DNA of 25,183 nucleotides from a virus, in the IMG/VR virus record IMGVR_UViG_3300044974_000105, positions 1-25,183 of that record, one strand, 5' to 3'. Below the pieces are notes generated by a model that saw only the letters and a program-made list of their open reading frames with translations, ran no database searches and was not told where the DNA came from. This document shows positions 1 through 25,183 of this stretch, one piece after another (within the stretch, counting starts at the first letter, position 1; each line of letters starts with the position of its first letter). Made by a program: the position numbers and the translations under genes.

Positions 1-2
1 GA

Positions 3-167
3 AAAAAATGGGGTTTGTATCAATCAATTTACGCAGCAGCTCAAGGGGATATTCTCCGATTCAATTCAGTTACCAAACTACCGATCACAACTTTAATGAC
101 TTGGTTAATGTTTGAAAAGGAAAAAACAGAAATAGAAATTAAAAACATAAGAAAAAATGGTGTATAG
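3..167 (+). CDS. 3' end of a small phage protein, possibly a tail assembly chaperone
   Basis: The window opens inside a reading frame (codons in phase with base 3) that runs to a TAG at 165-167. About 54 residues are visible. They are a hydrophobic/aromatic stretch (KWGLYQSIYAAAQGDILRFN), then a helical segment (LMTWLMFEKEKTEIE) and a basic end. The pattern WG-x-Y, then GDI, then 'TWL-FEKEK' resembles small tail-assembly-chaperone-like proteins upstream of tail genes, but this is recognition from memory and not firm. The frame overlaps the next start (157) by 11 bases, as usual for a translationally coupled operon. I saw no convincing slippery heptamer for a chaperone frameshift. Most of the protein lies outside the window. 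Confidence 0.5.
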   Translation, partial: KKWGLYQSIYAAAQGDILRFNSVTKLPITTLMTWLMFEKEKTEIEIKNIRKNGV

Positions 168-582
168 AATTATTAGAGAAATCAAAGAAGCGTTATTAGA
201 AGAACCTTTTGTAAACACGGTTACCGAAGGTGATATATTCGCAGTTGATTTAAACAAACAAACAATGTTTCCTTTGAGTCACATTATTATTAATCAAGCA
301 ACGCATCAAGGCAATGTGTTATCTTTTAATATTACAATGTTGTTAATGGATATTATCGATCAAAAAGAAGAAGTAGATAATAAGGTTGATATTTGGAATA
401 CTCAAATGTTAGTAGGCACAAGAGTTTTAAATAGATTGAATCGTGGTGATTTGCGTAGTGACTTTTGGGAGTTAACAGGCACTCCTACGTTTGAGCCTTT
501 TACCGAACGATTTGAAAACGATTTAGCGGGTTGGGCGGTTACGTTTGATGTATTAGTTAGAAACAATATTACTATTTGCTAA
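157..582 (+). CDS. Tail completion/terminator-like protein (tentative)
   Basis: 141 aa, starting inside the preceding gene and ending directly against the next ATG (583). The sequence starts with an amphipathic helix (MVYRIIREIKEALLEEPFVN), then a beta-rich middle and a C-terminal 'DVLVRNNITIC' strand. Size, helix-plus-beta layout and position before an HK97 gp10-like protein fit the tail terminator/tail-to-head joining class of siphophages. No motif proves this. The start at 157 is chosen because it gives the full N-terminal helix and there is no longer in-frame option without running deep into the previous gene. What is seen is a conserved-looking small structural protein; the function is inferred from its neighbours. 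Confidence 0.6.
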   Translation: MVYRIIREIKEALLEEPFVNTVTEGDIFAVDLNKQTMFPLSHIIINQATHQGNVLSFNITMLLMDIIDQKEEVDNKVDIWNTQMLVGTRVLNRLNRGDLRSDFWELTGTPTFEPFTERFENDLAGWAVTFDVLVRNNITIC

Positions 583-1089
583 ATGCAAAATAAAGAACAA
601 ACATATAAATATCTAAACGACTTTGCTAAATATGTTATTCAGCAGAGTAGAAGCAATTTATCTAAAAGCGGAAAGACAAACACAAAAGCATTATACAATA
701 GTTTAGATGCTGATATTGAAGTAAGCGCTAATAGTTTTAGAATGACTTTCTTGATGGAAGATTACGGGATGTTTCAAGATCAAGGTGTAAGTGGTACAAA
801 AAAGAAATACAATACTCCGTTTAGCTATAAAAGTAAACGACCACCTATAAAACCTATTGAAGATTGGGTAACAAAACGTAGATTTCAATTTAGAAAAGAG
901 AATGGAAAGTTTATGTCTTATAAGTCAACTGCTTTTTTAATTACACGTGGAATATTTAAAAACGGAATTAAGCCAAGTTTATTTTTTACAAAACCATTTG
1001 AAAAAGCATTTGAACGTTTACCTGATGAATTAGTTGAAGCCTATGGTTTAGATATAGAACAATTTTTAAAATATACAATTACAAAATAA
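583..1089 (+). CDS. Neck / head-tail joining protein, HK97 gp10-like (tentative)
   Basis: 168 aa. The N-terminal third is helical (LNDFAKYVIQQSRSNL). The middle carries 'MFQDQGVSGTKKKYNTPF', and the C-terminal part has 'ITRGIFKNGIKPSLFFTKPF', followed by a helix. A 'rGi...psl/pF...aF' ending after an 'f.d.Gv.Gt' segment is typical of HK97 gp10-type joining proteins and their relatives. The gene abuts the upstream stop and its own stop shares a base with the next start (TAATG at 1087-1091), so it is part of one coupled tail operon. It is probably a virion joining protein at the head-tail interface. Assignment rests on pattern and context, not on a diagnostic residue. Confidence 0.55.
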   Translation: MQNKEQTYKYLNDFAKYVIQQSRSNLSKSGKTNTKALYNSLDADIEVSANSFRMTFLMEDYGMFQDQGVSGTKKKYNTPFSYKSKRPPIKPIEDWVTKRRFQFRKENGKFMSYKSTAFLITRGIFKNGIKPSLFFTKPFEKAFERLPDELVEAYGLDIEQFLKYTITK

Positions 1090-2063
1090 TGAAGAAAATA
1101 TTTATCAGAAGCCCTTACTTTATCGAAGTAGACGAAGCAGGACAATTAACAGGAAAACTTGAAATATTTATTTGGAACAAAGGAACTACAGAACCTACAA
1201 CTCCAAATTATACTTTGACTAAAAATGTACCAAGTGCAAACCAAAACAAATTAGCTTGGAATGTAGCAAACTATGCAAGTGAATTTATCAAACCTATTTC
1301 ACCTGTAGTTGTTAGTGTACCTACTGAAGAAAATGTAAATACTTGGTGTTATATGCGAGTAATTTCTTATTCAGACGATGTAGAAGTTGTAGACGAAACA
1401 TTTATTTGTTTAAACGGATATACTAATTATTCAATAGGTTATAATCAATATAACGATTATTTTGTAAAACCTTTAGTTAACCCTGCTATTACTTTTCAAA
1501 AATGGGCTTCGGTTGTACCTTATGTAAATGTGTTTTATGAAGCGGGAACTTATGATATAATAGGCTATGGTACTTTAACAGTTGCTAATGATACTATGTA
1601 TAAAATACCTTTAACTGCAAATGTTAATGGGGACGATTACTTTGAGTTTAAATCAGAAATAATTTGTGAACCTAAATACACACCTGTTATTTGTACGTTT
1701 GTAAATCGTTTTGGTGGTTGGCAATTCTTAACGTTTTTTAAAGCGTCTACGGAAGCAATAGAAACAGAATTTAAAGAATTTAATATGTTACCTTCAAGTA
1801 TAGATTATAATGTCTTACAAGGGCAAAGAAAGCGTTTTAATCATCAAGGTAAACAATCAATAAAATGTAATACAGGTTGGGTTGATGAAAATTACTTTGA
1901 GTTGATTCAAGATTTGCTTTTAAGTGAAACTGTTTTATTAGGTGGTAAACCTGCAGTAGTAAAAAGCAAGACAAGCGAAAAGAAAACAAGTTTAAACAAT
2001 AAGGTTATCAATTACGAAATAGAATTTGAATACAACTTCGGACTAATTAACGATGTAATATAA
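1089..2063 (+). CDS. Phage tail structural protein, 324 aa
   Basis: 324 aa, rich in aromatic residues and predicted beta strands, with no signal peptide or membrane segment. The C-terminal half holds the most distinctive stretches: 'CTFVNRFGGWQFLTFFKAS' (about residues 201-219), 'CNTGWVDENYFELIQDLLLS' further on, and a closing strand 'INYEIEFEYNFG'. I recognise this layout from uncharacterised tail proteins of Bacteroidota phages, where it sits next to a larger tail-tip-like protein, as here. A role in the distal tail or baseplate is inferred. It starts in a TAATG overlap with the preceding gene and ends directly before the 784-aa gene. Confidence 0.6.
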   Translation: MKKIFIRSPYFIEVDEAGQLTGKLEIFIWNKGTTEPTTPNYTLTKNVPSANQNKLAWNVANYASEFIKPISPVVVSVPTEENVNTWCYMRVISYSDDVEVVDETFICLNGYTNYSIGYNQYNDYFVKPLVNPAITFQKWASVVPYVNVFYEAGTYDIIGYGTLTVANDTMYKIPLTANVNGDDYFEFKSEIICEPKYTPVICTFVNRFGGWQFLTFFKASTEAIETEFKEFNMLPSSIDYNVLQGQRKRFNHQGKQSIKCNTGWVDENYFELIQDLLLSETVLLGGKPAVVKSKTSEKKTSLNNKVINYEIEFEYNFGLINDVI

Positions 2064-4418
2064 ATGGAAGTAGCTTTATTTATTAAAACTCCTAAATATC
2101 AGAACGCAGATGTTGCTACGTTAACCAACTTTATAAATAGAGTTGAAGCTGATGGTGGTACATTTGAAGCAGGTAGTTGTTTAACAAGTACAATAGAATC
2201 TTTAGGCAGTAGCTTTGCAGAATTAAATACTTACAATCGTATTGAATTATTTGAAGATGAAAAAATATCTGTTACTTCGTCGATTCAAAATATTAGCGAT
2301 ATTTCAAAAATATTTACTGACTACTCGCAAAGTTTTACTATTCCTGCAAGTGCAAACAATAACGAAATATTTAAACATTGGTACGAGAATAGTTTAGACA
2401 ATGCTTTTGACCAACGCATAAGATATAGTGGTTATATTGAAATCGACACACAAACTTTTCGTATTGGTAGATGGCAATTAGAGGGAGCTACTATTAAGAA
2501 TAACAGAGTAGAGGATTATAAGCTAACTTTCTATGGAGAATTAAAGAGTTTAATAGATAAGTTCGGTGATGAGAAATTACAGGATGTAAAAGAGTTAAAT
2601 GATTACACGATTTCGTATAGTGGTGACTTAGTACAAGATTTAGTTACAAATGCCTTATCTGCCTCACAAACTGATGTATTATTTCCTTTGATTAGTTCAA
2701 AACGTACTTGGAATTCAGCAGACCCTGAAGCACCTACATCGAGTAGTTATCCGATAGTTTATAATGAGTTATTCCCTGCAATAAAATTGCCTTTAATACT
2801 TAATGCTTTTGAAACAAGATACAATGTAAACTTTAATGGTGTATTTTTAAACGATGAACGTTTTACAAAAGCATATTTGTGGCTTAAGAATAACGAAGCT
2901 GAAACGTACACAATGACAACTGCTGAACGTAAAATTGAAATACAAGTTACTGAAAATGATGGTAACTTTTACGCTGATGCTACAAACAATACAGTTACTG
3001 CAGTAGGATTTGAAGATAGTGGAACATTTACTGTTAACGTTACAAGTGCTACACCATTTGATATGACATTAATAGTTTATAAAAATAATGTATTCTTTGG
3101 TTCTGTTCAAGGTGTTACTGATTCAATAAGCTATACTTTAGGAACACAAACAGGTGCAGGAGTTTTTTCTTTTGCAATTAAAAAAGCATTTAGTGCTTCT
3201 ACTCCTACTTTTAACTATACTTATACTGCTAATAAATTTATTGTAAGTAACCCAATTCAACCTACCGATGGATTAATAACTACTTTTAGTGATAGTGGTT
3301 CTATACTTATGAATAACTTAATGGATTTATCATTTATTGCACCTGATATGAAAGTAAGTGATTTCTTTTCAGGTATGTTAAAAATGTTTAACTTAACTTG
3401 TTATAGCGAAGATGGTGTAAACTTTACTATTGAGCAATTAGAAAATTGGTATTTTTTAGGAAAAATAAAAGATTTTAGCGGATATACAACTACTGATTTT
3501 CAATTTGACAGAGTAAAACCATACAAGAAAATAGATTTTAAATACCAAAAAAATGAGAGTGTTTTAAATAGAACTTTCTATGACAGAAATGCTCGTGAAT
3601 ATGGTGATTTAAATTATTCTTTCTTTAACGACGGTGGTGATTACACAATACAGTTACCATTTGAGAATTTATTATTTAATAATTGGAATAATACAATATC
3701 AACTACTTCTTTACCTCAAGTAGGATATGCGTTTAAACCTGATTTAAAACCATTTAAACCTAAAGGAGTTATTTTATATTTTACAGGTGGACAAACGTTT
3801 GATGTTGATTGGTACTTTAGTGATGGTATAAACACTCCTATTAGTTTTAATTACGCAAATGTATTCGGAGCTGATGTTAATGTAAATAGAAACCAAACTA
3901 ACACATTGAATTGGGGAGTTGAAGTTAGTACTGTATATTTTGAAAATGTTTACAGAACTTTATTTTCTAATTATTATTTAGATTACTTAAATAACCTTTA
4001 TAGTTTAAAATCAAGATTGGTAAAAGTTAAAATGCGTTTGCCTTATTTAGAGTTATTGAATTTAAAATTAAACGACAGAATTGTAATACGTGATAAAAGA
4101 TACATTATAAACCAATTTACAACTGATTTAACAACGTTTGAAAGTGACTTTGAATTAATACAAGATTTTAGAAGTATTAATTATAATAATAGTACAATAA
4201 GAACAACTGACAATTCAGTTCAAATTTTACGTTTTAATACTACATCAATTAACCCGCTAATTTGGACAATAGAATCTGATCCTGAGGGATTAATAACAAC
4301 GTTAACAAATGGGGATACCTACGTTGATGTGCAAATAAAAGCAAATATAGGCCCCGAACGTATTGCAACAATAGTTAGTAATTTAGATGATAGAATAATA
4401 ATAGTACAGGATGCTTAA
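2064..4418 (+). CDS. Large tail protein (tail-tip/hub candidate), 784 aa
   Basis: 784 aa, beta-rich, starting with no gap after the 324-aa gene. Residues 23-40 hold the motif FINRVEADGGTFEAGSCL, which recurs in the small protein at 13425. From about residue 75 comes 'IQNISDISKIFTDYSQSFTI' and later 'FRIGRWQLEGATIKNN', a pattern I associate with Bacteroidota phage tail-tip or baseplate hub-like proteins. The centre has Thr/Ser-rich beta repeats. The C-terminal section (about 645-700, 'LPYLELLNLKLNDRIVIRDK') looks like the hub-domain 'L.L.d.i.i.d..Y.I' pattern, and a short Ig-like tail follows. Its stop overlaps the start of a 47-aa gene. Likely a virion tail component; the precise role is inferred. 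Confidence 0.6.
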   Translation: MEVALFIKTPKYQNADVATLTNFINRVEADGGTFEAGSCLTSTIESLGSSFAELNTYNRIELFEDEKISVTSSIQNISDISKIFTDYSQSFTIPASANNNEIFKHWYENSLDNAFDQRIRYSGYIEIDTQTFRIGRWQLEGATIKNNRVEDYKLTFYGELKSLIDKFGDEKLQDVKELNDYTISYSGDLVQDLVTNALSASQTDVLFPLISSKRTWNSADPEAPTSSSYPIVYNELFPAIKLPLILNAFETRYNVNFNGVFLNDERFTKAYLWLKNNEAETYTMTTAERKIEIQVTENDGNFYADATNNTVTAVGFEDSGTFTVNVTSATPFDMTLIVYKNNVFFGSVQGVTDSISYTLGTQTGAGVFSFAIKKAFSASTPTFNYTYTANKFIVSNPIQPTDGLITTFSDSGSILMNNLMDLSFIAPDMKVSDFFSGMLKMFNLTCYSEDGVNFTIEQLENWYFLGKIKDFSGYTTTDFQFDRVKPYKKIDFKYQKNESVLNRTFYDRNAREYGDLNYSFFNDGGDYTIQLPFENLLFNNWNNTISTTSLPQVGYAFKPDLKPFKPKGVILYFTGGQTFDVDWYFSDGINTPISFNYANVFGADVNVNRNQTNTLNWGVEVSTVYFENVYRTLFSNYYLDYLNNLYSLKSRLVKVKMRLPYLELLNLKLNDRIVIRDKRYIINQFTTDLTTFESDFELIQDFRSINYNNSTIRTTDNSVQILRFNTTSINPLIWTIESDPEGLITTLTNGDTYVDVQIKANIGPERIATIVSNLDDRIIIVQDA

Positions 4419-4554
4419 ACTTATATTAGAAATGCTACCATTGTTAAACGAACAAGATAGCGAAGCGATTGCAATAGCAAAAGGAAAATACAAGATGCCC
4501 GAAAACTTTAAAGAATTAAAACAAACAATAAAATGGCAATTAAGAAAACAATAG
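4411..4554 (+). CDS. Small overlapping tail-operon protein, 47 aa
   Basis: A 47-codon frame beginning MLKLILEMLPLLNEQDSEAI and ending KWQLRKQ. It starts 8 bases before the end of the 784-aa gene and stops 22 bases inside the tape measure gene, bridging the two with overlap at both ends. Without it there would be a gap of about 114 bases between two otherwise tightly coupled genes. This spacing is the main support, together with a plausible soluble helical composition (hydrophobic N-terminal helix, basic C-terminus). Function is unknown; being just upstream of the tape measure, a tail-assembly helper is conceivable but unproven. Confidence 0.6.
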   Translation: MLKLILEMLPLLNEQDSEAIAIAKGKYKMPENFKELKQTIKWQLRKQ

Positions 4555-6563
4555 AAATTGATGTAAATGCATCTGACGCTGAAAAAGACGTAAAAAAATT
4601 AACGGGCCAATTTGAAGATTTAGGCAAAGCTGCTTCCAAGTCTATTAACAACATTGAGAAAGCTACAGAAGATACTGAAAAATCTACCAAGTCATTAGCA
4701 GATGGTTTTAAAGGCGTAGGTTTAGCTATTAAAGCTATGGGTATTGGTTTGATCATTGGTGCATTAAGTACTTTAAAAGAAGTATTTATGGGCAATCAAA
4801 AGGTTGCTGATACTTTTGCAGTTGTGATGGGTACTGTGTCAAATATCTTTTCACAAGTTACGAACATAATTGTTTCAATGGTTGAAAAAGTTGGTAGTGC
4901 TACAAATGGTTTTGAAGGTTTAAAAAAGACAATAGGTGGTTTATTAACTTTAGGTTTAACACCTTTAAAATTAGCATTTTACGGAATTAAATTAACTATC
5001 GATGAAGTTCGTTTAGCTTGGGAAGAATCTTTGTTTGGTGATAAAGATCCAAAAACAATTAAGAAACTTACTGAGCGTATAAATGAAACTAAAGGTAGTT
5101 TAAAAGAAGTAGGAACTGATGCGGTTGCCGCAGGTAAACAAGTTGCTAATAACATCGGTAAAGCAGTTAGCGAAGTAGGTGCAGTTATTGAAGGTAGCGT
5201 TGATGGTATTTCTAAAATATCAGTATCAGGTGCTATTGCCCAAGCTAAAGCAAATGTGCAATTACAAAACACTGCAAAATTAGCTGAAGCAAATCAAGCA
5301 CGTTTAGTTGAACAATACGATAGACAAGCTGAGAAGTTGCGACAAGTTCGTGATGAAGAACGTAATAGTGTTGAAGATAGAATTAAAGCTAATAATCAAT
5401 TAAAAGATGTATTAGAAAATCAACAAAAAGCTATGTTAAGACAAGCTGATGCACAGATAGCTGCTGCACGTTCTACTTTATCACAAAATAACAATATTGA
5501 AAATCAAGTAGCATTAACAACTGCTTTAGGTAATCGTGAAGGAGTTTTAGCTCAAATTGAAGGTTTGCGTTCTGAACAAAAAGCAAATGATTTAGCTTTA
5601 AATAAAGAACTTATTGATTTAACTAAAACCAAACAAGAAGCTGAAACACAATTAGCAATCAATGAGGCTAACTTTAATGCAGAACGAATTAAAAATGAAG
5701 AAGCACAATTACAAGCTAAAAAAGATGCGTTAGAACAAAACAAAATAATTGAATTAAAAAATTTACAAAATGTTATAGATTCTGCAAATGCAGGTACACA
5801 AGCCAAAGTGGATGCTGAAAATACATACGCATTAAAGAAACAAGAATTAGACCAACAAATATTATTAGCTGAAGATGCTATTGCTGAATTTAAAAGAACA
5901 AAAGCAATAGAAAACCAACAACTATTAATAGACGACGAAGCATTAAGTTTTGAAACTAAAAGAAACGCTTTAATAGAACAAGAACGTTTATTGTTAGAAG
6001 ATAAATCATTAAGTGAAGCACAAAGAACAACTATTGAAAAACAATATTCTGATGCAAGGATACAAATTGGTGAATTAGAAAAACAAGCTAAACAAGCGCA
6101 ATTAGAAGGTATAGGTAATGCTTTGCAAAATATGAGCGCATTGGCAGGTGAAAGTACAACTGCAGGAAAGGCTTTTGCAGTAGCATCAACTGCTATTTCA
6201 ACTTATAGTACAGCACAAAAGGCTTATGAATCAGCGTTTTTGCCTGTTCCAACTGTAGCATCCCCTGCTTTAGGTGCTGTTTATGCAGGTATTGCTGTAG
6301 CAGGTGGTTTAATGAATATTAAAAAAATATTATCTGTAAAGACTCCAAAAGGTGGTGGTGGTGGTTCTGCACCTTCAATAAGTGGCGCAGGTGGTGGTGC
6401 AGCTGCAGCTCCAAGTTTTAATGTTGTAGGCAATAGCGGAGTTAATCAAATTGCACAAACGTTAGGCGCTCAACAACCCGTTCAAGCGTATGTAGTTGCT
6501 AACAACGTAACCACTCAGCAGGCTTTAGATAGATCTATTGTAAGAAACGCAAGTATTGGATAA
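4533..6563 (+). CDS. Tail tape measure protein
   Basis: 676 aa, the longest helical protein in the window, and expected to set tail length. Residues about 1-65 are helical and charged. A hydrophobic segment follows at about 67-90 (AIKAMGIGLIIGALSTLKEV), with further hydrophobic helices to about 160. A very long Gln/Glu/Lys/Ala-rich coiled-coil stretch runs from about 240 to 530, and then a small-residue segment (about 545-605). The C-terminus has a glycine-rich linker (PKGGGGGS) and 'QPVQAYVVANNVTTQQALDR'. This end is the tape-measure signature I know from Bacteroidota siphophages. The start overlaps the 47-aa gene. A 16-bp palindrome lies just after the stop. Minus-strand open frames here are shadows. 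Confidence 0.85.
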   Translation: MAIKKTIEIDVNASDAEKDVKKLTGQFEDLGKAASKSINNIEKATEDTEKSTKSLADGFKGVGLAIKAMGIGLIIGALSTLKEVFMGNQKVADTFAVVMGTVSNIFSQVTNIIVSMVEKVGSATNGFEGLKKTIGGLLTLGLTPLKLAFYGIKLTIDEVRLAWEESLFGDKDPKTIKKLTERINETKGSLKEVGTDAVAAGKQVANNIGKAVSEVGAVIEGSVDGISKISVSGAIAQAKANVQLQNTAKLAEANQARLVEQYDRQAEKLRQVRDEERNSVEDRIKANNQLKDVLENQQKAMLRQADAQIAAARSTLSQNNNIENQVALTTALGNREGVLAQIEGLRSEQKANDLALNKELIDLTKTKQEAETQLAINEANFNAERIKNEEAQLQAKKDALEQNKIIELKNLQNVIDSANAGTQAKVDAENTYALKKQELDQQILLAEDAIAEFKRTKAIENQQLLIDDEALSFETKRNALIEQERLLLEDKSLSEAQRTTIEKQYSDARIQIGELEKQAKQAQLEGIGNALQNMSALAGESTTAGKAFAVASTAISTYSTAQKAYESAFLPVPTVASPALGAVYAGIAVAGGLMNIKKILSVKTPKGGGGGSAPSISGAGGGAAAAPSFNVVGNSGVNQIAQTLGAQQPVQAYVVANNVTTQQALDRSIVRNASIG

Positions 6564-6565
6564 TA

Positions 6566-6581
6566 TAAACAAATTTGTTTA
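6566..6581. promoter_or_regulatory. 16-bp perfect palindrome between tail and head blocks
   Basis: TAAACAAATTTGTTTA is perfectly self-complementary and begins 3 bases after the tape measure stop codon. It has no loop and no T-tract, so it is a poor terminator and looks more like a dimeric-protein operator or a chance AT-rich palindrome. It sits at the boundary where the head-gene block (protease onward) begins, in a 62-base intergenic gap, one of the few sizeable gaps in the structural half. Confidence 0.35.
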
Positions 6582-6625
6582 CAAAAAAACAATTTAATTA
6601 AAACTTAATTTTTAAAATAAAACAA

Positions 6626-7219
6626 ATGAATCTAATAGAATTAATTATAGACGACAAAGAAGAAATGCAAGGTGTAGAAGCTATTAGCGTAGTTGAATCA
6701 CCTGCTATTGAATCCGATTTTGTAGCGTTAAAATCTGAAGAAATTAAACTTGCTGAAATAAATAAAGAGAAACGTATTTTAATGGGTGCGGTTTTAATTC
6801 CTGAAAAGCCAATTTACCGAAGAAATGGCGAAGATGAATACTATATATATTTTTCAAAAGATACTGTTGTAAAAGCGTCTCAATTGTTTTTAAAGAATGG
6901 CAATCAAGGCAATTCAACATTAGAGCATTCAAAAGTTATTGAAGGTTTAACAGTTGTTGAATCTTGGATAGTTGAAGATTTAACTAAAGATAAAAGTGCG
7001 TTATATAATTTAAATGTTCCGCTTGGTACTTGGATGGCAAGTATAAAAGTAGACAATGACGAAATTTGGAACGACTACGTTAAAACAGGCAAGGTAAAAG
7101 GTTTTAGTTTAGAAGGACATTTTGCTGACCAATTAGAAAAGAAAAAAGAATTAAGCAAAGTACTTACTGAAGAAGAAGAACTAATTGAAAAAATTAAACA
7201 AATTTTAAATAACGTTTAA
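6626..7219 (+). CDS. Head maturation protease, XkdF-like (Peptidase S78 family type)
   Basis: 197 aa. The core reads 'ILMGAVLIPEKPIYR' (residues 51-65), 'EYYIYFSKDTV' (71-81), 'STLEHSKVIEGLTVVESWIV' (97-116), 'PLGTWMASIKVDNDEIW' (132-148) and 'GKVKGFSLEGHF' (155-166). This is the pattern of the XkdF-type phage serine protease group. H101 and S161 are the probable catalytic His and Ser, inferred from the family. The C-terminal 25 residues are a charged helix. The enzyme would cleave scaffold and/or capsid precursors during prohead maturation, which fits its position upstream of the scaffold-like and capsid genes. It ends in TAATG with the next gene. Its leader (6590-6625) is very A/T-rich with no Shine-Dalgarno. 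Confidence 0.8.
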   Translation: MNLIELIIDDKEEMQGVEAISVVESPAIESDFVALKSEEIKLAEINKEKRILMGAVLIPEKPIYRRNGEDEYYIYFSKDTVVKASQLFLKNGNQGNSTLEHSKVIEGLTVVESWIVEDLTKDKSALYNLNVPLGTWMASIKVDNDEIWNDYVKTGKVKGFSLEGHFADQLEKKKELSKVLTEEEELIEKIKQILNNV

Positions 7220-7848
7220 TGGCTACAACGAATAATACCGCTTATAAAGTTCACGTTCAAGAAACAACTCAAACCGAAGTCGATAATGTAAATATCGAAC
7301 AAGGTGCTATGCTTGTAACCGATGAAGCATTATTTATGGGTTTTAATGGCGAACAAGTTAGAGTATATCCACCTCAATCGGGAAATATGGGTTTAGGTTG
7401 GGCAAGATATGATGATACACAATATACAAATGCTTCACCTTTTACTTTTACTACAACTGCTTTTACAGTTCCAAACAATAAAGGTTTTGTAATTGACACA
7501 AATATAAATTCTGCAATAGATTATTATTCAGGAAATAAATTAAGAGCAGAGTTTGAAAACGATGTATATATAGTTACAATAGCATTTAAAGCACAAATAA
7601 GCAACGCAAACGGACACGTTGATATTTATCTTGAAGGTGGCAATGGAACGCCTTACGATAGGGTACGTGATACAATTACTTTTCCAAAAGGAAACAACGT
7701 TGAACATACCTACGCAAAAACTTTTCAATACTATGCTGATTCAGACGTAGTAACAAATGGTTTAAGCGTTAAAATCAAAGCAAGTCATTCAGGAAATATA
7801 CACGATGTAATATATTTTATTCAAAGAACACAAAACAATAAATACTAA
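7219..7848 (+). CDS. Beta-rich virion-associated protein, 209 aa (possible decoration protein)
   Basis: 209 aa, no membrane segments. The N-terminal 60 residues are polar. The C-terminal 150 residues look like a jelly-roll domain: alternating strands including 'ENDVYIVTIAFKAQIS', 'NGHVDIYLEGG', 'DTITFPKGN', 'HTYAKTFQYYADSDVV' and a final 'IHDVIYFIQRT'. The gene lies in the head block between the protease and the scaffold/capsid genes, so a capsid decoration or virion surface role is a reasonable inference; a small fiber-tip protein is an alternative. It starts in the TAATG overlap with the protease gene and is followed after one base by the Cys-rich peptide gene. Confidence 0.6.
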   Translation: MATTNNTAYKVHVQETTQTEVDNVNIEQGAMLVTDEALFMGFNGEQVRVYPPQSGNMGLGWARYDDTQYTNASPFTFTTTAFTVPNNKGFVIDTNINSAIDYYSGNKLRAEFENDVYIVTIAFKAQISNANGHVDIYLEGGNGTPYDRVRDTITFPKGNNVEHTYAKTFQYYADSDVVTNGLSVKIKASHSGNIHDVIYFIQRTQNNKY

Positions 7849-7849
7849 T

Positions 7850-8047
7850 ATGAGCAAACAAACTAAAAGCAGAACAAGCCCAAAGGGCGGAAACAGAGGT
7901 TGTCTATGTGCGGACAGTACCTACAGTAAAGAATGTTGCAATGGTGATTTACAAAATCAAGGAATTGGTGCTACACTTTCACAAGGTGGTGAATCATTAA
8001 TTAACAATGTTAACGAGCCAAGAACTATCGTAAGAGTTAGTAACTAA
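7850..8047 (+). CDS. Small Cys-rich conserved phage protein, 65 aa
   Basis: 65 aa. A basic N-terminus (SKQTKSRTSPKGGNRG) leads into a four-cysteine segment, 'CLCADSTYSKECCNGDLQNQ' at residues 18-37 (C18, C20, C29, C30). A polar tail follows that ends 'EPRTIVRVSN'. C-x-C plus C-C within 13 residues could bind a metal or form disulfides. I believe this segment recurs in other Bacteroidota phage head regions, but I cannot name a family. One base separates it from the upstream gene, so it belongs to the head operon. Function unknown. Confidence 0.6.
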   Translation: MSKQTKSRTSPKGGNRGCLCADSTYSKECCNGDLQNQGIGATLSQGGESLINNVNEPRTIVRVSN

Positions 8048-8099
8048 TTGTTAAAAATATAACAAAACTTTATAATATTAATTTTAAAACAAAAAACGA

Positions 8100-8510
8100 A
8101 TGAGTACGTTAAAATCCGTAGGCAACAAATTATTCAAAACTGAACTTGCTACACAAAAAGTTGAGTTAGCTAATTTAAAAGATTTACAAGCTGCATCAGC
8201 TAAAGTAACTAAAGATTTAGCAGCAGGTCAAAAATACCAAGACCAATTAGATAAATTAAAAAGTGAAGCATCTGCTTTAGGTAAAAAGTTTAATGAATTT
8301 TCATCTAACGCAAAATCAGGAATGCCTTTATCTGCTAATTTATGGTCAATGATTAAAGAGATTGAAGCAGCTGCAAAAGAATTAGGTTTAGACGCTTCTA
8401 ATACACCTGTTGTTCAAGATGCAAGAAACACTATGAATGCTTGGGAAGAATGGAAAACTGATGTTGCTAAAATGGCGACTGAATCAGCTGAATACGCAAA
8501 AAGATTTTAA
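8100..8510 (+). CDS. Helical head-region protein, 136 aa
   Basis: 136 aa, almost entirely predicted helix and rich in Ala, Lys, Glu and Leu, with heptad-like stretches (KVELANLKDLQAASAKVTKD and KYQDQLDKLKSEASALGKKF). There is no signal peptide or membrane segment. It lies immediately upstream of the acidic scaffold-like gene, with a 16-base gap, and two genes before the major capsid gene. A scaffold partner, an internal head protein or a capsid chaperone would all fit; nothing in the sequence decides. A 52-base gap with an inverted repeat (TTGTTA/TAACAA at 8048-8065) precedes it. Confidence 0.6.
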   Translation: MSTLKSVGNKLFKTELATQKVELANLKDLQAASAKVTKDLAAGQKYQDQLDKLKSEASALGKKFNEFSSNAKSGMPLSANLWSMIKEIEAAAKELGLDASNTPVVQDARNTMNAWEEWKTDVAKMATESAEYAKRF

Positions 8511-8526
8511 TCAAAATAAATAAATA

Positions 8527-9075
8527 ATGTCGAACGTAATTAACCAAATCAAAACCTTATTGGGAATGGAAGTAAAACTTGCTCAAATGGCTTTAGAGAA
8601 TGGTACTATTATCGAAGCTGAAGTATTTGAAGCAGGTGCAAGTGTTTTCATCGTAAACGAAGAAGATAGAATTGCTTTACCTGTTGGAGAATATAAGTTA
8701 GAAGATGGTATGATTTTAATCGTAGCCGAAGAAGGTATTATTGCTGAAATCAAAGAAATGGAAGCACCGGTTGCTGAAGAAGCACCTGCTGAAGTAGAAG
8801 TTGAAGTAGAGCAAGAAATGGCCGAAGTAAAAGAACCTAAAAGAGTAATTGAATCAGTTACTAAAGAAATGTTCTTTGCTGAAATCGAATCTTTAAGAAA
8901 AGAAATCGAAGAATTAAAATTAGCTAAAGTTGAAGTTAAAGAAGTAGAATTATCTGCTGAGCCTTTAACACACAATCCTGAAGCTACAACTAAAAGAGAG
9001 TTACATACTTTTTCACAAAATAGAACCAAAACAACTTTTGATTCTGTATTAAACAAAATTTCAAACTTTAAATAA
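8527..9075 (+). CDS. Scaffold-like acidic head protein, 182 aa
   Basis: 182 aa. Residues about 15-77 form a small beta domain (LENGTIIEAEVFEAGASVFI, then 'ALPVGEYKLEDGMILIV'). Residues about 78-108 are an extreme Glu/Ala/Val-rich acidic run. From 108 to 140 comes a charged coiled coil (KEMFFAEIESLRKEIEELKL), and the C-terminus is polar and basic. An acidic coiled-coil protein directly upstream of the major capsid gene (7-base gap) and downstream of a maturation protease is the usual position of a scaffolding protein. The beta domain is unusual for a simple scaffold and could be a separate function. A long minus-strand frame here is a codon-bias shadow. Confidence 0.6.
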   Translation: MSNVINQIKTLLGMEVKLAQMALENGTIIEAEVFEAGASVFIVNEEDRIALPVGEYKLEDGMILIVAEEGIIAEIKEMEAPVAEEAPAEVEVEVEQEMAEVKEPKRVIESVTKEMFFAEIESLRKEIEELKLAKVEVKEVELSAEPLTHNPEATTKRELHTFSQNRTKTTFDSVLNKISNFK

Positions 9076-9082
9076 TTAAAAA

Positions 9083-10015
9083 ATGGCGACTACAACTTCT
9101 ATTACAACTACTTATGCAGGTCAGTTTGCAGGGAAATATATTTCTGCTGCTTTATTGTCTGCCTCTACTATCGAAAACGGTGGTATTGAAGTAAAACCAA
9201 ACATTGCTTTTAAAGAAGTAATTAAAAAATTAGCAACTAACGATTTAGTTAAAGATGCTACTTGTGATTTCGATGCAACTTCTACAGTTACTTTAACTGA
9301 AAGAATCATCACCCCTGAGGAATTCCAAATTAACCTGCAATTGTGTAAAAAAGATTTCCGCAGCGATTGGGAAGCCATCGAAATGGGATATTCTGCATTT
9401 GATTCAATGCCACCTTCTTTTCAAGATTTCTTATTAGCGCACGTTGCTGCTAAAGCTGCTCAAAACAACGAAGTATCAATTTGGAGAGGTGCTACTGCTA
9501 CTGCAGGTCAATTTGACGGATTCGTTACTTTAGCTACTGCTGATGCAACTGTTATCGACGTAGTTGGTACTGCTGTAACTGCTGCTAACGTTATTGCTGA
9601 ATTAGGAAAAGTAGTTGATGCTATTCCTGCTGCTTTATACGGAAAAGAAGATTTATATATCTATGTATCTCAAAACGTTGCTCGTGCTTACGTTCGTGCT
9701 TTAGGTGGTTTTGCTGCTTCAGGTTTAGGTGCTAATGGTACTAACACAATGGGTACACAATGGTTTAACAACGGAAGTTTAACTTTTGACGGAGTTAAAA
9801 TATTTGTTGCAAACGGATTGGCTAACAACTATATGATGGCTGCTGAAAAATCTAACTTATATTTCGGAACAGGTTTATTATCTGACCATAACGAAGTGAA
9901 AGTGATTGATATGGCTGACATCGACGGGTCTCAAAATGTAAGAGTAGTAATGAGGTTTACTGCAGGTGTTCAATACGGAATTGGTTCTGACATCGTTCTT
10001 TACACTCCTGCTTAA
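9083..10015 (+). CDS. Major capsid protein (HK97-fold, predicted)
   Basis: 310 aa. The protein begins with a Thr/Ser-rich N-terminus (MATTTSITTTYAGQFAGKYI), followed by 'ENGGIEVKPNIAFKEVIKKL' and a helix rich in acidic and aromatic residues (SDWEAIEMGYSAFDSMPPSF). A long Ala-rich helical/beta part follows, then 'LYIYVSQNVARAYVRALGG' and a closing 'VRVVMRFTAGVQYGIGSDIV'. This fits the HK97-like coat proteins I know from Bacteroidota phages. Position after protease and scaffold-like genes supports it. Codon choice shifts to C-ending codons (AAC, TTC, ATC, GAC) relative to neighbours, as expected for very high expression. A strong terminator follows within 60 bases, isolating this gene as the end of a high-level transcript. 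Confidence 0.85.
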   Translation: MATTTSITTTYAGQFAGKYISAALLSASTIENGGIEVKPNIAFKEVIKKLATNDLVKDATCDFDATSTVTLTERIITPEEFQINLQLCKKDFRSDWEAIEMGYSAFDSMPPSFQDFLLAHVAAKAAQNNEVSIWRGATATAGQFDGFVTLATADATVIDVVGTAVTAANVIAELGKVVDAIPAALYGKEDLYIYVSQNVARAYVRALGGFAASGLGANGTNTMGTQWFNNGSLTFDGVKIFVANGLANNYMMAAEKSNLYFGTGLLSDHNEVKVIDMADIDGSQNVRVVMRFTAGVQYGIGSDIVLYTPA

Positions 10016-10034
10016 TTTTAAGCAAATAATCTTC

Positions 10035-10069
10035 AAAGGGGTGGTGAAATAAACGCCACCCTTTTTTTT
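10035..10069 (+). terminator. Intrinsic terminator after the capsid gene
   Basis: Stem GGGTGG (10039-10044) pairs with CCACCC (10056-10061) around an 11-base loop, and 8 T's follow (10062-10069). An alternative pairing extends the stem through AAA/TTT with one bulged G. It is the most GC-rich hairpin in the structural half and sits 24 bases after the capsid stop. Confidence 0.85.
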
Positions 10070-10094
10070 AATTAACTAATAAAAATATACATAT

Positions 10095-10622
10095 ATGGCT
10101 TGTGATTTATCAAGTGGAAGATTAGAAGTATGTAAAGATTCAGTAGGTGGCTTAAAAGCGGTTTATTTCGTTAATTACGGAGACGCAACAGGTTATACTT
10201 ACGATGCTACAAATACCGACGTAATCGATGCAGTATTAGGAACTCCAACTGCTTACAAATACGATTTAAAAGGTGCTTCTACATTTACACAAAACGTAAA
10301 TAGCTCACGTGAGAATGGTACAACATTTTTCGAGCAAGTATTAGAGTTGACTTTCAAAAAGTTAACAGTTAAAGACCACAAAGAATTGAAATTAATGGCT
10401 TACGGGCGTCCACAAGTTATCGTAGAAGATAACAACGGAAATTTCTTCTATGCAGGTTTAGACCACGGAATGGATGTTACAGGTGGTACTATCGTAACCG
10501 GTGGTGCTATGGGTGATTTAAGTGGTTACACATTAACGCTAACAGGACAAGAACAAGTACCTGCTAACTTTATTGGTGACACGTTAACTGCTGCAGGATT
10601 TACAGTAGTTGTTGGTTCTTAA
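10095..10622 (+). CDS. Major tail (tube) protein, predicted
   Basis: 175 aa, beta-rich. The N-terminal segment 'DSVGGLKAVYFVNYGDATGY' (residues 15-34) recurs, in my experience, in major tail tube candidates of Bacteroidota siphophages. The middle reads 'FTQNVNSSRENGTTFFEQVL', then 'LTFKKLTVKDHKELKLMA', and the C-terminus is 'DLSGYTLTLTGQEQVPANFI'. The gene stands alone between two strong terminators, immediately after the capsid gene, and shares the C-ending codon preference of the capsid gene. Both features fit one of the most abundant virion proteins. A separate capsid decoration protein is the main alternative. Confidence 0.7.
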   Translation: MACDLSSGRLEVCKDSVGGLKAVYFVNYGDATGYTYDATNTDVIDAVLGTPTAYKYDLKGASTFTQNVNSSRENGTTFFEQVLELTFKKLTVKDHKELKLMAYGRPQVIVEDNNGNFFYAGLDHGMDVTGGTIVTGGAMGDLSGYTLTLTGQEQVPANFIGDTLTAAGFTVVVGS

Positions 10623-10643
10623 TAATCAACTTTAAATTTAATT

Positions 10644-10672
10644 AAGGGTAGCTTTTTAGTTACCCTTTTTTT
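10644..10672 (+). terminator. Intrinsic terminator after the tail tube gene
   Basis: A 10-bp stem (AAGGGTAGCT with AGTTACCCTT, one G-T wobble) encloses a 4-base T loop, and a T-run reaches 10672. It begins 22 bases after the stop codon of the tail-tube-like gene. Confidence 0.85.
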
Positions 10673-10714
10673 GTTTTAACAATTCAACACATTATTTATT
10701 TTTAAATAAAAAGA

Positions 10715-11044
10715 ATGATAATTTTAAAAGAACAAGCAACGGCACAAAATCTTTACGCTACGATTGATGGTTTAGAAGCTGATGCTATTGTTTTAAGAGA
10801 TGAAGAAGCAAATACAGAAGAAACTATCGGGTGCGTATTTTCGATTGATAAATATTACGCAGTTACTAATTTGGTATTTCCGATAATAGAAAACAAATTC
10901 TACAATTTGACTATTTTAAATGGCACTGATGTAGTTTATAGAGACAAAATATTTTGCACAAACCAAATAATTGAAGAATTTAGTATAAACAAAAACGTTT
11001 ACACGCAAAGAACTTCAGATAATGAATTTATAATTTATGGATAA
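10715..11044 (+). CDS. Small beta-rich protein upstream of the portal, 109 aa
   Basis: 109 aa without signal peptide or membrane segment. The pattern alternates strands: 'MIILKEQATAQNLYATIDG', 'GCVFSIDKYYAVTNLVFPII', 'KFYNLTILNGTDVVYRDKIF' and a terminal 'YSINKNVY'-like stretch (here FSINKNVYTQ) ending NEFIIYG. It overlaps the portal start by 8 bases, which places it in the portal operon. I believe similar small proteins sit before portal genes in related phages; the function is unknown, and a virion connector or small head protein is possible. It is the first gene after a strong terminator, but no clear TAnnTTTG promoter box is visible upstream. Confidence 0.6.
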   Translation: MIILKEQATAQNLYATIDGLEADAIVLRDEEANTEETIGCVFSIDKYYAVTNLVFPIIENKFYNLTILNGTDVVYRDKIFCTNQIIEEFSINKNVYTQRTSDNEFIIYG

Positions 11045-12821
11045 CGTACACATTTTAAGTTTAAGCGCTTATAATTCTCCAACTATAACTGAATCTAAAA
11101 ACAAAGAGTTCGTTGAATACGGCGTAGATAACAACTATTTTCAATACCTTATTGATAGATTTTTGTACTCAAATACAAATCACGCTATTATAACAGGTGT
11201 TGCTAATATGATTTATGGAAAAGGAATCGATGCTACTGATTCAAATCGTAAGCCAAACGAATACGCACAAATGATGTCTATTATAAAAAAGGATTGTTTG
11301 CGTAAAGTTGCTTTAGAACGTAAGTTACTTGGAATGGCTGCAATGCAGGTTATTTACTTGAATGGTAAAGTTAAATCAGTTGAACATTTTCCAATGCACA
11401 CGTTAAGAGCAGAAAAATGTAACGATAAAGGTGAAATTGAAGCGTGGTTTTATCATCACGATTGGTCAAATTACAGAAAAGGTGACGTATTAAAACGCAT
11501 ACCTGCTTTTAAATTTGGTAACGGAAAAGAAGTTGAATTATACGTTATTAAACCATACGTTTCAGGTTATCACTACTATACTCCGATAGATTATTCGGGT
11601 GCTTTACCATACGCAACTTTAGAGCAAGAAATTTCAGATTACTTGATTAACGATGTAATGAATGGTTTTAGTGGTACAAAAGTAATTAACTTTAACAATA
11701 ACATACCACCTGAAGAAAAGCGTCAAGAAGTAGCAAACGAAGTTAAACGTAAATTAACAGGAAGCAAAGGCGACAAGGTAATTGTATCTTTTAACGCAAG
11801 TGCAGAAAACAAAACTACAGTTGACGATATTCCATTAAACGAAGCACCGGCACATTATCAGTATTTAAGTACTGAATGTTTTGAGAAGTTAATCGTTGGT
11901 CATAGAGTTACTTCACCAATGCTTTTAGGTATTCGCGACACAGGCGGTGGTTTAGGAAACAATGCAGATGAAATAGAAACTGCAACACGTTTGTTTGACA
12001 ATATTGTTATTAGACCATATCAATTAGAAATCATTGAAGCATTAGATGAAATATTATCAGTAAACGGAATTGCTTTAAACCTATATTTTAAGACAATACA
12101 ACCACTTGATTTTATAGATGTAAATACACTTAACGCAGAAACAAACGAAGAAGAAACAGGCGTTAAAATGGCTTCTCACGAGGTATGTTGTTCAAGCGAC
12201 AATACTTTAGACGATGAAGTAGCAAATGACTTAATAGATTTAGGAGAAACACCTAACGAAAAATGGTTATTGATTGACGAAAGCGAAGTAGATTACGATT
12301 CCGACGATGCAGAAAACGAATTATTAAATAAAGAAACAAAACAAAGTTTATTAAGCAAAGTTTATAATTTTGTAAGTACAGGTTCTGCAAGACCAAACGC
12401 TAAAAGTGAACAAGACGAAAACATTGATGGAATACGTTTTATAACACGTTACGTTTATGCGGGTGAAACTACAGCAAAGAGTAGATTGTTTTGTCAAAAA
12501 ATGTCATCAGCTAATAAGATTTACAGAAAAGAAGATATTATAAGAATGTCGGAACAAGCGGTTAACAAAGGGTGGGGACCACGTGGTGCTGACACTTATT
12601 CAATATGGTTATACAAAGGCGGTGGAGCTTGTCATCATAGATGGAATAAACAAGTTTACGCAAGTTTTGAAGGTGTAAACATTGATGTTAATTCACCTAA
12701 CGCAAGAATAATAGCAGGTGCAAAAGCTGAAGCATACGGATATACAATTAAGAACGCTGCTTTAGTTTCACAACGACCAATAGATATGCCTAACAAAGGA
12801 TTTTTACCTAAAAACAATTAG
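11037..12821 (+). CDS. Portal protein with C-terminal Cys/His extension (MuF-like candidate)
   Basis: 594 aa. Residues about 1-430 look like a portal protein: an N-terminal 'EFVEYGVDNNYFQYLIDRFL', an interface region (IITGVANMIYGKGIDATD), 'FEKLIVGHRVTSPMLLGIRD' and 'GGLGNNADEIETATRLFDNI', then a helical stem. The dodecameric portal forms the DNA channel at the head vertex. From about 449 there is an extra domain, 'FITRYVYAGETTAKSRLFCQ' with C486, then 'KIYRKEDIIRMSEQAVNKGW', then 'DTYSIWLYKGGGACHHRW' with C532, H533 and H534. This resembles the C-terminal Cys/His module of MuF-type minor head proteins, here fused to the portal. The gene overlaps its 5' neighbour by 8 bases and is followed after 3 bases by the connector gene. 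Confidence 0.75.
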   Translation: MDNVHILSLSAYNSPTITESKNKEFVEYGVDNNYFQYLIDRFLYSNTNHAIITGVANMIYGKGIDATDSNRKPNEYAQMMSIIKKDCLRKVALERKLLGMAAMQVIYLNGKVKSVEHFPMHTLRAEKCNDKGEIEAWFYHHDWSNYRKGDVLKRIPAFKFGNGKEVELYVIKPYVSGYHYYTPIDYSGALPYATLEQEISDYLINDVMNGFSGTKVINFNNNIPPEEKRQEVANEVKRKLTGSKGDKVIVSFNASAENKTTVDDIPLNEAPAHYQYLSTECFEKLIVGHRVTSPMLLGIRDTGGGLGNNADEIETATRLFDNIVIRPYQLEIIEALDEILSVNGIALNLYFKTIQPLDFIDVNTLNAETNEEETGVKMASHEVCCSSDNTLDDEVANDLIDLGETPNEKWLLIDESEVDYDSDDAENELLNKETKQSLLSKVYNFVSTGSARPNAKSEQDENIDGIRFITRYVYAGETTAKSRLFCQKMSSANKIYRKEDIIRMSEQAVNKGWGPRGADTYSIWLYKGGGACHHRWNKQVYASFEGVNIDVNSPNARIIAGAKAEAYGYTIKNAALVSQRPIDMPNKGFLPKNN

Positions 12822-12824
12822 AAA

Positions 12825-13337
12825 ATGGCTTACGCATTATTAATAAGTACTGAAGATGTAAAGAAGTTTAGCATACTAAATGGAAATTTAGATGTTGACG
12901 ACTTTATCCAATATATCAAAATAGCACAAGATATTACAATCCAAAACTATTTAGGAACTGATTTATACAACAAGTTTCAAGCGTTAATTATTAGCGGTGA
13001 TATTAATTTAAACGCTAATTTAAAGTACAAGAACTTACTTACTGATTACATTAAACCGATGTTAATTCACTTTGCTATGGTTCAATACTTGCCTTTTGCT
13101 GCTTATACAATAGCTAACAAAGGAGTATTTAAACACACTTCGGAAAACGCTACAAGTGTTGAAAAAAACGAAATAGATTACTTGGTAGAAAAAGAACGTG
13201 ATATTGCACAACACTATACGCAACGTTTTATTGATTATATGTGTTTTAACAATGCAACTTTTCCTGAGTACAATTCAAACTCAAACGGTGATATGTATCC
13301 TGATACAGATAACTTTTTTGGTAGTTGGGTGTTGTAA
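12825..13337 (+). CDS. Head-tail connector/adaptor protein (DUF6712-like)
   Basis: 170 aa, mostly helical. It opens 'ALLISTEDVKKFSILNGNLD' and continues 'FIQYIKIAQDITIQNYLGTD', then 'YIKPMLIHFAMVQYLPFAAY' and 'VEKNEIDYLVEKERDIAQHY', with an aromatic C-terminus. A helical protein of this size directly downstream of the portal, with the 'i...qd..i...LGtdLY' pattern, matches head-tail adaptor proteins of Bacteroidota phages (the DUF6712-type family). It likely docks on the portal ring. Its stop shares a base with the start of the 32-aa basic peptide gene (TAATG). Confidence 0.65.
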   Translation: MAYALLISTEDVKKFSILNGNLDVDDFIQYIKIAQDITIQNYLGTDLYNKFQALIISGDINLNANLKYKNLLTDYIKPMLIHFAMVQYLPFAAYTIANKGVFKHTSENATSVEKNEIDYLVEKERDIAQHYTQRFIDYMCFNNATFPEYNSNSNGDMYPDTDNFFGSWVL

Positions 13338-13435
13338 TGAAAAAAAGAAAAAAGGTAGGTACTTATAATAAACCTAAAGAAGAAAACAAAAAGAAGTTAG
13401 AATTATTTTTAACAAAAAAAGAAAATGGCAAATAA
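13337..13435 (+). CDS. Very basic 32-aa peptide
   Basis: A 32-codon frame opening MKKRKKVGTYNKPKEENKKK and closing FLTKKENGK. It starts in a TAATG overlap with the connector gene and ends 11 bases inside the next gene, so it fills an otherwise empty 87-base gap with coupled overlaps at both ends. About 40% of residues are Lys or Arg. It could be a small nucleic-acid-binding or virion peptide; the alternative is a non-functional coupling frame. Support is the arrangement only. Confidence 0.5.
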   Translation: MKKRKKVGTYNKPKEENKKKLELFLTKKENGK

Positions 13436-13661
13436 CATAGATTGGGGACAAGGCGTAAATAACAATGATATTTATTGGGGGCAAGGTGCTATCACCAATG
13501 ATATTAGTTGGGGTAGTGTTTACTCTGTAAGTTGGTCGGGTGAAACTGAAATATTAGGAAACGAAATTGATGCAGTAATAGATTTCATAGCAAGGGTTGC
13601 TGCTGATAGCGGTACGTTTGAGGCAAAACAATGTTTAATTAATTTAATAGAAAATATATGA
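13425..13661 (+). CDS. WG-repeat peptide, fiber-associated, 78 aa
   Basis: 78 aa. Three related units occupy residues 3-30: NNIDWG, NNDIYWG and NDISWG, spaced 11-12 residues apart with GQG linkers. Residues 54-71 (FIARVAADSGTFEAKQCL) closely match residues 23-40 of the 784-aa tail protein. The C-terminal helix ends LINLIENI. The gene overlaps the fiber gene start by 4 bases (ATGA). A tail-fiber or baseplate attachment peptide is a reasonable inference from the shared motif and from the adjoining fiber gene. Confidence 0.6.
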   Translation: MANNIDWGQGVNNNDIYWGQGAITNDISWGSVYSVSWSGETEILGNEIDAVIDFIARVAADSGTFEAKQCLINLIENI

Positions 13662-15334
13662 GTTTATTTGATAGTGCTTCACTTTGCGTGACGCCGAACG
13701 CGTATAAGGAAGACAAACTTTATTCGATAAAACCTACTGATGGTAGTGGTGATTTGGTAGTAACGAGAGCAACAACTGCAACGAGAGTTAATAGTGCGGG
13801 ACTTATTGAGGAATGCCCTTATAATTTATTAACTTATTCTGAGCAGTTTGATAATGCAGCGTGGAGTAAGATATCTGTAGGTAGTGCTTCAGTTCCTGTT
13901 GTTACTGCAAATTCTACAACAGCTCCTAATGGGACTTTAACTGCTGATAAAATTGTGTTTAATGCTCCTGCAAGTGGAGATATATCTATTATTAAGCAAA
14001 ATATATCTTTAACAGGTACTGCTAATGGAAGTATTTATATTAAAGCATTTTCAAATTCAGATATTGGAAAAATAATAGGTTTTAGATTTAATGCAGATAC
14101 TTACGCCCTTATTACTTTAACGGATTCGTGGCAAAGATTTTCAGTTAGTCAAGTTGCTTTAGAGTCTTTTGACGTTCAATTAAGACCATCTGTTGGAACG
14201 TCGAGTGGTTCTGTATCTGTTTATGTTTGGGGAGCACAATTAGTATCGGGTAGTTCAGCAAAAGAATATTTTACTACAACTGATAGATTAAACGTACCTC
14301 GTATTGATTACACTAATGGAAGTTGTCCGAGTATATTGGTAGAGCCACAGAGAACTAATTTATTGACTTATAGCAATACTTTTACTGATGCAAGTTGGAA
14401 TTTAGAAGATGCTACTATATCTGCAAATGTTGCTATTTCACCTGACGGAACACAAAACGCAAGTAAATTAGTTTCAAATGCAAACAATACAGACCACACT
14501 ATTTATAAAAATGTTTTAACTTTAGTAGATAGAACTTTTAGTTGTTATGTAAAAGCTGATGGTTACAATTATGTATTTTTAGGAAATAATAATGGTTTAG
14601 CAAGTCAAGGAGTTTTCTTTAATTTAACAAATGGAACTATATCGCAAAATACTTCAACATTTACAGCATCAATTCAAAGTGCGGGCAATGGTTGGTATAG
14701 ATGCACAATTAGTCAAGCTTTATGGACAATTCCTTATGCAATGATTTGTTTATCAAATAATGGAACAAGTTTTACTTTTGCGGGTAATGGAACAAGTGGT
14801 GTATTAATATATGGAGCACAAAATGAAGCAGGAAGTTACGCTACTTCATACATTCCTACAGTAGCAAGTACAGTTACTCGTAATGCTGATGTTATTTCTA
14901 AAACAGGAATAAGTAGTTTAATTGGTCAAACAGAGGGTACTATATTTTTAGATTTGCAATATTCAAATATAAGCGAATTAGATATGTTTTTAAGCATTAG
15001 ACCAAACTCATCAAATAAAATAGAAATATTTAGAGATGGTGGAGTTATATATGCTGAGGTTGCTGCTACAAATTCTGTTTCTATTTCTTCAAGTAAACCA
15101 ATAGGGTCATATAAGATAGCTTTTGCTTATAAAAGTGGTAGTACTGCATTATATATTAATGGTACTTTAATTAGTCAAAGTACAACTACTTTTAATTTCA
15201 CTAATACATTATCTGATTTATATCTAAATAGTAGAGCGGGAACAAGTTTTATTGAATCAGCAAATTTTAAAACAGCAGCTATATTTAAAACACGTTTAAC
15301 AAATGATGAGCTTGCCTCACTAACAACTATATAA
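13658..15334 (+). CDS. Tail fiber / receptor-binding protein with repeated lectin-like modules
   Basis: 558 aa. The head domain (about 1-50) contains 'LYSIKPTDGSGDLVVTRATT'. Two related modules follow: about 56-205, beginning NLLTYSEQFDNAAW and ending near VWGAQL, and about 234-405, beginning NLLTYSNTFTDASW and ending near IYGAQN. They look like carbohydrate-binding beta-sandwiches of the type found in phage fibers. Residues about 420-555 contain 'TEGTIFLDLQY' and 'ALYINGTLISQSTTTFNF', a pattern of concanavalin A-like (LamG-like) lectin folds. The protein probably binds host surface glycans. It is coupled by ATGA to the WG-repeat gene and by TAATG to the 118-aa gene. A minor tail protein lacking receptor function cannot be ruled out. 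Confidence 0.7.
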   Translation: MSLFDSASLCVTPNAYKEDKLYSIKPTDGSGDLVVTRATTATRVNSAGLIEECPYNLLTYSEQFDNAAWSKISVGSASVPVVTANSTTAPNGTLTADKIVFNAPASGDISIIKQNISLTGTANGSIYIKAFSNSDIGKIIGFRFNADTYALITLTDSWQRFSVSQVALESFDVQLRPSVGTSSGSVSVYVWGAQLVSGSSAKEYFTTTDRLNVPRIDYTNGSCPSILVEPQRTNLLTYSNTFTDASWNLEDATISANVAISPDGTQNASKLVSNANNTDHTIYKNVLTLVDRTFSCYVKADGYNYVFLGNNNGLASQGVFFNLTNGTISQNTSTFTASIQSAGNGWYRCTISQALWTIPYAMICLSNNGTSFTFAGNGTSGVLIYGAQNEAGSYATSYIPTVASTVTRNADVISKTGISSLIGQTEGTIFLDLQYSNISELDMFLSIRPNSSNKIEIFRDGGVIYAEVAATNSVSISSSKPIGSYKIAFAYKSGSTALYINGTLISQSTTTFNFTNTLSDLYLNSRAGTSFIESANFKTAAIFKTRLTNDELASLTTI

Positions 15335-15690
15335 TGAACATAGCAAAATTAAAATACGAAAACAAAGAAACTGCAATAGCTGACTTATTAGCTAAGAAAG
15401 TTTATATTGAAGTAGAAAACATTGACAAAGAAATTACTTTAGCATACGGACAAGGAATCCAAGCAATAGTAGAGATAGGTTTAATCGTTTTAGAAAATGG
15501 TACTTACGATGCAGACTTTAACGAAATAACTGCACCTGTTTATGCTGATGGATATCATTACGATGTTATGAGTGAAAACGAAATTAAGTTTGATAACTCT
15601 ATTGAGGTTAAAAATCCTAAACATACTTTTGCAGGATATGAAGTAGTTACTGATTCTATATATCCTTTTGATAAAATAATCAATGAGTAG
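15334..15690 (+). CDS. Small fiber-associated protein, 118 aa (unknown)
   Basis: 118 aa, soluble and acidic, starting in a TAATG overlap with the fiber gene and overlapping the membrane protein gene by 8 bases. It begins with a short helix (MNIAKLKYENKETAIADLLA), then strands such as 'KEITLAYGQGIQAIVEIGLI', 'DGYHYDVMSENEIKFDN' and 'HTFAGYEVVTDSIYPFDKII'. It is placed like a fiber chaperone or small tail-associated protein. I do not recognise a family, so function is left open. Confidence 0.5.
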   Translation: MNIAKLKYENKETAIADLLAKKVYIEVENIDKEITLAYGQGIQAIVEIGLIVLENGTYDADFNEITAPVYADGYHYDVMSENEIKFDNSIEVKNPKHTFAGYEVVTDSIYPFDKIINE

Positions 15691-15883
15691 TAAAGAAAAA
15701 ATAGACTTATTCCTTAACAAGTGGGTAAGTCGTAAACTAACTGTTTTTGTTGTAGCATCTGTAGGTTTATTCTCAGGTGTTATAACTTCTACTGATTGGG
15801 TTATTATTGGAACTTCTTACATAACTATTGAGGGAGTTACAAATATTGTGGAACGTTTAATGAAAGCTAAAAATGTCAATTAA
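15683..15883 (+). CDS. Small membrane protein, holin candidate 1
   Basis: 66 aa. A short charged N-terminus (MSSKEKIDLFLNKWVSRK) is followed by a hydrophobic segment at about 19-35 (LTVFVVASVGLFSGVITS), a possible second segment at about 39-52, and a charged C-terminus (NIVERLMKAKNVN). Size, topology and position directly before a second small membrane protein and an endolysin-type amidase fit a holin, which makes pores in the inner membrane for lysis. Holins have little sequence conservation, so this is inferred from context. Confidence 0.55.
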   Translation: MSSKEKIDLFLNKWVSRKLTVFVVASVGLFSGVITSTDWVIIGTSYITIEGVTNIVERLMKAKNVN

Positions 15884-16040
15884 CGATTTGAAACTATACG
15901 GGTTAAATTCACTTGCGATGGCAGTTAGCTTTTCGAATGTAGAGGCTACGCTTAAAATATTCTTATTGTGTGTTTCTATTATTTATACGATAATGAAAAC
16001 TATTGAATTGGTAAATAAAAAAAATGATGAGAGAGATTAA
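15873..16040 (+). CDS. Small membrane protein, holin/antiholin candidate 2
   Basis: 55 aa, opening MSINDLKLYGLNSLAMAVSF, with hydrophobic stretches at about 11-21 and 26-42 (TLKIFLLCVSIIYTIMK) and a charged end (VNKKNDERD). It overlaps the first holin candidate by 11 bases and the amidase start by 17 bases, so it belongs to the lysis cassette. The first hydrophobic stretch is weak, so topology is one or two segments. Holin, antiholin or second pore component are all possible. Confidence 0.6.
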   Translation: MSINDLKLYGLNSLAMAVSFSNVEATLKIFLLCVSIIYTIMKTIELVNKKNDERD

Positions 16041-16437
16041 ATATATCGTAATTCATTGTACTGCTTGTCAACCAAATACTAAAAAAGAAGCTATTTTAAA
16101 TTATTGGAAAAATACTTTAAAGTGGAAAACTGTAGGTTATCATCGTTTGATTGATGCAAATGGTGTTGTTCACGAACTTGCAAAATACGAACAAGTAACA
16201 AACGGTGTTAAAGGTTACAACTCGCAATCAATACATTTTAGTTACATTGGTGGAATAGATGAAGCAGGTAGACCAAAAGATACACGTACAATAAAACAAA
16301 AAGAAAGTTTATTATATTTAATCAAACAAGCTAAAAAACAATTTCCTAACGCTATTGTTCAAGGTCATAAAGATTTTAAAGGCGTAGTTAAAGCTTGTCC
16401 AAGTTTTGATGCTAAAAGCGAATATAAAGACATTTAA
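16024..16437 (+). CDS. Endolysin: N-acetylmuramoyl-L-alanine amidase (Amidase_2 type)
   Basis: 137 aa. The protein begins 'MMREIKYIVIHCTACQPNTK'; H11 corresponds to the first zinc ligand in this fold. 'TVGYHRLIDANGVVHEL' (36-52) holds Y39 and H40, and 'VQGHKDFKGVVKACPSFD' (112-129) holds H115 and C125, the likely other ligands, with K123 near the active site. This is the T7 lysozyme/amidase arrangement (HxCT, GYH, GH-x-D, KxCPxFD). The enzyme cuts the amide between N-acetylmuramic acid and L-alanine in peptidoglycan. There is no signal peptide, so release depends on the holin. ATGATG gives two possible starts (16024 and 16027). A spanin candidate follows after 11 bases. Confidence 0.9.
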   Translation: MMREIKYIVIHCTACQPNTKKEAILNYWKNTLKWKTVGYHRLIDANGVVHELAKYEQVTNGVKGYNSQSIHFSYIGGIDEAGRPKDTRTIKQKESLLYLIKQAKKQFPNAIVQGHKDFKGVVKACPSFDAKSEYKDI

Positions 16438-16448
16438 GACACTTTTAT

Positions 16449-16901
16449 ATGAAAATAGTATATTTACTTATCTTATTAATTTTAACGTCTTGTGGTTCAC
16501 GTAAAGTAGAAATTACAAAACAAGAAAAACAAGTTGAAACAAATATTGTAGAAACTAAAACTACAACTGATAGTTCTAACGTAGAAATTAAATTTAATTA
16601 TGAATTAAATACTTTTACAGTAGAAGCTAAAGATAATTTAAAACCATTTACTTATAATGGTAAAACGTATTTTAACGTTGTTTTAAGACACGAAAACAAA
16701 AAAGATAATAGTTTATATAAAAAAGATATTAAAGTTGTTAAAAACGAAGCTAAACAATCAAATATCAAATATAAAGAAGTAATTAAAGAAAAAAAAGTAC
16801 AAAGAGATAATTATAATATAAAGTATTTTATATTTTTATTTATTATATTAATTTTAATTATATATTATTTAATTAAAAAGTATTTTAAAATAGTTATTTA
16901 A
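16449..16901 (+). CDS. Predicted unimolecular spanin (lipoprotein with C-terminal membrane anchor)
   Basis: 150 aa. The N-terminus is a lipoprotein signal: basic start, hydrophobic core and lipobox LTSC (residues 12-15; C15 would be acylated after cleavage). After C15 there is no acidic patch, so I expect it in the periplasmic leaflet of the outer membrane. Residues about 16-120 are a polar, Lys/Glu/Thr-rich periplasmic region. Residues about 126-141 (YFIFLFIILILIIYYLIK) form a strong C-terminal transmembrane helix, then a basic tail. An outer-membrane lipid anchor and an inner-membrane helix in one chain, next to the endolysin, is the architecture of T1 gp11-type u-spanins, which fuse the two membranes at the end of lysis. 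An ordinary membrane-anchored lipoprotein remains possible. Confidence 0.65.
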   Translation: MKIVYLLILLILTSCGSRKVEITKQEKQVETNIVETKTTTDSSNVEIKFNYELNTFTVEAKDNLKPFTYNGKTYFNVVLRHENKKDNSLYKKDIKVVKNEAKQSNIKYKEVIKEKKVQRDNYNIKYFIFLFIILILIIYYLIKKYFKIVI

Positions 16902-17103
16902 ATACAAAAGAAAGAAAAGAAAAAACAGTAAAAAAGAAAAGAAATAAAAAGTTCCCTTAAGAAAAACAAATTTTCAATATTTTACCTGTTCCAAGCATCG
17001 TCCGTATTTATTAGGTTATGCAAGTCTTCAACGCATTGGTTAATTATTATACGCAAAACTACACAAAAAGTTACAATCAAAAAACAAAAGTTATTTACAT
17101 AAA
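16902..17103. other. Intergenic region without a supported gene
   Basis: The gap between the spanin and ninG is 232 bases including the ninG promoter, the largest in the window. The first half is an A/G-rich purine run (aaagaaaagaaaaaac type). Bases 16981-17040 are visibly less AT-rich than the flanks and code for nothing convincing. No tRNA-like cloverleaf, no strong terminator hairpin and no CRISPR-like repeats were found. Confidence 0.5.
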
Positions 17104-17128
17104 TGTTAATAGCTATCTTTTATATTTG
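17104..17128 (+). promoter_or_regulatory. Bacteroidota-type promoter before ninG, leaderless layout
   Basis: The box TATATTTG at 17121-17128 matches the -7 element TAnnTTTG exactly. TGTTAATA begins 17 bases upstream at 17104. The ATG of ninG is only 5 bases past the box, so the transcript would start at or beside the start codon. The promoter at 21476-21500 has the same layout. Confidence 0.7.
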
Positions 17129-17133
17129 TACCA

Positions 17134-17508
17134 ATGAAAATCAAACGTTCAACTTTAGTTAAAAACTTAGATACTGTATTTTCGCAGTACATACGTTTGC
17201 GTTATGCTAAAGATGAAATAGCTGAATGCGTTACTTGTGGTAAAAAAGACCATTATAAAAAACTACAATGCGGCCACTTTCAATCACGTAGGCATTATTC
17301 AACACGTTGGGACGAAGACAACGTAGGTGTTCAATGTTATGGTTGTAATATTTCAAATCAAGGTCAACAGTTTTTATTTGCTAAATATTTGGGTTTAGAT
17401 AAAGCTGAGGAAATGGTTTTAAAATCAAGACAAATTGTTAAATTCACTGATGATGATTTGCAAGATATGATACAACACTATAAAAATAAATTAAAAGAAT
17501 TTCTATAA
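17134..17508 (+). CDS. ninG: NinG/Rap-type recombination nuclease
   Basis: 124 aa. The zinc/Cys pattern of the NinG family is clear: C32-x-x-C35 ('CVTCGKKDH'), C46-G-H48 ('LQCGHFQSRRHYSTRWDEDN', residues 44-63), and C68-x-x-C71-N72 ('VQCYGCNISNQG'). NinG (lambda Rap, for 'recombination adept') is a structure-specific nuclease that acts on branched DNA, including Holliday junctions and displacement loops, in phage recombination. Together with the downstream ERF annealase, SSB-like protein and exonuclease it indicates a phage recombination module. The gene is monocistronic here: a promoter is directly upstream and a terminator lies about 45 bases after the stop codon. Confidence 0.85.
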   Translation: MKIKRSTLVKNLDTVFSQYIRLRYAKDEIAECVTCGKKDHYKKLQCGHFQSRRHYSTRWDEDNVGVQCYGCNISNQGQQFLFAKYLGLDKAEEMVLKSRQIVKFTDDDLQDMIQHYKNKLKEFL

Positions 17509-17551
17509 ATTACATTATAATTTCTGATTGTTTTCTAATTGTTTGAAGAAG

Positions 17552-17578
17552 GAGTAGTTTAGCGACTACTCTTTTTTT
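17552..17578 (+). terminator. Intrinsic terminator A (after ninG)
   Basis: A 7-bp stem GAGTAGT (17552-17558) pairs with ACTACTC (17565-17571) around a 6-base loop and is followed by 7 T's (17572-17578). The tandem repeat of module A begins 3 bases later. Confidence 0.9.
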
Positions 17579-17581
17579 ATA

Positions 17582-17603
17582 TGTTAAAGTTTTGTTAAAG
17601 TTT
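17582..17603 (+). repeat. Tandem 11-bp repeat, module A
   Basis: Two perfect, back-to-back copies of TGTTAAAGTTT (17582-17592 and 17593-17603), immediately downstream of a terminator T-run and ending 22 bases before a TAnnTTTG box. Related pairs stand at 18779-18800 and 23887-23908. The 11-bp period would place both copies on one face of the helix. Confidence 0.85.
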
Positions 17604-17633
17604 ATTTTTGTATTAAAATTAATTATATATTTG
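17604..17633 (+). promoter_or_regulatory. Promoter A (for 56-aa protein, ERF, SSB-like operon)
   Basis: The box TATATTTG at 17626-17633 exactly matches the Bacteroidota -7 consensus TAnnTTTG. The -33 element is loose (a TTG at 17608-17610, closer than usual); the upstream tandem repeat may compensate. The A-rich leader to the ATG at 17659 is about 20 bases, without Shine-Dalgarno. Confidence 0.8.
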
Positions 17634-17658
17634 CTTCATAATTAAAAACAATTAAACA

Positions 17659-17829
17659 ATGAAAGATTTAATCGATTACCAAAGATTCCAAGTTGAAGCA
17701 TTACAAAAACGTATATGCGAACTTGAAACAAAATTAAACGACGTTAAAGCACATATATTTGAATTATGTGACGAAGATTGCCCACAAGAGTACAAAACAA
17801 TTATTAAACAAAAAACTTACGAATTATGA
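17659..17829 (+). CDS. Small coiled-coil protein at head of the ERF operon, 56 aa
   Basis: 56 aa, MKDLIDYQRFQVEALQKRIC followed by ELETKLNDVKAHIFEL, which looks like an amphipathic coiled coil, then a Cys/acidic turn (CDEDCPQE) and a basic end. It is the first gene behind promoter A and its stop overlaps the ERF start by 4 bases (ATGA), so it is co-transcribed and probably translationally coupled with the annealase. Function is unknown; a small partner or regulator of the recombination proteins is possible. Confidence 0.65.
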   Translation: MKDLIDYQRFQVEALQKRICELETKLNDVKAHIFELCDEDCPQEYKTIIKQKTYEL

Positions 17830-18398
17830 AAAATTTAACATTAAACGAAAAGCTATCTAAAATTCAAGTAGAATTTAAAGCTAACAAATCAAAGTTTAAT
17901 TCTTTTGGAAAATATAACTTCCGTTCTGCAGAAGATATATTAGAAGCGTTAAAACCTTATAATGAAAAGTATGCAGTATCTTTTACTATTAACGAAAGTT
18001 TAATTTGTGAAAACCCGCCTGTATTGAAATCAACTGCAAGTATTATTGACAATAACGGAATTAACGTTATAAAAGCTATTGCAATAGTAGGAGTAGATTT
18101 GCAACAGAAAGGAATGCAAGTACCTCAGCAATATGGTTCTGCTTCTTCTTATGGTAAAAAATACGCATTAGGTAACTTACTTTTAATTGACGACACGCAA
18201 GATCCTGATGCAACTAATACACACGGAAAAACTGCTAACACTGCACAAACTGAAGATGAGCAAAAATGGTTAAATGTTAACACACCTGAATTTACAAAAG
18301 CTATTGAATATTTAAAAAGCGGTGGAACTATTGAAGTTATCGAAAAAAAGTATAAATTAGCGGCCAAAACAAAACAAGAACTTTTAAAAGTTAAATAA
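17826..18398 (+). CDS. ERF-family single-strand annealing protein
   Basis: 190 aa. The ERF core is clear: N-terminal helix (NLTLNEKLSKIQVEFKANKS), 'FNSFGKYNFRSAEDILEALK' (24-43) and the family hallmark 'QQYGSASSYGKKYALGNLLL' (101-120) followed by 'IDDTQDPDAT'. A linker leads to a C-terminal helical part (WLNVNTPEFTKAIEYLKSGG). ERF proteins bind single-stranded DNA and anneal complementary strands in phage recombination and circularisation. The gene sits between a small coupled protein and an SSB-like protein. The closely spaced exonuclease gene at 24357 would supply the resected ends. The start is set by the ATGA overlap. Confidence 0.9.
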   Translation: MKNLTLNEKLSKIQVEFKANKSKFNSFGKYNFRSAEDILEALKPYNEKYAVSFTINESLICENPPVLKSTASIIDNNGINVIKAIAIVGVDLQQKGMQVPQQYGSASSYGKKYALGNLLLIDDTQDPDATNTHGKTANTAQTEDEQKWLNVNTPEFTKAIEYLKSGGTIEVIEKKYKLAAKTKQELLKVK

Positions 18399-18451
18399 AG
18401 CTGAATAGCCGACAACAGTAAAAAAAGGTAGGCAAAGTAAAATTAAATATT

Positions 18452-18745
18452 ATGAGTTCAATTATCAATTTGAGCATTAGAGTTGACAAACTACCAAAAG
18501 AAAAGTTTGTAATGGGTAAAGATGGAGCAGTTTATTATAACTGTACATTAAACATTAACGATGATGCAAACCAATGGGGTCAAAACGTATCGTTAACTGA
18601 TTCACAAACAAAAGAAGAACGTGAAGCTAAAAAAGCTAAAAACTATTTAGGAAACGGAAACGTTGTTTGGACTGATGGAAACATTAAAGCAGTTAAAAAA
18701 GAAACTGCAACACAACAAACAGTAGAAGTGGATTTACCGTTTTAA
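18452..18745 (+). CDS. Single-stranded-DNA-binding-like protein, 97 aa
   Basis: 97 aa. The small protein begins 'SSIINLSIRVDKLPKEKF', continues with OB-fold-like strands ('GAVYYNCTLNINDDANQWGQ', then 'NVSLTDSQTKEEREAKKAKN', 'LGNGNVVWTDGNIK') and ends in the acidic-hydrophobic tip 'VEVDLPF', which matches the SSB C-terminal tip (typically D-D-D-x-P-F) that recruits partner proteins. It is shorter than bacterial SSB (about 170 aa), typical of phage versions. It follows ERF in one operon and is terminated 8 bases after its stop, so it likely serves replication and annealing. Confidence 0.75.
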   Translation: MSSIINLSIRVDKLPKEKFVMGKDGAVYYNCTLNINDDANQWGQNVSLTDSQTKEEREAKKAKNYLGNGNVVWTDGNIKAVKKETATQQTVEVDLPF

Positions 18746-18752
18746 ATTAATT

Positions 18753-18777
18753 AGGGAGTGTAACAGCTCCCTTTTTT
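18753..18777 (+). terminator. Intrinsic terminator B (after SSB-like gene)
   Basis: Stem GGGAG (18754-18758) with CTCCC (18767-18771), an 8-base loop and 6 T's (18772-18777). The tandem repeat of module B starts 2 bases later. Confidence 0.85.
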
Positions 18778-18778
18778 A

Positions 18779-18800
18779 TGTTAAAATTTAGTTAAAATTT
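18779..18800 (+). repeat. Tandem 11-bp repeat, module B
   Basis: TGTTAAAATTT (18779-18789) followed by AGTTAAAATTT (18790-18800), a one-mismatch pair of the same element as in modules A and C, 21 bases before the -7-like box. Confidence 0.8.
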
Positions 18801-18829
18801 GCATATTAAAAAAACAATTTATACATTTA
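18799..18829 (+). promoter_or_regulatory. Promoter B (thymidylate-synthase-fold / MazG operon)
   Basis: TTG at 18799-18801 is a good -33 candidate, 20 bases before TACATTTA at 18822-18829, which matches TAnnTTTG except for the last base. The ATG at 18846 follows a 16-base A-rich leader. The -7 box is weaker than in modules A and C. Confidence 0.55.
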
Positions 18830-18845
18830 CAAAAAATAAAACAAT

Positions 18846-19109
18846 ATGAACATTTTAGAAAAAGCAAACGAAATTGTAAACTTACGATCTGAAGAAAAAG
18901 AGCGTATGTACGGAGATTTTATTGAATCAATGAAAAAAACGGCAAGGATAGCTTCCGAATTTAGTAATAAAGAAATAACTGTAGTTGATGCTTATAATGT
19001 TTTAATAGCATTAAAATTTGCAAGACAATCTAATTCTCATAAAGAAGATAATTTATTGGATGCGGTAGCTTATATTGGTTCACTTAATAATTTATTAGAT
19101 AATGTATAA
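18846..19109 (+). CDS. DUF6378-like small helical protein, 87 aa
   Basis: 87 aa. It begins MNILEKANEIVNLRSEEKER, and the C-terminal half reads 'VVDAYNVLIALKFARQSNSH' then 'KEDNLLDAVAYIGSLNNLLD'. The pattern 'RSEEKeR.YG.F.eSm..ta', then 'DAY.vLiALK.aRqs..hkeDNllDavaY' matches the DUF6378-type family seen in many phages, which lacks an assigned function. It is the first gene of operon B and overlaps the thymidylate-synthase-fold gene start by 8 bases, so the two are translationally coupled. Association with nucleotide-metabolism genes is suggestive only. Confidence 0.75.
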   Translation: MNILEKANEIVNLRSEEKERMYGDFIESMKKTARIASEFSNKEITVVDAYNVLIALKFARQSNSHKEDNLLDAVAYIGSLNNLLDNV

Positions 19110-19869
19110 TTACGAAAAAAAATATAGAAAAATAATACAAGAAACAATAAAAAAAGGAGTTTATAAAGAGGACCGCACAGGCGTTGGCTGTTATTCTTTA
19201 TTTAATAAAAGCTTAGAAATTAATGTTTCAAAATATTTTCCTATTTTAACAGGAAGAAAAATGTTTGAAAAAACTTTTAAAACTGAATTTGAATGGTTTA
19301 TAAATGGAGAAACAAATATTAAAAGATTTAAAGATGCAGGTGTAAAAATATGGGATTCTTGGGCTGATGAAAACGGTAATTTAGGACCTGTATATGGTCA
19401 TCAATTATTAAATTTTAATAGTAATGGTTATAATCAATTAAATAGCTTAATAAACAGTATTAAAACAAATCCAAATAGCCGAAGACATATTATTTCTTTA
19501 TGGAATCCATTACAATTAAAAGAAATGAAATTGCCCCCTTGTTATTTATACTTTCAATTTTTTGTAGAAAATAAAAAATTAAATATGTTTGTATTACAAA
19601 GGTCAGGTGATTTAATAGCGGGAATACCTTATGATATTGCATTATTTACAATTTTTTTATTATATATTTCTGAAAAAACAGGTTATAAAGCGAATAAATT
19701 AAGTTTAAATATTATTGATGCACATATTTATAAAAATCAATTAGAAGTTGCAGATGAATATTTAAAAAGAAGTATATTAATTTTGCCAACTTATAAATAC
19801 AAAAACGAACAATTAGAAATTATTAATTATAATTGTAATAGTTTTATTAAAATACCAATTGCCGTATAA
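19102..19869 (+). CDS. Thymidylate-synthase-fold dCMP (hydroxy)methylase candidate
   Basis: 255 aa, complete. Family residues are in order: R25 in 'EDRTGVG', E62/W65 ('TEFEWFINGETNIKRF'), 'IWDSWADENGNLGPVYGHQL' (83-102, Y98), R127/R128 ('SRRHIISLWNP'), catalytic C147 ('LPPCYLYFQF'), R167/S168/D170 ('QRSGDLIAGIPYD'), 'DAHIY' (206-210) and the C-terminal IPIAV that closes over folate. Two deviations concern pyrimidine recognition. The Asn that binds the uracil ring in thymidylate synthase (E. coli N177) is D178 here, and the His after the catalytic Cys (E. coli H147) is Y148. Cys-to-Asp spacing is 31, as in T4 dCMP hydroxymethylase (C148/D179). Substrate is therefore likely dCMP, giving methyl- or hydroxymethyl-dCMP; ordinary dTMP synthesis is the alternative. 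The gene is coupled to both neighbours. Confidence 0.8.
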   Translation: MYNYEKKYRKIIQETIKKGVYKEDRTGVGCYSLFNKSLEINVSKYFPILTGRKMFEKTFKTEFEWFINGETNIKRFKDAGVKIWDSWADENGNLGPVYGHQLLNFNSNGYNQLNSLINSIKTNPNSRRHIISLWNPLQLKEMKLPPCYLYFQFFVENKKLNMFVLQRSGDLIAGIPYDIALFTIFLLYISEKTGYKANKLSLNIIDAHIYKNQLEVADEYLKRSILILPTYKYKNEQLEIINYNCNSFIKIPIAV

Positions 19870-20630
19870 TGTTTTATATTTACAAAACTAAAAATAAAAT
19901 TGGTTGTACTAACAATATTAAAAATAGAGTTATAAAACAACAAGGTTATAATGAATATAAAATATTATTTAAAACAAAAAGTATTTTATTAGCATCAATT
20001 TTTGAATTAGATTTACAAAAAAAACACGGATTTAAACAAGACAAAAACAAATATTACGAATTAATTAACTTAAAAAACAAAATTATGTATCACGTAACAA
20101 ATCAGACAATTACTTTTAAAAATTCAAACATTAACAATTTAAAAGAAATAATAAAAAGCACATTAGAAATACAAAATGAAATTTATTTTATAGATGAAAA
20201 TGTTAAAGATTGGATTTTAAAAAATAACTTTAAATCACAATATAGTGATGAAAGATTTATATATATTGAATCATTTTTAAATTTTTACAATGCTAACTAT
20301 AGAACTTCTGTATATGATAAAATAAGAAATTGGGCTCAAGAAAGAGGAATATATGAAAAAGGGGACCCTAAAACACAATATTTAAAATTACAAGAAGAAT
20401 GTGGCGAATTATCAAAAGCTATATTAAATAATGATGATGCAGAAATAATTGATGCTATAGGAGATTGTGTTGTTGTATTAACTAATTTATCAAAGTTATG
20501 CGGATTTAAAATTGAGGATTGTATTAATTCTGCTTATAATGAAATACAAAATAGAAAAGGAAAAATGATAAATGGAACTTTTGTTAAAAATAGTTCAGTT
20601 TGTAATGATATTGAAATAACAGTTGAGTAA
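19869..20630 (+). CDS. Fusion: GIY-YIG-like N-terminus and MazG-like NTP pyrophosphohydrolase C-terminus
   Basis: 253 aa. Residues 2-60 ('FYIYKTKNKIGCTNNIKNRV', then 'ILLASIFELDLQKKHGFKQD') have a compressed GIY-YIG-like layout with R20 and E46 as possible active residues; this is tentative. Residues 61-145 show no recognised domain. Residues 148-240 are MazG-like: 'KLQEECGELSKAI' with E177-x-x-E180, then 'AEIIDAIGDCVVVLTNLSKL' with E192-x-x-D195 and D199, the E-x-x-E ... E-x-x-D metal site of all-alpha NTP pyrophosphohydrolases. Such enzymes hydrolyse NTPs or dNTPs to monophosphates. Starting in TAATG with the preceding enzyme, it might supply dCMP as T4 gp56 does. Codons and base composition of this and the preceding gene are visibly more AT-rich than the structural genes. 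Confidence 0.7.
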   Translation: MFYIYKTKNKIGCTNNIKNRVIKQQGYNEYKILFKTKSILLASIFELDLQKKHGFKQDKNKYYELINLKNKIMYHVTNQTITFKNSNINNLKEIIKSTLEIQNEIYFIDENVKDWILKNNFKSQYSDERFIYIESFLNFYNANYRTSVYDKIRNWAQERGIYEKGDPKTQYLKLQEECGELSKAILNNDDAEIIDAIGDCVVVLTNLSKLCGFKIEDCINSAYNEIQNRKGKMINGTFVKNSSVCNDIEITVE

Positions 20631-21481
20631 TGACAGAACAAGAAACGATAAATAGAATGATGATGCAAGTGCTTGAAGAAGATTGCTACATTAACCCTGA
20701 AAAAGAAATAGAATATCCAATACCTGCTTTGTCTTTTGGTGAAAAAGAATACGAAACAAAAGATGGTTACAAAACATATCCAATTCCTATTGGAACTTAT
20801 GGTAACTTTAGTTTTATTCAAGCACCACCTAAATCAAAAAAAACGTTCTTTATATCGCTTTTAAGCGCAGTTTATATGAAAAACGAGTTACAGGGCTTTG
20901 GTGGTAAATTAAGAGGAAACAGGCAAGATAAACACGTTATACATTTTGACACCGAGCAAGGAAACTTTCACGCTTCAATGGTTTTTAAAAGACCATTACA
21001 AATGACAGGTTTAAAAGATGATAAATACCATACTTACGCATTAAGACAATTAGGATTTAAAGAACGAGTTTTATTTATTGAATATATACTTTATGATAAA
21101 TTAGAAGGTCAAGATATTGGTTTGGTTATTATTGATGGTATTGCAGATTTATGTTCCGATGTTAATAGCATAGAACAAGCAAGTGAAGTAGCACAACATT
21201 TAATGCGTTGGTCAAAAGAATTAAATTGTCACATAGTTACTGTTATTCACTCAAACTTTGGAACTGATAAACCAACAGGACATTTAGGGTCGTTCTTGGA
21301 AAAGAAAGCAGAAACACAAATACAATTAGAGCTAAACACAGTAAATAAAGAGCTTGTTAAAGTAAGTTGTAAAAGAAGTAGAAACGCAAGTTTTGAAGAT
21401 TTTAATTTTAAAGTAAACAATTTTGGTTTACCGCAAGTTGAAGGTGATTTATACGATATACTAAAAGACATAAAATGTTAA
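20630..21481 (+). CDS. RepA/DnaB-like (RecA-fold) ATPase
   Basis: 283 aa. After a polar N-terminus (1-55), the P-loop reads 'FIQAPPKSKKTFFISLL' (62-78) with K71 and T72 at the catalytic positions; both Walker A glycines are replaced (A65, K70). 'KHVIHFDTEQ' (101-110) carries the likely catalytic Glu, 'IGLVIIDGIADL' (163-174) is Walker B (D169) and 'VTVIHSN' (203-209) looks like the sensor strand. This is the layout of RepA-type hexameric replication helicases and related phage ATPases. It probably takes part in replication initiation. Last gene of operon B, starting in TAATG; the stop codon overlaps the TGTTAATA element of the next promoter. Confidence 0.75.
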   Translation: MTEQETINRMMMQVLEEDCYINPEKEIEYPIPALSFGEKEYETKDGYKTYPIPIGTYGNFSFIQAPPKSKKTFFISLLSAVYMKNELQGFGGKLRGNRQDKHVIHFDTEQGNFHASMVFKRPLQMTGLKDDKYHTYALRQLGFKERVLFIEYILYDKLEGQDIGLVIIDGIADLCSDVNSIEQASEVAQHLMRWSKELNCHIVTVIHSNFGTDKPTGHLGSFLEKKAETQIQLELNTVNKELVKVSCKRSRNASFEDFNFKVNNFGLPQVEGDLYDILKDIKC

Positions 21482-21500
21482 TAACTTATTAATAAATTTG
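21476..21500 (+). promoter_or_regulatory. Bacteroidota-type promoter, leaderless layout
   Basis: Box TAAATTTG (21493-21500) matches TAnnTTTG. TGTTAATA begins 17 bases upstream (21476), exactly as in the ninG promoter, and overlaps the stop codon of the ATPase gene. The next ATG (21505) is 4 bases after the box. Confidence 0.65.
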
Positions 21501-21504
21501 AACA

Positions 21505-21801
21505 ATGGAAAACTTGACAATTAAAAATCATTTACAGGAATTAAAAGTAAGCACATCAAGAATGTTAGTTTACAATTCCGATAATAGCGAGTTGTTATCT
21601 TACTTTAAAGATGTTGTATTTAAAATAGATATGATAGAACAATTATTGCAGGTTGATTCTATTATTGATTGGAACGCTATCGAAGGTGCTTACAAATCAA
21701 TTTTAAATTTAGATAATGAATTAACAAACGTTGAAATAAATATTGCTTTAAAACCGGCAAAAGAAAAAAAGGTTGGAAAAATAACTGCTAAACTATATTA
21801 A
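21505..21801 (+). CDS. Unknown small protein, 98 aa
   Basis: 98 aa, helical and mostly soluble: MENLTIKNHLQELKVSTSRM, then 'DVVFKIDMIEQLLQVDSIID' and a Lys-rich C-terminus (KPAKEKKVGKITAKLY). No domain recognised. It is the first gene behind a leaderless-type promoter and is followed after one base by a small membrane protein gene. The operon continues to the sigma-factor-like gene, so this could be an early/middle regulatory block. Confidence 0.55.
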   Translation: MENLTIKNHLQELKVSTSRMLVYNSDNSELLSYFKDVVFKIDMIEQLLQVDSIIDWNAIEGAYKSILNLDNELTNVEINIALKPAKEKKVGKITAKLY

Positions 21802-21802
21802 T

Positions 21803-21994
21803 ATGATTTATTTAATTCTTGGGTTAATAGTTTCTTTAATACTTTGGGCAGACCAAACAGGAAAAGAAATTCAAATAGCATCAATACAAGGTTTTATGGT
21901 AGGTGTTCTTTATGATTGTGACGAACAAGATGAAGAAAAATATTATACTATTCAAATCCTTTTAGGTGTTTTGTCAATTAACATATATTGGTAA
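21803..21994 (+). CDS. Small membrane protein, 63 aa
   Basis: 63 aa. Residues 1-16 (MIYLILGLIVSLILWA) are a strong hydrophobic segment that could be an N-terminal anchor. An acidic segment (LYDCDEQDEEKYY) follows and then a second hydrophobic stretch (TIQILLGVLSINIYW). The gene abuts both neighbours (1 and 0 bases), as in a coupled operon. I do not recognise it; roles such as superinfection exclusion or membrane tethering are speculation. Confidence 0.5.
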   Translation: MIYLILGLIVSLILWADQTGKEIQIASIQGFMVGVLYDCDEQDEEKYYTIQILLGVLSINIYW

Positions 21995-22507
21995 ATGGAA
22001 ATATTAGAACGAGTTGCAAAGTATCACAAAGATTGGGTAGAACTTGCTGAAGTGTTTGACAAAGATTTTGCAGAAGATATAGTACAAGAAATGTACCTGC
22101 TACTGCATAAATACAAAGTTACCGAGCAACAAATGTTTACTAACGACAAACCAAATCGTGGTTATGTTTTTATAATAATTAGAAACATACACTTTCAACT
22201 TCATAATATTAGAAAGCGTATTGATAAATGCGAATTAAACGAAGAAATTTATAATCTAATAGACGATTACAACGAAGAACAAGAATTAGAATGGGATAGT
22301 TTTAGGATAAAAGCTGAAGATGAGGTTAATAGTTGGGAATGGTACGATAAAAAGCTATTTACTTTATACCGAGATAATAAAACATCAATACGCAAATTAG
22401 CAAAAGAAACCGGTATTAGTTTTGTTTCTATATTTCACACATTAAAAGCTAACAAACAAAAACTTAAAAGATTACTACAAGACGATTACGATAACTTAAA
22501 ACTTTAA
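21995..22507 (+). CDS. Sigma-70-like transcription factor (phage-encoded)
   Basis: 170 aa. Residues about 15-45 (VELAEVFDKDFAEDIVQEMY then LLLHKYKV) resemble sigma region 2.1/2.2 with the 'aeDivQEmyl' core. Residues about 48-68 (NDKPNRGYVFIIIRNIHFQL) continue region 2. After an acidic linker, residues about 124-160 form a region 4-like helix-turn-helix: 'LYRDNKTSIRKLAKETGISF' then 'VSIFHTLKANKQKLKRLL'. This is the layout of small ECF/phage sigma-like proteins. It could redirect host RNA polymerase to phage promoters, such as the promoter modules in this window. The divergent promoter-recognition residues cannot be interpreted without comparison. Confidence 0.7.
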   Translation: MEILERVAKYHKDWVELAEVFDKDFAEDIVQEMYLLLHKYKVTEQQMFTNDKPNRGYVFIIIRNIHFQLHNIRKRIDKCELNEEIYNLIDDYNEEQELEWDSFRIKAEDEVNSWEWYDKKLFTLYRDNKTSIRKLAKETGISFVSIFHTLKANKQKLKRLLQDDYDNLKL

Positions 22508-22511
22508 AAAA

Positions 22512-22883
22512 ATGGCAAGACAAAGAAAATCAAAAGGGCTTGGTGATACAATAGAAAAAATCACTGAAGCAACAGGAATTAAAACAGTAGTAGAAGCAAT
22601 TTCGGAAGCTACAGGAATAGACTGCGGTTGTGGTGAACGTAAAGACTTACTAAACAAATTGTTTCCTTACAAACAAGCTGAATGTTTAACCGATGAAGAT
22701 AACGAATGGTTAACTAATTTCTTTTCAATAACTAATAATCAGTTAACACCGAAGCAACAAAACAAGGTTACTGAAATTTACAAGAATGTATTTAATGAAA
22801 AAATACAACCTTCAAATTGTGGTTCTTGTTGGAGAGATAAAATAAACGACCTTAAAAGAGTTTACGACACGCAAAATGCATAG
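22512..22883 (+). CDS. Cys-rich conserved phage protein, 123 aa
   Basis: 123 aa. It opens with basic residues (ARQRKSKGLGDTIEKITEAT), then a near-repeat: GDTIEKITEATGIK is followed by VEAISEATGID. 'CGCGERKDLLNKLF' comes next (C38, C40), then C57, and near the C-terminus 'SNCGSCWRDKINDLKRVY' (C103, C106). Two C-x-C / C-x-x-C pairs could hold a metal. I think the 'GLGDTIEKIT-ATGI...DCGC-ERK' pattern recurs in many Bacteroidota phages, but I know no established function. It lies between the sigma-like gene and the PD-(D/E)XK gene, overlapping the latter by 8 bases. Confidence 0.6.
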   Translation: MARQRKSKGLGDTIEKITEATGIKTVVEAISEATGIDCGCGERKDLLNKLFPYKQAECLTDEDNEWLTNFFSITNNQLTPKQQNKVTEIYKNVFNEKIQPSNCGSCWRDKINDLKRVYDTQNA

Positions 22884-23277
22884 TTGGAACGAGCAGGATT
22901 TATTCCTTTGGTTAAAAGAAAACATATACAAGGATTTGGTTAAGTCTAAAAATCAAATGTCAAGATGGGATTGTTATTCGCCGCAATTTAAATATCGTAT
23001 TGAATTAAAATGCAGAACAAAACATTTTAACGAAATGCTTTTAGAAAAGAAAAAGTATGATGCTATGTTACAAGAATGCGAAAAACATTTAGATATACCA
23101 ATTTATGTTAACTCAACACCAAAAGGAATCTATTTTTGGAACTTATTGAAAGTAGAACCAATTTGGGAAACAAACAGCAAGAATCCTGCTTCAACACATT
23201 TTAGCACAAGGCATAAAGTATCAAAAGAAGTTAGTTATTTATACATTGAACCACATAATATATTAAAAGAAATATGA
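22876..23277 (+). CDS. PD-(D/E)XK-fold nuclease-like protein, 133 aa
   Basis: 133 aa. Residues 28-47 (MSRWDCYSPQFKYRIELKCR) contain D32, E43 and K45, matching the D...ExK pattern of PD-(D/E)XK nucleases, with 'YRIELK' as the beta strand carrying the ExK. 'FNEMLLEKKKYDAML' follows as a helix, and 'IPIYVNSTPKGIYFWNLLKV' (74-93) as the later beta strands. Such small phage proteins can be resolvases, nickases or anti-restriction nucleases; the exact activity is open. The gene overlaps its neighbours by 8 and 4 bases. Confidence 0.6.
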   Translation: MHSWNEQDLFLWLKENIYKDLVKSKNQMSRWDCYSPQFKYRIELKCRTKHFNEMLLEKKKYDAMLQECEKHLDIPIYVNSTPKGIYFWNLLKVEPIWETNSKNPASTHFSTRHKVSKEVSYLYIEPHNILKEI

Positions 23278-23636
23278 GCGCAATAGAAAACCCAATACAA
23301 TTAGAATATTTAAAGCAAGTTATACTTTCACAACTGCTTTTAGAATGTAACGAAAATTTACGCTTTACAATACAATATAAGCAACAAATTAAGAATAGAA
23401 TAAATAACCTAAACAAAGACTTGGAAAGTGTTGTACATAAAGAATACACAAGTATTTATAAAACCGACCCTGAAATGACTACAAACATTTTAAGTAAGAT
23501 TGAAAGTTTGGTTACTAAACTAAGTACTTCAACACTTGACGAATTAATTATGATTGACGCAATAATTGAAAAGTACAACGATAACAAAGAATGGTTCAAA
23601 GAATACGCTGAAGCAGAATTTTTAAAAATAGACTAA
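23274..23636 (+). CDS. Unknown helical protein, 120 aa
   Basis: 120 aa, mostly helical with a coiled-coil-like centre: 'QLEYLKQVILSQLLLECNEN', then 'YKQQIKNRINNLNKDLESVV' and 'SKIESLVTKLSTSTLDELIM'. The C-terminus is acidic and aromatic (NKEWFKEYAEAEFLKID). There is no membrane segment and no motif I recognise. It overlaps the upstream gene by 4 bases (ATGA) and starts the DUF3310 gene in TAATG. Confidence 0.5.
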   Translation: MSAIENPIQLEYLKQVILSQLLLECNENLRFTIQYKQQIKNRINNLNKDLESVVHKEYTSIYKTDPEMTTNILSKIESLVTKLSTSTLDELIMIDAIIEKYNDNKEWFKEYAEAEFLKID

Positions 23637-23866
23637 TGAGCAAGATAACACCAATGCATTATATGACAGAATCAAGAATTGACGTTATAGACTTTTGTAA
23701 AATGTACGATATGAATTTTAATCGTGGAAATATAGTTAAGTATTTAGCACGAGCAGGTAAAAAAGATAACGAACTTGATGACTTACGAAAGGCATTAAAC
23801 TACTTGATGCGGGAAATAGAACACCACGAAAAGTTACAAGAACAATGGATTGAAAATAATAAGTAG
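23636..23866 (+). CDS. DUF3310 family protein
   Basis: 76 aa. The family core is plain: 'TPMHYMTESRIDVIDFCKMY' (5-24), 'FNRGNIVKYLARAGKKDNEL' (28-47), 'DDLRKALNYLMREIEHHEKL' (48-67). DUF3310 proteins are common in phages and resemble small nucleotide-metabolism or replication-associated proteins, but have no established activity. The gene is the last of the sigma-like operon; its TAG stop (23864-23866) lies inside the stem of terminator C, so translation of the last codons should influence termination. Confidence 0.85.
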   Translation: MSKITPMHYMTESRIDVIDFCKMYDMNFNRGNIVKYLARAGKKDNELDDLRKALNYLMREIEHHEKLQEQWIENNK

Positions 23867-23885
23867 GGTAACACCTACTTTTTTT
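23861..23885 (+). terminator. Intrinsic terminator C (overlaps DUF3310 stop codon)
   Basis: AAGTAGG (23861-23867) pairs with CCTACTT (23874-23880) around a 6-base loop, and the T-run extends through 23885. The DUF3310 stop codon is inside the left arm. Confidence 0.85.
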
Positions 23886-23886
23886 A

Positions 23887-23908
23887 TGTTAAAGTTTTGT
23901 TAAAATGT
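23887..23908 (+). repeat. Tandem 11-bp repeat, module C
   Basis: TGTTAAAGTTT (23887-23897, identical to module A) followed by TGTTAAAATGT (23898-23908), with a further TGTTAA at 23906-23911. It begins 1 base after the terminator T-run and ends 21 bases before the -7 box. Confidence 0.85.
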
Positions 23909-23937
23909 TAATAAGTAAAAAATAAGTTATATATTTG
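23909..23937 (+). promoter_or_regulatory. Promoter C (exonuclease operon)
   Basis: The box TATATTTG at 23930-23937 matches TAnnTTTG exactly. The A-rich leader of about 20 bases resembles that of promoter A (both contain AATTAAAAACAA) and leads to the ATG at 23961. A -33 TTG at the usual spacing is not obvious. Confidence 0.8.
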
Positions 23938-23960
23938 TTGAAACAATTAAAAACAAGTAT

Positions 23961-24149
23961 ATGGAAACATTTAAGTATCGTAATCAAGAAATTCAAGTTG
24001 ATTACCACACAGTAGAAGTAAAAGGCGACCAAGTGCCTGATGTTATTATTATGCAAGTACTTTATCAAGGTACAGACATAACAATGATACTATCACAAAC
24101 TGACGAACAAGAAATATTAGAAACAATTTACGATAAACTTTATAACTAA
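23961..24149 (+). CDS. Unknown small beta-rich protein, 62 aa
   Basis: 62 aa, first gene behind promoter C: METFKYRNQEIQVDYHTVEV, then 'VPDVIIMQVLYQGTDITMIL' and an acidic helix (SQTDEQEILETIYDKLYN). This looks like a three-stranded sheet with a C-terminal helix. No family recognised. It overlaps the next gene by one base (TAATG). It may be an early regulatory or accessory protein of the exonuclease operon. Confidence 0.55.
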   Translation: METFKYRNQEIQVDYHTVEVKGDQVPDVIIMQVLYQGTDITMILSQTDEQEILETIYDKLYN

Positions 24150-24355
24150 TGAAAACAGAAATTATAAACGATTTAGATATCTTAATTCAATTAAGCAAAG
24201 ATTTAGATAACGCATATATGAAAAACAAATTGCGTAATATTAAAAAGCTATTATTAGAAGAATGGAACGAATCAGATTTGTATTACGAACAAATAAAAGA
24301 AGTTTTAAGACACGATGAAACAATGAACAATTTAAACAACATAAAAATAAGATAA
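24149..24355 (+). CDS. Unknown small helical protein, 68 aa
   Basis: 68 aa: MKTEIINDLDILIQLSKDLD, then NAYMKNKLRNIKKLLLEEWN and DLYYEQIKEVLRHDETMNNL. It is charged and helical throughout, with no membrane segment. It lies between the 62-aa gene (TAATG overlap) and the exonuclease gene (one-base gap) and is presumably translationally coupled to both. No function can be assigned. Confidence 0.5.
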   Translation: MKTEIINDLDILIQLSKDLDNAYMKNKLRNIKKLLLEEWNESDLYYEQIKEVLRHDETMNNLNNIKIR

Positions 24356-24356
24356 T

Positions 24357-25121
24357 ATGATAACAACATTTGATAACAAACAATGGACTAAAGAAGAAAT
24401 CCTTTCTAATATGTACGATGATAGTTTCTATTATGGTTACTTGGGGCAAAACGCATTAAGTAGTTCAACTATTAAAACATTAATATCTTCGCCTAAAACG
24501 TATTACTTTACAACCAAATACGGAAGTGGTGAAACACAAGCGTTACGTGATGGTAGACTATTTCACACAATGATATTAGAACCTGAAAAGTTAGACGATA
24601 TTATATTTGTAGACGCTGCAACAAAAGCAAGTAAAGAATACAAACTTGCAAAAGAAACAGGAAAAGAAGTTTACACTAAAAACGAAAAGAAAGCAGCAGA
24701 ACGTTTATGCGATGCTTTATTAAGAAACGAAGCAGTAAAAGAATACTTAACAAAAGCAGAATATGAAGTACCACAAATAGCAATGATTGATGGAATACCA
24801 ATAAGAGCAAAAGCAGATATATTAAAAGGCAATACTATTATTGATTTAAAAACCACAACCGGTATTAAAGACTTTCGTTATTCAGCAGATAAATATTCTT
24901 ATGATTTACAAGCGTGGTTATATCGTGAAATGTTTGGAGTAGAAGATTTTGTATTTATAGCTATTGACAAAGGTAGTTTAGATATTGCTATCTTTGAATG
25001 TAGTGATGAGTTCTACGCAAAAGGTAAAGAAAAGTTTGAACAAGGAGTTAGTAATTATAAACACTTTTTTCAAACAGAAGGAGTAGACTTAGACCAATAT
25101 GTATTAAGAGGAGTATTATAA
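24357..25121 (+). CDS. PD-(D/E)XK exonuclease (Cas4/RecE-like, DUF3799 type)
   Basis: 254 aa. The active-site pattern is in order: 'LRDGRLFHTMIL' with H70, 'IPIRAKADILKGNTIIDLKT' (147-166) with D154, D163 and K165, and 'YSYDLQAWLYREMFG' (180-194) with Q185. This G-x-x-x-H / A-D / D-x-K / Q-x-x-x-Y order defines Cas4/RecB-like phage nucleases that pair with a single-strand annealing protein. It would degrade one strand of double-stranded DNA ends to feed the ERF annealase at 17826, although it lies in a separate operon about 6 kb away. The gene is followed in TAATG overlap by a frame cut by the window edge. Confidence 0.85.
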   Translation: MITTFDNKQWTKEEILSNMYDDSFYYGYLGQNALSSSTIKTLISSPKTYYFTTKYGSGETQALRDGRLFHTMILEPEKLDDIIFVDAATKASKEYKLAKETGKEVYTKNEKKAAERLCDALLRNEAVKEYLTKAEYEVPQIAMIDGIPIRAKADILKGNTIIDLKTTTGIKDFRYSADKYSYDLQAWLYREMFGVEDFVFIAIDKGSLDIAIFECSDEFYAKGKEKFEQGVSNYKHFFQTEGVDLDQYVLRGVL

Positions 25122-25183
25122 TGAATGAATTAACAAAAGATGAAGCGTTTGCTATGACGCTATACGATATAAGTCAAGGCGAA
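25121..25183 (+). CDS. 5' end of a gene, truncated by the window edge
   Basis: Frame opens at an ATG in a TAATG overlap with the exonuclease stop and continues without stop for 21 codons to the window end (MNELTKDEAFAMTLYDISQG). It is in the same operon as the exonuclease. Too little is visible to name the protein. Confidence 0.5.
   Translation, partial: MNELTKDEAFAMTLYDISQGE

What the first reader, a model, noticed from the sequence alone, without database searches (positions are those of the whole stretch)
16449..16901. Predicted u-spanin: lipoprotein signal plus C-terminal membrane helix next to the endolysin
Seen: lipobox LTSC at residues 12-15 and a 16-residue hydrophobic helix near the C-terminus in one 150-aa chain, 11 bases after the amidase gene. 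Known: T1 gp11 is the model unimolecular spanin with exactly this two-membrane topology. Single-gene spanins outside the T1-type group are less familiar to me, and this one has no acidic export signal after the lipid Cys, consistent with the inner leaflet of the outer membrane.
Basis: partly seen in the sequence, partly recalled or inferred. Interest (0 to 1): 0.5.

Follow-up and report, generated by a model that had tools for sequence, protein, structure and literature searches.

The report
Bacteroidetes phage single-protein outer-membrane breaker
This gene very probably makes the one-protein tool (a "u-spanin") with which a virus of Flavobacterium-like bacteria joins the cell's two membranes to burst out; such proteins were already predicted in related viruses, and comparing this family suggests how the protein folds: as one long hairpin with both membrane anchors at the same end.

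Summary
A 150-aa gene at 16449-16901 starts 11 bases after an Amidase_2 gene and encodes a lipobox (LTSC, Cys15) plus one C-terminal membrane helix. The u-spanin reading is well supported. The protein belongs to PHROG 5885 ("unknown function"), which also holds proteins of Flavobacterium phages FCL-2 and 11b and of Cellulophaga phages. Kongari 2018 lists FCL-2, 11b, phi12:1 and phi17:1 as u-spanin phages, so this is a new member of a known kind. In 34 of 39 family clusters the gene follows one of six Pfam families: five known wall hydrolases or DUF5675. No sequence relation to T1 gp11 was detected. Two things go beyond the finding. The residues after the lipid Cys are basic (Cxx[RK][RK] in 38 of 39 clusters), the opposite of the acidic surface-export signal of Bacteroidetes. 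And AlphaFold2, arm-length covariation (phylogenetic contrasts r 0.84) and charge pairing (antiparallel register i+j=137, z 5.5, best of 142 registers) agree on one long antiparallel beta-hairpin. Lipid anchor and membrane helix then sit at the same end, as expected of a zipped state that pulls the membranes together. Function itself was not tested here.

The parts
16449..16901 (+). u-spanin gene, 150 aa, member of PHROG 5885
   Evidence: (PHROG 5885 E 5.3e-12)
16449..16493 (+). lipoprotein signal peptide with lipobox LTSC; lipid-carrying Cys15 at 16491-16493
   Evidence: Cys invariant in alignment A2 of 38 sequences
16494..16508 (+). residues +2 to +6 (GSRKV): conserved basic stretch instead of an acidic surface-export signal
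16503..16628 (+). N-arm of the predicted beta-hairpin (residues 19-60)
   Evidence: AlphaFold2 strands 19-48 and 51-60; register i+j=137
16629..16676 (+). hairpin tip (residues 61-76), most conserved periplasmic part: D62..K65..GKTYFN (in other members PxDxxKxIxVxGKxYxN)
16677..16802 (+). C-arm of the predicted beta-hairpin (residues 77-118)
   Evidence: AlphaFold2 strands 77-86 and 89-118
16812..16895 (+). C-terminal inner-membrane helix (residues 122-149; hydrophobic core 124-142)
16024..16437 (+). endolysin, Amidase_2 (N-acetylmuramoyl-L-alanine amidase), no hydrophobic membrane segment found
15873..16040 (+). 55-aa small membrane protein, holin/antiholin candidate
   Evidence: best family match phrog_10649, E 0.12, unknown function, none in Pfam
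15683..15883 (+). 66-aa small membrane protein, holin/antiholin candidate; relatives precede u-spanins with four different kinds of endolysin-slot gene
   Evidence: best family match phrog_34488, E 0.093, unknown function, none in Pfam

Best explanation
The gene encodes a unimolecular spanin, the last step of lysis in a phage of a Flavobacteriaceae-like host. Read from the sequence: a lipoprotein signal, a region of 106 residues (16-121) predicted periplasmic, and one C-terminal membrane helix, in a cassette of two small membrane proteins, an amidase and this gene. Inferred: after Sec export Cys15 is lipidated and stays in the inner leaflet of the outer membrane (no LES, basic +4/+5 residues), while the C-terminal helix stays in the inner membrane, so one chain is threaded through the peptidoglycan. 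When the amidase removes the wall, the two arms (residues 19-60 and 77-118) zip into one antiparallel beta-hairpin from the tip (61-76) to the base. That brings the lipid anchor and the membrane helix to the same place, pulls the outer membrane onto the inner one and fuses or breaks them. My estimates: u-spanin role 0.9; hairpin as the folded state 0.8; zippering as the driving motion 0.5.
For: Topology. Family: (FCL-2, 11b, Cellulophaga phi17:1 and phi18:2 in the same PHROG); published listing of related phages. Cassette: in 34 of 39 clusters (one representative each) a Pfam-recognised gene lies upstream: Amidase_2 7, Phage_lysozyme 15, DUF5675 5, Peptidase_M15_4 4, GH19 2, Amidase_3 1. It is the next gene in 31 of the 34 (one intervening gene in L069, two in FCL-2, a 180-base gap with a small ORF in L087). 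A prophage copy outside the 39 follows a Muramidase gene (L126). Anchor signal: 39 of 39 clusters have no D/E at +2..+6 and 38 of 39 have Cxx[RK][RK]; of 30 lipoproteins that I predicted in 400 kb of one Aestuariibaculum genome, 21 have D/E there and 0 have Cxx[RK][RK]. Among 22 clusters that never match the scan pattern containing this motif, 21 keep it. Hairpin: AlphaFold2 strand ends 19-48/89-118 and 51-60/77-86 each sum to 137; arm lengths covary over 41 sequences, raw r 0.935, contrasts r 0.839 with slope 1.06, 13 of 15 changing contrasts in the same direction, 0 of 1000 tip permutations; 131 opposite- versus 55 like-charge pairs in that register over 18 representatives under 60% identity; own arms match better than swapped arms, z 5.45, best of 142 registers, next 2.75.
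Against: I found no lysis, lipidation or localisation data for the family. Two of 39 clusters (L066, L091; L102 read as a longer member of the L091 cluster) show no endolysin nearby. AlphaFold2 pTM is only 0.29, and strand partners were inferred from strand ends, not read from coordinates. In one search some registers with fewer pairs have a higher opposite/like ratio (antiparallel offsets +14 and +21; parallel shifts 21, 22, 25, 28, 39). The hydropathy match is broad, highest at offsets -11 and -12 (z 4.6, 4.3) rather than at -10 (3.8), and hydropathy shows no clear alternation along either arm at lag 2. Without the two extreme-length sequences the contrast r falls to 0.672, without four to 0.564; with a stricter helix-start rule it is 0.780. 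Matched arms could also arise if each arm spans one half of the periplasm. T1 gp11 gave no usable model (pLDDT 50, 7 sequences), so the hairpin cannot be extended to T1. Of the nearest cultured phages by portal protein (P12024S/L, 35.9%), P12024S gave no profile hit.
Confidence: 0.85

Rival explanations
1. It is a u-spanin, but the arms never pair within one molecule: the tip sits at the peptidoglycan and each arm spans one half of the periplasm as an extended or oligomeric beta structure, so both lengths scale with the host's periplasm.
For: Arm lengths would also covary. Many of Foldseek's best PDB hits are long-stemmed or beta-barrel proteins (phage lower collar, lysenin, CDTb, aerolysin), TM 0.31 or less in the 50 rows listed. 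A review passage states that u-spanins must oligomerise (PMC7830690).
Against: Does not predict that each protein's own two arms are charge-matched in one antiparallel register better than arms taken from relatives.
Confidence: 0.2
2. It is a lipoprotein with another role, such as superinfection exclusion or anchoring of a lysis protein, that merely sits beside the endolysin.
For: I found no functional test; PHROG 5885 is 'unknown function'; two clusters lack an endolysin neighbour.
Against: The place after the endolysin-slot gene is kept while that gene is exchanged among different Pfam families; lipid anchor, basic motif and C-terminal hydrophobic stretch are kept at low identity.
Confidence: 0.07
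3. It is the outer-membrane half of a two-component spanin whose partner lies elsewhere.
For: Weak PHROG matches to spanin families (phrog_6073 E 0.068, phrog_3268 E 0.43, phrog_812 E 1.0).
Against: It carries its own C-terminal membrane helix, and the pattern scan found no other credible lipoprotein gene among ORFs of at least 50 aa in the window; shorter or embedded ORFs were not examined.
Confidence: 0.03

Closest known systems
PHROG 5885 proteins of Flavobacterium phages FCL-2 (AIX11874) and 11b (PHG11b_49) and Cellulophaga phages phi12:1 / phi17:1 / phi18:2
   Same: Same topology, SCG[ST]RK start, same tip motif, after an endolysin-type gene; FCL-2, 11b, phi17:1 and phi18:2 proteins match the same PHROG (phi12:1 not scanned). 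FCL-2, 11b, phi12:1 and phi17:1 are named in Kongari 2018 Table 5; that the table means these proteins is inferred. phi18:2 is not in the table passage seen.
   Different: 34-41% identical to the window protein. Kongari keeps FCL-2, 11b and the phi12:1 group as three separate families; here they fall together. Arm lengths differ (42/31 in FCL-2, 52/42 in phi18:2, 56/49 in the window).
T1 gp11 (YP_003934), the prototype u-spanin
   Same: Lipobox, C-terminal membrane helix, directly after the endolysin gene; periplasmic domain described as mainly beta (PMC6139136).
   Different: No detectable sequence relation (hhalign probability 5.9 and 2.6, lipobox only); neutral residues after Cys (CSTAS); no usable AlphaFold2 model.
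Lambda Rz/Rz1 two-component spanin (PMC6139136 passages)
   Same: Same proposed job: fusion of inner and outer membrane after wall removal.
   Different: Two proteins and coiled coils; here one protein and a predicted beta-hairpin.

Membership tests
u-spanin (class) | N-terminal outer-membrane lipoprotein signal | tested here: met
   LTSC, Cys15; lipidation itself not testable here
u-spanin (class) | C-terminal transmembrane helix in the same chain | tested here: met
   124-142 by hydropathy, helix 122-149 in the model
[quoted passage not shown]
   After Amidase_2, preceded by two small membrane genes; upstream endolysin-slot gene in 34 of 39 clusters, none nearby in 2. Holin identity is inferred.
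u-spanin (class) | Beta-rich periplasmic domain | tested here: met
   Mostly strand between residues 19 and 118 in the model, mean pLDDT 77, pTM 0.29
u-spanin (class) | No periplasmic cysteine (none in 58 surveyed, PMC6139136) | tested here: met
   Window: met (Cys15 only). Family: not universal, 10 of 38 full-length clusters carry one
u-spanin (class) | Restores lysis in a spanin-negative host; anchored in both membranes | not testable with these tools
   needs an experiment
T1 gp11 sequence family | At least 40% identity over 40% of the periplasmic domain to members | tested here: not met
   No alignment beyond the lipobox with T1 gp11 or a 7-sequence T1 alignment
PHROG 5885 | Significant match to the profile over most of its length | tested here: met
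   E 5.3e-12, residues 4-147 on profile 5-125 of 127
Bacteroidetes surface lipoprotein (LES) | Acidic LES such as K-(D/E)2, SDDFE or SDDDD after the lipid Cys | tested here: not met
   GSRKV; 0 of 39 clusters has an acidic residue at +2..+6; LES as in PMC5080379 passages

The most novel reading that the evidence does not exclude
Bacteroidetes-phage u-spanins are beta-hairpin zipper fusogens. One chain anchored in both membranes folds, once the wall is gone, into a single two-stranded antiparallel hairpin of about 42 residues per arm, whose base carries both anchors. Selection keeps the two arms equal in length change and charge-matched in one register. A conserved basic stretch after the lipid Cys keeps the protein out of the host's surface-export pathway. 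What I read from the searches showed no register-level architecture for any u-spanin, so this may be a first, and a beta counterpart of viral fusion hairpins.
Probability: 0.5. Interest if true: 0.65.

Novelty: new member of a known kind. Interest (0 to 1): 0.45.

Why it matters
How u-spanins work was open in 2018: Kongari says there was no physiological or biochemical data on it and offers a general beta-collapse idea; a J Virol 2018 paper on T1 gp11 exists but was not held. A predicted register gives concrete residues to cross-link, and the basic motif gives a sorting prediction for lipoproteins in Bacteroidetes. The family ties together phages listed under separate u-spanin families and suggests a function for PHROG 5885. 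Because the gene in the endolysin slot is exchanged while the u-spanin stays, the u-spanin can flag unrecognised lysis enzymes such as DUF5675.

Tried and rejected
One search was a failed first attempt at the phylogenetic contrasts. A looser motif mis-anchored many of its 40 rows (for example N-arm 20 in L087, C-arm 81 in L048) and gave a contrast r of -0.22. I discarded it and repeated with the strict tip motif plus three hand-set rows (L126, L174, L175). Rows dropped: L054 (truncated), L127 and L176 (no clear tip).

Most listed matches cover only the signal peptide and the start after Cys. Among those listed, matches over at least 140 profile positions are G001, G257 and G101 at E below 1e-10, and G274 at 5e-4. 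From 25 of these loci (L125-L149) I scanned nine signal-only ones, picked because they showed a basic pattern after a Cys: 8 are Glucosaminidase-LysM and 1 NlpC/P60. The other signal-only ones were not scanned. A draw of 395 genomes of the order gave 5 at E 1e-7 or better, two of them already known.

PDB sequence search found nothing at E below 0.3. In BFVD the best Foldseek hit is a phage 'Lipoprotein' (E 2.6e-5, TM 0.45) and the phi17:1 homologue has E 0.045. Many of the best PDB hits are long-stemmed or barrel-forming proteins, TM 0.31 or less in the 50 rows listed; I read this as resemblance, not kinship. RAP44 and phi10:1 proteins of u-spanin topology also start basic (CRTRKK, CRAKK), but their profile match is mostly signal peptide, so I do not merge them with the family. 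A scan of viral contigs with L126 found no relative; with L114 it found L114 itself and three already held.

Literature: 'u-spanin'+'AlphaFold' 5 papers, 'unimolecular spanin'+'hairpin' 6 papers. From these I read passages of PMC9636201, PMC9902359 and PMC7830690, and sections 8 and 13 plus passages of PMC6139136; the others I saw as listings only. None of what I read gives a register or a model for a u-spanin. [quoted passage not shown] 'spanin'+'lipoprotein export signal' returned 0 papers. Of PMC8776804, PMC12596118, PMC5080379, PMC10671443 and PMC9229204 I read passages only.

Full report
WHAT IS THERE. The window is a 25,183-base IMG/VR virus record with 30% G+C. Its portal protein is nearest, at 35.9%, to Nonlabens phages P12024S/L. 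ORF 16449-16901 (+) encodes 150 aa with lipobox LTSC (Cys15) and a C-terminal hydrophobic segment at 124-142, 11 bases after an Amidase_2 gene. Two small membrane proteins of 66 and 55 aa precede the amidase.

FAMILY. The protein matches PHROG 5885 (unknown function) at E 5.3e-12 over nearly its whole length. The same PHROG takes in Flavobacterium phage FCL-2 AIX11874 (7.7e-71), phage 11b PHG11b_49 (1.6e-9) and Cellulophaga phi18:2 and phi17:1 proteins (6.8e-54, 2.1e-53). tblastn at E up to 1 finds 88 phage records, 80 Flavobacterium and 8 Cellulophaga, none with 80% coverage; the best has E 6e-4, and the listed Cellulophaga and 11b hits lie between 6e-3 and 6e-2. IMG/VR scans gave 23 loci and then the best 80 of 157 confirmed relatives. 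I worked with 90 rows (window, those 80, five phages, one genome locus and L112-L114), which collapse to 39 clusters at 90% identity.

ANCHORS. Of the 89 rows besides the window, 88 show a lipobox pattern; L030 has a weak QTGC. Of the 86 with a complete frame, 79 pass the hydropathy threshold for a later membrane segment; seven (L055, L058-L061, L063, L065) end in a Trp-rich hydrophobic stretch below it.

LYSIS CASSETTE. I looked at the gene upstream of one representative per cluster. Pfam names it in 34 of 39: Amidase_2 in 7, Phage_lysozyme in 15, DUF5675 in 5, Peptidase_M15_4 in 4, GH19 in 2, Amidase_3 in 1. In 31 of these it is the next gene. L069 has one gene between, FCL-2 two, and L087 a 180-base gap with a small ORF. 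In three clusters (L051, L059, L068) the contig keeps only the end of the upstream gene, which looks like amidase or lysozyme by eye. Two clusters (L066, L091) have no endolysin nearby. A prophage copy outside the 39 follows a Muramidase gene, another a GH19 gene (L126, L127); the neighbours of L174-L176 were not examined. A small membrane protein with the signature SRK..VF...GLF....TS.DWVII, like the window's 66-aa gene, precedes at least 15 clusters by eye, with Amidase_2, DUF5675, lysozyme or M15 in the endolysin slot. The gene in that slot is exchanged while its neighbours stay, which is hard to explain unless the PHROG 5885 protein acts in lysis.

SORTING SIGNAL. Surface lipoproteins of Bacteroidetes carry an acidic signal after the lipid Cys (K-(D/E)2, SDDFE, SDDDD; PMC5080379, passages read). 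In this family 39 of 39 clusters have no acid at +2..+6 and 38 of 39 have Cxx[RK][RK]. Of 30 lipoproteins that I predicted by my own rule in 400 kb of one Aestuariibaculum genome, 21 have at least one acid there and none has Cxx[RK][RK]. One of the two IMG/VR scan patterns contained the motif; among the 22 clusters whose members never match that pattern, 21 keep it. Chromosomal lipoproteins that share this start are peptidoglycan hydrolases in the nine I scanned, which were picked for the basic start. That fits a periplasm-facing position but does not prove it. Two other Bacteroidetes phage proteins of u-spanin topology (RAP44, phi10:1) also start basic. PMC5080379 reports no highly conserved residues in the periplasm-facing lipoproteins of its species, so the conserved basic stretch is unexpected; whether it acts as a signal is inference.

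FOLD. AlphaFold2 with 38 sequences (mean pLDDT 77, pTM 0.29) gives strands 19-48, 51-60, 77-86 and 89-118, two short strands in 61-76, and a helix 122-149. The ends 19+118, 48+89, 51+86 and 60+77 all sum to 137, as in one antiparallel hairpin with its tip at 61-76. I tested this without the model in two ways. Arm lengths: from the lipid Cys to the tip and from the tip to the membrane helix, over 41 sequences (38 clusters and three prophage copies), raw r 0.935, slope 1.01, SD of the difference 1.85 against 9.93 for the sum; phylogenetic contrasts r 0.839, slope 1.06, 13 of 15 changing contrasts in the same direction, 0 of 1000 tip permutations. With a stricter helix-start rule r is 0.780 and 12 of 15; without FCL-2 and L175 0.672; without four sequences 0.564. 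An earlier run with mis-anchored rows gave -0.22 and was discarded. A fixed-span tether would predict a negative relation. Charges: over 18 representatives under 60% identity, register i+j=137 has 131 opposite and 55 like pairs, with 17 of 18 representatives in favour, z -7.4 against within-sequence shuffles and the strongest of 25 offsets. Pairing each N-arm with its own C-arm beats arms swapped between members by z 5.45 (0 of 1000), the best of 142 antiparallel and parallel registers; the next is 2.75. Against this: some registers with fewer pairs have higher opposite/like ratios, the hydropathy match is broad and highest at offsets -11 and -12, and hydropathy shows no clear lag-2 alternation along the arms. 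The tests and the model share the same sequences, so they are not fully independent.

MECHANISM. If the hairpin is the folded state, lipid anchor and membrane helix lie at the same end. A chain anchored in two membranes about a periplasm apart cannot be in that state until wall and spacing allow it, so zippering from tip to base would pull the membranes together. [quoted passage not shown] I saw no register evidence for a u-spanin in what I read from the searches. Ten of 38 full-length clusters have one periplasmic cysteine, seven in or within about five residues of the tip and three (L066, L087, L091) about a dozen residues before it, unlike the 58 u-spanins Kongari surveyed; some members may form disulphide dimers.

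NOVELTY. Kongari 2018 Table 5 names FCL-2, 11b, phi12:1, phi17:1 and phi18:1 as u-spanin phages. Bartlau 2021 annotates u-spanins in Cellulophaga phages (PMC8776804, passage; author name recalled). A 2025 survey says Bacteroidetes phages exclusively use them (PMC12596118, passage). The window protein is therefore a new member of a known kind; no sequence homology to T1 gp11 was detected. What may be new is the hairpin evidence and the basic post-lipid stretch.

Noticed in passing
L054:3611-3991, L067:3254-3634, L082:41-421, L090:3609-3992, L100:3609-3989: DUF5675 (PF18925, unknown function) occupies the endolysin slot directly before the u-spanin in five clusters, with weak sub-threshold Tlde1-domain matches in two (E 0.0085, 0.0026). 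It is probably a peptidoglycan-cleaving endolysin. A search found two papers that mention the domain, as an annotation only in the passages read.
   Followed up: partly
L066:53, L067:65, L068:64, L069:57, L077:65, L087:58, L091:53, L099:71, L100:71, L113:63 (protein residue numbers): Ten of 38 full-length u-spanin clusters have a single periplasmic cysteine, seven in or next to the hairpin tip and three a dozen residues before it, although the 58 u-spanins of PMC6139136 were reported to lack one.
   Followed up: no
L173:1212-1787 (-) RAP44; L170:758-1228 phi10:1: Two further Bacteroidetes phage proteins with u-spanin topology begin with basic residues after the lipid Cys (CRTRKK, CRAKK); in RAP44 the gene lies between holin and endolysin.
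   Followed up: partly
L066:3983-4447 and L102:3983-4465: A lineage with a full u-spanin but no endolysin gene nearby and DNA methylase-like genes around it (methylase by eye).
   Followed up: no
L138, L141, L146, L147, L149, L144, L140, L139, L134: Nine chromosomal flavobacterial peptidoglycan hydrolases (Glucosaminidase-LysM, NlpC/P60), picked for it, carry the same kind of basic post-lipid start as the u-spanins; possibly a periplasmic retention signature.
   Followed up: partly
window 19102-19869 and 17134-17508: The phage carries a thymidylate synthase gene and a NinG/Rap-like endonuclease gene downstream of the lysis cassette.
   Followed up: no
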